From NCBI RefSeq assembly GCF_003323745.1, contig NZ_QOIL01000023.1, forward strand, positions 62,001 through 126,000: a stretch of 64,000 nt of DNA, given 5' to 3'. Source of the DNA: Sphaerisporangium album (lineage in GTDB: Bacteria; Actinomycetota; Actinomycetes; Streptosporangiales; Streptosporangiaceae). A program made the translations under genes and the position numbers. Below are positions 1-64,000 of the stretch, in pieces; within the stretch, counting starts at the first letter, position 1, and each line of letters opens with the position of its first letter. Below the pieces are notes generated by a model. It saw nothing but the letters and a program-made list of their open reading frames with translations. It made no database searches and was not told the DNA's origin.

Positions 1-129
1 GACGGCGGGGTGTTCGAGGAGGACCTCGGCACGCTCGCCGGGCACGCCTCGCGGCTCGCGGCGGCGACGGAGGACCCGATGGTGACCGAGCTGGCCGAGC
101 TGATCCGCACCGCCGGCTCGCTGCGATGA
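1..129 (+). CDS. C-terminal end of an unrecognised protein (partial)
   Basis: An open frame enters from the left edge and ends at TGA 127-129, giving 42 residues rich in Ala, Glu and Leu that end in a short amphipathic helix. Codon third positions are almost all G or C, so it is a real coding end. Too little remains to name a family. It runs toward the convergent EF-hand gene. Confidence 0.6.
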   Translation, partial: DGGVFEEDLGTLAGHASRLAAATEDPMVTELAELIRTAGSLR

Positions 130-184
130 GCCAGGCGCGACGGGGATGTGCGGGACGGCGCTCGCGGAGGGCGCCGTCCCGCCG

Positions 185-736
185 TCACGACGACCGCCCG
201 AGGATCGGGATCGCCGCCTTCTCGGGGTCCTCGCTGAAGTAGAAGTCGTACATCGCCTGCGCGAACTCGTCCTTGCCCAGGTGGCCGTCACCGTCGGTGT
301 CGAGCAGGATGAACGCCTCCCGCGCCTCCGCGGTCCCGACGTCGTAGGCCGACCACAGGTGCAGGTACTCGCGCATGCTGAGCTTCTGGTCGCCGTCGGT
401 GTCCAGCGCGTCCCACAGGGCGTCGGTGATGGGCCAGACGATCGCCACGATGAACGCCGTCCTGTCCAGACGGGGCGAGACGGCGTACTCGACGTACCGC
501 TCCCGGGAGATGCGCCCCTCCTCATCGGTGCCGACGGCGGCCACGACGTTCTCCCACACCTGGGCGTAGGCGTCCTGGAGCCGGCCGCGCGCCGGGGCGT
601 CCGGGGGAAGCCCCAGGCGGTCGGCCAGGTGAAGCCCGACGAGGTACATGTCCTGCTTGTCTATGAAGCCGTCCTGGTTGACGTCGCTGGTGTCGAAGGC
701 GGATCCCGCGTTGGCTTCCTGGGGGCTCGGACGCAT
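185..736 (-). CDS. EF-hand calcium-binding protein
   Basis: A 183-residue soluble protein with three good EF-hand loops and one weak one. The canonical loops are at about residues 18-29 (starts DVNQDGFID), 112-123 (DTDGDQKLS) and 146-157 (DTDGDGHLG), each with Asp at positions 1, 3 and 5, invariant Gly 6 and an acidic residue at 12. A degenerate loop sits near residue 70. This spacing matches bacterial calerythrin/CalD-like sarcoplasmic-type proteins, which buffer or sense Ca2+ in the cytoplasm. The ATG follows a GAGGAG ribosome site. It lies 41 bp downstream of the cyclodipeptide synthase on the same strand, so co-transcription is likely, but no shared function is known. Confidence 0.9.
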   Translation of the reverse strand: MRPSPQEANAGSAFDTSDVNQDGFIDKQDMYLVGLHLADRLGLPPDAPARGRLQDAYAQVWENVVAAVGTDEEGRISRERYVEYAVSPRLDRTAFIVAIVWPITDALWDALDTDGDQKLSMREYLHLWSAYDVGTAEAREAFILLDTDGDGHLGKDEFAQAMYDFYFSEDPEKAAIPILGRSS

Positions 737-777
737 TCTCGGCTCCTCGCATCACGATTACGTGGGGTGACCAATCG

Positions 778-1473
778 TTACGTTCGGTCAGTGCGCGTGT
801 CAACGCGTGAGAGCCGGGTGACCAGGAAACCCTGGCCCGGCGCGCGGGAGATGGGCAGGTGACCCCCGTAGAGGTGTGCGACCAGCGGCATCGGCCGGGG
901 GTAGCAGAAGACCGACGACCGGGTGCCGAGGATCGCCGGGGTGTCCACGACGAGCGGCAGCTCCCCGAGCAGGAACGGCACCGCGATCTCCGCCCGCTCG
1001 CGGGTCACCTCCTCGCCCGAGTCGCCGGCGATCACCGGCACCACCGCCTCCAGGCAGGCGTCGCGGAAGCGCGCGTCGGTCGCGTACAGCGCCTCCACGC
1101 GCCTGCGCGTCGCCATGTACGCGCGGTTGGCGGTCAGGTCCGACCAGGTGAAGACGCCGACCGGGCGCACGCGCGGCGCGAGGTCGCCCAGGGCGCGGCA
1201 CACGCGGTTGCGCGTGTTGTTGACGGCCATCCGGGCCTTGCGCCGCACCCGGTCCGCGGCGTGACCGCGCCCGCGCAGGGTGTTCTCCAACTCTCTGCCC
1301 GGCAGCAGCACGTCGACAGTGGCGAAGCTCGACACCGCCCAGCGCAGGAGCTCGGTGATGGTGGCCTGCGAGAAGTAGCCGTTGAGCGCGCTTATGCCGA
1401 CGAGCGCGTGCTCGCGTCCCGCGACGATGCGCGAGCACGCCCTCGTGAGCGGCCTGCTGAAGATGTAGTTCAT
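778..1473 (-). CDS. cyclodipeptide synthase (CDPS)
   Basis: A 231-residue protein that would use two aminoacyl-tRNAs to make a cyclodipeptide (2,5-diketopiperazine). Aligned by eye to AlbC of Streptomyces noursei, the catalytic serine is Ser28 in GISALNGYFS (AlbC Ser37), Glu171 matches Glu182 and Tyr191 matches Tyr202. The basic helix RVRRKARMAVNNTRNRV (residues 75-91) fits the tRNA acceptor-binding helix. Three positions are unusual together: Asn31 (AlbC Asn40, NYH-type), Pro192 (AlbC His203, XYP-type) and Phe167 where AlbC has Tyr178. An in-frame TAA four codons upstream makes this ATG the only normal start. It lacks a Shine-Dalgarno but has TAATTT six bases before it. No P450, oxidase or methyltransferase tailoring gene is adjacent. 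The product cannot be predicted from sequence alone. Confidence 0.88.
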   Translation of the reverse strand: MNYIFSRPLTRACSRIVAGREHALVGISALNGYFSQATITELLRWAVSSFATVDVLLPGRELENTLRGRGHAADRVRRKARMAVNNTRNRVCRALGDLAPRVRPVGVFTWSDLTANRAYMATRRRVEALYATDARFRDACLEAVVPVIAGDSGEEVTRERAEIAVPFLLGELPLVVDTPAILGTRSSVFCYPRPMPLVAHLYGGHLPISRAPGQGFLVTRLSRVDTRTDRT

Positions 1474-1479
1474 AACGGA

Positions 1480-1485
1480 AAATTA
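1480..1485 (-). promoter_or_regulatory. -10 element of a probable leaderless promoter (CDPS gene)
   Basis: TAATTT on the minus strand lies 6 nt before the CDPS ATG, and no ribosome site is present. The AT-rich patch is conspicuous in this GC-rich sequence. The expected transcript start is at or next to the ATG. Confidence 0.5.
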
Positions 1486-1610
1486 ACAAACGCCAGTACT
1501 TTCCGGAGCGGACCGACCACTCCTCGTAGTCAAGCGGCTTCACCTGCGTGACCGCCCGCCGTGCCCGGCGCCGCTCGGCCGCCGTGCGCGGGGATGAGCC
1601 CCCTAACGGG

Positions 1611-1640
1611 TTCGGCCCGCCCGCCGTTGTCCGATACACT
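1611..1640 (+). promoter_or_regulatory. possible tRNA-Ala promoter
   Basis: TTCGGC (1611-1616) and TACACT (1635-1640) are separated by 18 nt and end 40 nt before the tRNA gene. The -10 fits TANNNT; the -35 is weak. Confidence 0.35.
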
Positions 1641-1680
1641 GGCGTGGCGCCGGGCGGGCATATCGCCCGCAGCGCGATGA

Positions 1681-1753
1681 GGGGCTATGGCGCAGCTGGT
1701 AGCGCGCCTCCATGGCATGGAGGAGGTCTGGGGTTCGAATCCCCATAGCTCCA
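1681..1753 (+). tRNA. tRNA-Ala (anticodon GGC)
   Basis: A 73-nt cloverleaf. Acceptor GGGGCTA pairs with TAGCTCC (1746-1752) with discriminator A1753. The anticodon stem CCTCC/GGAGG encloses loop ATGGCAT, giving anticodon GGC, and the T arm contains GGTTCGAATCC. The 3' CCA is not encoded. It reads GCC and GCU alanine codons. It lies divergently 208 bp from the CDPS gene and is followed by a strong hairpin. Confidence 0.95.
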
Positions 1754-1762
1754 CAAGCGGGT

Positions 1763-1796
1763 CGGAAGGGCGGCAAGCGATCTTGCCGCCCTTCCG
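1763..1796. terminator. bidirectional hairpin terminator
   Basis: A perfect 15-bp stem (CGGAAGGGCGGCAAG with its complement) with a 4-nt loop lies between the tRNA-Ala end and the convergent GlxA-type gene stop. It can serve both transcripts. Confidence 0.75.
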
Positions 1797-1801
1797 CGTT
1801 C

Positions 1802-2755
1802 TCAGTTCTTGAAGGTGTGGCGGTAGGTCAGCGGGGCGACGCCGACGGTGGCGTGCAGGTGCTGGCGCAGCGAGACCGCGGTGCCGAAGCCCGCCTGGGC
1901 GGCCACCTGGTCCACCGGCAGGCTGGTGGTCTCCAGCAGGTGGCGCGCGTGGTCGACGCGCTGCCGGGCCAGCCATCGCGCCGGGCTGAGGCCCGTCTCC
2001 TCCCGGAACCGTCGCGTGTACGTGCGCACGCTCATACGGGCGTGCCGGGCCTGCGCGGCGAGGGCGAGCGGCTCGGCGAGGCGCTCCAGCATCCATGCAC
2101 GGGTCGGCGCCGTCGTCGTCCCGCCGGGGTCGGGGAGCGGGCGCTCGATGAACTGCGCCTGGCCCCCCTCGCGCCAGGGCGGCGTCACGCAGCGCCTGGC
2201 CGCCCGGTTGGCGACCTCGCTGCCGTGGTCACGGCGGATGACGTGCAGGCACAGGTCGATGCCGGCGGCGACGCCCGCCGAGGTCAGCAGGTCGCCGTCG
2301 TCGACGAACAGCACCTCCTGGTCGAGCCGCACCTTCGGGAACAGCGACCGGAACACGGTGGTGTTCCTCCAGTGCGTCGTGGCGGGCCGGCCGTCCAGCA
2401 GGCCGGCCGCGGCCAGCACGAACGCGCCCGTGCAGATCGACATCATGCGGGACTTCGCGGCGGCCCGGCGCAGCGCCTCGCCCAGCTCGGGGTCGATCGT
2501 GCCGTCGGCGAGCGGGGGACCGCTGTGGATGCCGGGCACCACGACGGTGTCCGCCGTGCCGAGGACCGACAGGTCGTGGTCGGGGACCAGGCTGTACCCG
2601 GCCGGGCCGCGAACGGGCCGTCCACCCGGGGTGCAGGTGACCACCTCGTACAGATTCCGGCCGTCCTGCTCGGCGACGCGGAACACCTGCCCCGGGATGC
2701 CGAGGTCGAGGGTGGCGAAGTCGTCGAGTGCGACGACCACGATGCGATGAGACAT
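1802..2755 (-). CDS. GlxA-type transcriptional regulator (DJ-1/PfpI + AraC HTH)
   Basis: A 317-residue two-domain regulator. The N-terminal DJ-1/PfpI-like domain (about 1-170) carries the nucleophile-elbow-like segment MMSICTGAFVLAAAG. The C-terminal AraC/XylS domain (about 215-315) has two helix-turn-helix units, ending in a motif of the type DQVAAQAGFGTAVSLRQHL. Such proteins bind DNA and often control a neighbouring transporter or catabolic gene. The start MSHRIVVVALDDF matches the family better than an upstream ATG ten codons earlier. It is divergent from the MFS gene, and a TGGC/GCCA dyad lies in the gap, so it probably controls that exporter and itself. Confidence 0.9.
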   Translation of the reverse strand: MSHRIVVVALDDFATLDLGIPGQVFRVAEQDGRNLYEVVTCTPGGRPVRGPAGYSLVPDHDLSVLGTADTVVVPGIHSGPPLADGTIDPELGEALRRAAAKSRMMSICTGAFVLAAAGLLDGRPATTHWRNTTVFRSLFPKVRLDQEVLFVDDGDLLTSAGVAAGIDLCLHVIRRDHGSEVANRAARRCVTPPWREGGQAQFIERPLPDPGGTTTAPTRAWMLERLAEPLALAAQARHARMSVRTYTRRFREETGLSPARWLARQRVDHARHLLETTSLPVDQVAAQAGFGTAVSLRQHLHATVGVAPLTYRHTFKN

Positions 2756-2775
2756 GGCCGGATTCTTGCACATAT

Positions 2776-2789
2776 TGGCTTTCAAGCCA
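2776..2789. promoter_or_regulatory. candidate operator, TGGCTT-TC-AAGCCA dyad
   Basis: A perfect 6+6 inverted repeat between the divergent GlxA-type regulator and MFS transporter. Its TGGC half-sites resemble the core recognised by AdpA, a regulator of the same DJ-1/AraC architecture. The regulator-operator link is inferred. Confidence 0.4.
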
Positions 2790-2814
2790 CTCGTCCGGCA
2801 CTGGATGAAAATCC

Positions 2815-4143
2815 ATGATTGTCCGCATGACGTTGACGATGGACGCGAAGCGGAGACGACTCCACCGGGCCTGGCTCGTGGCGGGCGTCGCCTTCGTCGC
2901 GATCGTGGGGGCCGCCGGCTTCCGGGCCACGCCCGGTGTGCTCATCACCCCGCTGGAGGACGAGTTCGGCTGGACGCGGGGGACCATTTCGCTCGCCGTC
3001 TCGGTCAACCTCACCCTGTACGGACTGACCGCGCCCTTCGCGGCCGCCCTGATGGACCGGCTCGGCATGCGCCGCGTCGTGGCGTCCGCGCTCGCGCTCG
3101 TCGCCCTCGGCAGCGGCCTGACGGTGTTCATGACCACGAGCTGGCAGCTCGTCGCCTGCTGGGGCGTGCTGGTCGGCCTCGGCACCGGCTCCATGGCGCT
3201 CGTCTTCGTCGCGACGGTCACCGACCGGTGGTTCGTCCGGCACCGGGGCGTGGTCACGGGCGTGCTCACCGCGGGAGGGGCCGCCGGGCAGCTCGTCTTC
3301 CTGCCGGTGCTGGCCTGGCTCGCCGAAGGGCCGGGCTGGCGGACGGCCGCGCTGATCGTGTCGGGAGCGGCGCTGGCCGTCGTCCCGCTGGTGTGGTTCC
3401 TGCTGCGCGACCGTCCCGAGGACGTCGGGCTGACCGCGCTCGGCGCCGAGCCGGGCGCCGTGCGCCTCGCCGCCCCGCGCGGGGCCTCGGCGCTGCGGGC
3501 GCTGACCGTGCTCAGGTCCGCGGCGCGCACCCGGTCGTTCTGGTACCTCGTGGGCGGCTTCGCCATCTGCGGCGCCAGCACCAACGGCCTCGTCGGCACC
3601 CACTTCATCCCCGCCGCCCACGACCACGGCATGCAGGAGACCACCGCCGCCGGCCTGCTCGCCCTCATCGGCATCTTCGACATCGCCGGGACGGTGTTCT
3701 CGGGCTGGCTGAGCGACCGGGTCGACTCGCGCGTCCTGCTCGGCGCCTACTACGCGCTGCGCGGCGCGTCCCTGCTGGTCCTGCCCTCGCTGTTCGCGGC
3801 CACGGCCCAGCCGAGCATGCTGATCTTCATCATCTTCTACGGGCTGGACTGGGTGGCCACCGTGCCGCCGACCGTCGCGCTGTGCCGCAAGATCTACGGG
3901 CCGGACGGCGCGGTGGTGTTCGGCTGGGTGTTCGCCTCCCACCAGGTCGGCGCCGCCATCGCCGCGGTCGCCGCCGGGGTGACCCGCGACCACCTCGGGC
4001 ACTACGACGCCGCCTGGTACGGGGCCGGAATCCTCTGCGCGTTCGCGGCCGTCATGTCGCTGCGGGTCGCGCGCGGCGCCGCCTCGCCTCCGCCGGACCG
4101 GACGCCCGTCCGTCCGGCCACCGTGGACGCCGGGGGAGCCTGA
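2815..4143 (+). CDS. MFS transporter
   Basis: A 442-residue major facilitator protein with about twelve hydrophobic segments. The loop 2-3 motif appears as MDRLGMRRVVAS near residue 80, and a second-half repeat SGWLSDRVDSRVLLG lies near residue 300. Family members of this type (monocarboxylate/OFA-like) move small organic acids or drugs across the cytoplasmic membrane; the substrate cannot be read from the sequence. The divergent GlxA-type gene begins 59 bp away and is the likely regulator. An internal ATG at 2821 is an equally possible start. Confidence 0.88.
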   Translation: MIVRMTLTMDAKRRRLHRAWLVAGVAFVAIVGAAGFRATPGVLITPLEDEFGWTRGTISLAVSVNLTLYGLTAPFAAALMDRLGMRRVVASALALVALGSGLTVFMTTSWQLVACWGVLVGLGTGSMALVFVATVTDRWFVRHRGVVTGVLTAGGAAGQLVFLPVLAWLAEGPGWRTAALIVSGAALAVVPLVWFLLRDRPEDVGLTALGAEPGAVRLAAPRGASALRALTVLRSAARTRSFWYLVGGFAICGASTNGLVGTHFIPAAHDHGMQETTAAGLLALIGIFDIAGTVFSGWLSDRVDSRVLLGAYYALRGASLLVLPSLFAATAQPSMLIFIIFYGLDWVATVPPTVALCRKIYGPDGAVVFGWVFASHQVGAAIAAVAAGVTRDHLGHYDAAWYGAGILCAFAAVMSLRVARGAASPPPDRTPVRPATVDAGGA

Positions 4144-4180
4144 CCCAGGGGCGTCCCGGGGAGCGGACGGCCGTGACGAG

Positions 4181-4918
4181 GTGGCAGGGGGGCCTGAGAT
4201 CCTTGGTGACGTGAACCCGCCAGACCAGAGGGTCCTCCCCCTCGTCGTGAGAATCGAGCGCGCCGCCCCGCCCGAGCGCACCGACGCCCTGGAGGCCGCC
4301 GCGCTGGCCGTGCTCACCCTGCTCAACGACGAGCGGGCCCTGAGCGGCGAGTGGGCGGAGGCGGTGAGCGCCTGGGAGACCATCGGCATCAGGAAGGTCG
4401 TCCGCCGGGCGAGGGGCGGCGAATGGCGCCGGGTGCTGGAGCTGCCCGGCCTCACCGTCACCGTGCGCACGGCCGAGGTGCGCGTGCACCCGCCCGTCCC
4501 TCTGGACGGCTGGCCGAAGGAACTGTCGCGGCTGCAGGTCTCGGGCACCGACCTGACCGACACCGCGCCCCCGGACCCGCCCGAGCCCGGCGCGGCGGTG
4601 CTGTGGATGAACCCCTCCCTGGAGATGTCGGCGGGCAAGGCCATGGCCCAGGCCGGCCACGCGGCGCAGCTCGCCTGGTGGGGCACCGACGAGCCCGCCC
4701 GCGAGGCGTGGCGCGCGGACGGCCTGCCGGTCGCCGTGCGCACGGCGGGGCCGCGCCGCTGGTCGGCGCTGGCCGACAGCGGGCTGCCCGTCGTCCGGGA
4801 CGCGGGTTACACGGAGATCGAGCCGGGTTCACGCACGGTCGTCGCCGACGCGCCGTGGCTGCGCGCCGGGGGGCACCGGCCGGCCGGGTGGGGGCCGCTC
4901 CGCAATCCCTCCGCGTAG
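4181..4918 (+). CDS. peptidyl-tRNA hydrolase PTH2-like protein
   Basis: A 245-residue protein. Its C-terminal half holds a PTH2-type core: GKAMAQAGHAAQLAW (about residues 149-163) corresponds to the G-K/R-x-x-A-Q-x-x-H-A helix, and VVRDAGYTEIEPGSRTVVAD (near 203-222) is the typical DAG-T-I-PGS/T-T strand region. PTH2 enzymes cleave peptidyl-tRNA in archaea and eukaryotes. Bacterial homologues like this one are poorly characterised, so activity is inferred. The N-terminal ~110 residues are not recognised. The first start is GTG 4181; GTG 4211 is also plausible. Confidence 0.75.
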   Translation: MAGGPEILGDVNPPDQRVLPLVVRIERAAPPERTDALEAAALAVLTLLNDERALSGEWAEAVSAWETIGIRKVVRRARGGEWRRVLELPGLTVTVRTAEVRVHPPVPLDGWPKELSRLQVSGTDLTDTAPPDPPEPGAAVLWMNPSLEMSAGKAMAQAGHAAQLAWWGTDEPAREAWRADGLPVAVRTAGPRRWSALADSGLPVVRDAGYTEIEPGSRTVVADAPWLRAGGHRPAGWGPLRNPSA

Positions 4919-5033
4919 TCGCGCCACCGTCGTTGACCGGAGGGTGAAAGCGAAGGTCAGAGGGCATGCAAAGCCCTCGAGAGGGGCACTCGTTCCCGAA
5001 GTGTGATCGGTACGCCGAACGCGCGGACGTTAT

Positions 5034-6200
5034 ATGCCGTACGCTCCGATCGTGCCAAATGGGGTAGGTGGGAGCTACGGCAAGGCCGTCCCAACGTACG
5101 TGACGGCGGACGCGGAAACCGCGCCCCTCCCGAAGATCACGATCGAGGACCCGCCGGCACAGCCGGCCCCCAAGGCGCCCGCCAAGCGGTCCCTGATCTC
5201 GCGGCTCGGCGACCTGCCGATGCGGGTCATCTACCGCGCGCTCGTGGCGGGCGTCGGCGCGATCGCGGTCGCCGTCGCGGCCGTGGTGCTGTTCATGACC
5301 GGAACCCTCGGCAAGGGGACGCCGACCGCGGCCGGGCCGGGCGGAGCGAAGGCCGCGGGCACGCCGGCCGATCCCGGTACCGGGACCGCGCCCCCCATGT
5401 CCACCGCGCCCTCCGTGTCCTCCTCGACCCCGGGCACGCCGTCCCCCTCCGCGGAGCCGTCGGGTTCCGCCTCGGCGGGGGTCACGGCCGTCGCGGCTCC
5501 GGCGCAGTCCTCCGCGCCCGTGTCGGCGTCCGTCTCCGCCTCGTCCTCGGCCGGGCCGTCGGCGTCCGGTTCGGCGCCGGGATCGGCCTCGGTCACCGGG
5601 GACGGCGCCACGCCGGTGCCCACGTCGACCGCGGGCATGAGCCCCCTCGCCGCGGCCAAGGCCGACCCCCGCCTGCCCGCACTGCCCTCCAACCGCAAGC
5701 TCGCCAACTTCCCCGGCCGGGGCGCGCCGGCGAAGGGCCGGGTGAAGGACAAGCGGTCCGGCATCACCTTCGCCCGCTTCACCAAGGAGTGGAAGCTCGC
5801 CAGGTCGTCCCCCTTCGCCACGCGCCGGACGCTCCCGCCGGCGAAGGGCGCCGGGCACCGGGCGCTGCTGGCCTCCTGCCCCGTGCCGATCGCGATCCAG
5901 GACACCCTCAAGGACACCGCCTTCCTGGCCGCGCGGTGGACCCTCAACTACCACCCCGCCGGGTCCACGATCTCGTGGACGGCGTCCCAGCCGATCAAGG
6001 CGGGCAAGCGGGACGGCTGGCTGCTCGGCTACCGGGTGCAGTACAAGCTGGACGGCGAGAAGCACGTCTCCACCGCCGCCGTCGCGCTGGTCGACGTGCC
6101 CGGTTCCAAGCCCGCGCTGGTGTTCGTCACGATCCCCGACGCACAGAAGAAGCGGTGGGCGGACATCAACACCGTCGTGTCCAGCCTGCGCATCCTCTGA
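5034..6200 (+). CDS. membrane-anchored protein with Ser/Pro/Ala linker and C-terminal extracytoplasmic domain
   Basis: A 388-residue protein: a cytoplasmic N-terminus of about 60 residues, one transmembrane helix (about 66-90, [20 protein letters not shown]), a long Ser/Ala/Pro/Gly-rich low-complexity linker (about 95-205), then a compact domain of about 180 residues outside the cell. The final block ([19 protein letters not shown], then [10 protein letters not shown]) is closely similar to the end of the protein at 29204-30910, so the two are paralogues with the same layout. No enzyme motif is visible. It resembles uncharacterised actinobacterial surface proteins. The maf gene follows after 53 bp. 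Confidence 0.75.
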
Positions 6201-6239
6201 TCGCCCGCTCCGGTGGCGCGCGCCGGGGTACGGGTGCCC

Positions 6240-6245
6240 TAGGCT
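6240..6245 (+). promoter_or_regulatory. -10 element of a probable leaderless promoter (maf)
   Basis: TAGGCT lies 8 nt before the maf ATG with no ribosome site between. Confidence 0.5.
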
Positions 6246-6253
6246 CGGAAGAC

Positions 6254-6862
6254 ATGACCGAGATCGTCCTCGCCTCCGCCTCCCCCGCGCGGCTCGCGTT
6301 GCTGCGCAGCGCCGGCCTCGATCCCAAAGTGATCGTCAGCAACGTCGACGAGGAGGCGATGTCCGCCTCGTACGACTCCCCGGCCGCGCTGTGCCTCGCC
6401 CTGGCCCGCGCGAAGGCCTCCGTCGTCGCCGAGCGCCTCACGGCAGGCCTGGTGATCGGCTGCGATTCGGTCCTGGAGCTCGACGGCCGCGCGTACGGCA
6501 AGCCGGGCTCGCCCGAGGAGGCCGTCGCGCGCTGGCGCTCGATGCGCGGACGCACGGGCAGGCTGCTCACCGGTCACTGCGTGATCGACGTCGCGCGCGG
6601 CGCCGAGGCGTCCGAGGTCGGCTCGACGGTGGTGCGCTTCGGCACGCCGACCGACGAGGAGATCGCGGCCTACGTCGCCGCGGGGGAGCCGCTGCGCGTG
6701 GCGGGCGCGTTCACGCTGGACGGTCTCGGCGGCTGGTTCGTCGAGGGCATCGAGGGCGACCACGGGAACGTGCTGGGCATCTCCTTGCCGCTGGTCCGCC
6801 GCCTGCTCGCCGAGCTCGGGGTCACGGTGACGTCCCTGTGGAAACAGGGATCTCTCTCCTGA
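6254..6862 (+). CDS. maf: Maf-family nucleoside triphosphate pyrophosphatase
   Basis: A 202-residue Maf protein. Maf enzymes hydrolyse non-canonical or modified NTPs (for example m5U, pseudo-U or m7G triphosphates) to monophosphates and have been linked to division arrest. Family marks seen: N-terminal [12 protein letters not shown] (residues 6-17), GCDSVLEL near 73-80 with the catalytic-type Asp, the [10 protein letters not shown] segment, and the C-terminal [17 protein letters not shown]. The length is typical. The ATG at 6254 was chosen because the protein starts directly with the conserved strand. The transcript is probably leaderless. Confidence 0.93.
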
Positions 6863-6889
6863 TCATGCGACGAACCGGGCGGAAAACGC

Positions 6890-6895
6890 TAGCCT
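6890..6895 (+). promoter_or_regulatory. -10 element of a probable leaderless promoter (EI24 gene)
   Basis: TAGCCT lies 7 nt before ATG 6903; no Shine-Dalgarno is present. Confidence 0.45.
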
Positions 6896-6902
6896 GCCGG
6901 GC

Positions 6903-7703
6903 ATGAACAGCATGGGCCGGCCCGTCCGCCGCGGCGTAGGCGGCTTCGCCGACGGCGTCAAATACGTCTTCCGAGGTCTCGGCTGGGTCGCCCGCAACCC
7001 CGGCCAGTGGTTCTTCGGGCTCATCCCGGCGCTCCTCGCGCTCGTCCTGTACGTCGTCGCGCTCGTGCTCCTCGGCACGTACGCGGGCGACCTCGCCTCC
7101 TGGGCCACGCCGTTCGCCGACGGATGGAGCCCCGGGCTGCGCGACACGCTGCGCGTGCTGCTCGGGCTCGTCGTGTTCGCGCTCGGCCTGGTCCTGTCGG
7201 TCGTCACGTTCACGGCCGCGACGCTGGCCATCGGCGACCCGTTCTACGAGAAGCTGTCGGAGCGGGTGGAGGAGGACCTCGGCGGGGTCGAGGTGGTGGG
7301 GGACCTGCCGCTCTGGCGGTCGGTGCTGCGCTCGCTGCGCGACAGCGTGATCACCCTCGGATACGTGCTGATGTTCACGATCCCGCTGTTCGTCCTGGGC
7401 TTCGTACCGGTGATCGGGCAGACGGTGGTGCCGGTGCTGGGCGCCGCCGTGTCGGGCTTCTTCCTCACCGTCGAGCTGACCGCCCTCGCCATGGAGCGCC
7501 GGGGGCTCGCGCGCCGTCAGCGCTTCGCCGTGCTGCGCGCCGACAAGGCCCCGGCGCTCGGCTTCGGCGTGCTGCTGTTCCTCGTCTTCCTGGTGCCGTT
7601 CGGAGCGGTCGTCGCCATGCCCGCCGCCGTCGCGGGGGCCACGATCATGGTCAGGGAACGCCTCACGCCGCACCTGCCCGTCGAGGGCCCGGCGCACGCC
7701 TGA
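6903..7703 (+). CDS. EI24/CysZ-like integral membrane protein
   Basis: A 266-residue membrane protein of the EI24 domain family. The N-terminus has the typical lead GFADGVKYVFRGLGWVARNP, followed by several hydrophobic helices (about 37-60, 83-108, 155-195, 218-245). The family includes CysZ, a sulfate permease, but most actinobacterial members have no assigned substrate, so transport is only a possibility. It ends 10 bp from the convergent DUF5990 gene. Confidence 0.85.
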   Translation: MNSMGRPVRRGVGGFADGVKYVFRGLGWVARNPGQWFFGLIPALLALVLYVVALVLLGTYAGDLASWATPFADGWSPGLRDTLRVLLGLVVFALGLVLSVVTFTAATLAIGDPFYEKLSERVEEDLGGVEVVGDLPLWRSVLRSLRDSVITLGYVLMFTIPLFVLGFVPVIGQTVVPVLGAAVSGFFLTVELTALAMERRGLARRQRFAVLRADKAPALGFGVLLFLVFLVPFGAVVAMPAAVAGATIMVRERLTPHLPVEGPAHA

Positions 7704-7712
7704 GCCGCGCGG

Positions 7713-8165
7713 TCAGCCCGCGGACCAGGTGATGGCCGGAGGGCGCACGGCGGCGCAGAGCGGGTGGCCCTTGGCGTCGGTGAGCCCGAGCCGTGCGCGC
7801 AGGGTGCCGGAACGCAGGGCGGCTTCGGCGATCTCGGGGTCGACGGCGTCGAGCATCAGCTTGGCGCGCCTGAACCCTGTGAAGTGGCCGATCCCGTCCA
7901 CCGCGCCCCAGGCCAGGTAGACGAACCGCGCTCCGGGGCGGCCCTGGATGTGCGGCCCCCGGATGTCCACTCCGGCGGGTCCGCCGCGCGCCTCGCACTC
8001 GATTATCCACAGGGCCGACGGCGCGTCGCCGGGGTGAAGGCCCATGATGTCCTCCCGGCGGTCGCGGCGCTGCACGCCGACGTGCACGTTGTCGTATCCC
8101 GGGAAGCCGCTGTCACCAGGGCAGACGCGGCCGGGCAGGTCAGTGGCGTGAATCCGCATCAGCAT
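7713..8165 (-). CDS. DUF5990 family protein
   Basis: A 150-residue soluble protein that matches the actinobacterial DUF5990 layout: an N-terminal RIHATDLPGRVC strand, a central block around GPHIQGRPGARFVYLAWGAV, and a C-terminal ITW. The function is unknown. A second ATG two codons in (8159) is also possible as the start. It is divergent from the DUF4192 gene. Confidence 0.75.
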   Translation of the reverse strand: MLMRIHATDLPGRVCPGDSGFPGYDNVHVGVQRRDRREDIMGLHPGDAPSALWIIECEARGGPAGVDIRGPHIQGRPGARFVYLAWGAVDGIGHFTGFRRAKLMLDAVDPEIAEAALRSGTLRARLGLTDAKGHPLCAAVRPPAITWSAG

Positions 8166-8305
8166 GGCCCCATCCTGCCGCCTGGCGGTTCGTGCGCGTT
8201 TGTGCGGCCGCCGTCGGCCCTTGTCCTCGAATGCGGTTCAGTTCGTTTTCCACAGAACGAGGCTCGGCTCGATGGCGCGCGCGCCCGCACGTGAAAGTGT
8301 CCGCC

Positions 8306-9436
8306 ATGACGCTGACACCGATCCTCCTCACCACCCCTGACGACATCCTGGGCGCGGTTCCCTACCTGCTCGGCTTCCATCCCGCCGACAGCCTCGTCGT
8401 CATCGCCTTCGCCGGCCGGGGCGTCCGGGGCAGGCTCCGCCTCACCACCCGGTGGGATCTCCCGGCGGCGCCCGGCACGCTCGACCGGCTCGTGCCGCTT
8501 CTCCGCCGTGAGCAGGTCACCCACGCGATCCTGGCCGGGTTCGGGGAGGGCGCCCTCGTCACCCCCGCCGTGGACGAGGCGCTGCGGCTGCTCCAAGGCG
8601 CCGGCATCGAGGTCGTCGAGGCCCTGCGCGCGCACGAGCGGCGCTACTGGTCGTACGTCTGCACGCAGGTGGCGTGCTGCCCGCCCGAGGGAAGGGCGTA
8701 CGACCCGGTGGCCGGGCCGGTCGCGGCGCAGGCCACCATGGGCGGGCTGGTCGCGCTGCCCGGCCGCGAGAGCCTGGAGCGCGCGGTCGCGCCCGTCGGG
8801 GGAGCCGCCCGCGCGGCGATGGCCGAGGCGACCCGGGCGACCGCCGCCGAGATACGCGCCCGGCTGCTCGCCGCCCGCGATCCCGCGGAGGTTCCGCGCG
8901 CGTTCGTCGGTGAGGCGCTCGACCGCGTGCGCCGGTGCCTCGCCGGGTTTCCCGGCCATGGGCCGCCGGCCGACCTGGAGGCCGCGCGGCTCGGCTTCGA
9001 CCTCGCGGTCGTCCGGGTGCGCGACGAGGCGTGGACGTTGATGGACGACGCGACGCAGGACGTGCACGTCGCCCTCTGGGCCGACCTCACGCGCAGGCTC
9101 GGCAGGCGCTTCCTGCCGCCGGTCGCGTCGCTGCTCGGGGCGGCGGCCTGGCGGCGCGGTGACTGCGCGCTGGCGGGGATCGCGGTCGACCGCGCCCTGG
9201 CCGCCGACCCGTCCTACTCGATGGCCGGCCTGCTCGCGCAGGGACTGCGGCAACTCGTCGGCCCCGAAGTCCTGCGCGAGCGCATGCCGAGCCCGGAGGA
9301 ACTCGACGCGAGCATGGGGCCGCCCCACATGGACTGGCTGCACCCGATGCTGCGCCTGCTCGACGAGGAACTCCGCGCCGAGGTCCCCCCTCCCGAGCTC
9401 GCCGCCCGACCCGTCCACGGGGCCGAGCGTCCCTGA
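8306..9436 (+). CDS. DUF4192 family protein
   Basis: A 376-residue cytoplasmic protein starting with the DUF4192 signature LLTTPDDILGAVPYLLGFHP followed by DSLVVIAF. The family is widespread in Actinobacteria and has no established function; its C-terminal half is helical and contains RRGDCALAGIAVDRALAADP, reminiscent of a TPR-like helix pair. ATG 8306 places the conserved block at the very N-terminus. GTG 8291 is an alternative in the same frame. Confidence 0.8.
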   Translation: MTLTPILLTTPDDILGAVPYLLGFHPADSLVVIAFAGRGVRGRLRLTTRWDLPAAPGTLDRLVPLLRREQVTHAILAGFGEGALVTPAVDEALRLLQGAGIEVVEALRAHERRYWSYVCTQVACCPPEGRAYDPVAGPVAAQATMGGLVALPGRESLERAVAPVGGAARAAMAEATRATAAEIRARLLAARDPAEVPRAFVGEALDRVRRCLAGFPGHGPPADLEAARLGFDLAVVRVRDEAWTLMDDATQDVHVALWADLTRRLGRRFLPPVASLLGAAAWRRGDCALAGIAVDRALAADPSYSMAGLLAQGLRQLVGPEVLRERMPSPEELDASMGPPHMDWLHPMLRLLDEELRAEVPPPELAARPVHGAERP

Positions 9437-9721
9437 CGTCGCCGGCACCGGGTGACCGGACCGCGGGACGGCAGGAGGGCCGCGCCCATCTGTGCGGCGG
9501 GACCGGCTGACATCAACCGGCGGTCGAGGAGTGCTGCTCTGGCGTGATGGTGTCTGGCCCGAGGGGGCCGCCATGAGCGGTGAGCGCGGTACGTGCACGT
9601 GAAGGGGGAGCGGAGTGCGATCCCTTATGGGAACGGGGGGCAACGGTGGGAGGGGGCAAAGGTGAGCCAGGGGAATGAACGAAGGCTCGGGATCAGAGGG
9701 TGTGCCCGGGAAAGGGACGGG

Positions 9722-10066
9722 TCAGTCCTGCGCCGTGCTATTCCGGCGGCGCTCGTTGTAAGCCCTCATTCTGCCGGGATAGCCGGTGAGGTTAACGTCG
9801 TAGACCGGAAGGGCGAGGTTTCTGGCCACCTTGATGATGACGGCGGGAGAACCCACTCTGCGGCGGGTCCATTCACCGTCATGCGCGACGGCGACCGCGG
9901 TCGTGTCGGTCGCGAACGTTTCCGGCTCGACGTAGAACTCGACCCCTCGCCGGGACTTCGCGAAGGCGATGAGCGCCTCGATGTCGGCGTCATTGGCCTC
10001 ACGGTCGAACTTTGCGATCTTGCGGCCACGGAGCCGACGAATTCCATAGCGATCACGCCATCTCAT
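9722..10066 (-). CDS. small conserved actinobacterial protein, function unknown
   Basis: A 114-residue basic protein with alternating strands and helices. It begins MRWRDRYGIRRLRGRKIAKF and contains an EALIAFAKSRRGVEFYVEPE segment. Similar short proteins are common in actinomycetes and are sometimes labelled oxidoreductase without evidence. A longer reading frame extends 39 codons upstream but with unlikely composition, so ATG 10066 (preceded by AAGGG) is preferred. The 285 bp between it and the DUF4192 gene holds nothing I recognise. Confidence 0.65.
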   Translation of the reverse strand: MRWRDRYGIRRLRGRKIAKFDREANDADIEALIAFAKSRRGVEFYVEPETFATDTTAVAVAHDGEWTRRRVGSPAVIIKVARNLALPVYDVNLTGYPGRMRAYNERRRNSTAQD

Positions 10067-10265
10067 ATCCCTTGTATACCTGGAGCGGGCGCCCAATGGG
10101 GGGCTCCGGGCCACATCGGGGTCGGGTCGGGGATGTTCCGGATGGACGCGCGTTCGCGCGGGTCCAAAGATGAGAAAGTCCACCCGATCCGACGGAAGAC
10201 ACGGGGCTCTAATGGCAGGGGCAGCGACACCACCAGCGACACCCGCTCCCGGAGGTTGGAGGCCG

Positions 10266-10859
10266 ATGTCTCAGCCTCACGACGCACAGCACCCGCGGCT
10301 CCGGGTGACCGACCACGACCGCGACGGGGTGGTCGAGCAGGTCACCGCGGCCTACGCCGAAGGCCGTCTCAGCAAGGACGAGTTCGACGAGCGCCTGCAC
10401 CTGGCGATGACGGCGCGCGTCCACGCCGACCTCGAGCCGATCGTCCGAGACCTGAACGCGTGGCGGCCCACGTCGGCCCCGCCCATGCCGTCGGCCTGGC
10501 CGGGCCGGCCGCAGTCCTGGCCGGGGCACGGGTACGCCGCCTCGCCGACGGGCCGCGAGCGGCTCGGCGCGGCGGCCGCCCACATTCTGCCGATCTGCGG
10601 GCTCTCCTTCGTCGGCCCGCTGATCGTGCTGCTGACCGGCGGGCGGGGGTCGCCGTACATCCGCCGGCACGCGCTGGAGGCGCTCAACTTCCACCTGACG
10701 GTGCTCGGCGCCACCATCCTGCTGCCGTTCACGGTCATCGGCATCGTGCTGGTCCCGATCATCTGGATCGCGGCCTTCGTCCTCGGCCTCGTGGGAGGCT
10801 CCGCCGCCCTCGGCGACGGCCGCTTCACCTACCCGCTCACCCTCCGCCTCATCAAGTAG
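10266..10859 (+). CDS. DUF1707 and DUF4870 domain membrane protein
   Basis: A 197-residue protein. Residues about 9-65 form a DUF1707 (SHOCT-like) domain with the pattern RVTDHDRDGVVEQVTAAYAE followed by GRLSKDEFDERL. After a Pro-rich linker, residues about 90-195 form a DUF4870-type membrane domain with two or three hydrophobic helices, including IRRHALEALNFHLTVLGATI. The function is unknown; such proteins are small inner-membrane factors. ATG 10266 follows an ideal GGAGG ribosome site, which fixes the start. Confidence 0.85.
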   Translation: MSQPHDAQHPRLRVTDHDRDGVVEQVTAAYAEGRLSKDEFDERLHLAMTARVHADLEPIVRDLNAWRPTSAPPMPSAWPGRPQSWPGHGYAASPTGRERLGAAAAHILPICGLSFVGPLIVLLTGGRGSPYIRRHALEALNFHLTVLGATILLPFTVIGIVLVPIIWIAAFVLGLVGGSAALGDGRFTYPLTLRLIK

Positions 10860-10981
10860 CCCGGGCCGCCGCGTCCCCGGCCGCTCGTGATGCCGTGTAT
10901 CCCGTGCGCCCCGGCGGACCAGCGCACGGCGGCAGGTCAGCGTCTCAGGCCGCCGATGGCGTGGGGTTCGGGGGGCGCCGT

Positions 10982-11041
10982 GGGTTCCGGGGCTGCGGGT
11001 TCGGGCGCTGCGGGTTCGGGCGCTGCGGGTTCGGGCGCTGC
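10982..11041. repeat. 15-bp tandem repeat, four copies
   Basis: GGGTTCGGGCGCTGC occurs three times exactly (10997-11041), preceded by one diverged copy (10982-10996). It lies in the 200-bp gap just past the stop of the RlpA-like gene. Confidence 0.85.
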
Positions 11042-11059
11042 GAGCTTGGGGAGCTCGGG

Positions 11060-11947
11060 TCAACGGGCGAGGACCTGGTACTTCACGGTCATCGTGCCCG
11101 CGCTCAGGCTGCCGATGGCGTCGAAGGCGGCGCGGGACAGGTCGAGGCAGCGGCCGCCGATGTACGGCCCGCGGTCGTTGATGCGGACGGTCACGGACTT
11201 ACCGCTCCGGGGGTTGATCACGCGCACCCTGCTGTCCATGGGCAGGGTCTTGTGGGCGGCCGTCATCGCGTCCGGGTCGAACCGCTCGCCGCTGGCGGTC
11301 ATCTGGCCTTCGTCGTAGTACGACGCGCCACACCTTCCCGAGGCGAGCACCTTTGTGGTGGCCTGCGCTTCCTTGGCCTTCTTCTTCGACTTCTGGGTGG
11401 TGGAGCCGTCCGCGGCCTGTCGCTGGTCCGCGCCCTGGTCCGCGTCCGCCGACGAGGATGCCTGCGCGGCTTCGCCCGGTGCGGCGGCCGAGCCGGTGGC
11501 GCCTGTCCGCGGCGAGGCGTCTCTGGTGGCGGCCGGGTGCGAAGAGGGCCGCGGGGTCGCGTGCGGGGCCGCGTCCGCCTCGTCATGGGAGGGCTTCGGC
11601 CTGGCCGCCTGATCCGGAAGCCACGGAGCCGGCGGCGATGGGGGCGTGGCGCCGTCTTCCTGCGGCGTTTCTCCGGCGGCGTCCGCGAAGGGCCAGGCGC
11701 CGGGCAGCGAGCCGTCCGAGCCCCCGGCGACGGAGGCCGTGGTCGTCTGCCGGGAGTCACCGATCCCGGCCGCGGCGGTGACCGTACCGTCGCGCGCCAC
11801 CACGATCCAGGCGGTAGCGGAGGCGGCGGCGACCACCGCGGTGACGGCGACCACGGAAGTCCAGCGCCGCCTGGTGCCGGTTTCGAGCTCGGAGGGTGTC
11901 TTGTCGTGCCAACGTGTCGGGGCGCGGTGCTGACCCAAGGAAACCAC
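11060..11947 (-). CDS. RlpA-like double-psi beta-barrel cell-wall protein
   Basis: About 295 residues: a short cytoplasmic head, a transmembrane or signal helix (VVAVTAVVAAASATAWIVVA), a long Pro/Ser/Ala/Thr-rich spacer, and a C-terminal RlpA-type DPBB domain. The domain shows GRCGASYYDEGQMTASGERF, LPMDSRVRVINPRSGKSV, VRINDRGPY and the CLDLSRAAFDAIG block, including the Asp of NDRGPY. RlpA-type domains act on or bind peptidoglycan (lytic transglycosylase in Pseudomonas). The start is uncertain: GTG 11947 gives a sensible N-terminus, but the frame is open to ATG 12109. A CRP-like site lies upstream at 12120-12135. Confidence 0.85.
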   Translation of the reverse strand: MVSLGQHRAPTRWHDKTPSELETGTRRRWTSVVAVTAVVAAASATAWIVVARDGTVTAAAGIGDSRQTTTASVAGGSDGSLPGAWPFADAAGETPQEDGATPPSPPAPWLPDQAARPKPSHDEADAAPHATPRPSSHPAATRDASPRTGATGSAAAPGEAAQASSSADADQGADQRQAADGSTTQKSKKKAKEAQATTKVLASGRCGASYYDEGQMTASGERFDPDAMTAAHKTLPMDSRVRVINPRSGKSVTVRINDRGPYIGGRCLDLSRAAFDAIGSLSAGTMTVKYQVLAR

Positions 11948-12119
11948 TGTCCTGGATAGGGGGCAAGGACGCGGGACGGCCGGCACGGAGCGGCGCGGGG
12001 ACGCCAGATGCGGGGGCGTGCCGCCATCCCAGATACCAAATGGGCGTAAACCGCCCATAAGGTAATGAGGAGCACCATATGGGATAAACCTGCTGCAAAG
12101 GGAAGTCATGCCAACGTAA

Positions 12120-12135
12120 AGTGACGTAGCTCACA
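12120..12135. promoter_or_regulatory. CRP-like binding site upstream of the RlpA-like gene
   Basis: AGTGACGTAGCTCACA matches the CRP/GlxR consensus TGTGA-N6-TCACA at nine of ten specified bases and the actinobacterial core GTG-N6-CAC exactly. It is 173 bp upstream of GTG 11947. In Mycobacterium and Corynebacterium, CRP homologues control rpf cell-wall genes, which makes this target reasonable. Binding is inferred. Confidence 0.55.
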
Positions 12136-12239
12136 CCAGGAGTGATCATGCGCTGATGTCGCCGTGCCCCGCCCTGTCAGGCGACCGGGGGGAGTGGTCG
12201 AGGGGTGGGCGCCGGGGAGTGCGGCAGGTGAGGCCGGGG

Positions 12240-13778
12240 TCAGAGGAGGAGTTGGCGGACCGAGTCGACCGTGTCGGCGTCGGTGGGGCGCTTGTCCGGG
12301 CGGTAGCGCAGGACGCGGGCGAACCTCAGGGCCATGCCGCCGGGGTAGCGCGGTGAGCGCTGGACACCGTCGAACGCGACCTCGACCACCATCTCGGGGC
12401 GCAGCCGCACCACCCACTCGTCGCCAGGCCCGTCGGCCAGAGCCAGGAACCGCTCGGTCTGCCAGGCGAGAAGCTCGTCGGTCAGCCCCTTGAACGTCTT
12501 GCCGAGCATCACGAAACCGCCCGTCTCGGGATCGCGGGCGCCGAGGTGCAGGTTGGACAGCTTGCCCTGCCGCCGGCCGTGCCCCCACTCGGCGGCCAGC
12601 ACCACCAGGTCGAGGGTGTGGCGGGGTTTCACCTTGATCCACCCCGCGCCGCGGCGACCGGCCGCGTACGGGGTGGAGGGCCCCTTCACCACGAGGCCCT
12701 CGTGTCCCTGCCGCAGGACCTCGGCGAAGAACGCCATGCCCTCCTCGGGATCGGAGGTGACCAGGCGCGGAGTGACCAGCTCGGCGGGGACGGCACCGGC
12801 CAGCGCCTCGTGGCGCTCGCTGTCGGGAAGGTCGAGAAGGTCCTCGCCGCCCACACGCAGCGCGTCGAAGAAGAACACGCTCAGCGGGGTGGTGCCGCGC
12901 AGCCGCTCGGTGTCGGTCCTGCTGGCCACCCGGCTCGCCGTCACCTGGAACGGCTCGGGGCGGCCGTCCGGGCGAAGGGCGATCACCTCGCCGTCCAGCA
13001 CGATGTCGTCGACCGGCAGCGCCAGCACGGCCTCGACCAGTTCGGGAACCTGCGCGGTGATGTCGTCCAGGGTACGGGTGAACACCTTGACGTCGCGGCC
13101 GGAGCGGTGGGCCTGCACGCGCACACCGTCCAGCTTCCATTCCAGCGCCGCTGGACCTCCTCCCAGCTTCGCCAGGGCGGCCGCCACGTTCGGCGCGCTC
13201 TGCGCGAGCATGGGAGAGACGGGACGCCCGACCTCCAGACGGAACGCCCTCAGGGCCTCCACGCCGCCCGTCAGCGCGGCGGCGCCGACCGCGGGGAGCC
13301 AGCCGCGCAGGGTGAGCGCACGACGCACCTCGGCCGACGGCGTTCCCGCCGCCTTGGCGACCGCCTCGATCATTACGCCGTTGAGCGCGCCCTGGCGCAT
13401 CTCACCGCCCAGCAGGCGCAGCAGGAAGGACTGCTCCTGGGCCGTCACCGAGCGGAACAGCCGATCCAGCAGTTCCTTCCTGGCCGCCTGAGACCCCGGG
13501 CCGGTCTGCGCCTTGATGCGGCTGAGCAGGTCGTCGACCTCGGTCAGGGAGGCGCTGGCGATCTGGCGCGGCTCGGGAAGATCCTGCAGGCTGCGCCATC
13601 CGACGCCGATCTGGCGCTGGGGAAGCTCGCCTGAGAGGTAGGCCACCGCGATCTCGGCCTCGGCCGGTCCGACCCTGCTGAGCAACTCGGCGAGGTGTCG
13701 GATCTTGGCGAGGCGCGCCGGGTCCGCCGCGACGGCGGACGAGGTGCGCGCGAGGTCGATGAGCAGCACAGTCCTCAT
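12240..13778 (-). CDS. ligB: ATP-dependent DNA ligase, LigB type
   Basis: A 512-residue ligase joining DNA nicks with ATP, acting in repair beside the essential NAD-dependent LigA. The N-terminal DNA-binding domain (about 1-185) includes [15 protein letters not shown]. The nucleotidyltransferase domain has the AMP-accepting lysine Lys215 in EWKLDGVR (motif I), SVFFFDAL and [10 protein letters not shown] (motif IV), and [14 protein letters not shown] (motif V). The OB-fold domain ends the protein. It matches mycobacterial LigB closely in length and motifs. The start codon region (ATG 13778) lacks a strong ribosome site; GTG three codons in is possible. No Ku or LigD genes are nearby. Confidence 0.93.
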
Positions 13779-13982
13779 CGTGCCAGTTCAGGGCGAGGGA
13801 TGGCGTCGCAGGTGCCCATATGACTCATATAGAGCACCTAAACCGTCAAGAACGAACAATCAGCCGCCCTGGCAGGCCTTGGGGCTGCCGCCGGGGGTCG
13901 GGGCGGTCGCTCGCGTCCACGCGGCGGGGCCGAGGCGGAAATTCGGTTGGAGGCGCGGCGGTCACCTGGGAACAATTGGCGG

Positions 13983-14570
13983 GTGCGGATCTTCCTGGAG
14001 ACCGGGCGGCTCGTGCTTCGTGAGCTCACCGAGGCCGACGCGGACCTTATCTTCGAACTCGACAACGACCCGGCCGTCACCCGCTTCATCAACGGAGGCG
14101 AGCCGTGCTCCCGCGACACGGTCCGCGACGTGACCCTGCCCAGGTTGCTGCGCGCGTACGAATGGGCTCCGAGCCGCGCCTTCTGGGCGGCAGAGGAGAG
14201 GTCCACCGGGCGGTTCATCGGCTGGTTCGAGCTACGGCCTCTGGACCAGGACGGTCCGGGAGAGGTCGAGCTGGGATACCGGCTGCATTCCTGGGCCTGG
14301 GGCCGGGGCCTCGCGACCGAGGGAGCCCGTGCTCTGATCCACAAGGCCTTCACCGAGCTCGGCGTGCGCCGCGTGATGGCGCAGACGATGGCCGTCAACA
14401 CCGGCAGCCGACGGGTGATGGAGAAGTCCGGCCTGACCTATGCGCGCACGTTCTACGGGGACTGGCCCGAGGCCATCGAAGGCTCGGAACATGGCGAAGT
14501 CGAATATGCCCTGACCAGAGCCGACTGGCTGAGCTCCCGGCCCGGTGAAGGCCGAACACACGTCTGGTAG
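13983..14570 (+). CDS. GNAT family N-acetyltransferase
   Basis: A 195-residue RimJ/RimL-type acetyltransferase that would move acetyl from acetyl-CoA to an amine, perhaps a protein N-terminus. Features: the start TGRLVLRELTEADADLIFEL, the acetyl-CoA loop WGRGLATEGARALI, and the C-terminal AVNTGSRRVMEKSGL. GTG 13983 is preferred over the upstream frame start because it begins at the conserved first strand. The gene is divergent from the ligase gene with about 200 bp between, an AT-richer stretch near 13820-13860 that probably holds promoters. Confidence 0.88.
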   Translation: MRIFLETGRLVLRELTEADADLIFELDNDPAVTRFINGGEPCSRDTVRDVTLPRLLRAYEWAPSRAFWAAEERSTGRFIGWFELRPLDQDGPGEVELGYRLHSWAWGRGLATEGARALIHKAFTELGVRRVMAQTMAVNTGSRRVMEKSGLTYARTFYGDWPEAIEGSEHGEVEYALTRADWLSSRPGEGRTHVW

Positions 14571-14687
14571 GGGTTCGCCGCCGGGGGTGACCTGTGGTGG
14601 GAGGTGGTCGTCGAGGTCGTGCCCGCGTGGGGCGGGAGGCCGCGAGGCCGCCGGGCCACCACGGTCACCTGTGCGGCGAGCGGGCCG

Positions 14688-15062
14688 TCAGCTCACGCCG
14701 AGCAGGTCGACCACGAAGATCAACGTCTCGCCCGGCTTGATGGCGTTGCCCGCGCCACGGTTGCCGTAGCCCAGGTGGGGCGGGATCGTCAGCCGGCGGC
14801 GGCCGCCCACACGCATCCCCGCGACACCCTGGTCCCACCCGGCGATGACCCGTCCGGCTCCGAGCGGGAACTGGAACGAGTCGCCGCGGTTCCAGGAGGC
14901 GTCGAACTCCTCGCCCGTGGAGAACGCCACGCCGACATAGTGCACGTTCACCATGTGCCCGGGCTTGGCCTCCTCGCCGTCGCCCACGGTGATGTCTACG
15001 ATCTCGAGATCCGCCGGCGCGTCGCCCTCCGGAAAATCGATCTCGGGCTTCTCGAGTGCCAC
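14688..15062 (-). CDS. FKBP-type peptidyl-prolyl cis-trans isomerase
   Basis: A 124-residue single-domain FKBP without a signal peptide, so a cytoplasmic prolyl isomerase or chaperone. Conserved parts seen: VNVHYVGVAFSTGEEFDASW, FPLGAGRVIAGWDQGVAGMR and the C-terminal GYGNRGAG...GETLIFVVDLL, including the hydrophobic-pocket Trp in AGWDQG. The GTG start follows AAGGAG with a 5-nt spacer. It is convergent with the GNAT gene. Confidence 0.95.
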   Translation of the reverse strand: MALEKPEIDFPEGDAPADLEIVDITVGDGEEAKPGHMVNVHYVGVAFSTGEEFDASWNRGDSFQFPLGAGRVIAGWDQGVAGMRVGGRRRLTIPPHLGYGNRGAGNAIKPGETLIFVVDLLGVS

Positions 15063-15250
15063 GTGTTCTCCTTGATTAGAGTGCGCGCCCCCGAAGTCTT
15101 ACCGGGGCACGCTCGGACCGGGCGTCGGCCGGGTCTCCGGCTGACCGGACGACTCTACGGGGTCACGAGGCCGGACGGGCGGCGAGGGCTCATTATGTGA
15201 TCGTCGGCGCGTGGGCCACCCCTCCCCGTCCGGTCCGCGCGGCGTCGGCG

Positions 15251-16501
15251 TCAGGGCTTGGGGGACGCCTGCGAGCCGTTGCCCGCCCGTGCGTGATCGG
15301 ACGACTCGGGCAGCGGCGGCTCGGGCGTGGTGGAGGCGGCTTCCGGCTCCGGGTGGTCTTCACCGGTCGCGCGGGCCTTCCCAGATGAATCGACGGCGGA
15401 GAACGCGGGGGCGACCTTCGCGGACTCGGACCTGGCGGTGGCGGAGGACTCCGCCGGGGTCGCCTCCGGAGCGGACGAGGCGGACGGAGTCGCGGGCGCG
15501 TCGTCCATGCCTTCGGAGCCGGAGCCGGAGCGGTGGCCGTGGTCGGGCGGGGTGGAGGGGGACGCCGTCGCGGCGCGTACCGAGGACATGGGAAGGGCGA
15601 CGGTGGCCTCTTCCATGGCATCGGCGCGGCTGGTGGTGGGCGGGAGGATGGTCTGGCCGGGGGCCGTGGGCGCCGACACCGCCGCCGACACGGCCGCCGG
15701 GCCCGAGGGTGCGGAGGATGCGGGGTCGGCGGAGGTGGACGAAGCCGCGGCGAGGCGGTCGGCGCGGTCGGGCCGGTCGGCCCGGTCGGCCGGCTGCGAC
15801 GCGGGTGCGGCCGGAGGCGCGGTGGGAGGCGGAGTGGGAGAGACCCCCGAGGGCGCCGGTGAGCCGGGGCGGGAGACGGAGGACGAGGGGGAGGGGGTCG
15901 AAGGAGCCGATGACGCGGACGGGGTGAACGGCGCGGGCTCCGCAGAGGGGGCGGACGTGCCGGAGGGGCTGGGGAGAGGACCGTTGGACGGAGGGCGGGG
16001 AACGACCACCGTGTCCGCGGGGCGCAGGCCGCCTTCGAGCACCGCGAGCGCCTCCTGGAGCGCCGCGGACGGGACCAGCACGTCGTACCGTCCGGCGACG
16101 ATCACGCTGCGCGAGGTGAAGTCCCGCGTGCCGCCCTTGAAGGCGTGGCCGGCGAAGCCGAACGCCGCGCCCATCACCGCGCCCCACAGCAGCGCCCACA
16201 GGGCGAGCGCGAAGAAGGACGCGGTCGTCGAGGTGAACAGCCCGAGGAACAGGCCCACGACGAGCCCGAACACGGCGCCGCTGATCGCGCCGGACAGGGC
16301 CGCGCGCGGGTTGGTGAGCCGTCCGGTGACGGTCTCCTCCAGGCGCAGGTCGCTGCCGACGATGGCGACGTTCTGTACCGGGTACCCGGAGTCGGAGAGG
16401 GTGTCCACGGCGCGCTGCGCGGCCGGGTAGTTGTCGTAGCTGACCAGCAGTCGCCGGTCGACGGCGACGGACGGGGTCGGCGCGGGTGATGTCTGGATCA
16501 T
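15251..16501 (-). CDS. general-stress YflT-domain membrane protein with long disordered tail
   Basis: A 416-residue protein. Residues about 15-60 form a YflT-like (general stress protein 17M) domain: RRLLVSYDNYPAAQRAVDTL and PVQNVAIVGSDLRLEETVTG. Residues 65-120 hold a Gly/Ala-rich membrane hairpin (ALSGAISGAVFGLVVGLFLG and ALALWALLWGAVMGAAFGFA). After SVIVAGRYDVLV the remaining ~250 residues are Pro, Ser, Ala and Thr rich and look disordered. Relatives have been mislabelled magnesium transporters. The role is unknown, probably stress linked. No clear terminator or promoter is visible in the 271 bp upstream. Confidence 0.8.
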   Translation of the reverse strand: MIQTSPAPTPSVAVDRRLLVSYDNYPAAQRAVDTLSDSGYPVQNVAIVGSDLRLEETVTGRLTNPRAALSGAISGAVFGLVVGLFLGLFTSTTASFFALALWALLWGAVMGAAFGFAGHAFKGGTRDFTSRSVIVAGRYDVLVPSAALQEALAVLEGGLRPADTVVVPRPPSNGPLPSPSGTSAPSAEPAPFTPSASSAPSTPSPSSSVSRPGSPAPSGVSPTPPPTAPPAAPASQPADRADRPDRADRLAAASSTSADPASSAPSGPAAVSAAVSAPTAPGQTILPPTTSRADAMEEATVALPMSSVRAATASPSTPPDHGHRSGSGSEGMDDAPATPSASSAPEATPAESSATARSESAKVAPAFSAVDSSGKARATGEDHPEPEAASTTPEPPLPESSDHARAGNGSQASPKP

Positions 16502-16772
16502 GGCGAGCGGTCGCCTCCGCGGCTAGGGGGTCGTTGCCGTTCCCCGCTACCCGCCGGAGGCGAGATATCACCGGGCGTTCCCGAAGGAATGGATCACCGT
16601 CCAGGCCCGCCCCAGGCGAGGTATGCCGTCTGCCGGCGAACGGCGACGCCTGTTCCATCCGGTTCCACCGGCCCGCGAGGCGGCCTCGGCGCTCGAACGC
16701 GCCTCGATCGCCGATGGAACCCGCTCCGACATGGAGGTCGTGGAGGTCGATGACAGTCTCGGGGGATGGGGG

Positions 16773-18218
<1,446 letters not shown>

Positions 18219-18220
18219 TC

Positions 18221-18226
18221 AGCCTA
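18221..18226 (-). promoter_or_regulatory. -10 element of a probable leaderless promoter (guaB1)
   Basis: TAGGCT on the minus strand ends 8 nt before the guaB1 GTG. The same hexamer and spacing occur before maf and the gene at 61851. Confidence 0.55.
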
Positions 18227-18428
18227 TGCGATCCATGGTAAACAATGGGATTTCCCAGCTCAGTTGCGTGATATGTCCTTCTATGCGCGGACGGTGGACC
18301 GCTCCCGGCACCTCTGTGCGCGATGATCGAGACGACGATCGGCCGCTACGGATACATTGACCGCGCGATCGGCTCACCGCGATCGGGTGAGGGGAGGGGG
18401 CGGGGTGGCCCTGGAAAGTGGAGGCTCT

Positions 18429-18923
18429 ATGTTCATCGTTGAACGACCGGAGGTACTTGTCGTCGGTTACGCCGTGCGCACCACCAACGCGGCGGAGGCC
18501 GATCCATCGCGGGCGCTGCTGCCGGGCCTGTGGCAGCGGGCGGGAGCGCCGGGGGCCTTCGCCCACGTGCCGGGGCGCGTGGACGAGAATCTGTACGCCG
18601 TTTTGACCGACTACGAGAGCGATCACCAGGGCGCGTTCACACAGATCGTGGGGGTGGCGATCCGCACGGCGGCGAGGCTGCCGGAGGGGATGGTCGCGGT
18701 CCGGGTGCCGGGCGTCCAGTCGTTGACGGTCGAGGCGCACGGGCCGATGCCGCAGGCGCTGATCGAGGCGTGGCAGCAGGTCTGGAGGCACACCGAGTCC
18801 GGCGGGATCCCGGCGCGGGCGTTCTCGACCGACCTGGAGGTCCACCACGCGGCGGGGGTCGACCTGTACCTGGCCGTCCTGCCCTCCCCGGCGGGGCAGG
18901 GCAGGGACCGCGTCCAGGCGTAG
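18429..18923 (+). CDS. GyrI-like / AraC effector-binding domain protein
   Basis: A 164-residue stand-alone small-molecule-binding domain of the GyrI-like (SHS2-fold) family. It has the repeated strand pattern starting FIVERPEVLVVGYAVRT, a central NLYAVLTDYESDHQGAFTQI segment, and VAVRVPGVQSLTVEAHGPMP. Relatives are the sensor domains of AraC/MerR regulators or bind gyrase or xenobiotics; no DNA-binding domain is present here. ATG 18429 follows GTGGAGG. The ligand is unknown. Confidence 0.8.
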   Translation: MFIVERPEVLVVGYAVRTTNAAEADPSRALLPGLWQRAGAPGAFAHVPGRVDENLYAVLTDYESDHQGAFTQIVGVAIRTAARLPEGMVAVRVPGVQSLTVEAHGPMPQALIEAWQQVWRHTESGGIPARAFSTDLEVHHAAGVDLYLAVLPSPAGQGRDRVQA

Positions 18924-18936
18924 CGGACGACGGGGC

Positions 18937-19020
18937 GGCACAGGTCAGGCCGGCACAGGTCAGGCCGGTACGGGCCAGGTCGGCACGGGTCGGGCGGGTC
19001 AGGCCGGCACAGGTCAGGCC
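18937..19020. repeat. 15-bp tandem repeat GGCACAGGTCAGGCC, about five units
   Basis: Exact copies at 18937-18951, 18952-18966 and 19006-19020, with diverged copies between. The last unit overlaps the stop codon of the convergent racemase gene. The array fills the whole gap between the two gene ends. Confidence 0.85.
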
Positions 19021-20192
19021 AGCACGCCCGCCTCGCGCAGCGCCTTGGCGTCCTCCTCGGCGATACCCCAGGCGGACAGGTCGCGCAGGCGCGTGGCGGG
19101 GGCCGGGACGCTGCGCTCGTCGTGCCCGCCGCCGAGCAGGCGCGGCGCGGGCGCGGGCTGCGCGACGCCGCCCACGTCGACGTACGTGCCGCGCGCCGCG
19201 TTGTGCGGATGGCGGGCGGCCTCGCCGACGTCCAGGACGGGGGAGACGCACGCGTCGGAGCCCTCGAAGATCCGCTCCCACTCGGCGCGGGTCTTCGAGG
19301 CGAACGCGGCCGCGAGCCGTTCGCGGATCCGCGGCCAGTTGGCGCGGTCGTCGCGGCTCGGCAGGTCCGTGAGGCCGGTCTTCGCGAGCAGTTCCTCGTA
19401 GAAGGCCGGCTCCAGCGCGCCGACGGCCACATACCCGCCGTCCGCGGTCGCGTAGGTGTCGTACATGGGGGCGCCGGTGTCGAGCAGGTTGGTGCCGCGC
19501 GGCCCCCAGAGCCCGGCCTGGGCGCTCTGGGAGAACATCGCGAACAGCAGGGCCGCGCCGTCCACCATCGCCGCGTCGACCACCGTCCCGCGGCCGGTGC
19601 GCTCGCGCTCGAACAGGGCGAGCAGAACGCCGTAGGCCAGCATCAGGCCGCCGCCCGCGAAGTCGCCGAGGATGTTGATCGGCGGGGTCGGCTTGTCCCC
19701 GGCCCGGCCGAGCATGGACAGGACGCCGGCGACGGCGATGTAGTCGATGTCGTGCCCGGCGGTGCGCGCGAGCGGGCCGTCCTGGCCCCAGCCGGTCATG
19801 CGGCCGTAGACGAGCCGCTCGTTGACGGCGCGCAGGTCGTCCGGCCCGATGCCGAGCCGTTCGGCGACGCCGGGGCGGAACACCTCGATGACGACGTCGG
19901 CGCCGGCGGCGAGCCGCCTGAACGCGGCGACGCCGCCGGGCGACTTCAGGTCCAGGCCGATCGTCAGCTTGCCGCGGTCCATCGCGTCGGGGCGGGGACG
20001 GTCTCCGGCGGCCTCGACCGCGGAGACCCGGTCGATCCTCAGCACCTCGGCGCCGTGGTCGGCCAGCATCATGCCGGCGAAGGGCCCGGGGGCGAGCCCG
20101 GCGAGTTCCAGCACGCGGATCCCGGCCAGCGGGCCCGGGCACCCGCCCCCGGCCTCCCCGGACGGGTCCTCGTGGCCTCCGTTGCGGCTCAT
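19014..20192 (-). CDS. alpha-methylacyl-CoA racemase (CaiB/BaiF family)
   Basis: A 392-residue CoA-transferase-family III protein that looks like alpha-methylacyl-CoA racemase, which interconverts (2R)- and (2S)-methyl-branched acyl-CoAs. The catalytic set of Mycobacterium MCR is conserved with nearly the same spacing: His147 in GHDIDY, Asp177 in ILGDFAGGG and Glu261 in VGALEPAFYEEL. The N-terminus LAGIRVLELAGLAPGPFAGM is typical. The ATG follows GAGGAGACGATC. It starts the lipid-related island; a dyad, AAGCG-AA-CGCTT, lies 45 bp upstream. It may help degrade branched acyl chains, an inference from the neighbourhood. Confidence 0.9.
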   Translation of the reverse strand: MSRNGGHEDPSGEAGGGCPGPLAGIRVLELAGLAPGPFAGMMLADHGAEVLRIDRVSAVEAAGDRPRPDAMDRGKLTIGLDLKSPGGVAAFRRLAAGADVVIEVFRPGVAERLGIGPDDLRAVNERLVYGRMTGWGQDGPLARTAGHDIDYIAVAGVLSMLGRAGDKPTPPINILGDFAGGGLMLAYGVLLALFERERTGRGTVVDAAMVDGAALLFAMFSQSAQAGLWGPRGTNLLDTGAPMYDTYATADGGYVAVGALEPAFYEELLAKTGLTDLPSRDDRANWPRIRERLAAAFASKTRAEWERIFEGSDACVSPVLDVGEAARHPHNAARGTYVDVGGVAQPAPAPRLLGGGHDERSVPAPATRLRDLSAWGIAEEDAKALREAGVLA

Positions 20193-20236
20193 GATCGTCT
20201 CCTCGGGGTGCGACGCCGGGGCGTCCTCGCGAAGAA

Positions 20237-20248
20237 AAGCGAACGCTT
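20237..20248. promoter_or_regulatory. candidate operator, AAGCG-AA-CGCTT dyad
   Basis: A perfect 5+5 inverted repeat between the divergent racemase and tmsA genes, the size and form of a TetR-type operator. No TetR gene is in this window. Confidence 0.35.
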
Positions 20249-20433
20249 GGTGGAGTCAGTCCGGTCCGGGACGGTGTCCACCTGGAAAGACGACGCTAAC
20301 CCCTGTGCCACCGCGCTTTGAAGGGGGGCCCTGAGTTTGCGCGTGTTTAACGTGTCTACTCTGGTCGGTGGTTATCTCAGGAGATACCGTGCTAGCGACG
20401 ATCTCCAACACTTAGTTTCCAGGGGGTGGTGGC

Positions 20434-21819
20434 ATGCCAGATGACACGGTAAAGACGACCGCCCAGATGACGGCCCACCGCAGGGCCGTGGAGCAGATCA
20501 GGGAGTCTTTCACCGCCCTCCCGGAGGGCGCCTCCCCGAGGCTCTCCAAGCCGACCACCAATCTGTTCCGCTTCCGCGAGTCGGGCAGGACGTCGGCGAA
20601 ACTCTCGGCACGCGACCTGGACCAGGTCATCCAGGTAGACCCCGAGACCAGGACCGCCGAGGTCCAAGGTATGACGACCTACGAGCGCCTGGTGGACGCC
20701 ACGCTGCCGTCCGGCCTGATGCCCTACGTCGTCCCCCAGCTGAAGACGATCACCCTGGGCGGGGCGGTGACCGGCCTCGGCATCGAGTCCTCCAGCTTCC
20801 GCCACGGCCTGCCGCACGAGTCGGTGGAGGAACTGGAGATCCTCACCGGCGACGGCCGCGTCGTGGTCGCCCGCGAGGACAACGAGCACGCCGACCTGTT
20901 CCGGGCGTTCCCCAACAGCTACGGAACGCTCGGCTACGCGCTGCGGCTGCGCATCAAGCTGCTGCCCGTCAAGCCCTACGTGCGGCTGACGCACATCCCG
21001 TTCTCTGACGCCGACAAGTGCATGCTCGCCATGCAGGAGATCTGCGACAGCGGGCAGCACGACGGCGAGACGGTCGACTTCATCGACGGCACGTACTTCC
21101 ACCCCGGCGAGATGTACATCACGGTCGGGCAGTTCGCCGACCGCGCCCCGTACGCCTCGGACTACACCGGGATGCGCATCTACTACCAGTCGATCCGCAC
21201 CCGCACCCGCGACTGGCTGACCGTCCGCGACTACCTCTGGCGCTGGGACACCGACTGGTTCTGGTGCTCGCGCGCGTTCGGCGTGCAGCAGCCGCTCGTC
21301 CGCTCGCTGATGCCGCGCCGCTGGCTGCGCTCGGACGTCTACCGCAAGCTCGTCGGGCTGAACCAGAAGTACGGCGTGACCGCGCGCATCGACCGGTGGC
21401 GCGACAACCCCGTGCACGAGTCGGTCATCCAGGACGTCGAGGTGCCGGTCGAGCGCGGTGCGGACTTCCTGGAGTTCTTCCAGGACAAGGTGGGCATGAC
21501 GCCCGTCTGGATGTGCCCGCTCAAGGCGACCCGCCAGTGGCCGATCTACCCGCTGGAGCCGGGAAAGCTCTACGTGAACTTCGGGTTCTGGGGCATGGTG
21601 GCGCTGCCGCGTGGGCAGTTCGACGGTTACCACAACCGGCTCATCGAGAACTCGGTGCACGAGCTCGGCGGCCACAAGTCCCTGTATTCGACATCTTTCT
21701 ACCCCCGTGAGGAGTTCTGGCGTCTCTACAACGGGGACGCCTACTGGCCGGTGAAACGGGCGTATGACCCGCAGGGACGGCTGCTCGACCTCTATGACAA
21801 GTGCGTACGGGGGCGTTGA
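20434..21819 (+). CDS. tmsA: FAD-binding 10-methylene fatty-acyl reductase
   Basis: A 461-residue flavoprotein of the DIMINUTO/GMC-unrelated FAD_binding_4 (PCMH) class. The N-terminal FAD domain shows TNLFRFRE, VIQVDPETRTAEVQGMTTYE and the segment TLGGAVTGLGIESSSFRHGL (about 109-128). The C-terminal half is Trp/Tyr rich. In tuberculostearic acid synthesis this protein reduces the 10-methylene intermediate made by the partner methyltransferase to a 10-methyl group. The assignment rests on the fold plus the directly adjoining methyltransferase (13-bp gap), the known tmsA-tmsB arrangement. The ribosome site AGGGGG precedes the ATG. Confidence 0.88.
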   Translation: MPDDTVKTTAQMTAHRRAVEQIRESFTALPEGASPRLSKPTTNLFRFRESGRTSAKLSARDLDQVIQVDPETRTAEVQGMTTYERLVDATLPSGLMPYVVPQLKTITLGGAVTGLGIESSSFRHGLPHESVEELEILTGDGRVVVAREDNEHADLFRAFPNSYGTLGYALRLRIKLLPVKPYVRLTHIPFSDADKCMLAMQEICDSGQHDGETVDFIDGTYFHPGEMYITVGQFADRAPYASDYTGMRIYYQSIRTRTRDWLTVRDYLWRWDTDWFWCSRAFGVQQPLVRSLMPRRWLRSDVYRKLVGLNQKYGVTARIDRWRDNPVHESVIQDVEVPVERGADFLEFFQDKVGMTPVWMCPLKATRQWPIYPLEPGKLYVNFGFWGMVALPRGQFDGYHNRLIENSVHELGGHKSLYSTSFYPREEFWRLYNGDAYWPVKRAYDPQGRLLDLYDKCVRGR

Positions 21820-21832
21820 GGAGGTTGGTTCG

Positions 21833-23092
21833 ATGACACTCGCCCAGATCTTCGAGAAGATCGTCGGGCCTGAGGCGAACGTCGCGTTCGCCGCGTACGA
21901 CGGCAGCAAGGCCGGGCGGCCGGACGCCGCCGTGCGCATCGAGGTGAAGTCGCCCATCGCGGTGGCCTACCTCGCGCAGTCGCCCGGAGAGATGGGGCTC
22001 GCACGGGCGTACATCGCCGGGCACCTCGACGTGCAGGGGGACATGTACACCCTGCTGTCGGAGATGGCGGCCATCACGCTGAACGACATGTCGACGAAGG
22101 AGAAGCTCTCCGTCGCGCGGTCGCTCGGCATGAAGCCGCTGCTGATGCGGGTCCCCCTGCCGCCGCAGGAGGTGCGCCGCAGCGCGCTGGCCAGGCTCGG
22201 CAGCCGCCACGCCAAGCAGCGCGACGCCGAGGCGATCCATCACCACTACGACGTCTCCAACAGGTTCTACGAGTGGGTGCTCGGGCCGTCCATGGCCTAC
22301 ACCTGCGCGGTGTTCCCCGAGCAGGACTCCTCGCTCGAAGAGGCGCAGTACGCGAAGTTCGACCTGGTCGCCAAGAAGCTCGACCTCAAGCCGGGCATGC
22401 GCCTGCTGGACGTCGGCTGCGGCTGGGGCGGCATGGTGATGCACGCGGCCAAGCACTACGGCGTCAAGGGCCTCGGCGTCACGCTCTCGCGCCAGCAGGC
22501 CGAGTGGGCGCAGAAGGCCATCGCCGAGGCCGGGCTGTCGGAGCTCGCGGAGGTCCGCCACCTGGACTACCGCGACGTGACCGAGACCGGCTTCGACGCG
22601 GTCAGCTCGATCGGGCTCACCGAGCACATCGGCAAGGACCAGCTCCCGGGCTACTTCGGCTTCCTTTACGGGAAGCTCAAACCCGGCGGGCGGCTGCTCA
22701 ACCACTGCATCACCCGGCCCACCGGTACGGAGCGGACGATCAACAAGGGCGGCTTCATCAACCGCTACGTCTTCCCCGACGGCGAGCTGGAGTCGGTGGG
22801 CTACCTCATCCGCCAGATGGAGGACCTCGGGTTCGAGATCCGGCACGAGGAGAACCTGCGGGAGCACTACGCCAAGACCCTCGAGAAGTGGTGCGCGAAC
22901 CTCGACGACCACTGGGACGAGGCGGTCGCGGAGGTCGGCCAGGGGACGGCCCGCGTCTGGCGGCTCTACATGGCCGGCTGCATCGTCGGCTTCGAGCGCA
23001 ACAAGGTACAGCTCCACCAGGTGCTCGGCGTCAAGCTGGGCGAGCACGGCGAGTCGGGCGTCCCGCTGCGGCCGTCCCTCGACTGGCCCTGA
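21833..23092 (+). CDS. tmsB: SAM-dependent fatty-acyl 10-methylene synthase (cyclopropane synthase family)
   Basis: A 419-residue methyltransferase of the cyclopropane-fatty-acyl-phospholipid synthase family. It would methylate C10 of an oleoyl chain in membrane phospholipid, forming the 10-methylene product that TmsA reduces. Seen: HHHYDVSNRFYEWVLGPSMA (about 136-155), the SAM loop LLDVGCGWGG (191-200), GLGVTLSRQQAEWA, SIGLTEHIG and the NKGGFINRYVFPDGEL segment. ATG 21833 follows GAGGAGGTT, overlapping the end of tmsA, so the two are translated from one mRNA. Confidence 0.9.
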   Translation: MTLAQIFEKIVGPEANVAFAAYDGSKAGRPDAAVRIEVKSPIAVAYLAQSPGEMGLARAYIAGHLDVQGDMYTLLSEMAAITLNDMSTKEKLSVARSLGMKPLLMRVPLPPQEVRRSALARLGSRHAKQRDAEAIHHHYDVSNRFYEWVLGPSMAYTCAVFPEQDSSLEEAQYAKFDLVAKKLDLKPGMRLLDVGCGWGGMVMHAAKHYGVKGLGVTLSRQQAEWAQKAIAEAGLSELAEVRHLDYRDVTETGFDAVSSIGLTEHIGKDQLPGYFGFLYGKLKPGGRLLNHCITRPTGTERTINKGGFINRYVFPDGELESVGYLIRQMEDLGFEIRHEENLREHYAKTLEKWCANLDDHWDEAVAEVGQGTARVWRLYMAGCIVGFERNKVQLHQVLGVKLGEHGESGVPLRPSLDWP

Positions 23093-23095
23093 CGG

Positions 23096-24490
23096 TCACG
23101 GGCGGCCGGTCTCAGCCGGCCGCCCACCCGTTCCCGCACGGTCCCCCGTGGTCGGCGCGTCACGCGTGTGCCCGGGGGACGGCAGGTCGCGCGCGTGCGC
23201 GGCGGCGACCAGCGCGGCGGCGACCTGGACGGCGACCAGCTTCCTGATCGGGATGGGGTGGCCACCGGAGTCGGCGTCCGCCTCGTCGCACCAGCACTCG
23301 AACAGCTCGCGGACGCGGGCGCGCTGCTCGCGCACGGCGGGGGTGAGGTTGCCCGCGGCCGCCTCGGCGTCCAGCATGCGGCGTACCGTGCCGGTGAAGC
23401 GCAGCCGGCGCATGTGCAGCGTCTGCCGGTTGCCGAACCGCTCGGCGACGGTGGCGGGCCTGTCGCCATCGGCCAGGCCCTCCCAGCCGTCGGCGCACAT
23501 GCGGTAGGTCTCGAACATGTCCTCGGCCGAGCGGCGGAACGGCGACTGGACGGTCAGGTCCCGCCGCACCGCCTCCATCACCCGGCCCAGCGTGTCGATC
23601 ATCTCGCGCTGCGCGGCGAGCCCGGCCTTCAGGACCTCCGCGTACGGCGTGGCGGTGGGCGTCGCGTCGCAGATGCGCGCGTCGGCCCAGTACGGCACCT
23701 CGGTGATCAGGTGCAGCGCGCCGAACCTCGCCGCGTAGTCCGCGCTGCCGCCGCCCATGCCGAAGGTCCGCGCCTGGCGCACGCCTCCGGGCGTCATGTA
23801 GACGGCGGGCGCGACCATCACCGAGCCCGGCAGCTCGGGCTCGCCGTGGTGCAGGGGGATGCCCTCCCAGTCGGCCAGCTCGGCGAGCCGCGCGGCGAGG
23901 GCGGGGTCGCGGCGGTTGATGTAGAAGTACGCACCGGTGTACTCGCCGTTGTGCAGCGAGTAGACGAACGCCGGGCGCACCTCGTCCATCAGCCGCATCA
24001 CGGCGGCCGTCTCGGGGATGCTGCGGTCGAAGAAGTACTCCTCGCCGCTGATGGGGAACGTCCACTCCACCTGGTCCTTCCAGGCGGGCCGGTAGAAGTG
24101 CCGGGCGTAGCGGCGGCGGTCGCCCGGGTGGGAGTACCAGCCCTCGTTCAGCCGGGCGCCGTCCGGGTCGGCGCAGGGGATCAGATGCCAGCGGTAGCCG
24201 AGCTCGCGGCGCAGCGACGCGTCCTCGCACAACAGCCTGACGAGCCGGCCCACGGTGAGCGCGCCGATCGGCTCGTTAGGGTGCGGGCCGCCGATGATGA
24301 CCGCGTCACGGGGTCCTTCCCCGACCGACAGCACGCGCAGGGGGTCGCCCAGCCGGGAGGTGCCGATGCGGCGTACGCTCACGAGCCCGGGGTGGCGCGC
24401 GGCGAGCTCGTCCAGCTCGGCGTGGGTCTCGTCCACGGACGGGAACCTGTCGAGGTCCGGGATCCGGAGCATCTGCGCGCGAACGTCCAT
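23096..24490 (-). CDS. M14-family zinc carboxypeptidase-like protein
   Basis: A 464-residue protein with an M14 metallopeptidase domain in its first 300 residues. Zinc ligands: His70 and Glu73 in GGPHPNEP (HxxE) and His180 in YSLHNGEY; the catalytic general base fits Glu264 in LITEVPYW. There is no signal peptide, so it acts in the cytoplasm, perhaps on cell-wall peptides or gamma-glutamyl/amide conjugates; the substrate is unknown. The helical C-terminal ~160 residues are not recognised. The ATG follows GGAGGCG. Its end overlaps a hairpin shared with tmsB. Confidence 0.85.
   Translation of the reverse strand: MDVRAQMLRIPDLDRFPSVDETHAELDELAARHPGLVSVRRIGTSRLGDPLRVLSVGEGPRDAVIIGGPHPNEPIGALTVGRLVRLLCEDASLRRELGYRWHLIPCADPDGARLNEGWYSHPGDRRRYARHFYRPAWKDQVEWTFPISGEEYFFDRSIPETAAVMRLMDEVRPAFVYSLHNGEYTGAYFYINRRDPALAARLAELADWEGIPLHHGEPELPGSVMVAPAVYMTPGGVRQARTFGMGGGSADYAARFGALHLITEVPYWADARICDATPTATPYAEVLKAGLAAQREMIDTLGRVMEAVRRDLTVQSPFRRSAEDMFETYRMCADGWEGLADGDRPATVAERFGNRQTLHMRRLRFTGTVRRMLDAEAAAGNLTPAVREQRARVRELFECWCDEADADSGGHPIPIRKLVAVQVAAALVAAAHARDLPSPGHTRDAPTTGDRAGTGGRPAETGRP
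23100..23125. terminator. bidirectional hairpin at convergent tmsB / M14 gene ends
   Basis: A 10-bp perfect stem GGGCGGCCGG with its complement and a 6-nt loop. It lies 7 bp after the tmsB stop and overlaps the last codons of the M14 gene. There is no T-tract. Confidence 0.5.
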
Positions 24491-24598
24491 GCCATCGCCT
24501 CCAGTTGGGTGGGCACCGGAGCCCGACGAGGCTCCTCGATAGTTTTGCCCCTTTTTGGGAGTTCTTCGACGGCATGGACGGTCGCTGTCCCCAGCTGG

Positions 24599-26149
24599 TC
24601 AGCGGAGTTCGCGCTTGAGGATCTTGCCGCTGGCGGTCATCGGGAAGGACTCGCGGAACTCCACCAGCCGCGGGTACTTGTAGGCCGCCATGGTCTGCTT
24701 GCACCACTCGACCAGAGCCTCCTCGGCGAGCACTGCCCCCGGCTTGAGGATCACATACGCCTTGATCTCCTCACCGAGCGACGCGTGCGGGACGCCGACG
24801 ACCGCCGCCAGCGAGACCGCCTCGTGCGTCATGAGCACCTCTTCGAGCTCGCGCGGGTACACGTTGAAACCGCCCCGGATGATCATGTCCTTGGCGCGGT
24901 CGATGATGAAGTAGTAGCCGTCGGCGTCCCTGGTGGCGATGTCGCCGGTGCGGAACCAGCCGTCCCGCACGACCTCGGTGGTGGCCTCGGGCCGGTTCAG
25001 GTACCCCTTCATCACGTTGTGGCCGCGGATCGCGATCTCGCCGGGCCCCTCGCCCTCGACGGTCTCCCAGCCGGAGTCCACCAGCCTCATCTCCACGCCC
25101 CAGATTGGCGTGCCGACCGACCCCGGCTTGGTCGGCCTGCCCCGCTGGTTGAAGCTCGCCACCGGCGAGGTCTCCGACAGCCCGTACCCCTCCATGACCG
25201 GTACGCCGAACGTCTTCTCGAAGTCCTTGAGCACCTCGACCGGCAGCGACGCCCCTCCCGACACCGCCGTCCTCAACGTGGACGGCACCTCGGCGCCCGC
25301 CGCGTGGATCGCGGTCAGCATGGCCCAGTACATCGTGGGGACCCCGGCGAACATCGTGACCCGCTCGTCGCGCATCAGCGCCAGCGCCCCCGCCGGGTCG
25401 AAGCGCGGCATCAGCACCAGGCGGGCCCGCCGGCGGAAGCCGACGTTCATCATGACGGTCTGCCCGAACGAGTGGAACAGCGGCAGCGTCGCCAGCAGTA
25501 CGTCCTCGCCGGTGTCCTCGAACATCTCGTCGGACACGATCGCGTTCATCAGCATGTTCTGGTGGCTCAGCTCGGCGCCCTTGGGCTGTCCGGTGGTGCC
25601 GCTGGTGTAAAGGATCACCGCCGTGTCGTCCGGCGCGGTGGCCACGGTCTCGAACGTGCCCGGCAGGCCGTCCAGCGCGGCCCACAGCGTCTGGACGCCC
25701 TCGATGCCCGAGTCGGTGGCGAGGGGGGTGGCGGGCAGCAGGAAGAAGCCGTCGGCGTGCGGCCCGTCCGGGACGGTCTCGCGGAACGCGGCGTGCCCGC
25801 GCTCGCCCAGCGGCAGCTCGGGGCCGCCCTCGAAGCAGAACAGTGCCTTGGCCTGCGAGTCGCGCAGGTGGTAGGCGATCTCCTGGGTCTGGAGCAGTAC
25901 GTTGAGCGGCACCACGGCCGCGCCGGCCTTCAGGACGCCGAAGTAGACGATCGGGAAGTACGGAAGGTTCGGGCAGGCCAGGGCCACCTTGTCGCCCTTG
26001 CCGATGCCCCGGGAGGCGAGCAGGGCGGCGACCTGGTTGGCGAGCGTGTTCACCAGCGAGTACGGCATGCGCAGGTCTCCGAACACCACGGCCGTATGGT
26101 CCGGGCGTTCCCGGGCGCTGTCCTCCAAGACGACCGACAGGTTGAGCAT
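24599..26149 (-). CDS. long-chain fatty acid-CoA ligase (FadD-like)
   Basis: A 516-residue AMP-forming acyl-CoA synthetase. Core motifs: P-loop VILYTSGTTGQPKGAELSH (about 178-196), the YGLSETSPVASFN adenine-binding motif, WFRTGDIATRD, DRAKDMIIRGGFNVYPRELE (hinge) and the C-terminal catalytic lysine in TASGKILKREL. It activates a carboxylic acid, probably a medium- or long-chain fatty acid. A GGGAGAAG ribosome site precedes the ATG. It is divergent from the GMC oxidoreductase, and a perfect 12-bp palindrome lies between them. Confidence 0.92.
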   Translation of the reverse strand: MLNLSVVLEDSARERPDHTAVVFGDLRMPYSLVNTLANQVAALLASRGIGKGDKVALACPNLPYFPIVYFGVLKAGAAVVPLNVLLQTQEIAYHLRDSQAKALFCFEGGPELPLGERGHAAFRETVPDGPHADGFFLLPATPLATDSGIEGVQTLWAALDGLPGTFETVATAPDDTAVILYTSGTTGQPKGAELSHQNMLMNAIVSDEMFEDTGEDVLLATLPLFHSFGQTVMMNVGFRRRARLVLMPRFDPAGALALMRDERVTMFAGVPTMYWAMLTAIHAAGAEVPSTLRTAVSGGASLPVEVLKDFEKTFGVPVMEGYGLSETSPVASFNQRGRPTKPGSVGTPIWGVEMRLVDSGWETVEGEGPGEIAIRGHNVMKGYLNRPEATTEVVRDGWFRTGDIATRDADGYYFIIDRAKDMIIRGGFNVYPRELEEVLMTHEAVSLAAVVGVPHASLGEEIKAYVILKPGAVLAEEALVEWCKQTMAAYKYPRLVEFRESFPMTASGKILKRELR

Positions 26150-26249
26150 GAGCTTCTCCCTTTGTGGAGTGGTGACCTCGCCGGGGATGGCGGCACGCCG
26201 AGGTGGTCACGCCGCACGAGGTTGGCGACATCCTGGCAGCCCCGGCGCC

Positions 26250-26261
26250 AGTAGCGCTACT
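26250..26261. promoter_or_regulatory. candidate operator, palindrome AGTAGCGCTACT
   Basis: A perfect 12-bp palindrome about midway between the divergent acyl-CoA ligase and GMC oxidoreductase starts. Its position suits a repressor acting on both. Confidence 0.4.
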
Positions 26262-26339
26262 AATCGGTAACAAGCGTGGACGTGGGGCGATAACCGGCGT
26301 AAGTACGGGAAAGGCCGCCCTACATCCCCGGAGACATCA

Positions 26340-27887
26340 ATGGACTACGACTACGTCATCGTCGGCGCGGGTGCGGCGGGTTGTGTGCTCGCCAACCGGC
26401 TCTCGGCCGACCCCGCGGTGCGGGTGGTCCTGCTGGAGGCGGGCGGCGCCGACCGGCGGATGGAGATCCGGGTGCCGGCCGCGTTCTCCAAGCTGTTCAG
26501 GACCCGCTACGACTGGAACTACACCACCGCCAAGCAGGCGGAGATGTTCGGCCGCGAGCTGTACTGGCCGCAGGGCAGGACGCTCGGCGGGTCGTCGTCC
26601 ATCAACGCCCAGATGTGGGTGCGCGGCCACCGGGCCGACTACGACGGCTGGAACCTTCCCGGCTGGTCGTACGACGAGGTGCTGCCGTATTTCAGGCGCT
26701 CCGAGCGGCGCGTGGGCTCCAACCGCGGCGAGGTGTACGGCACCGGGGGGCCGCTGCTGGTCTCCGAGCTGCGCGCCCCCAACGAGACGACCCTCGCGTT
26801 CCTGCGCGCCTGCGAGGAGGCCGGGATGACCCGGCTGGACGAGCTGAACGGAGCCTCCAACGAGGGCTTCTCCCAGACGCCCGTCCTCCAGGACCGCGGC
26901 CGGAGGTGGAGCGCCGCCGACGCCTACCTCAGGCCCGCCATGTCCCGTCCCAACCTGACCGTGCTCACCGCCGCCGAGGCCCGCCGCGTCCTGCTGGACG
27001 AGACCGGCCGCGCGACCGGGGTCGAGTACGGCGAGGGCCGGCGCGTGACCGCCGCCCGGGAGGTGATCGTCACGGCGGGCGCGATCGGGTCGCCGAGGCT
27101 GCTGATGCTCTCGGGGATCGGCGATCCGGACGAGCTGCGGGCGGCGGGGGTGGAGCCCCGGCACGAGCTGCCGGGCGTGGGGCGCAACCTGATGGACCAC
27201 CTGGCCGCCGGCGTGGTCGTGGAGTGCCCGGTGCCGGTCACCCTCGCCACGGCCGAGTCGCCCGGCAACCTCGCGCGCTACCTGTTCGGGCGGCGCGGGC
27301 CGCTGACCTCCAATGTGGGCGAGGCCGTCGCCTTCCTCAGGACCTCGCCGCAGGAGCCCGCCCCCGACATCGAGCTGCTCTTCGCGCCCGTGCCGTTCGT
27401 GGACCACGGGCTCACCCCGCCGCCCGGGCACGGCCTCACCCTCGGCGTGATCCTGCTTCGGCCCGAGAGCCGGGGCCGGGTCACGCTGGGCGACGGCGGA
27501 GGCGTCGTGATCGACCCGTGCTACCTCACCGGCGAGGCCGACCTCCGGCGCCTGGTCGCCGGCCTGAAACGGGCGCGGGCGCTGTTCGGGACCGAGGCGA
27601 TGCGGCCGTACGCGGGCAGGCCGATGAAGCCCTACGGGGGCGAGCAGACCGACGAGGAGCTCGCCCGGTACGCGCGCGAGGCGGCCGAGACGCTGTACCA
27701 CCCGGCGGGCACCTGCAAGATGGGCATCGACGACGACGCGGTGGTCGACCCCTCGCTGCGGGTCATCGGCGTGCCGGGGCTGCGCGTGGCCGACGTGTCG
27801 GTCATGCCGGCGCTCAACCGGGGGCACACGCAGGCTCCGACCGTCATGATCGCCGAAAAGGCCGCCGATCTGATCCGGTCCTCTTGA
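26340..27887 (+). CDS. GMC-family FAD oxidoreductase (choline/alcohol dehydrogenase-like)
   Basis: A 515-residue GMC oxidoreductase. The dinucleotide fold starts DYDYVIVGAGAAGCVLANRL (GAGAAG at 9-14). Signature 1 is QGRTLGGSSSINAQMWVRG, signature 2 GAIGSPRLLMLSGIG, and the C-terminal catalytic His pair fits HPAGTCKMG and NRGHTQAPTVMIAEKAADLI. It oxidises an alcohol to an aldehyde or ketone; the acceptor substrate is not predictable. A GGAGA site precedes the ATG. The P450 gene follows after 43 bp on the same strand, suggesting hydroxylation and then oxidation of one substrate. Confidence 0.92.
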   Translation: MDYDYVIVGAGAAGCVLANRLSADPAVRVVLLEAGGADRRMEIRVPAAFSKLFRTRYDWNYTTAKQAEMFGRELYWPQGRTLGGSSSINAQMWVRGHRADYDGWNLPGWSYDEVLPYFRRSERRVGSNRGEVYGTGGPLLVSELRAPNETTLAFLRACEEAGMTRLDELNGASNEGFSQTPVLQDRGRRWSAADAYLRPAMSRPNLTVLTAAEARRVLLDETGRATGVEYGEGRRVTAAREVIVTAGAIGSPRLLMLSGIGDPDELRAAGVEPRHELPGVGRNLMDHLAAGVVVECPVPVTLATAESPGNLARYLFGRRGPLTSNVGEAVAFLRTSPQEPAPDIELLFAPVPFVDHGLTPPPGHGLTLGVILLRPESRGRVTLGDGGGVVIDPCYLTGEADLRRLVAGLKRARALFGTEAMRPYAGRPMKPYGGEQTDEELARYAREAAETLYHPAGTCKMGIDDDAVVDPSLRVIGVPGLRVADVSVMPALNRGHTQAPTVMIAEKAADLIRSS

Positions 27888-27930
27888 CGCGCGGGGACGA
27901 GCGCCAAAGCATGGATCCGGAGGTGTGGCG

Positions 27931-29190
27931 ATGACGCGTGGCGCGGTCGACATCGACCTGTCCGACATCCCCTTCTGGGGACGGCCGCGGCGGGAGCGCG
28001 AGGACGCCTTCCGGCGCCTGCGCGAGCTGGACGGGCCGGTCTTCATGCCCGAGCAGCGCGTCCCGTTCATCGGCGGGGGCAAGGGCTACTACGCGCTCGT
28101 GCGGCACGCCGACGTGACCGAGGCCAGCCGCAACGCGGGCGTCTTCAGCAGCGAGCCGACGTCCAACAGCATCCCCGACATGCCGAGATGGCTGGCGGTG
28201 TACTTCGGGTCGATGATCAACATGGACGACCCCCGGCACGCGCGCCTGCGCAGGATCGTCTCGCGCGCGTTCACCCCGAGGATCCTCCAGAAGATGGAGG
28301 AGGACGTCGCCCGGGCCGCGCGCGAGATCGTCGACCAGGCGATCTCCGAGGGCGGGGGGGATTTCGTCCCGCAGGTGGCCGCCCGGCTGCCCGTCCAGGT
28401 CATCTGCGACATGATGGGCATTCCGCCGAAATATCACGACATGGTGTTACGGCACACCAACGTGGTCCTCGGCAACGCCGACGTCGAGTACACCGGCATC
28501 CGTCCCGACATGAGCCGCCTGAACGTCGCCCGGGGACTCGCCCGTCTGCTGCGCTCGGGGCACGCGCTCAACAGCCTGGCCCGCGGCCTCGGCCGCGAGC
28601 GGCGCGCCCACCCGACCGGCGACCTCACCAGCATGCTCGTCAACGGTGAGGAGCACCTGACCGCCCAGGAACTCGGCTCGTTCTTCATCCTGCTCGTCGT
28701 CGCGGGCAGCGAGACCACACGCAACGCCATCGCGCACGGCCTGAAACTGTTCACCGACCACCCCGACCAGCGGGATCTACTGCTCCGGGACCTCGACGCC
28801 CGCCTGCCCGGCGCGGTCGAGGAGATCGTCCGCCACGCCACGCCGGTGATCCAGTTCCGGCGCACGGTGACCCGCGACCACGAGATGAACGGGCAGCGGT
28901 ACGTCAAGGGGGACAAGGTCCTGCTGTTCTACAACTCGGCCAACCGCGACGAGGCCGTGTTCGACGACCCGGACGCCTTCGACATCACCCGGAGCCCGAA
29001 CCCCCACGTCGGGTTCGGCGGCCCCGGCCCGCACTACTGCCTCGGCGCGCACCTGGCGCGGCGCGAGGTCACGGTGATGTTCCGCGAGCTGTTCACGCGC
29101 GTGCCCGGCATCCGCGCCACGGGCGAGCCGGACTACCTGCTCTCCAACTTCATCAACGGCATCAAGCACATGAGCTACCGCCTGAGCTGA
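27931..29190 (+). CDS. cytochrome P450
   Basis: A 419-residue soluble bacterial P450. The haem loop GFGGPGPHYCLGAHLARRE carries the thiolate Cys370, the I-helix is VVAGSETTRNA (258-263 AGSETT), the ExxR is EEIVR, and HxxxR-type DDPRHARLRRIVSRAFTP is present. The overall pattern resembles the CYP124/125/142 group, which hydroxylates sterols and methyl-branched lipids. That grouping is by eye. ATG 27931 is preferred over GTG 27925 because GGAGG lies at a proper 8-nt distance. It is the second gene of an operon with the GMC oxidoreductase. Confidence 0.93.
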   Translation: MTRGAVDIDLSDIPFWGRPRREREDAFRRLRELDGPVFMPEQRVPFIGGGKGYYALVRHADVTEASRNAGVFSSEPTSNSIPDMPRWLAVYFGSMINMDDPRHARLRRIVSRAFTPRILQKMEEDVARAAREIVDQAISEGGGDFVPQVAARLPVQVICDMMGIPPKYHDMVLRHTNVVLGNADVEYTGIRPDMSRLNVARGLARLLRSGHALNSLARGLGRERRAHPTGDLTSMLVNGEEHLTAQELGSFFILLVVAGSETTRNAIAHGLKLFTDHPDQRDLLLRDLDARLPGAVEEIVRHATPVIQFRRTVTRDHEMNGQRYVKGDKVLLFYNSANRDEAVFDDPDAFDITRSPNPHVGFGGPGPHYCLGAHLARREVTVMFRELFTRVPGIRATGEPDYLLSNFINGIKHMSYRLS

Positions 29191-29203
29191 CCGCCCGCCG
29201 GCC

Positions 29204-30910
29204 TCACGAGTCGGCGGCCACCGGGCGGATCGACGAGAACACCGTGTTGACGTCCGGCAGCAGTTCCTTCTTGGCGTCCGGCACGGACATGTAGACGATC
29301 GCCGGCAGGTCGGCGCCGGTGCTCACCGCGGCCACCACCAGCGTGGTCCTGGCCCCGCCCGCGAGCACCTGGTAGGCGACCAGGCGTGCCGGGCGGCCGC
29401 CGACGGACAGGCGCTGCTCGGCCGTCTTCACCACCTTGTTGCCCTCGGGGAACAACTTGTTGCGCGCCGAGAAGGCCACCGCGCTGATCACCGGGGTCAG
29501 GTTCGAGGGGTCGGACGCCGAGTACTTGGCCGCAAGCCCCTTCGCCAGCGGGCCGGTCATGACCTGCGCGAACGCCGGGGTGCCCGACTCGTCGGCCCCG
29601 GCGGCGACGTACTGGCGCGTCGCGAAGCCGTAGGCCGAGCGGATGTGCTCGGAGCGCGAGTCCAGCCGCCAGGGGCCGCCGAGCCTGGCCACGGTGATGG
29701 CCGACTCCGCGTCGGTGAGGACGCCGGCCCGGGGGGACGCCTCGCCCGGGTACTTCGGAAGCCTGCCGATGGACTGCGGCTTGGTGCTCGCCTGCGCGTG
29801 CGAGGGCGACGGCTTGGCCGTGGTCCTGCCCGCGTCCCCCGACGGGTTCGCCGCGGCGTCGGCGTCGCCGGAGGCCGAGCTGAGCGGGCCGGCGAGGAAC
29901 GCCCACACCAGGGCCAGGACCAGGGCGACGATCACCGAGGCGACCAGCGCGAGCAGCCACACGCGCCTGCCGCCCTCGCCGCCGTCGGACTCCTCTCCCA
30001 TGGCGTCGTAGTTGTCGCCGAAGACCGTGTTCCACAGCTCCTGCTGGCGCTCGGGCGGCGGGGTCTTCGGCCCGCTGATCTGCCCGGCGGTGACGAACGG
30101 CTTGTACGGGTCGTCGGGCGCGTGCGCGGGAGCCGGGGGCCGCTGCCGGTGCGCCTGAGGATGCGGCGCTTGGGGGTGTTGCCCCTGAGGATGCTGTCCC
30201 TGCGGCCGGCGGCCGGGGGGCTGCTGCGGGGCGTGGTGTCCGGGCGCCGGGTGCTCGGGGGCCTGCGGGCCGCCGTACCCCGGCCGCGCGGCCGGACCCG
30301 GGACGTGCATGGTGGTCTCGGTGCCGGGCGGCACGTAGGGCGAGGCCTGCGGCCGGGATCCGGGCGGCTCGTACGCCTGGGGCCCCGTGGGCTGGGGCTC
30401 GTATCCCTGGGGGTCGGCCGGGCGCGGCTCGTACGCCTGCGGACCGGTGGAGCGGGACTCGTACGCCTGCGGACCGGTCGGGCGGGACTCGTAGCCCTGC
30501 GGGCCGGCGGACCGGGGCTCGTACGTCTGCGGTCCGGTGGTGCGGGACTCGTACGCCTGGGGGCCGGTCGGGCGGGACTCGTACGGCCGGGGGCCCGGCG
30601 GGTCGAACACCGAGCGGGCGGGCGGAGGCGGCGGAGGCGGCATCTCGGGCCACGCGGGAGGGCTCTCGGGCCACGCCGGGGGGTGCGTAGGCTGGCTGGT
30701 CTGCTCAGGAGCCATCGCTGGCGAACCTCCCGACATCATGCCCGGATTGGGGGTGCTGGGCATGATCTCATGTGGAGCAGGGGTCTTCGCAGCAGAATGC
30801 GAGAAAGCCTCCGGCAGCCGGAGCCCGGTCGGATCGGTCGGCGGATCCTGCATCGGCAGGCCCTCTTGGCTGATTTGCGGGCCGCGCTCCCGCTCGAACG
30901 AGTTCGCCAC
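29204..30910 (-). CDS. membrane-anchored protein with decapeptide repeats and extracytoplasmic domain
   Basis: A 568-residue protein. The cytoplasmic N-terminal ~320 residues are Pro/Gln/His rich and include seven decapeptide units of the form ESRPTGPQAY (residues 111-180). A single transmembrane helix follows (about 327-350, VWLLALVASVIVALVLALVW), then a linker and a C-terminal domain outside the cell ending ADLPAIVYMSVPDAKKELL and DVNTVFSSIRPV. That end matches the protein at 5034-6200. The start is GTG 30910, with TACCCT 7 nt before it. ATG 30853, with a GAGGG site, is an alternative. The function is unknown; it could be a surface sensor or assembly factor. The stop faces the P450 stop at 13 bp. 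Confidence 0.75.
   Translation of the reverse strand: MANSFERERGPQISQEGLPMQDPPTDPTGLRLPEAFSHSAAKTPAPHEIMPSTPNPGMMSGGSPAMAPEQTSQPTHPPAWPESPPAWPEMPPPPPPPARSVFDPPGPRPYESRPTGPQAYESRTTGPQTYEPRSAGPQGYESRPTGPQAYESRSTGPQAYEPRPADPQGYEPQPTGPQAYEPPGSRPQASPYVPPGTETTMHVPGPAARPGYGGPQAPEHPAPGHHAPQQPPGRRPQGQHPQGQHPQAPHPQAHRQRPPAPAHAPDDPYKPFVTAGQISGPKTPPPERQQELWNTVFGDNYDAMGEESDGGEGGRRVWLLALVASVIVALVLALVWAFLAGPLSSASGDADAAANPSGDAGRTTAKPSPSHAQASTKPQSIGRLPKYPGEASPRAGVLTDAESAITVARLGGPWRLDSRSEHIRSAYGFATRQYVAAGADESGTPAFAQVMTGPLAKGLAAKYSASDPSNLTPVISAVAFSARNKLFPEGNKVVKTAEQRLSVGGRPARLVAYQVLAGGARTTLVVAAVSTGADLPAIVYMSVPDAKKELLPDVNTVFSSIRPVAADS
30371..30580 (-). repeat. seven tandem 30-bp coding repeats
   Basis: Each unit encodes a variant of E-(S/P)-R-(P/T/S)-(T/A)-G-P-Q-(A/T/G)-Y. 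The DNA units are similar enough that slippage could change copy number. Confidence 0.9.
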
Positions 30911-30917
30911 GGCGAAA

Positions 30918-30923
30918 AGGGTA
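30918..30923 (-). promoter_or_regulatory. -10 element of a probable leaderless promoter (gene 29204-30910)
   Basis: TACCCT on the minus strand lies 7 nt before GTG 30910, in a locally AT-richer patch. The identical hexamer drives the divergent leuS leader. Confidence 0.45.
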
Positions 30924-31054
30924 AACTAAAGGGACATATGAGGTCACAACGGATCTATCACCATTAGGCCGCTGTGTGACTGTTTCCTGCGGGGTTCCCC
31001 CTGCCCCGGCAGGGGTGCCGCGCAAACGGTAGGAAGACAGATTGTCGGCTGCGC

Positions 31055-31060
31055 TACCCT
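31055..31060 (+). promoter_or_regulatory. -10 element of the leuS leader promoter
   Basis: TACCCT ends exactly 6 nt before ATG 31067, which places the predicted transcript start on the A of that ATG. No good -35 is visible. Confidence 0.5.
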
Positions 31061-31066
31061 TGAGCT

Positions 31067-31114
31067 ATGCGTGGCGGGACCTTGCTTCTTGGCGGGCCGC
31101 GGCGACCGAGCTGA
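31067..31114 (+). CDS. leuS leader peptide ([15 protein letters not shown])
   Basis: A 15-codon ORF with three consecutive leucine codons, TTG CTT CTT, at 31082-31090. Two of them are CTT, which is rare in this GC-rich genome. It stops at TGA 31112-31114 inside the loop of the first leader hairpin, the classic layout of ribosome-mediated attenuation: slow decoding of Leu codons when charged tRNA-Leu is low would disturb that hairpin and favour read-through into leuS. Attenuators before leuS were predicted earlier in some Streptomyces. The peptide appears to be translated from a leaderless start. Confidence 0.7.
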
Positions 31115-31130
31115 GACCGGTCGCCGCGGC
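31096..31130 (+). promoter_or_regulatory. leuS leader hairpin 1 (13-bp stem)
   Basis: GCCGCGGCGACCG (31096-31108) pairs perfectly with 31118-31130 across a 9-nt loop that contains the leader stop codon. A ribosome stalled on the Leu codons would cover the 5' arm. Confidence 0.65.
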
Positions 31131-31132
31131 TG

Positions 31133-31158
31133 CCCCTCGTGGACACGGGGGGTTTTTT
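31133..31158 (+). terminator. leuS attenuator terminator
   Basis: Stem CCCCTCG (31133-31139) with CGGGGGG (31146-31152), a 6-nt loop and TTTTTT at 31153-31158. It lies 44 bp before the leuS start, so most transcripts would end here unless read-through is favoured. Confidence 0.8.
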
Positions 31159-31202
31159 ATTGGTCGAGCCATCCGCGCCGAGTCAACCGAGGGACATGGG
31201 CC

Positions 31203-33665
<2,463 letters not shown>

Positions 33666-33757
33666 GCCGGACGGACATCCCCGGCCGGGTGGACGTCCCG
33701 CCGGGTGAACGTCGGCCGGGCGTCCCGGTGGGCGGAGTCGCCCCCGAACGCGCGAAA

Positions 33758-33795
33758 CCCGCCTGAGCGGTCACCGATGGTGAGGCGCAGGCGGG
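33758..33795 (-). terminator. branched hairpin terminator for lexA
   Basis: CCCGCCTG (33758-33765) pairs with 33788-33795, with an inner CACC/GGTG stem. On the minus strand the hairpin is followed by TTTCGCG. It lies between the convergent leuS and lexA ends; the rest of this 247-bp gap holds only GGGACC-type short repeats near 33825-33850. Confidence 0.5.
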
Positions 33796-33912
33796 CTCGT
33801 GGCGCGGCGGCCGGGGAGCGCGCGGGTCACCGGGACCGGGACCGGGACACGGCGGCAGGCGGTGTCCCGGCTCCTCGAAGGCCCTGGTCCAGAGCGTGCC
33901 GGAAGGCGGAGG

Positions 33913-34626
33913 TCAGAGCTTGCGAAGGACCGCCGTGACCTTGCCGAGCACGGTGGCCTCGTCGCCCGGGATCGGGTCGTAGTTGGCGTTGTGGGGCACC
34001 AGCCAGACGTGGCCGTCCTTGCGCTTGAACGTCTTGACGGTGGCCTCGCCGTCGATCATGGCGGCGACGATGTCGCCGTTGTCGGCCACCGGCTGCTGGC
34101 GCACGACCACCCAGTCGCCGTCGGCGATGGCGGCGTCGATCATCGAGTCACCGGCGACCTGGAGCAGGAACAGCGTGCCCTCGCCCACGAGCTGCTTGGG
34201 CAGCGCGAAGACGTCCTCGATGCGCTCCTCGGCGAGGATGGGACCACCGGCGGCGATGCGGCCCACCAGCGGCACGAACGCGGCCGTGGGACGGCTCACC
34301 AGCGGCTCCTCCTCACCGGGGCCCACCGGGTCGACCCACAGCGCGGGCTCACCCGGCAGGCGGACCTCCAGCGCCCGCGGCCGGTGCGGGTCACGGCGGA
34401 GGTAGCCCTTGCGCTGCAGGGCGGTGAGCTGATGGGACACGCTGGACGTGCTGGTGAGCTGGACCGCCTCGCCGATCTCGCGCATCGACGGCGGATAGCC
34501 CCGCTGCTGCACGGAATCGCGGATCACCTCAAGGATCTTGCGTTGCCGTGGGGTGAGGCCCAGGGAGTCACGCCTGCGCACCGCAAGGTCGGTGACGACC
34601 GTGCCGGTCTCTTCCTGCTCGCTCAT
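33913..34626 (-). CDS. lexA: LexA SOS repressor
   Basis: A 237-residue self-cleaving repressor of the DNA-damage response. The N-terminal winged helix ([39 protein letters not shown]) is followed by the peptidase domain with the Ala126-Gly127 cleavage site in RIAAGG, nucleophile Ser161 in [10 protein letters not shown] and Lys198 in [13 protein letters not shown] 34626 follows GAGGAGGAG. A near-perfect SOS box (34753-34768) lies about 130 bp upstream, indicating autoregulation. It is divergent from nrdR-nrdJ, as in Streptomyces. Confidence 0.97.
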
Positions 34627-34752
34627 GTTCAACTCCTCCTCGCCGGGCGCCCGTGAGACGCTCCGCCACGTCACGCCATGCCCGCGCGGCCGGCTCCCCG
34701 TCCGTATTCCCGATGTCGCACACAGCGACAATAACGCCGTTGAAGATCGTCA

Positions 34753-34768
34753 TCAAACAACTGTTCGA
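34753..34768. promoter_or_regulatory. LexA SOS box 1
   Basis: TCAAACAACTGTTCGA differs at one base from the actinobacterial consensus TCGAAC-N4-GTTCGA. Confidence 0.75.
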
Positions 34769-34820
34769 GAGATTCCGAACTTCCCGGCCGGCCGACGCAT
34801 GACATCGTACGGGAGTTCGA

Positions 34821-34836
34821 TCGATATCGTGTTCGA
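34821..34836. promoter_or_regulatory. LexA SOS box 2 (weaker)
   Basis: TCGATATCGTGTTCGA has one perfect GTTCGA half-site and two mismatches in the other half. It is centred 68 bp from box 1. Confidence 0.5.
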
Positions 34837-35043
34837 CTTTCGTGATCTTATGCCCGCGGGGCCGGAAAGTCGATCAGGTGAGCGATCTGGCGTCCGAGGT
34901 CCGTCCGGAGCCTCCCGGGGGCCGGTGGCTCCGGAGCCGGGGCGCGACACGCCGGGGGCGCGGCCGTTGGCCCTGATCGGCGGCCGGTTTCCGGCCGGAG
35001 GCCCCGCCGACTTGCGTTCATGGTGCGTCGCTCCTAGGTTGGA
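34837..35043. other. intergenic stretch between lexA and the nrdR regulatory region
   Basis: No ORF with coding bias is visible. The one clear element is an inverted repeat CCGGAGCC (34905-34912) with GGCTCCGG (34927-34934), which could act as an insulator or terminator. The remainder is GC-rich sequence without recognised sites. Confidence 0.4.
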
Positions 35044-35059
35044 CCACAACATCTAGTAG
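35044..35059. promoter_or_regulatory. NrdR box 1
   Basis: CCACAACATCTAGTAG matches acaCwAtATaTwGtgt at 11 of 16 positions, including the central C-W-A...T-W-G frame. Confidence 0.55.
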
Positions 35060-35087
35060 TTACACCGTTGTCGGTTACCCATAGGTT
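35059..35087 (+). promoter_or_regulatory. candidate nrdR promoter
   Basis: GTTACA (35059-35064) and TAGGTT (35082-35087) are 17 nt apart. NrdR box 1 abuts the -35 and box 2 covers the -10, which fits repression by NrdR. Confidence 0.4.
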
Positions 35088-35091
35088 GTGT
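35076..35091. promoter_or_regulatory. NrdR box 2
   Basis: TACCCATAGGTTGTGT matches the NrdR consensus at 10 of 16 positions with a perfect TTGTGT half. It starts 32 bp after box 1, about three helical turns, the usual spacing of tandem NrdR boxes. Confidence 0.55.
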
Positions 35092-35179
35092 TTCCGTCGA
35101 CGCACTGAGGGTATCCGCAGTGCGTGCGCGAGCCTATTCCGGTTAATCCGGAAAGGGGTCGTGAGCGTGGGGCGAATAC

Positions 35180-35219
35180 GGAAACCTGGGGTGGAGTTTC
35201 CCCGAGGCAGACCCTCGGG
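35180..35219 (+). promoter_or_regulatory. double hairpin in the nrdR 5' leader
   Basis: GGAAAC/GTTTCC (35180-35185 with 35196-35201) is directly followed by CCCGAGG/CCTCGGG (35201-35207 with 35213-35219), then a pyrimidine run. This could be an attenuator or RNA element. It has no match to the cobalamin riboswitch that I can see. Confidence 0.4.
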
Positions 35220-35283
35220 CCTCCTCTTTCGCGGGTCCGCCGGCACATAACTAGTGGGAAACGCGAGAAAAGGGAGGCGACAC

Positions 35284-35745
35284 GTGCATTGTCCTTTCTG
35301 TCGCCATCCGGATACCCGGGTGATCGACAGCCGGTCCACCGAGGACGGCGCGGCGATCAGGCGGCGCCGCACGTGTCCCGAATGCGGGCGCAGGTTCACC
35401 ACGCAGGAGACGGTGTTGCTGATGGTGAGCAAGCGCAGCGGCGTGACCGAGGCGTTCTCGCGGGACAAGGTGATCGCGGGCGTCCGCCGCGCCTGCCAGG
35501 GGCGCCCCGTCGGCGAGGACTCCCTGGCCCAGCTCGGTCAGCGCGTCGAAGAGAGCATCCGGGCCACCGGCTCGGCCGAGATCGCCTCCCACCAGGTCGG
35601 GCTGGCGATCCTCGGCCCGCTGCGTGAGCTGGACGAGGTGGCCTACCTGCGGTTCGCCTCCGTCTACCGGGGCTTCGAGACGCTCGCCGACTTCGAGGAA
35701 GAGATCGGGCAACTGCGCGCCGCGCGAGGCGCGGAACAAGACTGA
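35284..35745 (+). CDS. nrdR: transcriptional repressor NrdR
   Basis: A 153-residue regulator of ribonucleotide reductase genes. The N-terminal zinc ribbon has Cys3, Cys6, Cys31 and Cys34 (HCPFCRHPD and [12 protein letters not shown]); the ATP-cone domain (about 46-136) starts [20 protein letters not shown]. It senses ATP/dATP and represses nrd operons. GTG 35284 follows GGGAGG and matches the usual N-terminus (M/V)HCPFC. It is followed by nrdJ after 144 bp. Two NrdR boxes upstream indicate autoregulation. Confidence 0.97.
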
Positions 35746-35889
35746 ACACTTCAGAGACGACCAACACACCCGGCGGGTCCGCAGGCGCAGGAAACCAGGA
35801 ACCCGCCGAGACCCGGCGCCAGGGGATGCGACCGGCGCGCGGATGTGTTCCGACATTAGGGCTCCACGGGGCCCAAGAAGGGGTAGATC

Positions 35890-38745
35890 ATGACGGAGAC
35901 GGTGAGTGGCTCAGTGGGGCGCGGGGGTAAGCGGGCCCCCAAAGGCCTGAAGACCAAGCGCATCCACACCACACCCGGCGTGCACCCGTACGACCAGGTG
36001 CGCTGGGAGCGCCGCGACGTCGTCATGACCAACTGGCGGGACGGTTCGATCAACTTCGAGCAGCGGGGCGTCGAGTTCCCCGACTTCTGGTCGGTCAACG
36101 CCGCCAACATCGTCACCACCAAGTACTTCCGCGGCGCGGTCGGCACCCCGCAGCGCGAGACGAGCCTGAGGCAGCTCGTCGACCGCGTGGTGGGCGCCTA
36201 CACCCGCACCGGCCGCGAGAACGGCTACTTCGCGTCCGAGGAGGACGCCGAGATCTTCGACCACGAGCTGAAGCACGCGCTGATCCACCAGATCTTCAGC
36301 TTCAACTCCCCGGTCTGGTTCAACGTGGGCACCGCCTCACCCCAGCAGGTGTCGGCGTGCTTCATCCTCGCGGTGGACGACCAGATGGAGTCCATCCTCG
36401 AGTGGTACAAGGAAGAGGGCGTGATCTTCAAGGGAGGCTCCGGCTCCGGGGTCAACCTGTCGCGCATCCGCTCCAGCAAGGAACTGCTGTCGAGCGGGGG
36501 CACCGCCAGCGGGCCGGTGTCGTTCATGCGAGGCGCCGACGCCTCCGCCGGCACCATCAAGTCGGGCGGGGCCACCCGCCGGGCTGCCAAGATGGTCGTC
36601 CTCGACGTGGACCACCCCGACATCGAGGAGTTCATCGAGACCAAGGCGCGCGAGGAGGACAAGGTCCGCGCGCTGCGGGACGCCGGCTTCGACATGGACC
36701 TCGGTGGCAAGGACATCGTCTCCGTCCAGTACCAGAACGCCAACAACTCGGTGCGGGTGTCGGACGAGTTCATGCACGCCGTGGAGGCGGGGGAGAGCTT
36801 CGGCCTGCGCGCCCGGCTGAGCGGCGAGGTCATCGAGCAGGTCGACGCCAAGACGCTCTTCCGCAAGATGGCCCAGGCCGCCTGGGAGTGCGCGGACCCC
36901 GGCATCCAGTACGACGACACCATCAACGACTGGCACACCTGCCCGGAGACGGGCCGCATCACCGCCTCCAACCCCTGCTCGGAGTACGTCCACCTGGACA
37001 ACTCCTCCTGCAACCTCGCCAGCATCAACCTGCTCAAGTTCCTGCGCGAGGACGACTCCTTCGACGTCGAGGGCTTCGTCAAGCTGACCGAGCTGATCAT
37101 CACGGCGATGGACATCTCGATCACCTTCGCCGACTTCCCGACCCAGAAGATCGCCGAGACCACGCGCGCGTACCGCCAGCTCGGCATCGGCTACGCCAAC
37201 CTCGGCGCGCTGCTGATGGCCACCGGCCACGCCTACGACTCCGACGGCGGCCGTGCCGCGGCCGCGGCGATCACCAGCCTGATGACGGGCGTGTCCTACC
37301 GCCGCAGCGCCGAGCTCGCCGCGATCGTGGGCCCGTACGACGGCTACGCCCGCAACGCCGAGCCGCACAAGCGGGTCATGCGCAAGCACGCCGCCGCCAA
37401 CGACGACCTGCGCGCCGTCGACGCCCTCGACCGGCCGATCCTGGCCGAGGCGACCAAACAGTGGCAGGAGTGCCTCCGCCTCGGGGACAAGAACGGATAT
37501 AGAAACGCACAAGCCTCATTGCTCGCACCGACTGGAACCATCGGTTTGATGATGGATTGTGACACTACGGGCATTGAGCCAGATTTGGCGCTGGTGAAGT
37601 TCAAGAAGCTGGTCGGTGGCGGGTCGATGCAGATCGTCAACCAGACGATCCCGCGCGCCCTCAAGCAGCTCGGCTACCAGTCCGAGCAGGTCGAGGCCAT
37701 CGTCCACTACATCGCCGAGCACGGCCACGTCATGGACGCGCCTGGTCTCAAGCACGAGCACTACGAGGTCTTCGACTGCGCCATGGGCGAGCGGGCGATC
37801 GCCCCGATGGGCCACGTCCGCATGATGGCGGCCACCCAGCCGTTCCTCTCGGGCGCGATCTCCAAGACCGTCAACCTGCCCGAGTCGGCCACGATCGAGG
37901 ACATCGAGCAGGTCTACCTGGAAGGCTGGAAGCTCGGCCTGAAGGCGCTCGCGGTCTACCGCGACAACTGCAAGGTCGGCCAGCCGCTGTCGATCGCCAA
38001 GAAGACCGACGAGAAGACCGAGGCGAAGGCCGCCGAGCCGGTCGTCCAGGTGGTCGAGGTGCCGAGGCCGAAGCGCCGGCGGCTGCCGAACCAGCGTCCG
38101 AGCACCACCACCCGCTTCACGGTGGGCGGCGCCAAGGGCTACATGACGGCGTCGTCGTACCCCGACGACGGCCTCGGCGAGGTCTTCCTGAAGATGTCCA
38201 AGCAGGGGTCGACGCTGGCCGGGGTCATGGACGCCTTCTCGGTGGCCATCTCGGTGGGCCTGCAGCACGGCGTCCCGCTGGAGACCTTCGTCAGCAAGTT
38301 CGTCAACATGCGGTTCGAGCCCGCCGGCATGACCGACGACCCGGACGTCCGCATGGCCGCCTCGGTGGTCGACTACATCTTCCGGCGGCTGGCGCTCGAC
38401 CACCTTCCGTACGGCGAGCGTGCGGCCCTCGGGGTCTTCTCGGCGGCCGAGCGCGCGGCGCAGCAGCGCGGCGAGGACCCGGGCGCCCCCCAGGAGGTCA
38501 TCATCGACACGGCGGCCCTCGCGCAGTCGGCCCCGATCGAGGAGAAGCCCGAAGAACGGCCCGCCGTCACGGCCGCGCCCGAGACGCACGCCCCGTCCCG
38601 CCAGAACGGCGCCGCCCACGCCCTGGAAAGCCACCAGGGCCGCACGGCCGACGCCCCCCTGTGCCTGACCTGCGGCACGAAGATGCGCCCCGCCGGCAGT
38701 TGCTACGTCTGCGAGGGCTGCGGCAGCACCAGCGGCTGCAGCTAG
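35890..38745 (+). CDS. nrdJ: adenosylcobalamin-dependent (class II) ribonucleotide reductase
   Basis: A 951-residue class II RNR that makes dNTPs using vitamin B12 and works with or without oxygen. Seen: FNSPVWFNVGTASPQQVSAC (first active-site Cys region), FKGGSGSGVNLSRIRSS, ASNPCSEYVHLDNSSCNLAS (catalytic NxCxE equivalent N-P-C-S-E), APTGTIGLMMDCDTTGIEPD, and a C-terminal Cys-rich tail CLTCGTKMRPAGSCYVCEGC that carries the redox cysteines. The length is typical for the large actinobacterial NrdJ. GAAGGGG precedes the ATG. Co-expression with nrdR is expected. Confidence 0.97.
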   Translation: MTETVSGSVGRGGKRAPKGLKTKRIHTTPGVHPYDQVRWERRDVVMTNWRDGSINFEQRGVEFPDFWSVNAANIVTTKYFRGAVGTPQRETSLRQLVDRVVGAYTRTGRENGYFASEEDAEIFDHELKHALIHQIFSFNSPVWFNVGTASPQQVSACFILAVDDQMESILEWYKEEGVIFKGGSGSGVNLSRIRSSKELLSSGGTASGPVSFMRGADASAGTIKSGGATRRAAKMVVLDVDHPDIEEFIETKAREEDKVRALRDAGFDMDLGGKDIVSVQYQNANNSVRVSDEFMHAVEAGESFGLRARLSGEVIEQVDAKTLFRKMAQAAWECADPGIQYDDTINDWHTCPETGRITASNPCSEYVHLDNSSCNLASINLLKFLREDDSFDVEGFVKLTELIITAMDISITFADFPTQKIAETTRAYRQLGIGYANLGALLMATGHAYDSDGGRAAAAAITSLMTGVSYRRSAELAAIVGPYDGYARNAEPHKRVMRKHAAANDDLRAVDALDRPILAEATKQWQECLRLGDKNGYRNAQASLLAPTGTIGLMMDCDTTGIEPDLALVKFKKLVGGGSMQIVNQTIPRALKQLGYQSEQVEAIVHYIAEHGHVMDAPGLKHEHYEVFDCAMGERAIAPMGHVRMMAATQPFLSGAISKTVNLPESATIEDIEQVYLEGWKLGLKALAVYRDNCKVGQPLSIAKKTDEKTEAKAAEPVVQVVEVPRPKRRRLPNQRPSTTTRFTVGGAKGYMTASSYPDDGLGEVFLKMSKQGSTLAGVMDAFSVAISVGLQHGVPLETFVSKFVNMRFEPAGMTDDPDVRMAASVVDYIFRRLALDHLPYGERAALGVFSAAERAAQQRGEDPGAPQEVIIDTAALAQSAPIEEKPEERPAVTAAPETHAPSRQNGAAHALESHQGRTADAPLCLTCGTKMRPAGSCYVCEGCGSTSGCS

Positions 38746-38800
38746 TCCTGAACGCCGCCATGGCGCGCGCCATGTGGGCGTCGCGGCGGCGAGTCGTGGC

Positions 38801-38828
38801 GGGGAGTTCGGTCATGGACCGGCTCCCC
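38801..38828 (+). terminator. nrdJ terminator hairpin
   Basis: GGGGAG with CTCCCC enclosing a second CGGTC/GACCG stem, about 56 nt after the nrdJ stop and followed by GCTTTC. Confidence 0.5.
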
Positions 38829-38860
38829 GCTTTCAGGAGCCTCCGTGGTCGCGCGCGGAT

Positions 38861-38898
38861 GCCTCGGCGAAGACCCACGGGCGGGTCTTCCCCGAGGC
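38861..38898. terminator. second long hairpin between nrdJ and the lipid kinase gene
   Basis: A 16-bp stem with one C-C mismatch (GCCTCGGCGAAGACCC, 38861-38876, with 38883-38898) and a 6-nt loop. There is no T-tract. Confidence 0.45.
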
Positions 38899-38945
38899 GG
38901 TGCCGGTGAGACGGTGAAGCCGCATTTCCTGGGTAGTCGGGGGTC

Positions 38946-39833
38946 ATGTCACCTAAGGTCGCGGTCATCGCTCACAAGAAGAAGATTTTGGGTGCAGGCC
39001 TGGATCGGCTGCGCGTGCTCGTCACCGAGCAGGACGTCGGCGAGTTGTTGTGGTACGAGGTGCCCAAGAGCAAGAAGGCGCCCAAGCGCGTGCGCGAGGC
39101 ACTCAAGGCGGGCGCCGAGCTGGTGTTCGTGTGGGGCGGGGACGGCATGGTCCAGCGCTGCTCGGACGTGATGGCGGGCTCGGGGGTGCCGATGGCGATC
39201 CTGCCCGCGGGGACGGCGAACCTGTTCGCGCACCACCTGGGCATCCCCATCGACCTGGAGGAGGCCGTGCGCATCGGCTTCCACGGCCGGCACAGGAAGC
39301 TGGACCTCGGACGGCTCAACGGCGAGCACTTCGCGGTGATGGCCGGGGCCGGTTTCGAGGCCGAGATGATCGCCGACGCCGACGGCGGGGCCAAGGGGCG
39401 GCTGGGCAGGCTGGCGTACGTGAGCGCCGCCGTGCGCCACGTGGGCGGGCCGCTGGTGCCGATGACGGTCAAGGTCGACGGCGTGACGTGGTTCGAGGGC
39501 AAGGGGAGCTGCCTGCTGCTCGGCAACATCGGCACGATAACGGGGGGCATCCAGGCGTTCGACGACGCCAGGCCCGACGACGGCTGGCTGGAGGTCGGCG
39601 TGTCCACCGCCCAGGGCCCGATCCAGTGGGCGCGGGTGATGGGGCGGATGACCGCGGGCCGTTCGGAGGACTCGCCGTTCGTGCGGATCACCCGGGCCAG
39701 GAAGGTCACGGCCGAGTTCGGCGCGCCGCTGATGTACGAGCTGGACGGCGGTGACCGCGAACCGGCGACCCGCCTGAAGGCGAAGGTCATTCCCGGAGCG
39801 CTGACGGTGTGCGTCCCGGAGGAGGCCGCCTGA
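38946..39833 (+). CDS. diacylglycerol kinase-family lipid kinase
   Basis: A 295-residue DAGK-catalytic-fold protein that would phosphorylate a lipid (diacylglycerol, sphingoid or polyprenol-like) with ATP. The nucleotide loop is VFVWGGDGMVQRC (GGDGM at 64-68, where most members have GGDGT), followed by MAILPAGTANLFAHHLGIP and the C-terminal DGWLEVGV segment and YELDGGDRE. The Met for Thr change is a variation to note, not proof of inactivity. The ATG follows a GGGGG run. Confidence 0.88.
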   Translation: MSPKVAVIAHKKKILGAGLDRLRVLVTEQDVGELLWYEVPKSKKAPKRVREALKAGAELVFVWGGDGMVQRCSDVMAGSGVPMAILPAGTANLFAHHLGIPIDLEEAVRIGFHGRHRKLDLGRLNGEHFAVMAGAGFEAEMIADADGGAKGRLGRLAYVSAAVRHVGGPLVPMTVKVDGVTWFEGKGSCLLLGNIGTITGGIQAFDDARPDDGWLEVGVSTAQGPIQWARVMGRMTAGRSEDSPFVRITRARKVTAEFGAPLMYELDGGDREPATRLKAKVIPGALTVCVPEEAA

Positions 39834-39953
39834 TCCCAGGCCGGGGGCGGCCGTGGGGCCGCCGGCGGCCGGCTTCCCGACGTCGCCGATCCGGAAGGAC
39901 GGACCCGGCCCGTCACTAAACTGAGGCGGACGCCGGGCAGGGGAGGTGGGCGG

Positions 39954-40787
39954 GTGGGCCGCTGGGCCGAGGTCGCGGACCGCGTCTGGGTGCGCCGCCA
40001 CGAAGAACTGGACCTGTCGCTCGGCCTGGTGGCGGGCGAGCGCGCGTGCCTGGTCGTCGACACCGGCGCCGACGAGGTCCAGGGCGCCGGCTTCGCGGCG
40101 GCCGTGCGCGAGCTCACCGACCTTCCCTGGTCGGTCGTGCTGACGCACGCGCACTTCGACCACAGCTTCGGCACGGCGGCGTTCGGCGGCTGCCCCGTCT
40201 GGGCGCACCCCGGCTGCCGGGCCGACCTCGCCGGGCACGCCGAGACCCAGCGGTCGCACTGGGCGGAGTACTACCGCGCCCGGGGCAGGCCGGAGGCCGC
40301 CGCGCGCCTCGCGGCCGCGCGGGTGGTCCTGCCGGACCGGCCGGTCGAGGACGTCGCCGAGATCGACCTCGGCGGCCGCGTCGTCCGGCTCGCGCACCCC
40401 GGCCCCGGGCACACGGGCCACGACCTGATGGTGGACGTCTCCGACAGCGGCGTGCTGTTCGCCGGGGACCTGGTGGAGCAGGGCGCGCCTCCCTCCTTCG
40501 GCGACGCCTTCCCCGGGGCGTGGCCGTCCGCCCTGGACCGCATCCTCGCCTCCGGGGCGCGCACGGTGGTCCCGGGGCACGGCGAGCCGGTGGACGCGGC
40601 GTTCGTCGCCCGCCAGCGCGCCGAGCTCGCCCAGGTGGCGGCGCTGTGCCTGGCCGTGACCAGGGGCGAGATCGCGGCGGACGAGGCGCTCGCCCGCTCG
40701 CCGTACCCGGCGGAGTTCACCTCCGACGCGCTCCGGCGGGCGGCGGCCGGACCGGCGCCCCGCCCGCCAGGTCGTGACCGATCGTGA
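39954..40787 (+). CDS. metallo-beta-lactamase-fold hydrolase
   Basis: A 277-residue MBL-fold protein. Metal ligands: HAHFDH at 65-70 (HxHxDH), His in GPGHTGHDLMV, Asp in FAGDLVEQG and His in VVPGHGEPV. The sequence is closest to the general glyoxalase II/quinone-hydrolase-like group, and the substrate is unknown. GTG 39954 follows GGGAGG. Its last codons overlap the start of a decayed MarR-type gene, hinting at an old regulator-hydrolase pair. Confidence 0.9.
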   Translation: MGRWAEVADRVWVRRHEELDLSLGLVAGERACLVVDTGADEVQGAGFAAAVRELTDLPWSVVLTHAHFDHSFGTAAFGGCPVWAHPGCRADLAGHAETQRSHWAEYYRARGRPEAAARLAAARVVLPDRPVEDVAEIDLGGRVVRLAHPGPGHTGHDLMVDVSDSGVLFAGDLVEQGAPPSFGDAFPGAWPSALDRILASGARTVVPGHGEPVDAAFVARQRAELAQVAALCLAVTRGEIAADEALARSPYPAEFTSDALRRAAAGPAPRPPGRDRS

Positions 40788-41028
40788 AGTCGGGCGGCGG
40801 TCCGCGGCGGGGGAGCCGAGGCGGATCGGCGCCATCGCCGACGAGTTGCAGGTCGAGAGCCCGCACGTCACCGGCATGTCGCCCACTTGGAGCAGCGCGG
40901 CTACGTCGAGCGCGTACCGGATCCCGGTGCCAGGCGGGCCGGCCTGATCAAGCTGACCCCCCTCGGCAGCGACGCCGCGGGCCGCTGCCGCCGGGTCACC
41001 TCGAAGTCTCCCGGGCCCGCGGCTCAGG
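40774..41028 (+). pseudogene. decayed MarR-family regulator (5' truncated, frameshifted)
   Basis: Two adjacent frames encode the recognition helix and wing of a MarR protein: RRIGAIADELQVESPHVTGM in one frame up to 40878, then VAHLEQRGYVERVPDPGARR and AGLIKLTPLG in the next. Restoring one G at ATG|TC (about 40878) would rejoin them as M-V-A-H-L. The first ~35-40 residues of a normal MarR and a proper C-terminal dimerisation helix are missing. It overlaps the MBL gene end. A sequencing error could explain the frameshift but not the truncation. Confidence 0.7.
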
Positions 41029-41031
41029 TGG

Positions 41032-41205
41032 TCAGGCGGCGGGCGTCGAGCCGCCCGTGCGCGGGAAGCGGATCACGTTGCGGCCGGTGTACGCCTGCAG
41101 ATGGACGACCTTGGGATCGGGCGACGGCTTGCGGCGATGTGCGGAGCGGATGTCGCGCACCTTTTGCCGTGGTACGTAAGCGGGTACCGCCGCCAGCCTT
41201 CTCAT
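41032..41205 (-). CDS. 57-residue basic small protein (unrecognised)
   Basis: An ORF below usual size limits with strong third-position G/C bias in its second half and a coherent basic sequence: it begins MRRLAAVPAYVPRQKVRDI and contains VVHLQAYTGRNVIRFPRTGG before ending in PAA. The ATG at 41205 has a GGGGGG run 5 nt before it. It has no hydrophobic segment and no cysteine. Convergent with the MarR remnant. I do not recognise the family. Confidence 0.5.
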   Translation of the reverse strand: MRRLAAVPAYVPRQKVRDIRSAHRRKPSPDPKVVHLQAYTGRNVIRFPRTGGSTPAA

Positions 41206-41279
41206 CAGAGCCCCCCGCCGTGATGCCTTCGTTACCGAGTTGTCTACAGATGTGATCGTAAGGCTACTGTAAAGATCGT

Positions 41280-41308
41280 GGACGCCCTCAGTACGGCAGA
41301 GGGCGTCC
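41280..41308 (-). terminator. hairpin at the end of the 33-residue ORF
   Basis: A 10-bp perfect stem (41280-41289 with 41299-41308), 9-nt loop, overlapping the stop of the small ORF. No T-tract follows, so it may be an attenuating hairpin rather than a full terminator. Confidence 0.4.
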
Positions 41309-41389
41309 CGACGGAGATCGCAGGTCGAGGAGCGCCGGAGTGCTCGTGCGGCGGCTCGTACGCGGCCGGGCGATCCTGATGCGCGTCAT
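41288..41389 (-). CDS. 33-residue Arg/Ser/Thr-rich ORF, possible leader peptide
   Basis: ATG 41389 is preceded by an excellent GGAAGGAG ribosome site at 6 nt, unusual for a chance ORF. The peptide begins MTRIRIARPRTSRRTS and ends GRPLPY. Its stop lies inside a 10-bp hairpin and the 57-residue gene starts about 80 bp further along the same strand, so it could be an upstream leader for that gene or an independent small protein. The function is unknown. The plus-strand stretch 41390-41622 shows no other gene. Confidence 0.4.
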   Translation of the reverse strand: MTRIRIARPRTSRRTSTPALLDLRSPSGRPLPY

Positions 41390-41622
41390 CGTCGTCTCCT
41401 TCCGTGACCGGTCCTTGAGCAGACTATTCATCGCGGAGGTCGCCGTCTTCTCATTAACGGCTCGCGGGGGGGCGCGCCCGATCATCGTGATTTCCCTCCC
41501 GGCACGCCGAGTCTTACCATTACGCTTGGTGTTCCATTGACTACAGGGTGACTTTGGAATGACCTCGGCGTCGTTCTGGCATCGATGAGTCAGGTCTGGC
41601 CAGGTGTGTGCGAGGGAGCCTC

Positions 41623-42453
41623 ATGACCAGAATGATCGACATCGACCCGGCGGAGTCGCCGCGCGCTCGTTTCGCCTACGAGCTGCGCCGGCATCGGCTC
41701 GCGGCCAGGCTCACGCAGAAACAGCTCGCCAGGAAGATCGGCTTCTCCACCAGCGCCGTCGCGATGGTCGAGACCTCGAAGTTCCGTCCCTCCGAGCGTT
41801 TCGCCGAGCTGTGCGACGAGGTCTTCGGCCTGGACGGCGTGGTCACGCGGCTGTACGCCGAGGTCTGGCCGCCGCCGCCCCCCGTCCCGGCCCACTTCCG
41901 CGAGTGGGCGATCGAGGAGCAGCGGGCGACGGCGTTACGGTTCTGGGCGCCGATGCTCGTCCCCGGCATGGTGCAGACCGAGGCGTACGCGCGGCGGGTG
42001 CTGGCGCGCCTGCCCGGGGTGCTTGAGGAGGAGGTCGAGCAGCGCCTGGCCGCGCGCCTGCGCCGCCAGGCCGTTCTGTCGCGCGACGACGCGCCTGTGG
42101 TGACCGCGCTGATCGACGAGGGGGTGCTCCACCGCCCCGTCGGCGGCCCCGCCGTCATGCGCGAGCAACTCGGGCATCTGCTGGCGATGACGCGCCATCC
42201 GAAGGTCACCATCCAGATCGTCCCCTACGGCGCCGAGGCGCTGTCGGGGCTGAACGGCGCCTACGCCATCGCCGAGATGCGCGGCAACCCTTACGTCGTG
42301 CGGGTCGAGTCGCAGCCCTCGGGGCGCACCGTCTCCGACAGAAGCATGATCGCCGACCTGGTCAACGGCTACGACGCCATCCGCGCCGACGCCTACCCCC
42401 AGCACCTGTCCATCTCGATGATCGAAGAAGTGGTGAGGCAGAAGTGGACCTGA
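41623..42453 (+). CDS. XRE-family regulator with DUF5753 (Scr1/WhiJ-like)
   Basis: A 276-residue regulator. Residues about 15-70 form a Cro/C1 helix-turn-helix (RARFAYELRRHRLAARLTQK, QLARKIGFSTSAVAMVETSK); residues about 90-270 form a DUF5753 domain (LVPGMVQTEAYARRVL, IQIVPYG, and the C-terminal DLVNGYDAIRADAYP). In Streptomyces such proteins pair with a small DUF397 protein and affect development. The pair is present here: the next gene overlaps by 10 bp. ATG 41623 follows GAGGGA. Confidence 0.92.
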   Translation: MTRMIDIDPAESPRARFAYELRRHRLAARLTQKQLARKIGFSTSAVAMVETSKFRPSERFAELCDEVFGLDGVVTRLYAEVWPPPPPVPAHFREWAIEEQRATALRFWAPMLVPGMVQTEAYARRVLARLPGVLEEEVEQRLAARLRRQAVLSRDDAPVVTALIDEGVLHRPVGGPAVMREQLGHLLAMTRHPKVTIQIVPYGAEALSGLNGAYAIAEMRGNPYVVRVESQPSGRTVSDRSMIADLVNGYDAIRADAYPQHLSISMIEEVVRQKWT

Positions 42454-42671
42454 GCGGCGCGCGGTGGCGGAAGTCCAGCCGGTCGGGCAGCGACGGGGGC
42501 GAGTGTGTCGAGGTGGCCCTCGTCCTGTCCGGCAGCGTCGCCGTGCGCGACTCCAAGAACCTCCGCCGCCCGGCCCTGGTCTTCAGCCCCGACGCGTGGA
42601 AAGCCTTCGTCCGGGTCGTGAAGCTCGGCGGTCTGCCCGTCCTGCCCCGTCCTCGAAGCCACCGCACGTAG
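42444..42671 (+). CDS. DUF397 small protein
   Basis: A 75-residue DUF397 protein: RWRKSSRSGSDGGECVEVAL, VAVRDSKN and the C-terminal FSPDAWKAFV are the family signature. It starts with GTG inside the end of the DUF5753 gene, so the two are translationally coupled. DUF397 proteins act with WhiJ-like regulators, possibly as antagonists; the biochemical role is unsettled. Confidence 0.92.
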   Translation: MDLSGARWRKSSRSGSDGGECVEVALVLSGSVAVRDSKNLRRPALVFSPDAWKAFVRVVKLGGLPVLPRPRSHRT

Positions 42672-42809
42672 GGGGACGGCGACCCGCGCGCCCGGTTCAC
42701 CCAAAATCTGGTTTCTAGATCACCAATTGTGCGTACGGAGTTCGCCGACTCGGAGTCATTCGGGGTGTATCGCGGGTAACTCGCTAGAGACGAGTAAGAG
42801 GTGGGGATC

Positions 42810-43058
42810 ATGGCGAAGTGCGAAGTATGCGGCAACGACTATGACATGAGCTTCGAGGTCCACACCAAGGGCGGTGTGCACACTTACGACAGCTTCGAGT
42901 GCGCCATCCAGGGCATGGCTCCGACGTGTGAGAACTGCGGCGTCCGCATCGTCGGTCATGGCGTGGAGGCGAGCGGCCACTGGTACTGCTGCGCCCACTG
43001 CGCGCGCAAGCAGGGTGTCTCCGAACTGGTCGACCGGGTGGGCGCGGCGACCTTCTGA
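42810..43058 (+). CDS. Cys-rich small protein (TRASH/zinc-ribbon-like)
   Basis: An 82-residue protein with paired cysteines: CEVCGNDYDMSFEV (residues 4 and 7), a single Cys in DSFECAIQGMAP, then CENCG and GHWYCCAHCARK. The pattern CxxC...C...CxxC...CCxxC suggests a metal-binding treble-clef or TRASH-like fold, as in conserved short actinobacterial proteins of unknown role. ATG 42810 is preceded by AGAGGTGGGG. Base composition is a little less GC-rich than its neighbours. A 16-bp hairpin terminator follows. Confidence 0.75.
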   Translation: MAKCEVCGNDYDMSFEVHTKGGVHTYDSFECAIQGMAPTCENCGVRIVGHGVEASGHWYCCAHCARKQGVSELVDRVGAATF

Positions 43059-43072
43059 CCTCGCGCCTGACG

Positions 43073-43108
43073 CTGCACCGAACCCTGCACCGAACCCTGC
43101 ATCGAACG
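43073..43108. repeat. 12-bp tandem repeat CTGCACCGAACC, three units
   Basis: Two exact copies and one diverged copy directly after the stop of the small Cys-rich gene. Confidence 0.8.
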
Positions 43109-43424
43109 CTGCGCCGGCGCCCGTGCCGACTTCGCGGCGCTCTCGGCGCGGCGCCGTCCCGGGTTCCAGTCCGGCGAAATTATGGTCATGCCGCTTGCCT
43201 TATGGGTGGTGTTGCGGACATTGTTAGGGATGCCGGTCCGGCGGGTGAGGTCAGGTCACCCGCCGGGCCGGTTTCGCGTGGTGCCCCAAGCCCGGTCCGC
43301 CGCCCCTCGCCCCCTCCCGCGGTCCGCCGACCGCGCCGTGGCCGTCTGCCCCGGCTTCGAGGTGGACGCGAGAAACGTCGGCGCGGTCGCGCGCGGGTGA
43401 CCCGGTGAGGTCCGGGGATGCGCG
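43109..43424. other. non-coding stretch between convergent genes
   Basis: Apart from the hairpin at 43233-43271 I see no gene. Short frames here lack ribosome sites and family features. Confidence 0.5.
43233..43271. terminator. 16-bp hairpin terminator
   Basis: The stem 43233-43248 pairs with 43256-43271 with one G-T pair and a 7-nt loop, followed by TTTC on the plus strand. It can end transcripts of the Cys-rich gene and of the convergent DoxX gene. Confidence 0.65.
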
Positions 43425-44312
43425 CTATTCGGTGTCGGACGGCCCTGGCTTGCGGCCACCGGCGACGAGACGGTCGCCCCTGGTCGTGGGCGTGGACGGT
43501 GCGTCCGCCGGCGGCTCGGGCACCGCGTCCCGCGGGGTGTCGGCGGGCTTGGACGGACGGCGGGTCCTGGGCGGCTTGCGTGGCGCGGTGACCTCGGCGG
43601 AGTCGGCCGGGGTGGCGGGGGGCGCCGAGTCGACCGGCCTGGCTGTGCCTCCGGTCGTGCCTCCCGTGCCTCCGGCTCCGGTCGTATCGCCGGCGGCCGT
43701 GGTGTCGCCGACCTTGTCCTTGACCTTGGGGAACGTCACCGGGCCCGCCCCCGGGGCCTTCGTGCCCGTGCCGGGGGAGGCGGCGTCCTCCGTGCGGGCG
43801 CCGGTGCCGGTCGTGGCGGGACGGTCAGGCTCGCGCCAGGAGGAGATGACGTCGTCCGCCTCCGCGTCGGCGGCCATCTCGTCGGCGGCCTCGGCCTCGC
43901 GCCGCCGGATGACGACGAGGTGGTCGATGGACAGGCGCCCGGCGCCGACGACCGCCAGCAGCACCGAGGCCGCTCCGAGCGCGACGATCAGGTTGATGTC
44001 CCCGCCGGTCAGCGGCAGGCCGGTGTCCCCGCTGACGAGGACAAACACCGCGAGCGCCTCGGCGAACAGGACCAGCCCGCACGCCGGGACGGCGAGCCCC
44101 GCGACCAGCAGCGCCCCGCCGAGGAGCTCGATGAGCATGGTGGAGGCGGCCCAGACGCCGGGTCCGGGAGCGCCCATCTTCGCGAACTGATCGCTCGTCG
44201 CGGTCAGCCCGAACTCGAGCTTGTGCCAGCCGTTGGCGAAGAAGATCCCGCCGACGCCCAGCCGGGCGGCCAGCGAAGCGAGATCCTGCAGGGCTCGTCT
44301 CACGGTAGCCAT
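43425..44312 (-). CDS. DoxX-family membrane protein with Pro/Thr-rich tail
   Basis: A 295-residue protein. Residues 1-135 form a DoxX domain with four hydrophobic helices: LAARLGVGGIFFANGWHKLE, ASTMLIELLGGALLVAGLAV, CGLVLFAEALAVFVLVSGD and LIVALGAASVLLAVVGAGRL. The remaining ~160 residues are charged then Pro/Thr/Ala rich and probably disordered in the cytoplasm. Mycobacterial DoxX takes part in a membrane complex with SodA and SseA; whether this one does is unknown. The start ATG 44312 has no strong ribosome site. Confidence 0.88.
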   Translation of the reverse strand: MATVRRALQDLASLAARLGVGGIFFANGWHKLEFGLTATSDQFAKMGAPGPGVWAASTMLIELLGGALLVAGLAVPACGLVLFAEALAVFVLVSGDTGLPLTGGDINLIVALGAASVLLAVVGAGRLSIDHLVVIRRREAEAADEMAADAEADDVISSWREPDRPATTGTGARTEDAASPGTGTKAPGAGPVTFPKVKDKVGDTTAAGDTTGAGGTGGTTGGTARPVDSAPPATPADSAEVTAPRKPPRTRRPSKPADTPRDAVPEPPADAPSTPTTRGDRLVAGGRKPGPSDTE

Positions 44313-44682
44313 TCTGTAGGGGTCTGTCCGTGTTGCACAGCCACTTGCCCCGTATGCCTCCCCTCATGCCTGGAGGAGCCCTTCTTCCCGTACGGAGAGG
44401 GCACGGGGGCGTCACTCGGAGGAGACGCTCGCGGGGCGGCGCGGAGGACCGCCGGGACACCAGCGTCGCGGCGGTCGGCGATCGTTCAGCGGGTTGCCGT
44501 AACGGGCCCATTCGATGATCTTGGCGTGTCGGCCCGGACGGGGAGCGGACGCGGCCGCGCACCCGGTCTCAAGAGGCTCCTGGGAACCCTGTTCAACCTG
44601 GGGCGATCCAGACCTCTCTAGAGAGCTATAGGTATATGTCCGGCATCTAGGCAATCGGTGATCCGCAACAGACCATGACGGC
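44313..44682. other. intergenic region upstream of the TPR/AAA+ operon
   Basis: 370 bp with no convincing gene. It contains a 12-bp palindrome near its right end next to an AT-rich patch (44626-44639) that probably holds the promoter of the plus-strand operon. Confidence 0.4.
44614..44625. promoter_or_regulatory. candidate operator, palindrome CTCTCTAGAGAG
   Basis: A perfect 12-bp palindrome directly followed by CTATAGGTATATG, which includes a TATATG resembling a -10 (44633-44638). It lies about 60 bp before the TPR gene. Confidence 0.4.
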
Positions 44683-46572
44683 GTGGGGAACACCAGTGAG
44701 TCCGATCCCTCTCCGGTGCCATCCCCGCGAGACCGCTCCGATCCCCGGGCATGGTGTGTGGTGGCCGTGGCAAGGCTGGCACGCGACCAGCCGGAGGGGG
44801 CACTGGAGGCCGCCGGCGAGGCGGTCGAACGTGATCCCGACGGCGAATGGGGACATCGGCTGATGAGTCTCGCCCTAGAACGCCTCGGCCGCGACTCCGA
44901 GGCGGTCGTCGCGGCTCAGGACGCCGTCCGGCTCGCACCCGGCTCCTGGGCCGCGCGGCTAAGGCTCGGCTCGGCCCTGCGCCGGCTCCCCGGCCGGTGG
45001 AGGGACGCGTGGGCACAGGCCCAGAAGGCCGTACGCTTCGCGCCCGAGCAGCCCGACCCGCACGTCCTCATCGGCGACCTCGCCCTGGTCCGCGGCGACC
45101 ACGACCAGGCCGCCGCCGCCTACCGCGCCGCGCTGCGGCGCGACGACGACCACCCCGGCGCGCGGATCAACCTCGGCCTCACCTTCCTGCGCTGGGACCG
45201 TCCCCGCGACCACCACGACCCGACCTGGGAGGTCGACCCGCGCGAGACCGGCCGTGCCCGCCGCGCCCTGGAACTGTGGGCGCGCCAGGTGCGCCCCCTG
45301 CTCGCGATCGCCCTCGCCGTCGTGGCCGTCCTGTCCTTCTGGTACGGCCTGCGGACGGAGGCGCGCGTCGCCGGCGCGGCCGTGCTCGTCCTCGCCGCGG
45401 CGGTCACCGTGCGGCAGGCCAGGAAGATCACGGTGTGGCGGTACGTGGCGGGCATGCTCGCCCGCGATCTGTGGCTGGCGGTGGCCGTGTCGGTCACCCT
45501 GCTGGCGACGGCCGCCTACGTCGCGGCGCTGGCCACCCTGCCGGCCTGGTCGCTCGCCGGCGAGGTCGTCCCGCTCGTCTCCGCCGCCTCACCCCTGGTG
45601 CGCTGGGACGACGTCCTCGGCGCCTTCTGGGCCGGGCTCTTCGGCCTGGTCCTGTTCAACGGGGTGGCCGTGCTGCTGTTCCGCGGGCTCGCCGAGGCCT
45701 GGCGGGGCAGGCCCGTGCGGGCGCTCGCCGAGTTCACGGCGGTCCCGCCCGAGCGGGTCGGCCTGCGCGACACCGGCGTCACCCTGTGGATCGTCGCCGC
45801 GCGCCTGTGGTTCCTCGTCGCCGCCCTCGCCGTCGTCCCGCCCGCGCTCGGCGAGCGGCGGGCCGCCCTGGCGGGGGTGCTCGTCCCCGTCGCGATGCTC
45901 TACGTGTGGAGGCGGGGCGGGCTGCGGACGCGGCTGCGCGCGGTCCTCGGCGCGGACTGGCCGCTGGCGACCGCCATGGCGTTCCTGCTGCTGGCCTCGG
46001 TCGCCCTCGTGGTGGCGGGTGGCGCGCCGACCCTGGGCGCGCACCCGGTGGCCGGCGAGCGGGCCTGGTGGTCGGTGGCGATCGCGCTGCTGGTCGTGAT
46101 CCTCGCCGTCGCGGTGCGCTCCGCGCGTGCCTGGTGGCGGGGGTCCGCCGGACCATGGCGCGCCTCGCTGATCCCGTGCGAGGGCTGTGGCCCCCGTCTG
46201 CCGGGCGAGGTCAGCCCGTCGGTGGGTCTCAGCCCCGAGGTGCGGCGCGCGTTCACCTATTCCCGCGGGGTCGTGCTGTCCTACGCCGACGCCGCGGGGC
46301 CGCGCACCCTCGCCGTCGGCGCCGTGACCTCGGTCAGCGCGTCCGGCGACCTGCGCCTGATCGCCGCGGAGGAGGCCTGGGCCGCGGCGGAGCGCGACCC
46401 CCGGGTGGCCGTGTTCGTCGCCGACCCCCTCGAACGGAGGTTCTGGGCCGAGATACGCGGCATCGCCCTCGCCGACCCCGCCGAGGACGTGCTGCGCGTG
46501 ACCCCCAAGCACGTCCTGGTCGGCGAGTACCCCGGCCGCCACGAGGCCCGCGCCGCCCCCCGCCGATCCTGA
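44683..46572 (+). CDS. TPR-containing polytopic membrane protein
   Basis: A 629-residue protein. Residues about 20-190 are cytoplasmic helical repeats with TPR character (VVAVARLARDQPEGALEAAG, LMSLALERLGRDSEAVVAAQ, ALVRGDHDQAAAAYRAALRR). Seven or eight transmembrane helices follow (for example PLLAIALAVVAVLSFWYGL, LWLAVAVSVTLLATAAYVAA, AMAFLLLASVALVVAGGAP), then a soluble C-terminal domain of about 130 residues with a KHVLVGEYPG end. I do not recognise a named family. The first start is GTG 44683, without a ribosome site, so the true start may be a later GTG. The tandem AAA+ gene follows after 132 bp on the same strand. Confidence 0.7.
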   Translation: MGNTSESDPSPVPSPRDRSDPRAWCVVAVARLARDQPEGALEAAGEAVERDPDGEWGHRLMSLALERLGRDSEAVVAAQDAVRLAPGSWAARLRLGSALRRLPGRWRDAWAQAQKAVRFAPEQPDPHVLIGDLALVRGDHDQAAAAYRAALRRDDDHPGARINLGLTFLRWDRPRDHHDPTWEVDPRETGRARRALELWARQVRPLLAIALAVVAVLSFWYGLRTEARVAGAAVLVLAAAVTVRQARKITVWRYVAGMLARDLWLAVAVSVTLLATAAYVAALATLPAWSLAGEVVPLVSAASPLVRWDDVLGAFWAGLFGLVLFNGVAVLLFRGLAEAWRGRPVRALAEFTAVPPERVGLRDTGVTLWIVAARLWFLVAALAVVPPALGERRAALAGVLVPVAMLYVWRRGGLRTRLRAVLGADWPLATAMAFLLLASVALVVAGGAPTLGAHPVAGERAWWSVAIALLVVILAVAVRSARAWWRGSAGPWRASLIPCEGCGPRLPGEVSPSVGLSPEVRRAFTYSRGVVLSYADAAGPRTLAVGAVTSVSASGDLRLIAAEEAWAAAERDPRVAVFVADPLERRFWAEIRGIALADPAEDVLRVTPKHVLVGEYPGRHEARAAPRRS

Positions 46573-46704
46573 CCGCCTCACCCGCCTCCCGGTCCGCCGC
46601 CGCTCGCGCGCATGGTCGCGCGGCGCGCGGTAAAGGGCACAACGCCCGGGACGCGCGCCGAAGGCCCCGGTGCGGTATAACCGGGAGGCGACCGGGGAGG
46701 CAAA

Positions 46705-49053
46705 ATGCGGGACTCCGACAGGGCCCGGCCGGCGGGGCGCGCCGCGGCCCGTGACGCGTTCGAGCGCGTCCGAATACGTTACTTCCAGCTCTCCCGTGGG
46801 ACGAGACGGGCGATCTTCGCTGCCGTCCTCATCGGCGCCGCCGTCCTGACGGTCCTCCTCGGCTGGTCGTTCCCGACGTTCGTCACCGTTCTCTTACTCC
46901 TGGGCTACGCCGAACTGACCCTGCGCTTTCCCCGCGCCGCCGCGACCGTCCTCGTCGTGGTGGCGTGGTCGTGTGTGATGGTCGTGATGGGCGGCTACGT
47001 GCAGCCGAACTCCGCGCTGCCCACGCTGTTCATCCTTCTCGGCGTGCTGACCGGCGGGCTCGCCCACCTGATCCGGTGGGTCACGCCGTGGGTGACCACC
47101 CTGGCCGCCCTCGGCGCCGCCGCCATGGTGACCTTCGCCGTGGCCACGTTCTCGCCCCGGATCGCGCTGTGGGCGGCGTACGGCGTGGCGGGGGCCGTGC
47201 TGGCGTACCGGCTGGTGCAGGCGAACCAGGTGCGCCGCCGGGCCGCCGCCGCGCAGGCGCAGGCCCCCGCGCAGGTCAGGCAGCGCGCGCGCGACGGCGC
47301 CCCCGAGCGCGCCGGCGCGTCCGAGGCCGTCACGCCGCCGCCCATCTCCGTCGAGGAGGCTCTCGGCGAGCTGGAGAGCATGATCGGGCTGGAGCCGGTC
47401 AAAGAGCAGGTGCGCTCGATCGCCGCGTCCATCGAGGCGTCCCGGCTGCGCGCCGAGGCGGGCTACTCCACCGAGCAGCCGATGCGCCACTTCGTCTTCG
47501 TGGGGCCGCCCGGCACCGGCAAGACCTCCGTCGCCCGCACGGTCGCCAAGATCTTCTACGCCTTCGGCCTGCTGGAGACCCCGTACGTCGTGGAGGCGCA
47601 GCGCGCTGACCTGGTCGGCGAGTTCCTCGGCGCCACGGCCATCAAGACCAACGAGCTGATCGACCAGGCCCTCGGCGGCGTGCTGTTCGTCGACGAGGCG
47701 TACGGCCTGATCAACTCCGGGGACGGCCAGCCGGACCGCTTCGGCGCCGAGGCCGTGCAGACCCTGCTCAAGCGCGCCGAGGACGACCGCGACCGGCTCG
47801 TCATCATCCTGGCCGGCTACGAGAAGGAGATGGCGGGCTTCCTGTCCTCCAACCCCGGCCTGTCGTCCCGCTTCTCGACCCGGATCAAGTTCCCGACGTA
47901 CTCGCCGCCCGAGCTGCTGCGCATCGTCCAGCTCCTGACCGTCCGGCGCGGCGAGCGGCTGTCGCCGGACGCCCCCGGCGTCCTGCTCGGCCTGTTCGAG
48001 GACGTCCACCGGCGCGGGCTCATCGACGAGCTCGGCAACGCCCGCTTCGCGCGCAGCCTCATCGAGGCGGCGGCGCAGGCCAGGGACGTGCGCGTGGTGG
48101 GCGCGGGCGGCGCGCCGAGCCGTGAGGACCTGGTCACCACCACCACGGCGGACCTGACCAAGGCGTTCAACGAGATCACCGCGCGGTTCCGCGGCTACCA
48201 GGCCACCCCGAGCCTGGAGGAGGCCCTGGCCGACCTCGACCGCATGGCCGGGCTGGAGCCGGTCAAACGCCAGGTCCGCGCCATCGCGGCCCAGCTCCGC
48301 ATCGCGCGGATGCGCCAGGAGCAGGGCCTGCCCGCGCCGCCGCAGATGCGGCACTTCGTCTTCGTGGGCCCGCCCGGCACGGGCAAGACCACCGTGGCCC
48401 GGGTGATCGGCCGCGTCTTCGCCGCGCTCGGCCTGCTCTCGCGGCCCGACGTGGTCGAAGCGTCCCGCGCCGACCTGGTCGGCCAGCACCTCGGCGCGAC
48501 CGCGATCAAGACCAACGAGCTGGTCGACCGCGCGCTCGGCGGGGTGCTGTTCGTCGACGAGGCCTACAGCCTGGTCAACAGCGGTTACCAGGGCGGGGAC
48601 GCCTTCGGCACCGAGGCCGTCCAGACGCTGCTCAAGCGCGCCGAGGACGACCGCGACCGGCTGGTCATCATCCTCGCCGGGTACGCCTCCGAGATGGAGC
48701 GCTTCCTCGCCACCAACCCCGGCCTCGCCAGCCGGTTCAACCAGCGCGTGACGTTCCCGTCCTACAGTCCCGCCGAGCTGACCGAGATCGCGGGCCTGCT
48801 GGCCGGGGGCGCCGGAGACCGCTTCGACGCCTCCGCCGAGCGCGACCTCGCCGACGTGTTCGCGTGGGTCTGCGCCGAGGGCCTGATCGACGAGCTGGGC
48901 AACGGCCGCTTCGCGCGGTCGCTGTTCGAGCGTGCGGCGCTCGGGCGCGATGTCCGCCTGGCCGGTCGCGGCGGGAACGCCAGCGCCGAGGAGCTGACCA
49001 CGATCACCAGCGCCGACGTGCGCGCCGCCGTGGACGAGCTGGCCGACCGCTAG
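46705..49053 (+). CDS. membrane-anchored tandem AAA+ ATPase (CbbX/EccA-type domains)
   Basis: A 782-residue protein. The N-terminal ~170 residues hold about five membrane helices (AIFAAVLIGAAVLTVLLGW and similar). After a basic, Ala/Gln-rich linker come two CbbX/CfxQ-type AAA+ modules that are near duplicates. Walker A is GPPGTGKT at 267-274 and again at 555-562; Walker B is GGVLFVDEAY in both; both have TEAVQTLLKRAEDDRDRL-like helices, NPGLxSRF arginine-finger regions, and LIDELGNxRFARSL sensor-2 segments. Such modules remodel proteins, as in Rubisco activase CbbX and ESX EccA. GGGGAGG precedes ATG 46705. It probably works with the TPR membrane protein just upstream. Confidence 0.85.
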   Translation: MRDSDRARPAGRAAARDAFERVRIRYFQLSRGTRRAIFAAVLIGAAVLTVLLGWSFPTFVTVLLLLGYAELTLRFPRAAATVLVVVAWSCVMVVMGGYVQPNSALPTLFILLGVLTGGLAHLIRWVTPWVTTLAALGAAAMVTFAVATFSPRIALWAAYGVAGAVLAYRLVQANQVRRRAAAAQAQAPAQVRQRARDGAPERAGASEAVTPPPISVEEALGELESMIGLEPVKEQVRSIAASIEASRLRAEAGYSTEQPMRHFVFVGPPGTGKTSVARTVAKIFYAFGLLETPYVVEAQRADLVGEFLGATAIKTNELIDQALGGVLFVDEAYGLINSGDGQPDRFGAEAVQTLLKRAEDDRDRLVIILAGYEKEMAGFLSSNPGLSSRFSTRIKFPTYSPPELLRIVQLLTVRRGERLSPDAPGVLLGLFEDVHRRGLIDELGNARFARSLIEAAAQARDVRVVGAGGAPSREDLVTTTTADLTKAFNEITARFRGYQATPSLEEALADLDRMAGLEPVKRQVRAIAAQLRIARMRQEQGLPAPPQMRHFVFVGPPGTGKTTVARVIGRVFAALGLLSRPDVVEASRADLVGQHLGATAIKTNELVDRALGGVLFVDEAYSLVNSGYQGGDAFGTEAVQTLLKRAEDDRDRLVIILAGYASEMERFLATNPGLASRFNQRVTFPSYSPAELTEIAGLLAGGAGDRFDASAERDLADVFAWVCAEGLIDELGNGRFARSLFERAALGRDVRLAGRGGNASAEELTTITSADVRAAVDELADR

Positions 49054-49258
49054 GAGCCGCCGCTTCCCCCTGGATCGCTTTCCGGATCCGCTCCGGCGGG
49101 TCGTCCTCGACGCGGTCTGAGCCGACACCCGGCCCGGTTGACCACATTCCTGTCACCGCACGGTTACGAGATGTAGCAGGATGGGCACACAGGGTCGCGA
49201 GGTGCGGCCCTGACGGTTGCGAATCCGGACAGACTCGGTGATCGGCGGAAGGGGGGCG

Positions 49259-50242
49259 ATGGCAGGTTTCCTGCTCCGCCGGTTGGTCAACTACGCGGTG
49301 CTGATCGCCGTCGCCACGAGCCTGGCCTACATCCTGGCCGCCCTAGCCCTGGACCCGCGTTCCAACTACGAAGGGCGCAGCCCCCGCCCGCCGGCCGCGG
49401 TGATCGACGCCCAGTTGTCGCTGTACAACCTCAACGACCACACGCCGCTGATCCAGCGCTACCTCCGGTGGGCCGGGGACGTCGCGCGCGGCGACCTCGG
49501 CAGGACGTGGAACGGGGACCGCGTGGACGCCGAGCTGCGTCGGCGCCTCGGGGTCACGGCGCGGCTCATCTTGCTCGGGCTCGTCATCGGCGGCGTGGCG
49601 GGGGTGCTGATCGGCGCGCTGGCGGCCGTGCGGCAGTACGGCTGGTTCGACCGGCTGTCCACCGTCACCGCGTTCCTCGTGCTCGCCATCCCCACCGTCG
49701 TGCTGGCCAACATGCTGATCATCGCCGCCGTCTGGCTGAACGACCATCTCGGCGTCCAGGTCTTCCTGGTCAGCGGCGAGGAGACCCCGGGTCTGGAGGG
49801 CGGGGTCGGCGCGGACGTGCTCGACCGCGTCAAGCACCTCGCCCTGCCCACCCTCTCGCTCGCGGTCGGGCAGATCGCCGTCTACAGCCGCTACCAGCGC
49901 AACATGATGCTCGACGTGATGGACGCCGACTTCGTCCGCACCGCGATGGCCAAAGGGCTGCGCCGGCGCACCGCCCTGGTCAAGCACGCGCTGCGCACCG
50001 CGCTGATCCCCGCGGTCACCTATTTCGCGTTCACGTTCGGCTCGCTGCTGGTGGGCGCCACGATCACCGAGTCGGTCTTCGGCTGGCACGGCATGGGGGA
50101 GGAGCTCGTCGCCTCGATCCGCTCCAACGACGTCAACATGGTCGCGGCGATCAGCTGCTTCGCCGCGCTCGCCGTGCTGACCGCGTCGCTGGCCTCCGAC
50201 GTGCTCCAGGCCGTCCTCGATCCGAGGGTCAGGGTGGGCTAG
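49259..50242 (+). CDS. oligopeptide-type ABC transporter permease (DppB-like)
   Basis: A 327-residue inner-membrane permease, first gene of a complete importer operon. It begins [20 protein letters not shown], has the long periplasmic loop typical of DppB, and the EAA-type loop around [20 protein letters not shown]. The C-terminal helices include [28 protein letters not shown] site precedes ATG 49259. The next permease gene begins at the base after its stop. Confidence 0.93.
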
Positions 50243-51154
50243 ATGATGACGCTCCCGGAGGAGGAGTTCGCCGAGGTCGCGGCCGACGTCGGGCACGGCC
50301 GCGTCCCGTCGAGGACGCGCGTCGTGGCCGGGCGGTTCTTCGCCACCGGCCAGGGACGCCTCGGCTTCGCGCTGCTGGCGCTGATGTTCCTGCTGGCGTT
50401 CGCCGGGCCGCTGCTCTACCCGTGGTCCTACACCGAGATGGACTTCTCGGCGTTCATGCAGCCGCCCTCGCCCGCCCACTGGTTCGGCACGCTGCAGACC
50501 GGTTCGGACGTGTTCGCCGTCACCATGCGCGGCGCGCAGAAGTCGCTGATCGTCGGCCTGCTGGTGGCGGTGGTGTCCACCGGCGTCGCGGCGGCCGTCG
50601 GCTCGGTCGCCGGCTACTTCCTCGGCTGGACGGACCGCACGCTCATGTGGGTGGCGGACCTGCTGCTGGTCCTTCCCGCGTTCCTGATCCTCGCGATCAT
50701 GTCGCCGCTGCTTGCCGGCGGCCGGTGGCTGCTGTTCGTGATCATGCTGGCGCTGTTCCTGTGGATGGTCACTTCCAAGATCGTCCGGGGTATGACCAAG
50801 GCCATCAAGGAACGCGAGTACGTGAAGGCGGCGCGGTTCATGGGCGTGCCGCCCGCGAAGATCATCTACCGGCACGTCATCCCCAACCTCGCCTCGCTGC
50901 TGGTCGTGGACGCCACGCTGAACGTCAGCGCGGCCATCCTCACCGAGACGACGCTGTCGTACTTCGGGTTCGGCATCCAACCGCCCGACGTCTCGCTCGG
51001 CGGCCTGATCGCCGACGGCTCCCGGACGGCCCTCTACGCGCCCTGGACGTTCTGGTTCGCGGCCGGCGGGCTGGTCGTCACCATCCTCGCGGTCAACCTC
51101 GTCGGCGACTCCCTGCGGGACGCGCTCGACCCCGGCGGCAGGGGGAGCGCATGA
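50243..51154 (+). CDS. oligopeptide-type ABC transporter permease (DppC-like)
   Basis: A 303-residue second permease. The N-terminal helix [20 protein letters not shown] is followed by a periplasmic segment with [20 protein letters not shown] (the usual DppC 'GTD-x-GRDV' site, here modified to TGSDV), the EAA loop [20 protein letters not shown], and the C-terminal [20 protein letters not shown]. The start codon follows the upstream stop directly, and its own stop overlaps the next ATG (ATGA), so all are translationally coupled. Confidence 0.93.
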
Positions 51155-53232
51155 CGACGGGCACGGCGACGGGCACGGCGACGGGTACGGCGCCCGTGCT
51201 GGAGGTCCGCGACCTGGAGGTCCGCTTCGGCGACGTCCCGGTGGTGCGCGGGGTGGGCTACACCGTCGAGCCGGGCGAGGTGCTCGGCGTCGTCGGGGAG
51301 TCCGGAGCGGGCAAGTCGGTCGCCTCGCTGGCCGTCATGGGCCTGCTGCCGAGGCACGCCAAGGTCAGCGGCTCGGTCCTGCTGCACGGCAGAGAGCTGC
51401 TCGGCGCGCCCGAGAAGGAACTCGCCGCCGTCCGGGGCGACACGATGTCCATGATCTTCCAGGACCCGCTGTCGGCGCTGACGCCGGTCTACCGGGTGGG
51501 CGACCAGCTCGCGGAGGCCGTGCGCGTCCACCAGCGGGTGAGCAGGGAGCGCGCGGCCGAGCGCGCGGTCGAGCTGCTCGACCTGGTCGGCATCCCGAAC
51601 CCGCGGCAGCGGGCCAGGGCCTTCCCGCACGAGTTCTCCGGGGGCATGCGGCAGCGCGCGATGATCGCCATGGCCATCGCCAACGACCCCGACGTCATCA
51701 TCTGCGACGAGCCGACCACCGCCCTCGACGTCACGATCCAAGCCCAGGTCCTGGAAGTGCTGAAGAGCGCCCGGCGCGAGACCGGAGCGGCCATCGTCCT
51801 GATCACCCATGACCTCGGCGTCGTGGCCGGGATCGCCGACCGCGTGCTGGTGATGTACGCCGGGCGCGGGGTCGAGGCGGGCACCGTGCGCGACGTCTAC
51901 CACCGCTCGCGCATGCCTTACACCATCGGCCTGCTCGGCTCGGTGCCCCGCCTGGACGCGGGCCGGGACGTCCCTCTCGTCCCCATCGACGGCAGCCCCC
52001 CCTCGGCCGCCGCGCTGCCGCCGGGCTGTCCCTTCGAGCCTCGCTGCCCCATGGCGATCCCCGCGTGCGCCCGGGCCGAGCCTCCGCTGGCCGAGGTGGC
52101 CCCCGGTCACAGCGCCGCCTGCGTCCGCTCCGGCGAGATCGGCGAGCCGCGGCCCGTCCCGCCCGAGGACGTCCCCACCGCCGCGGCCGGTGCCTACCCC
52201 GGTGTGCCCCCACCGCGTCCCCGTGAGGGGCGCGCCGTGGTCCTGGAGGTGGACGGGCTGGTCAAGCACCACCCGCTGACGAAGGGCGCGGTGTTCCGGC
52301 GCCGCGTCGGCACCGTGCACGCCGTCGACGGCGTCTCCTTCGACATCCGCGAGGGCGAGACGCTCGGCCTGGTGGGGGAGTCCGGCTGCGGGAAGACCAC
52401 CGCGCTCATGGAGATCCTGGAGCTCGCCCGGCCCGAGCGGGGCCGGGTCGTGGTGTTCGGGCGCGACACCGCCGCGCTCACCCCGCACGACCGCCTCGCC
52501 GTGCGCCGCCACCTCCAGGTCGTTTTCCAGGACCCCCTGGCCTCGCTCGACCCCCGCATGACCGTTCACGACATCGTCGGCGAGCCCCTGGTCACCCACG
52601 GCTACACCGACACCGGCCCCCGGGTGCGCCGCCTGCTCAGGCTCGTCGGGCTCGAACCCGCCCACGCCGCCCGCTACCCGCAGGACTTCTCGGGCGGCCA
52701 GCGCCAGCGCATCGCCGTCGCGCGGGCGCTCGCCCTGGAGCCCAAGCTGATCGTCCTGGACGAGCCGGTGTCCGCGCTCGACGTGTCGATCCAGGCCGGG
52801 GTGATCAACCTGCTCGCCGGCCTCGCCGACCGGCTCGGGCTGTCCTACCTCTTCGTGGCCCACGACCTCGCCGTCGTCCGCCACATCGCCCACCGCGTGG
52901 CCGTCATGTACCTCGGCAGGATCGCCGAGATCGGCGGGGCCGACCAGGTGTACGGGGCGCCGATGCACCCGTACACGCAGGCCCTGCTGTCGGCCGTGCC
53001 GATCCCCGACCCCGACAAGGAGCGGCGCCGCCGCCGCATCCTGCTCGACGGCGACCTCCCGAGCCCCGCCGACCCCCCTTCCGGCTGCCGGTTCCGCACC
53101 CGGTGCCCGAAGTTCAAGGTCCTCACGGACGCGCAGCGCGTTCGCTGCGTCGAGGAGGAGCCGGCCGTACGCCCGCTGGAGGGCGACCACGGAGCCTCCT
53201 GCCACTACGCGGAGAAGCTCGGCGTCGTCTAG
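51151..53232 (+). CDS. fused DppD-DppF ABC transporter ATPase
   Basis: A 693-residue protein joining two complete oligopeptide-transporter ATPases. Module 1: Walker A GESGAGKS (49-56), signature EFSGGMRQR, Walker [13 protein letters not shown], and a Cys-rich Opp C-terminal domain ([14 protein letters not shown]). Module 2: [29 protein letters not shown] and [12 protein letters not shown]. The four-Cys C-terminal segments may hold an iron-sulfur cluster as in some Dpp ATPases. The N-terminus begins with a TGTA tetrapeptide repeated three times. It powers the two permeases encoded upstream. Confidence 0.95.
51154..51189 (+). repeat. three 12-bp coding repeats (ACGGGCACGGCG type)
   Basis: They encode Thr-Gly-Thr-Ala three times at the very N-terminus of the fused ATPase. 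This is a slippage-prone tract that does not touch the fold. Confidence 0.7.
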
Positions 53233-53279
53233 CGGCGGCGCGAGCGAGACCTACCGATCGGCCCATTCTGGAGGAGAAC

Positions 53280-55046
53280 GTGGAACAAGCCCCGAAGCCC
53301 CGCACGGGCGGCCCTTCGCCGGCGGGCCGCCGCGGGCGCGTCCGGACGGTGGGCGTGCCCGTCGCGCTCGCCCTGCTCACGGCCGCCGCGCCGCCGGCAC
53401 TCTCGGGCTGCGGGGGCAAGGGCGCCGGAGGCGCGGCCCCCGCCCGCGTGCCCGCGGTCATCAAGGCCTTCGACATCAACCCGGCGCCGCGCGAGCGGGT
53501 CCGGGACGGGGGCACGCTGCGCTGGGGCATCACCGAGTCGCCCACCCAGTGGAACCTCAACCACGTGGACGGCAACCTCGCCGAGGTCAAGAAGGTCATC
53601 GACGCCCTGATGCCCGCCGCCTTCCGCTCCGACGAGAAGGCCACCCCGGTGCCGAACACCGACTACGTCCTGGACGCCCGGGTGATCGCCACCAACCCGC
53701 GCCAGGTGGTGGCCTACCGCCTCAACCCCAAGGCCAGGTGGTCGGACGGCAGGCCGATCACCTGGCAGGACTACCAGGCGCAGTGGAAGGCCCTGAGCGG
53801 CCGCAACCTGGATTTCCACGTCGCGGCGACGACCGGCTACCAGGACATCGGGAGGGTGGAGCGCGGCAGGGACGACCACGAGGTGCTGGTGACCTTCGAC
53901 AACCCGTTCAGCGAGTGGCAGGCGCTGTTCTGGCCGCTGTACCCCAAGTCGACCAACGCGACGCCCGACGCGTTCAACACCGGCTGGCTGAACCGCGTCC
54001 CGGTGACCGCAGGGCCGTTCAGGTTCGGCGGGTTCGACCCCACCGCCAAGACGATCACCATCGTCCGCGACGACCACTGGTGGGGCCCGAGGGCCAAGCT
54101 GGACAAGATCATATACCGGTCGCTGGCCACGGACGCGCTGGTCGGGGCGTTCACCAACGGCGAGCTCGACGTGTTCGACGTCGGCCCTTCCGCTCCCGAC
54201 TACGCCCGGGCCAGGAACGCCAGGGGCGCGGTCATCCGGCAGGCCGCCGGCCCGGACTTCCGGCACTTCACCTTCAACGGCGAGAGCCCGGCCCTCGCCG
54301 ACCCCCGGGTGCGGCAGGCGATCGCCCTCGGTCTCGACCGCTCGGCGATCACCCGGTCCGACCTGCAGGGGCTGGGCTGGGACGGCGCCCTGCTCAACAA
54401 CCACTTCTACATGAACACCCAGGAGGGCTACCGGGACAACGCCGGCGAGCTCGGCAAGTACGACCCGGCCAAGGCCGAGCGCATGCTGGACGCCGCCGGC
54501 TGGCACCGGGCCAGCCCGACCCGCGTCAAGGCCGGCAGGGAGCTCGGCGTGCGGTTCGTGATCCCGTCCGGGCTGCCGCTCAGCAAGGGGGAGGCCGAGC
54601 TGACCCAGGCCATGCTCGGCAAGATCGGCGTCAAGGTGACGATCCAGTCCGTCCCGAGCGACGACTTCTTCGCCAAGTACATCATCCCCGGCAACTTCGA
54701 CATCGCGCCGTTCTCCTACATCGGCACGCCGTTCCCGATCTCCAGCAGCTACGGCACCTACGCCGACGCCACCAAGGGCCCGGGCGGCAAGGTCCAGTGG
54801 AACGCCAACTTCGGCAGGTCCGGCTCCGCCGAGATCGACCTGGCGATGCGGCGGGCGTCCTCCGACCTCAACCCCGAACGGGCGCGGGGCGACGCCAACG
54901 AGGCCGACCGGCTGATCTGGCAGAAGGTCAACGTGCTGCCGCTGTACCAGCGGCCGCAGAACTGGGGGGTCAACTCCGCGCTGGCCAACATCGGCGCCCC
55001 GGGCTTCTACACGCTGAAATACGCCGACATCGGCTTCCTGCGCTGA
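53280..55046 (+). CDS. ABC transporter family 5 substrate-binding lipoprotein
   Basis: A 588-residue extracellular solute-binding protein of the OppA/DppA family, the fourth gene of the importer operon (47 bp after the ATPase). It has a basic N-region, a hydrophobic stretch (VPVALALLTAAAPPALSG) and a lipobox LSGC with the acylated Cys near residue 42. Typical family blocks: GGTLRWGITESPTQWNLNH, YRLNPKARWSDGRPITWQDY, VRQAIALGLDRSAI. It captures peptides or related ligands outside the membrane. GTG 53280 follows GGAGGAG. Confidence 0.93.
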   Translation: MEQAPKPRTGGPSPAGRRGRVRTVGVPVALALLTAAAPPALSGCGGKGAGGAAPARVPAVIKAFDINPAPRERVRDGGTLRWGITESPTQWNLNHVDGNLAEVKKVIDALMPAAFRSDEKATPVPNTDYVLDARVIATNPRQVVAYRLNPKARWSDGRPITWQDYQAQWKALSGRNLDFHVAATTGYQDIGRVERGRDDHEVLVTFDNPFSEWQALFWPLYPKSTNATPDAFNTGWLNRVPVTAGPFRFGGFDPTAKTITIVRDDHWWGPRAKLDKIIYRSLATDALVGAFTNGELDVFDVGPSAPDYARARNARGAVIRQAAGPDFRHFTFNGESPALADPRVRQAIALGLDRSAITRSDLQGLGWDGALLNNHFYMNTQEGYRDNAGELGKYDPAKAERMLDAAGWHRASPTRVKAGRELGVRFVIPSGLPLSKGEAELTQAMLGKIGVKVTIQSVPSDDFFAKYIIPGNFDIAPFSYIGTPFPISSSYGTYADATKGPGGKVQWNANFGRSGSAEIDLAMRRASSDLNPERARGDANEADRLIWQKVNVLPLYQRPQNWGVNSALANIGAPGFYTLKYADIGFLR

Positions 55047-55070
55047 CCTCCAGGCCTCCGGGCGGCGCGG

Positions 55071-56729
55071 CTAGGGCGCGGGCGGAGGCTCGTCCGGGAT
55101 GTCGGCGATGTCGTCCAGCGCGGCGGCCAGCTCGTCGGGGTGGTCGCCGATGCGCTCGGCGATCTCCATCAGCACGTGCAGGACGTCGTGGCGGTCGTGG
55201 CCGAGGTCGAGCAGCCGCTGCGCGGCCTCCCACATCTGCTCGGGATCGCCGTTCCACAGGCGGGTCGCGATCTCCTCGTGCCAGGCCAGATGCTCGGCGA
55301 AGTCCGGCCGGTCGCGCTCGGCGGCGTGGTCGATCTCCAGCAGGACGCGCCGGTCGGCGTCCTCGGCCGGGCGCAGGGACGACAGGTCGACCTCGCCGCG
55401 CGTGCCGTCCAGGAACGGGAAGGCGAACGCGCGCCGCGGCAGGGCCGAGAGATCGCCGTCGGGGAGCAGTCTGCGCACGAGGGAGCGGTCCAGACCGAAC
55501 GTCGTCGGATCGCGGTAGGCCTCGGTGAAGCGGCCCATCGCCTCGTAGACGGCGTCCAGCGTCGCCCGGAGCCCCTCGTCGGGCAGCCCCGTCCTCGGGG
55601 CCGCGAAGCGCACCCAGGACAGCAGGACGTGCGGCATGGCGTCCTGCTCGGCGGGGTCGAGGAGGACCTTGCGCGGCAGCCAGTCCAGCAGGAACGTCTC
55701 GCACTTGGTCGGGCTGACCCGGAGCGGCCGGTTGAAGTCCTGGTCGCAGCCGTAGTCGATGATGTGGTCGGCGCACCGCGAGGCCGCCGAGGGGTCCGAC
55801 AGGTGCTCGGCGGCGTCGGAGGCCAGGAACTCGGCCGCCAGCATCGCCCGCCGGTCGCGGCTGTACGGGGCCTCGCTGAACAGCGGGGCGGGACGCTTGC
55901 GGCCCGGCGGCAGCGCCTTGATGCGGGCCCTGGCGAAGGCGTGGTAGGCGCTGTAGCTGTCGCTGACGACGTTGGTCGACCTGCGGCGGCCCAGGGTCTC
56001 GGCCGTGGCCTTCATCGCGAACTCCAGCAGGGCCCGCGCCTGCTGGGGCTCCAGCTCCTCGAAGCGCAGCATCGGATTGCCCGCCGCCTCGATGCCGGCC
56101 TTCTCCAGCAGCGTGTCCACCTGGGAGGAGACCCAGGCGTCCCGGGCCATGCCGCGCATGTTGTAGTCGACGATCACCACCAGGGCGTGCGGATCCTCGG
56201 CCGGGCCCTGCGGCCCCGCGTCGCCCTTGGGTTCCTGCGCGCCCTCGGCCGCGGCCTCCACGGCCGCCGGAGCGGTGCGCGGGACGCCGCGGTAGGCGAA
56301 GGTGCACACCACGGTGTCCTGGTCGCCGTAGGCGTCCCTGGAGACGTAACAGCCCTGCGGCTTGACCGCCCCGACGCGCTCGGCCCAGCGCGGCCGGGCG
56401 ACGTCCGACTCCATGAGCGCCAGCGCGGCGCCCTCGGCCTTGGCGGCCTGCCGGGCGGTGCCCAGATAGGCCACCGCGACCAGCAGCGTGAGCGCGGCGG
56501 GCGTCCCCGCCTTGGCGGCGTAGTCGACGAGGCCCTCGCCGAGGAACTCCTCGACGTCGCCGCGGCGCAGCCGCCGGCCCCACCAGGCGCCCAGCATGTC
56601 GGAGACCATCAGCTCGGCGTCCAGCGGGCTGCGGACGGCCAGCAGCTCACGCGCCGCCACCAGCATCTCGGCGAAGACGTCGTCCGGCGGCGGGGTCCCC
56701 CTGGGGTCTCGGCGTCGTCGGCGGCTCAC
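55071..56729 (-). CDS. large conserved-looking protein of unknown function
   Basis: A 552-residue soluble acidic protein I do not recognise. The N-terminal half has a helical region (DVFAEMLVAARELLAVRSPL, LGEGLVDYAAKAGTPAALTL) and an insertion of about 20 Ala/Glu/Pro-rich residues. A stretch near residue 270 reads RCADHIIDYGCDQDFNRPLR, then KCETFLLDWLPRKVLLDPAE, and the C-terminus is helical with repeated acidic segments and a Pro end. No Walker, HTH or catalytic motif is evident. GTG 56729, preceded by AAGGTAAGGGG, was chosen over an upstream ATG. Convergent with the importer operon. Confidence 0.75.
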   Translation of the reverse strand: MSRRRRRDPRGTPPPDDVFAEMLVAARELLAVRSPLDAELMVSDMLGAWWGRRLRRGDVEEFLGEGLVDYAAKAGTPAALTLLVAVAYLGTARQAAKAEGAALALMESDVARPRWAERVGAVKPQGCYVSRDAYGDQDTVVCTFAYRGVPRTAPAAVEAAAEGAQEPKGDAGPQGPAEDPHALVVIVDYNMRGMARDAWVSSQVDTLLEKAGIEAAGNPMLRFEELEPQQARALLEFAMKATAETLGRRRSTNVVSDSYSAYHAFARARIKALPPGRKRPAPLFSEAPYSRDRRAMLAAEFLASDAAEHLSDPSAASRCADHIIDYGCDQDFNRPLRVSPTKCETFLLDWLPRKVLLDPAEQDAMPHVLLSWVRFAAPRTGLPDEGLRATLDAVYEAMGRFTEAYRDPTTFGLDRSLVRRLLPDGDLSALPRRAFAFPFLDGTRGEVDLSSLRPAEDADRRVLLEIDHAAERDRPDFAEHLAWHEEIATRLWNGDPEQMWEAAQRLLDLGHDRHDVLHVLMEIAERIGDHPDELAAALDDIADIPDEPPPAP

Positions 56730-56861
56730 GCCCCTTACCTTCTCGCATTCCGGGCCCAAAGGATGCACGGAACGCCGTGTGGTGACCCCGCTGTTACCCG
56801 AAGGCCCCGGTTACGGCACGCCGGGGCGCACGGGAGTGTCACCTCGGGGTCTGGATGGATG

Positions 56862-57227
56862 TCACCCGCGCGGGGCGACGAGCGGCGCCGAGCCCGCGAC
56901 GGCCAGCAGACGCTCGCGGGCGATGCGCTCGACGACGGCCGTGGTGACGTCCACGCCGAGGTGGGCGGCGCACGCCCACACGTCCTCCACGCACCGGTCC
57001 ACCGTCTCGGCGGGGACGGTGACGAACTCGTGGGACAGGCGTTCGCTGACGTGCCCCGGCGGCCCGGCCGCCCGGGACCGGATCTCGCGCGGTCCGGTCG
57101 GTCGCGATTCGGCGGTGGGTCCGGTCTGGCGCGTTGCAAGAGCAGGCATGGGCGGTTTCGCATCCTCCGGTGAGCCGGGGGGCATCCATCCCCCGGACCA
57201 GGCCTCTGAGGGAGCGTGCGTACTCAT
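56862..57227 (-). CDS. three-helix-bundle dimerisation domain protein
   Basis: A 121-residue protein. The N-terminal half is Pro/Gly/Thr rich and probably disordered. The C-terminal ~55 residues (VSERLSHEFVTVPAETVDRC, then VEDVWACAAHLGVDVTTAVV and ERIARERLLAV) match the short helical bundle found in many actinobacterial orphan proteins annotated as a three-helix dimerisation domain. The role is unknown. The start is uncertain; ATG 57227 or ATG 57149 both fit. Confidence 0.6.
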   Translation of the reverse strand: MSTHAPSEAWSGGWMPPGSPEDAKPPMPALATRQTGPTAESRPTGPREIRSRAAGPPGHVSERLSHEFVTVPAETVDRCVEDVWACAAHLGVDVTTAVVERIARERLLAVAGSAPLVAPRG

Positions 57228-57646
57228 TCCATCCTGTATCACGCAGCTGTCAACCCCTTGCGCCGTAAGGGTTACCCGGCACATCCGGCACCACAGACCC
57301 CCTCATCGTGGGAAGCTGGTGCCCAGCGCGTCCGGACCGCGGGCGAGCCCGTGCCGCCCGGCACGGAAACGGTACCGTTCGCTCGACGACGGCGGGGACG
57401 GCGGGAAGGTGACGGCTTGATCGAGCTGGTGGTCTCCCGGCGCGCGACGTGCCGGGGGTCGAGAAAGTGGGCCGATCTCGCTGCACACCGCGGCGCGTTT
57501 TTGACAGGATGCGTTGACCGCATCGCGGCCGGGGCTTCCGTCCGCGCGTGCCCATCACCGATGATGTAGTGCAGTTCTGCGCTACCAATCACAGTTATGG
57601 AGATGTGCCTCGTGGGAGACCCTGGCACGCGACGGAGGTGCCGACC
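57228..57646. other. divergent intergenic region
   Basis: 419 bp between the three-helix gene and the phosphatase gene. A perfect -35-like TTGACA is present at 57501-57506 (plus) and another at 57249-57254 (minus), but neither has a convincing -10 at 16-18 nt. No gene-like ORF is seen. Confidence 0.4.
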
Positions 57647-59743
57647 ATGAGCGCCGAAACCTCCGTGCCCCGTCCCCGGGAGTCGGGTGTGGACATCTCA
57701 GACCCCGCCCTGTTGGAGGGCCTGCTCGCGGAGGCGCCGTTCGCCTTCGCGTTCTTCGACACGTCCGCCAGGTTCCTGAGGGTCAACCAGAGCTTCGCCG
57801 ACCTCAGCGGCGTCGCGTTCGACGAGCACGCCGGGCGCACGGCCTCCGAGCTGCTGTCCGCCGATCTCTCCGCACTGGTCGACGGCGCCCTGCGCAGAGT
57901 CGTCGACGAGCACCGGGCCGTCGCGGGCGGCGACCAGCGCTATCGCGGCATGTCTCCCGCCGGCGAGCTGCGCCACTGGAGCCTCTCGTTCTACCCCGTC
58001 CACGGCGACAAGGGCGCCCTCGCCGGGGTCGCCCTCATCGGCGTGGACGTCACCGAGCGCCAGCGAACCGAGGAGGAACTGCGGCGCAGCGAGGAGCGCT
58101 ACCGCTCGCTGGTCGAGTCCCAGCAGCAGCTCGTGTGGATCACCTCGCCCAACGGCGCCGTCGTCGAGGACGCCCCGCAGTGGCGCGCCATCACCGGCCA
58201 GAGCCTGGAGGAGTACCTCGCCTACGGCTGGCTCGACGCCGTGCATCCCGATGATCGGCCGGCCGCCGACGAGGCGTGGCGCGAGGCCCTGCGCGGGCGC
58301 ACGATGTTCGAGTGGAGCTACCGCGTCCGCACGCGGGCAAGCGGTTACCGCCACTTCGAGGTGCGCGCCGTCCCGATCACCCGTCTCGGCCGCGTCATCG
58401 AGTGGGTCGGCGCCAACAGCGACGTCACCCCGCAGCGCGAGGCCGAAGAGATGCGCGGCCGCCTGACCGACCAGCTCGGCGCCGCCGCCCTGCGCACCGC
58501 CCGGCTCCAGGGCGCCACCGCCCAGCTGGCCGAGGCCCTCACGGTCGAGCAGGTAGTCCAGGTCATCATCGACGTCGGCCGCACCGCGCTGGCCGCCGAC
58601 AGGTCGGCCGTCGCCCTGCTCGACACCGACCGCGCCGCGCTCAAGCTCACCAACAGCGGCGGCCTTCCCGACATGCCGTCCGCCGGCGAGGAGATCCCGC
58701 TCTCGCAGACCAGCGTCATGACCATGGCGGTCAACAGCCGCAGGCCGGTGTTCGCCGAGTCTCCCGAGAGCTTGAAGGCCCAGCTCGTCGAGGCCGGCGC
58801 CGAGGAGTCGGTGATCGCGGGCTTCCTCGCCCACAGCGACGAGCGCGCCTGGGTCGGCCTTCCGCTGCTGGCGGCGGGGCGGGCGCTCGGCGCGCTGCGG
58901 TTCGCCTTCACCCGCCCGTACAAGATCTCCCAGGAGGACGGGGTGTTCCTGGAGGCCCTGGCGGGCCAGTGCGCGCTGGCCGTGGAGCGGGCCACGCTGT
59001 TCGAGCGCGAGCACCGCACGGCCGAGACGCTGCAGCGCAGCCTCCTGCCCGACCGCCTGCCGGTGATCCCCGGGCTGGTGCTGGCCCAGCGGTTCCGCTC
59101 GGGCAGCAGGCACGTCCAGGTCGGCGGCGACTGGTACGACGCCTTCGTGCTCCAGGACGCCCGGGTGGCGGCCGTGGTCGGCGACGTCATGGGCAAGGGC
59201 GTCAAGGCCGCGGCGGGCATGGGCCGCATCCGCAACGCCATGCGGGCCCTGGCGCTCACCAACCCGCCGCCCGCCGCCGTCCTGACCGGTCTTGACAGAG
59301 TGTTCGACGCCACCGAGGAGGAAGAGCAGGTCACCACCCTGGCCTACATGGTCGTCGAACCCGGCACCGGCGAGGGCACCCTCGCCCTGGCCGGTCACCC
59401 GCCGCCCCTGCTGGTATCGCCGCAGGGTAACGCGGTGCTGTCCGACGGAGAGCCCGGCACGCCGCTGGGCTGGCCCGCCGTCCGCAAGCAGTTCCGGTTC
59501 TGCGTCCCGCCGGGGCACACGGCGGTGCTCTACTCCGACGGCCTCGTCGAGAACCGAAAGCGCGGCCTGGACGCCGGGCTGGCGGAGCTTTCGTCGGTCG
59601 TCGCCGAGGCACCCCCTGAAGTCCTAGGAAATCCCCATATGTTGCTTGACTTCCTGGTGGACAGGATGCTGGCGGGGTATGAGCAGGACGATGACGTCAC
59701 GGTGCTCGCCGTCCACGTGCCGGCCGCCACAAAGAGTGACTGA
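57647..59743 (+). CDS. PAS-PAS-GAF-PP2C (SpoIIE-type) serine phosphatase
   Basis: A 698-residue soluble signalling protein. Domains in order: PAS 1 (about 25-140, APFAFAFFDTSARFLRVNQS), PAS 2 with PAC (about 145-270, WITSPNGAVVEDAPQWRAIT), GAF (about 305-460) and a SpoIIE/RsbU PP2C domain (about 480-690) with QRFRSGSRHVQVGGDWYDAF, VGDVMGKGVKAAAGMGRIRN, and the final DDDVTVLAV. The metal-binding Asp residues of GGDWYD, GDVMGKG and DDDVT are present. Such enzymes dephosphorylate anti-anti-sigma factors and so tune sigma activity. GGAGG precedes ATG 57647. The principal sigma gene is next but separated by 235 bp. Confidence 0.95.
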   Translation: MSAETSVPRPRESGVDISDPALLEGLLAEAPFAFAFFDTSARFLRVNQSFADLSGVAFDEHAGRTASELLSADLSALVDGALRRVVDEHRAVAGGDQRYRGMSPAGELRHWSLSFYPVHGDKGALAGVALIGVDVTERQRTEEELRRSEERYRSLVESQQQLVWITSPNGAVVEDAPQWRAITGQSLEEYLAYGWLDAVHPDDRPAADEAWREALRGRTMFEWSYRVRTRASGYRHFEVRAVPITRLGRVIEWVGANSDVTPQREAEEMRGRLTDQLGAAALRTARLQGATAQLAEALTVEQVVQVIIDVGRTALAADRSAVALLDTDRAALKLTNSGGLPDMPSAGEEIPLSQTSVMTMAVNSRRPVFAESPESLKAQLVEAGAEESVIAGFLAHSDERAWVGLPLLAAGRALGALRFAFTRPYKISQEDGVFLEALAGQCALAVERATLFEREHRTAETLQRSLLPDRLPVIPGLVLAQRFRSGSRHVQVGGDWYDAFVLQDARVAAVVGDVMGKGVKAAAGMGRIRNAMRALALTNPPPAAVLTGLDRVFDATEEEEQVTTLAYMVVEPGTGEGTLALAGHPPPLLVSPQGNAVLSDGEPGTPLGWPAVRKQFRFCVPPGHTAVLYSDGLVENRKRGLDAGLAELSSVVAEAPPEVLGNPHMLLDFLVDRMLAGYEQDDDVTVLAVHVPAATKSD

Positions 59744-59978
59744 ATGAAACAGTCATAAGGGTTGCTTTCGGGTATCGGTGACCCGCTTCCGTACGCACTA
59801 CTGTTCCGGTCGGCCTAGGGTGGAAGGCAACCGCTGTGAGGCGGCCGTATGGACTGCGGGGTCATGCCACAATGCTGGGCAGGTACGTCGCGGTTCGCAC
59901 GGCCCACCACGAAAGAAGCAAGCGCCCCTAGCGGGCACCTGGGTCCATTCTCACCATGCGTTCGTTCGAGAGGTGTTC

Positions 59979-61694
59979 GTGTCGCCTGCAAGTTCGACTC
60001 GCTCGAAGCCGTCTGAGCTGAACGAGCCCGTCATTCAGCGGCTCATCGAGCGTGGGCGCTCGCAGGGTTTCCTCGAGTCTGAGGATGTCCGCAAGGCCTT
60101 CGAGGAGGCGGACATCCCGATGTCGCACGCCGCTGTGTTCCTGAGGAACCTCAGCAAAGAGGGTGTGACCGTCGTGGTGACCGCTGCGGACTCGGCTGCG
60201 CCCAAGAGGTCGCGTGGCCCGGCCAAGCGTCGCACAGCCGCCCCCGTCAAGAAGACCAAGACCGCCACCACCGCGGCGGCCAAGGAGCAGCCCGATACCG
60301 TCACGGCCGTGGTGAGCGGTGCCGGGGACGAGGCAGCGGCGCCGGTCGAGAAGCCGGCGGCCAAGAAGCCCGTGGCCAAGAAGGCCGCGCCGGCGAAGAA
60401 GGCCGCGCCCGCCCCTGACGCTCCCGCCAAGGTCGCCACCCCTGCCGCCCTCGCCAAGAAGGCCAAGCCGGAGGTCGCCGTGCCCGCGTCGCCCACGTCC
60501 AAGATCGAAACAAAGCCCAAGGTCTCATCCGACGACGACGAGGAACTCGACATCGAGGGCGACCTCGAGCTTGAGGACTTCGACCTCGACGTCGAGGTGG
60601 AGGCCGACGCCGAGGCCGAGGCCGAGGTGGAGCCCGAGATCGAGGCGGAAGCCGAGGCCGAGACCGAGGTCGAGGTCGAGGAGGAGCCGAAGCCCGGCGT
60701 CGAGGTCCAGAGCGACGACGAGGTCCTGATCCTCTCCGATGACGACGACGACGCCCCCGTGGCGCAGGTCGCCGCCGCCGGCGCCACCGCCGACCCGGTG
60801 AAGGACTACCTGAAGCAGATCGGCAAGGTCCCCCTGCTCAACGCCGAGCAGGAGGTCGAGCTCGCCAAGCGCATCGAGGCCGGCCTGTTCGCCGAGGAGC
60901 AGCTGGCCAACGACGGCGAGCGGCTTCCCGTCGACGTCCGCGCCGAGCTGGAGTGGATCGCCGAGGACGGCCGCCGCGCCAAGAACCACCTGCTGGAGGC
61001 CAACCTCCGCCTCGTGGTCTCGCTGGCCAAGCGCTACACCGGCCGCGGCATGCTGTTCCTGGACCTGATCCAGGAGGGCAACCTGGGCCTGATCCGCGCG
61101 GTCGAGAAGTTCGACTACACCAAGGGCTACAAGTTCTCGACGTACGCCACGTGGTGGATCCGCCAGGCGATCACTCGTGCCATGGCCGACCAGGCGCGGA
61201 CGATCCGCATCCCGGTCCACATGGTCGAAGTGATCAACAAGCTGGCCCGCGTGCAGCGGCAGATGCTCCAGGACCTCGGCCGCGAGCCGACGCCGGAGGA
61301 GCTCGCGCGCGAGCTCGACATGACCCCCGAGAAGGTCGTCGAGGTCCAGAAGTACGGCCGGGAGCCGATCTCCCTGCACACCCCCCTCGGTGAGGAGGGC
61401 GACAGCGAGTTCGGCGACCTCATCGAGGACTCCGAGGCGATCGTCCCCGCCGACGCGGTCAGCTTCACCCTCCTCCAGGAGCAGCTCCACTCCGTTCTCG
61501 ACACGCTGTCGGAGCGCGAGGCGGGCGTGGTGTCCATGCGGTTCGGCCTCACCGACGGCCAGCCCAAGACCCTGGACGAGATCGGCAAGGTCTACGGCGT
61601 GACGCGCGAGCGCATCCGCCAGATCGAGTCCAAGACCATGTCGAAGCTGCGCCACCCGTCGCGTTCCCAGGTCCTGCGCGACTACCTCGACTGA
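59979..61694 (+). CDS. hrdB: principal RNA polymerase sigma factor (HrdB/SigA)
   Basis: A 571-residue group 1 sigma-70. The N-terminal region 1.1-like part ([40 protein letters not shown]) is followed by a Lys/Ala/Pro-rich tract and a long Glu/Asp-rich tract (about 185-265). The conserved core follows: [20 protein letters not shown] (1.2), [20 protein letters not shown] (2.1-2.2), [20 protein letters not shown] (2.3-2.4), region 3, and the 4.2 helix-turn-helix [20 protein letters not shown]. It directs housekeeping transcription. GTG 59979 follows GAGAGG, and the start resembles Streptomyces HrdB. No clear promoter is seen in the 235 bp upstream. Confidence 0.97.
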
Positions 61695-61706
61695 CGCGCT
61701 GTCTCC

Positions 61707-61733
61707 GACCCCCGCCGTCCCGCGGCGGGGGTC
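61707..61733 (+). terminator. hrdB terminator hairpin
   Basis: GACCCCCGCCG (61707-61717) pairs perfectly with 61723-61733 across a 5-nt loop, 13 bp after the hrdB stop. There is no T-tract, as is common in actinomycetes. Confidence 0.65.
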
Positions 61734-61836
61734 GTCGCGCGCCACGGCTTCCCGTCCGGCACGGTCGTAAACGTGTGTAATGAGCCGTTTAACGTGAGCG
61801 TAACGTCGCGGTAGCCGTATGAGCCTTGACGATGCC

Positions 61837-61842
61837 TAGGCT
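61837..61842 (+). promoter_or_regulatory. -10 element of a probable leaderless promoter (gene 61851)
   Basis: TAGGCT lies 8 nt before ATG 61851 without a ribosome site. Several AACGTG/AACGTC repeats lie just upstream (61769-61806). Confidence 0.5.
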
Positions 61843-61850
61843 CACGCGGC

Positions 61851-62822
61851 ATGGGTGTGATCGAAGTGGATCGGGCGCGTGCTCGGGGGCCACGACTGAT
61901 CGCAAGCCGTCCCTGGGCGGACACCGTGCTCGACGACGCGGTGAACGCTCTCGGGCGTGGATATCTGGAACCCGCCATTCCCGCGCTGGTGGCCACCCGG
62001 GGCGAGCCCGAGGTGCGCGCGCTGCGGGTCGAGGCGCTGAGCAGGGCGGCCGTCGGGCTGTCCGGAGGCATCGAGGCGCTCGTCCGGCGAGATCAGGTCA
62101 ATCCCGACCTGTGGCTGTGGCTCGGGCGCACCCGCGTCGAGGAGGCGTGGGCGATCAAGCCCGACGTGCGCGCCCGGGCCGTCCAGGCCGACCGCGTGCG
62201 CATGTTCCACCAGGCCATGGAGTCGGCGCGCGAGCCTCTGTCCGCCGCGGCGCGGCTCAGCCCCGCCGATCCGGTGCCCTGGACGTCCATGCTCTGGCTC
62301 GCCCTCGGCCTGGATCGGCCCAGGGACGAGAAGGACTCCCTCTGGCAGGAGGCCTCGCGCCGCCACCGCACGTTGTACGCCACGCACTACGCCCGGCTCG
62401 TCACGCTGTCCCCCGGCTGGGGCGGTACGAGTCAGGAGATGTTCGACTTCGCCCGCAGGGCCGGCGCGCAGGCCGTCGGCGGCGACCCCCTGTCCGTGCT
62501 GCTTCCGCTGGCGTACTTCGAGCACATCGCGGGGGAGGGCTCGGCGCGCTCGCGCGTGTGGTTCTCCTACGACGTGCAACGGGAGATCACCGCGGCGGCG
62601 GGGCGCTGGCACGGCGAGCGCGGACGCCCGCACCCGAGGGCCGTCGAGGCGCACAACGCGTTCGGCGCGGCGTTCTACCTGGCCGACATGCGGCGGCCGG
62701 CCCGAGGGCACCTGGCCCGCACCTACGGCCGGTTCAGCACCACGCCGTGGTCCTATCTGGGAGATCCCGGCAGGGAATACCACAAGGCGTGCTCGCGGCT
62801 GAATGTGATCACGAACGGGTAA
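61851..62822 (+). CDS. helical (TPR-like) protein of unknown function, DUF4034-like
   Basis: A 323-residue soluble protein made almost wholly of helices, with Ala/Arg-rich repeats. The central part has WTSMLWLALGLDRPRDEKDS and HYARLVTLSPGWGGTSQEMF; the layout resembles DUF4034-type proteins, but this is by general pattern only. No catalytic motif is evident. It probably mediates protein contacts. The transcript appears leaderless. Convergent with the yaaA-type gene at 6 bp. Confidence 0.65.
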   Translation: MGVIEVDRARARGPRLIASRPWADTVLDDAVNALGRGYLEPAIPALVATRGEPEVRALRVEALSRAAVGLSGGIEALVRRDQVNPDLWLWLGRTRVEEAWAIKPDVRARAVQADRVRMFHQAMESAREPLSAAARLSPADPVPWTSMLWLALGLDRPRDEKDSLWQEASRRHRTLYATHYARLVTLSPGWGGTSQEMFDFARRAGAQAVGGDPLSVLLPLAYFEHIAGEGSARSRVWFSYDVQREITAAAGRWHGERGRPHPRAVEAHNAFGAAFYLADMRRPARGHLARTYGRFSTTPWSYLGDPGREYHKACSRLNVITNG

Positions 62823-62828
62823 CCGTCG

Positions 62829-63596
62829 TCACGGCCGGACGACGATGTCCACCGTCCACGGCCTGCCGTCGCGGGGCGCCGGGCCGAGCTCGGCGACATG
62901 CCCGAGATCGGCCAGCAGCGCGGCCAGCCGCTTCGGCGTTCGGGGGTTCTCCCCGGACTCCAGCAGCGACCGCGCGACGGCGCCGCGGGTCGCCTTGGCC
63001 ATGTGGCTCACCACCGTGCGGACCCCGTCGGCCTCCCGCAGCACCCGCACCGTCACCGCCCGCGAGCCTGGCTGCCACGCCTGCGCGTACGTCGAGGACC
63101 GCAGGTCGACGATCACGCCCGTGGCCTCGGCCGGGAGCACCTCGGTGAGGGACTGCCGCCAGTGGGCCGCCAGCCCGCCGAGGGGCGGCAGCCGTACGCC
63201 CATGGACAGGCGATACGGCGGAATCCGGTCGGAGAGCCTCAGCGCCCCCCACAGCCCCGAGAACACGATCACCGAACGCTGGGCCCTGCGGCGCGCGGCG
63301 GTGCTCAGCGACGGCAGGCCCAGGTTGTCGTACAGCACGCCGGTGTAGAGGCGGCTCGCGGGCAGCGTGGGCGCCGTGCGCAGGACGCGGTCCCTCTCCA
63401 ACTCACCCGCCTGCCCCGCCGTCAGCCCCAGCACCGCCAGGGCGTCCGCCTCGGGCCCGTGGACCAGGGTCGCCAGCGCGTCCAGGGCCTTCTCCCGCGC
63501 GGACGTGAGCGCCGGGAAACTCAGCCGCCCAAGATCCAGCGCCGGCCCGGCCCCCTCAACGGCCTTCCCCTCGGACGGCGGCAACAGAATCAACAC
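62829..63596 (-). CDS. YaaA/DUF328 peroxide-stress family protein
   Basis: A 255-residue YaaA-family protein. It begins VLILLPPSEGKAVEG (the invariant LLPPSEGK) and carries RLYTGVLYDNLGL, VIVFSGLWGALRLSDRIPPY and RLSMGVRLP. E. coli YaaA lowers free iron under peroxide stress, and the fold includes a helix-hairpin-helix DNA contact. GTG 63596 is chosen because the conserved core starts there and TAAGCT lies 7 nt upstream, a leaderless arrangement. Confidence 0.9.
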   Translation of the reverse strand: MLILLPPSEGKAVEGAGPALDLGRLSFPALTSAREKALDALATLVHGPEADALAVLGLTAGQAGELERDRVLRTAPTLPASRLYTGVLYDNLGLPSLSTAARRRAQRSVIVFSGLWGALRLSDRIPPYRLSMGVRLPPLGGLAAHWRQSLTEVLPAEATGVIVDLRSSTYAQAWQPGSRAVTVRVLREADGVRTVVSHMAKATRGAVARSLLESGENPRTPKRLAALLADLGHVAELGPAPRDGRPWTVDIVVRP

Positions 63597-63603
63597 GGGA
63601 CCG

Positions 63604-63609
63604 AGCTTA
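63604..63609 (-). promoter_or_regulatory. -10 element of a probable leaderless promoter (yaaA-type gene)
   Basis: TAAGCT on the minus strand ends 7 nt before GTG 63596. Confidence 0.4.
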
Positions 63610-63762
63610 TTGCGCTTCAACCGGCGCGCCCTCACGCCTGGGTGGTTCGTCGGTTTCGAGGCGCGCGGTGTGGCGCTGGGGTGGGAAGGGCCGTGTTCGG
63701 GGGCGGCCTTCACATCCAGGGGGCACCCAGGGGCGCAGAGCCGTCGCGACCCCTGAGGCGGC

Positions 63763-64000
63763 TCAGCGGACGCGGTAGTGGTAGCCGCCGGTAGGGGTGA
63801 AGCCGTGCCGGGTGTACAGGGCGATCGCCGGCGCGTTGGAGGCGATCACGACCAAGTACGCGCGTACGGCTCCGCGTGCGCGGCCGTCCGCCGTCAGGGT
63901 GCGTAGGACCGCTCCGGCGAGCCCCCGCCGCCGGGCCTCCGGCAGCGTGGCCATGCAGTAGATGCCCAGCGTGTCCCCCTGGAGGACGGAACGGCCCACC
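63763..64000 (-). CDS. GNAT family N-acetyltransferase (partial, 5' end outside window)
   Basis: The C-terminal 78 residues of a GNAT enzyme: LGIYCMATLPEARRRGLAGA (the acetyl-CoA binding R-R-G-L-A loop) and SNAPAIALYTRHGFTPTGGY (the terminal NxxAxxLYxxxGF motif). The substrate is unknown. The N-terminal part lies beyond the right edge. Confidence 0.85.
   Translation of the reverse strand, partial: VGRSVLQGDTLGIYCMATLPEARRRGLAGAVLRTLTADGRARGAVRAYLVVIASNAPAIALYTRHGFTPTGGYHYRVR

Follow-up and report, generated by a model that had tools for sequence, protein, structure and literature searches.

The window, a 64,000-nucleotide stretch of Sphaerisporangium album DNA, raises the question of whether a cyclodipeptide synthase (CDPS) that combines residues of the NYH and XYP subfamilies, and that has Phe at the position of Tyr178, belongs to either group or stands between them, and whether it would still make a cyclodipeptide. 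The gene concerned (778..1473, minus strand) is an open reading frame of 231 codons before the stop, with an ATG start. From the reading frame, Pfam, alignments to PDB structures, a tree and an AlphaFold model, we assign its 231-aa product to the NYH branch of the CDPSs, with the residue set N40/F178/P203 (AlbC numbering throughout). The PF16715 profile matches the protein with 206.1 bits (7.5e-61; curated cut-off 27 bits), and no other protein of the 9.3 Mb genome matches PF16715 (E <= 0.001).

Fold and active site of the window CDPS

A phmmer search of the PDB returned YvmC (3.1e-32), AlbC (1.6e-27), BtCDPS (about 1e-24), Rv2275 (2.8e-23) and the Staphylococcus haemolyticus enzyme (3e-19), with about 90-115 bits for AlbC, YvmC and BtCDPS and 86 for Rv2275. 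The AlphaFold2 model, computed from the window protein and ten relatives, has a pLDDT of 87.8 and a pTM of 0.85, and Foldseek with this model gave CDPS structures at all of ranks 1-47, which places it in the CDPS fold. Among the matches listed, the query-normalised TM-scores were 0.74-0.88 for NYH structures (BtCDPS, YvmC, AlbC, Rv2275 and the S. haemolyticus enzyme, which we take to be NYH), and 0.66-0.69 for Fdum-CDPS, 0.60-0.64 for Nbra-CDPS, 0.58 for Rgry-CDPS and 0.57-0.63 for Parcu-CDPS, all of them XYP. Besides these labelled structures, the listed matches include an S. sapporonensis CDPS (0.73-0.76) and a Porphyromonas gingivalis CDPS (0.67). Apart from that of the S. haemolyticus enzyme, the NYH and XYP labels follow PMC7613923. 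By these TM-scores the modelled fold is nearer to NYH than to XYP structures, and we do not count it as an XYP fold.

In phmmer alignments to AlbC (3oqv) and YvmC (3oqh), Ser28, Asn31, Phe167, Glu171, Tyr191 and Pro192 of the window protein correspond to AlbC Ser37, Asn40, Tyr178, Glu182, Tyr202 and His203; these alignments are gap-free within six residues of each of the six positions, and MAFFT repeats every assignment. The initial annotation had proposed just this correspondence, with a spacing of 20 between the Glu and the Tyr in both proteins, and it was right at every point. The catalytic Ser37, Glu182 and Tyr202 are kept as Ser28 (codon 1390..1392, minus strand), the counterpart of the acceptor of the first aminoacyl group, Glu171 (961..963, minus strand), that of the proposed base, and Tyr191, that of the residue that acts in ring closure. 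Asn31 (1381..1383, minus strand) is the NYH-type residue at position 40, and the Tyr191-Pro192 codons (898..903, minus strand) bring an XYP-type Pro to position 203. Of the NYH trio, Asn40 and Tyr202 are thus present and His203 is Pro; the XYP pair Tyr202-Pro203 is present as Y191-P192, but residue 40 is Asn. Position 178 is Phe167 (codon TTC, 973..975, minus strand), and no other Tyr lies within reach of it (AVPFLLGELP in the window protein, LNYVLAEAP in AlbC).

A conserved clade of NYH descent

Among the proteins of 341 genomes of its family, the Streptosporangiaceae, the window CDPS has 12 further full-length homologues at no less than 201 bits (next match 138 bits), with 48-79% identity to it over the aligned part. 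One is from Sphaerisporangium perillae, two are from Sinosporangium and seven from Nonomuraea species, and the genomes G148 and G167 fall with the genus Nonomuraea; the S. perillae orthologue, 80% identical to the window CDPS, also has N40/F178/E182/P203. A scan of the named genomes with the single protein found no clade locus, and a search with the clade alignment found 10 loci in them. With the window protein included, Ser28 is conserved and N40, F178, E182 and P203 occur in 13/13 members across three genera, so that the initial annotation was right to note a mixed signature and the loss of the Tyr178 hydroxyl, and a sequencing error as the source of the odd residues is ruled out. Tyr202 is present in 12 of the 13, the exception being L099 (genome G194), which has His.

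Across the 13 members 61 alignment columns are invariant, that of the start Met among them, and all 13 reading frames are uninterrupted over the CDPS domain. Between the window and S. perillae genes dN is 0.140 and dS 0.597 (NG86; ratio 0.23), and over 12 chosen pairs in the clade the NG86 ratio runs from 0.155 to 0.561. dN/dS does not clearly separate L099, which carries Y202H, from the others; its end branch in the tree measures 0.42, where those of its three nearest relatives measure 0.049-0.076, and it is the only clade CDPS without the EF-hand gene described below.

A -10-like box, TAATTT (1480..1485, minus strand), lies 6 nt before the ATG, and a TANNNT box stands 6-8 nt before the start in all 13 loci. 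With 5-9 nt allowed, such a box preceded only 23/214 other called genes in the same loci and occurred at 21/5000 random positions. Because the 13 loci are homologous, their agreement is conservation and not 13 independent cases. As a sequence feature, the box supports the choice of start codon, and its position suggests that the CDPS mRNA may be leaderless.

Columns 40, 178 and 203 were taken out of the alignment of 102 CDPSs from which the tree was built, and we chose to root it on the 13 XYP-side rows; the cut-short hits L158 and L159, the fragments L176 and L177, the spurious hit L060, the near-duplicate L006 and all exact duplicates did not enter it. For XYP enzymes the phylum sample gave only one weak hit, in G370, which the class sample had already contained; the genus of G370 supplied ten XYP-side rows, this hit included. 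These ten are A40/Y178/P203; the other three come from the window's family, two being Q40/F178/P203 and one Q40/Y178/P203 (L154, L155 and L156 from G187, G012 and G014; the two with Phe178 read SQFEYP). The 13 clade members group together as a single branch (100/100) within an NYH-side set of 37 rows (96/89), and the XYP-side rows form a separate 100/100 branch, which does not contain the window CDPS; the join of NYH and XYP and the joins of L063 and L051 were flagged as meetings of long branches, and no clade row was. The set N40/F178/P203 was found only in the clade, 70/102 rows being N40/Y178/H203, and none of the 13 XYP-side rows combines Asn40 with Phe178 (two have Gln40 with Phe178), so that the worry that many XYP enzymes might share this set is answered in part.

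The clade is therefore an NYH lineage that acquired Pro203 and Phe178; because its His203 is Pro, we file it as a variant lineage of NYH descent and not as a signature NYH enzyme. With AlbC, YvmC, Rv2275 and BtCDPS it shares sequence, fold, Ser37, Asn40, Glu182, Tyr202 and the branch in the tree, and it differs from them in Pro203, in Phe178 and in having an EF-hand partner gene in 12/13 loci. With XYP enzymes such as Nbra-, Rgry-, Fdum- and Parcu-CDPS it has Pro203 in common, and natural Phe178 occurs in two of the surveyed XYP-side sequences, whereas its Asn40 and its closer sequence and fold similarity to NYH set it apart from them. All 765 CDPSs retrieved in June 2017 were placed in NYH or XYP (PMC5816076), and by descent the clade would fall in NYH. 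The RCDPS subfamily is described as without sequence homology to other CDPSs (PMC13062777), and membership of the window CDPS in it is unlikely in view of its strong homology to NYH.

Within the 102-row tree, Phe178 occurs in 15/28 rows with Pro203 and in 0/70 with His203, all of which have Tyr178. The 15 rows represent two separate lineages (13 and 2 rows), and the linkage of Phe178 to Pro203 is thus a correlation on few events, with two origins only. L063 (also L102; genome G394), which lies directly before a P450 gene, is an N40/Y178/P203 CDPS; because it sits elsewhere within the NYH side, the Asn40/Pro203 mix arose more than once. An order in which Pro203 came first and Phe178 later would fit this distribution.

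Several other variants were met in the survey. L150, L151 and L152 (G251, G161, G198) form a divergent CDPS-like lineage with His178, Ala or Thr182 and Ser203 (SNHASS, SNHTYS), without the P1 glycine, and are probably inactive as CDPSs or doing something else; L153 (G248; GTHEHP) and L059 (G692; Arg at 37 and Phe at 202) are apparently decayed. On plasmid pFRL6 of Streptomyces sp. F12 (L186) a CDPS gene (SNYEYH) precedes a heavy-metal P-type ATPase gene and lies beside metal regulators, and on a plasmid of Streptomyces sp. NBC_00637 (L198) an unannotated CDPS-like match in two pieces lies near a copper-resistance gene.

The EF-hand gene and the chromosomal site

The probable operon partner of the CDPS is a gene for a 183-aa protein with a Pfam EF-hand match (185..736, minus strand), 41 nt downstream, and an orthologue stands beside the CDPS in 12/13 clade loci. 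Orthologues reaching at least 174 bits are present in 16/338 genomes (next match 96 bits), and the CDPS adjoins the gene in 12 of these 16. Three genomes (G004, G006, G036) have the EF-hand gene without a CDPS, and G009 has it with a 42-aa CDPS remnant in which position 202 is His. At L099 there is no room for the EF-hand gene, the end of the CDPS overlapping a called VWA gene. The third calcium loop is degenerate in the orthologues of L091, L094, L095 and L096, so calcium binding by all members is not assured.

Head-to-head with the CDPS, 207 nt away in the window, lies a tRNA-Ala(GGC) gene (1681..1754, plus strand), which occurs in the same orientation 82-240 nt from the CDPS start in 13/13 loci. 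From the other side, a VWA/YfbK-type lipoprotein gene converges on the CDPS and EF-hand genes in 11/13 loci, L099 included; the two Sinosporangium loci have a different gene in its place. Four Sphaerisporangium genomes (G001, G002, G003, G008) lack both CDPS and EF-hand gene at the site, and there the VWA gene stands directly before tRNA-Ala(GGC) with nothing called between them; the congeners G007 and G010 gave no VWA match at 1e-60. Genomes that lack the CDPS thus have this tRNA at the site as well. The CDPS and EF-hand genes therefore behave as a two-gene cassette that is present or absent beside tRNA-Ala(GGC), and we read the tRNA as marking the chromosomal site rather than as a partner.

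At the 88 other CDPS loci of the tree, where flanks of mostly 1.5 kb were covered, a nearby EF-hand gene turned up once and a tRNA three times, in no case tRNA-Ala. That one EF-hand case (L040/L196, genome G680) is a distant relative located upstream of the CDPS, and we did not count it as support. At L196 (8052-10852) the EF-hand gene precedes a CDPS whose P1 motif, LGFPWLVF, is of the leucine type; after this CDPS come a P450-like and a methyltransferase-like gene, so named from the look of their sequences. In the literature found by title, no EF-hand or calcium-binding partner gene is described for the CDPS family.

No tailoring gene is constant across the 13 loci. A methyltransferase-like gene occurs a few kb off in 7/13, all in Nonomuraea group g40. 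Five g40 loci (L091, L094, L095, L096, L099) have near the CDPS a gene of 339-549 aa (cluster 8) that, judged by eye, is presumably a type III polyketide synthase. In the window, family searches identify a PfpI/AraC-type regulator adjoining the tRNA (1802-2785, minus strand) and an MFS transporter next to it (2815-4143, plus strand); a tailoring cluster made up of these was set aside, as their homologues stand beside the same tRNA in the CDPS-less genomes G003 and G008. A gene with a peptidyl-tRNA hydrolase PTH2 domain (4211-4918, plus strand; PF01981, 7e-10) lies about 2.7 kb from the CDPS.

Substrates, activity and rival explanations

The substrate pockets were read off the AlbC alignment at the positions given in PMC5816076 (P1: 33-35-65-67-119-185-186-200; P2: 152-155-156-159-204-206-207). 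The window enzyme has LGLPWLVF in P1 and APVGRMP in P2, and over the clade P1 is [LV]GLPW[LF][VLM]F. Table 2 of PMC5816076 gives LGLPWLFF and VGLPWFFF for Pro, LGFPWLVF for Leu and LGLPWFLF for an unresolved F/I case. As the window motif is one residue from LGLPWLFF and from LGFPWLVF, Pro or Leu is our best guess for the P1 substrate, with the reservation that the authors of that study call proline prediction uncertain outside close relatives. The P1 type, xGxPW[LF]x[FY], is that of CDPSs 77, 82, 83, 98 and 100, classed as NYH in PMC5816076 and assigned by us to rows of Table 2 through their products in Table 1; the difference lies in the window P2, which has no matching motif in that Table 2. 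L168 and L170, in the genus of G370, have Asp for Glu at 182 and CGHPWLLY or LGHPWLLY in P1, the former being a proline motif in Table 2 of PMC5816076.

Published mutants bear on whether such an active site could work. In AlbC, Y178F substantially impairs activity, N40A and H203A also impair it, and Asn40 and His203 interact through water, from which a limited set of compatible 40/203 pairs was argued (PMC5935735). A Tyr-to-Phe variant of the XYP enzyme ParcuCDPS still made product at lower yield, and a similar trend is cited for three other XYP enzymes (PMC7613923). In Nbra-CDPS, also XYP, Tyr172, the equivalent of Tyr178, stacks on A76 (PMC13062777), and by analogy a Phe at 178 could still do so. 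These results suggest that Phe178 is tolerated in an enzyme with Pro203 and costly in NYH AlbC, and we therefore infer that the two changes in the clade may compensate each other. Taken together, the AlbC, ParcuCDPS and Nbra-CDPS results make a working N40/F178/P203 enzyme plausible, not proven; and because the source paper says 'almost' and the XYP Tyr-to-Phe variant is productive, Phe178 in 13/13 members does not exclude activity. For H203P or Y178F in a CDPS the literature found comprised PMC5935735 only, and no 'third subfamily' is described in the literature searched.

The explanation we hold to be probable is an active NYH-type CDPS with a rewired active site that would make a Pro- or Leu-containing cyclodipeptide. 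The first aminoacyl-tRNA, most likely Pro-tRNA or Leu-tRNA by the P1 pocket, would acylate Ser28, with its amine anchored and deprotonated by Glu171. Phe167 would retain the ring stacking on A76 of the tRNA without the hydroxyl with which AlbC holds the carbonyl of the acyl group, and Pro192 would impose an XYP-like loop geometry in place of the Asn40-water-His203 pairing, so that the Tyr178 hydroxyl would be needed less. A second aminoacyl-tRNA would then give the dipeptidyl enzyme, and Tyr191 would relay a proton for ring closure. The CDPS would be made together with the small EF-hand protein, probably from a leaderless mRNA. In favour of this reading we count the CDPS fold with its catalytic Ser, Glu and Tyr kept, the single NYH branch, the dN/dS of 0.23, a P1 near Pro and Leu motifs, the occurrence of Phe178 only with Pro203 and the pairing with the EF-hand gene in 12/13 loci. 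Against it we count the impairment of AlbC by N40A, H203A and Y178F, the limited 40/203 pairs, the lack of a constant tailoring gene, NG86 ratios of up to 0.56, the missing or decayed CDPS beside the EF-hand gene in G004, G006, G036 and G009, and the unmatched P2.

As an alternative, the enzymes of the clade may no longer close the ring and may put one or two aminoacyl-tRNAs to another use, such as passing the aminoacyl group to the EF-hand protein or a small molecule, or tRNA deacylation; both residues that hold the substrate in AlbC, Tyr178 and His203, are replaced clade-wide, and the most constant co-directional neighbour is the EF-hand gene and not a known diketopiperazine-tailoring gene. 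We regard this as unlikely, since Tyr202, the residue of ring closure, is kept in 12/13 members, its single loss coincides with the absence of the EF-hand gene, and a recognisable Pro/Leu-type P1 pocket is retained. That the two changes mark an early loss of function, the gene being kept for now by chance or for a structural role, seems to us doubtful: a Y202H in one clade member, the 42-aa remnant with His at 202 in one congener and the three genomes that keep the EF-hand gene without the CDPS would agree with decay, but 61 invariant columns over 13 members of three genera, a promoter-like box in 13/13 loci, the ratio of 0.23 against S. perillae and 13/13 reading frames uninterrupted over the CDPS domain argue for constraint.

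Two further proposals concern the origin of the enzyme and its donor. It is very improbable that the adjacent tRNA-Ala(GGC) is a dedicated donor for an alanine-containing product, for all that it stands head-to-head with the CDPS in 13/13 loci and that the XYP Nbra-CDPS uses Ala-tRNA first (PMC13062777): four genomes that lack both genes, and three that have the EF-hand gene only, share this tRNA at the site, the two tRNA-Ala copies found in each of five stretches are identical save for a single base of L093 and for where the 3' end was called, and the P1 motif is of the Pro/Leu type. As for an evolutionary intermediate between NYH and XYP, the initial annotation's suggestion that the protein may sit between the groups drew on a residue set that does mix both signatures; it is contradicted by the nesting of the clade within NYH in an XYP-rooted tree built without the trait columns, by the NYH-like fold and by the second Asn40/Pro203 protein, L063, elsewhere within NYH, and we give it hardly any credence.

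To return to the rewired, active CDPS, a further and more speculative extension, which we consider rather unlikely as a whole, is that the locus may be a calcium-linked module: N40/F178/P203 would be a functional third active-site solution that evolved inside NYH by paired substitution, the EF-hand protein would control or mediate the activity or its product, and the cyclodipeptide would serve as an internal signal and would not go on to become a tailored metabolite. Should its role be confirmed, the EF-hand protein would represent a type of partner gene that we did not find described for the CDPS family. CDPSs are assigned to subfamilies by residues 40, 202 and 203, and Tyr178 is described as taking part in catalysis. 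In the literature consulted, whether residues 40/203 and residue 178 depend on one another has been approached with AlbC point mutants and simulations and with XYP mutants; a natural clade that departs from both, keeps the other residues and is conserved across three genera supplies ready-made proteins for this question.
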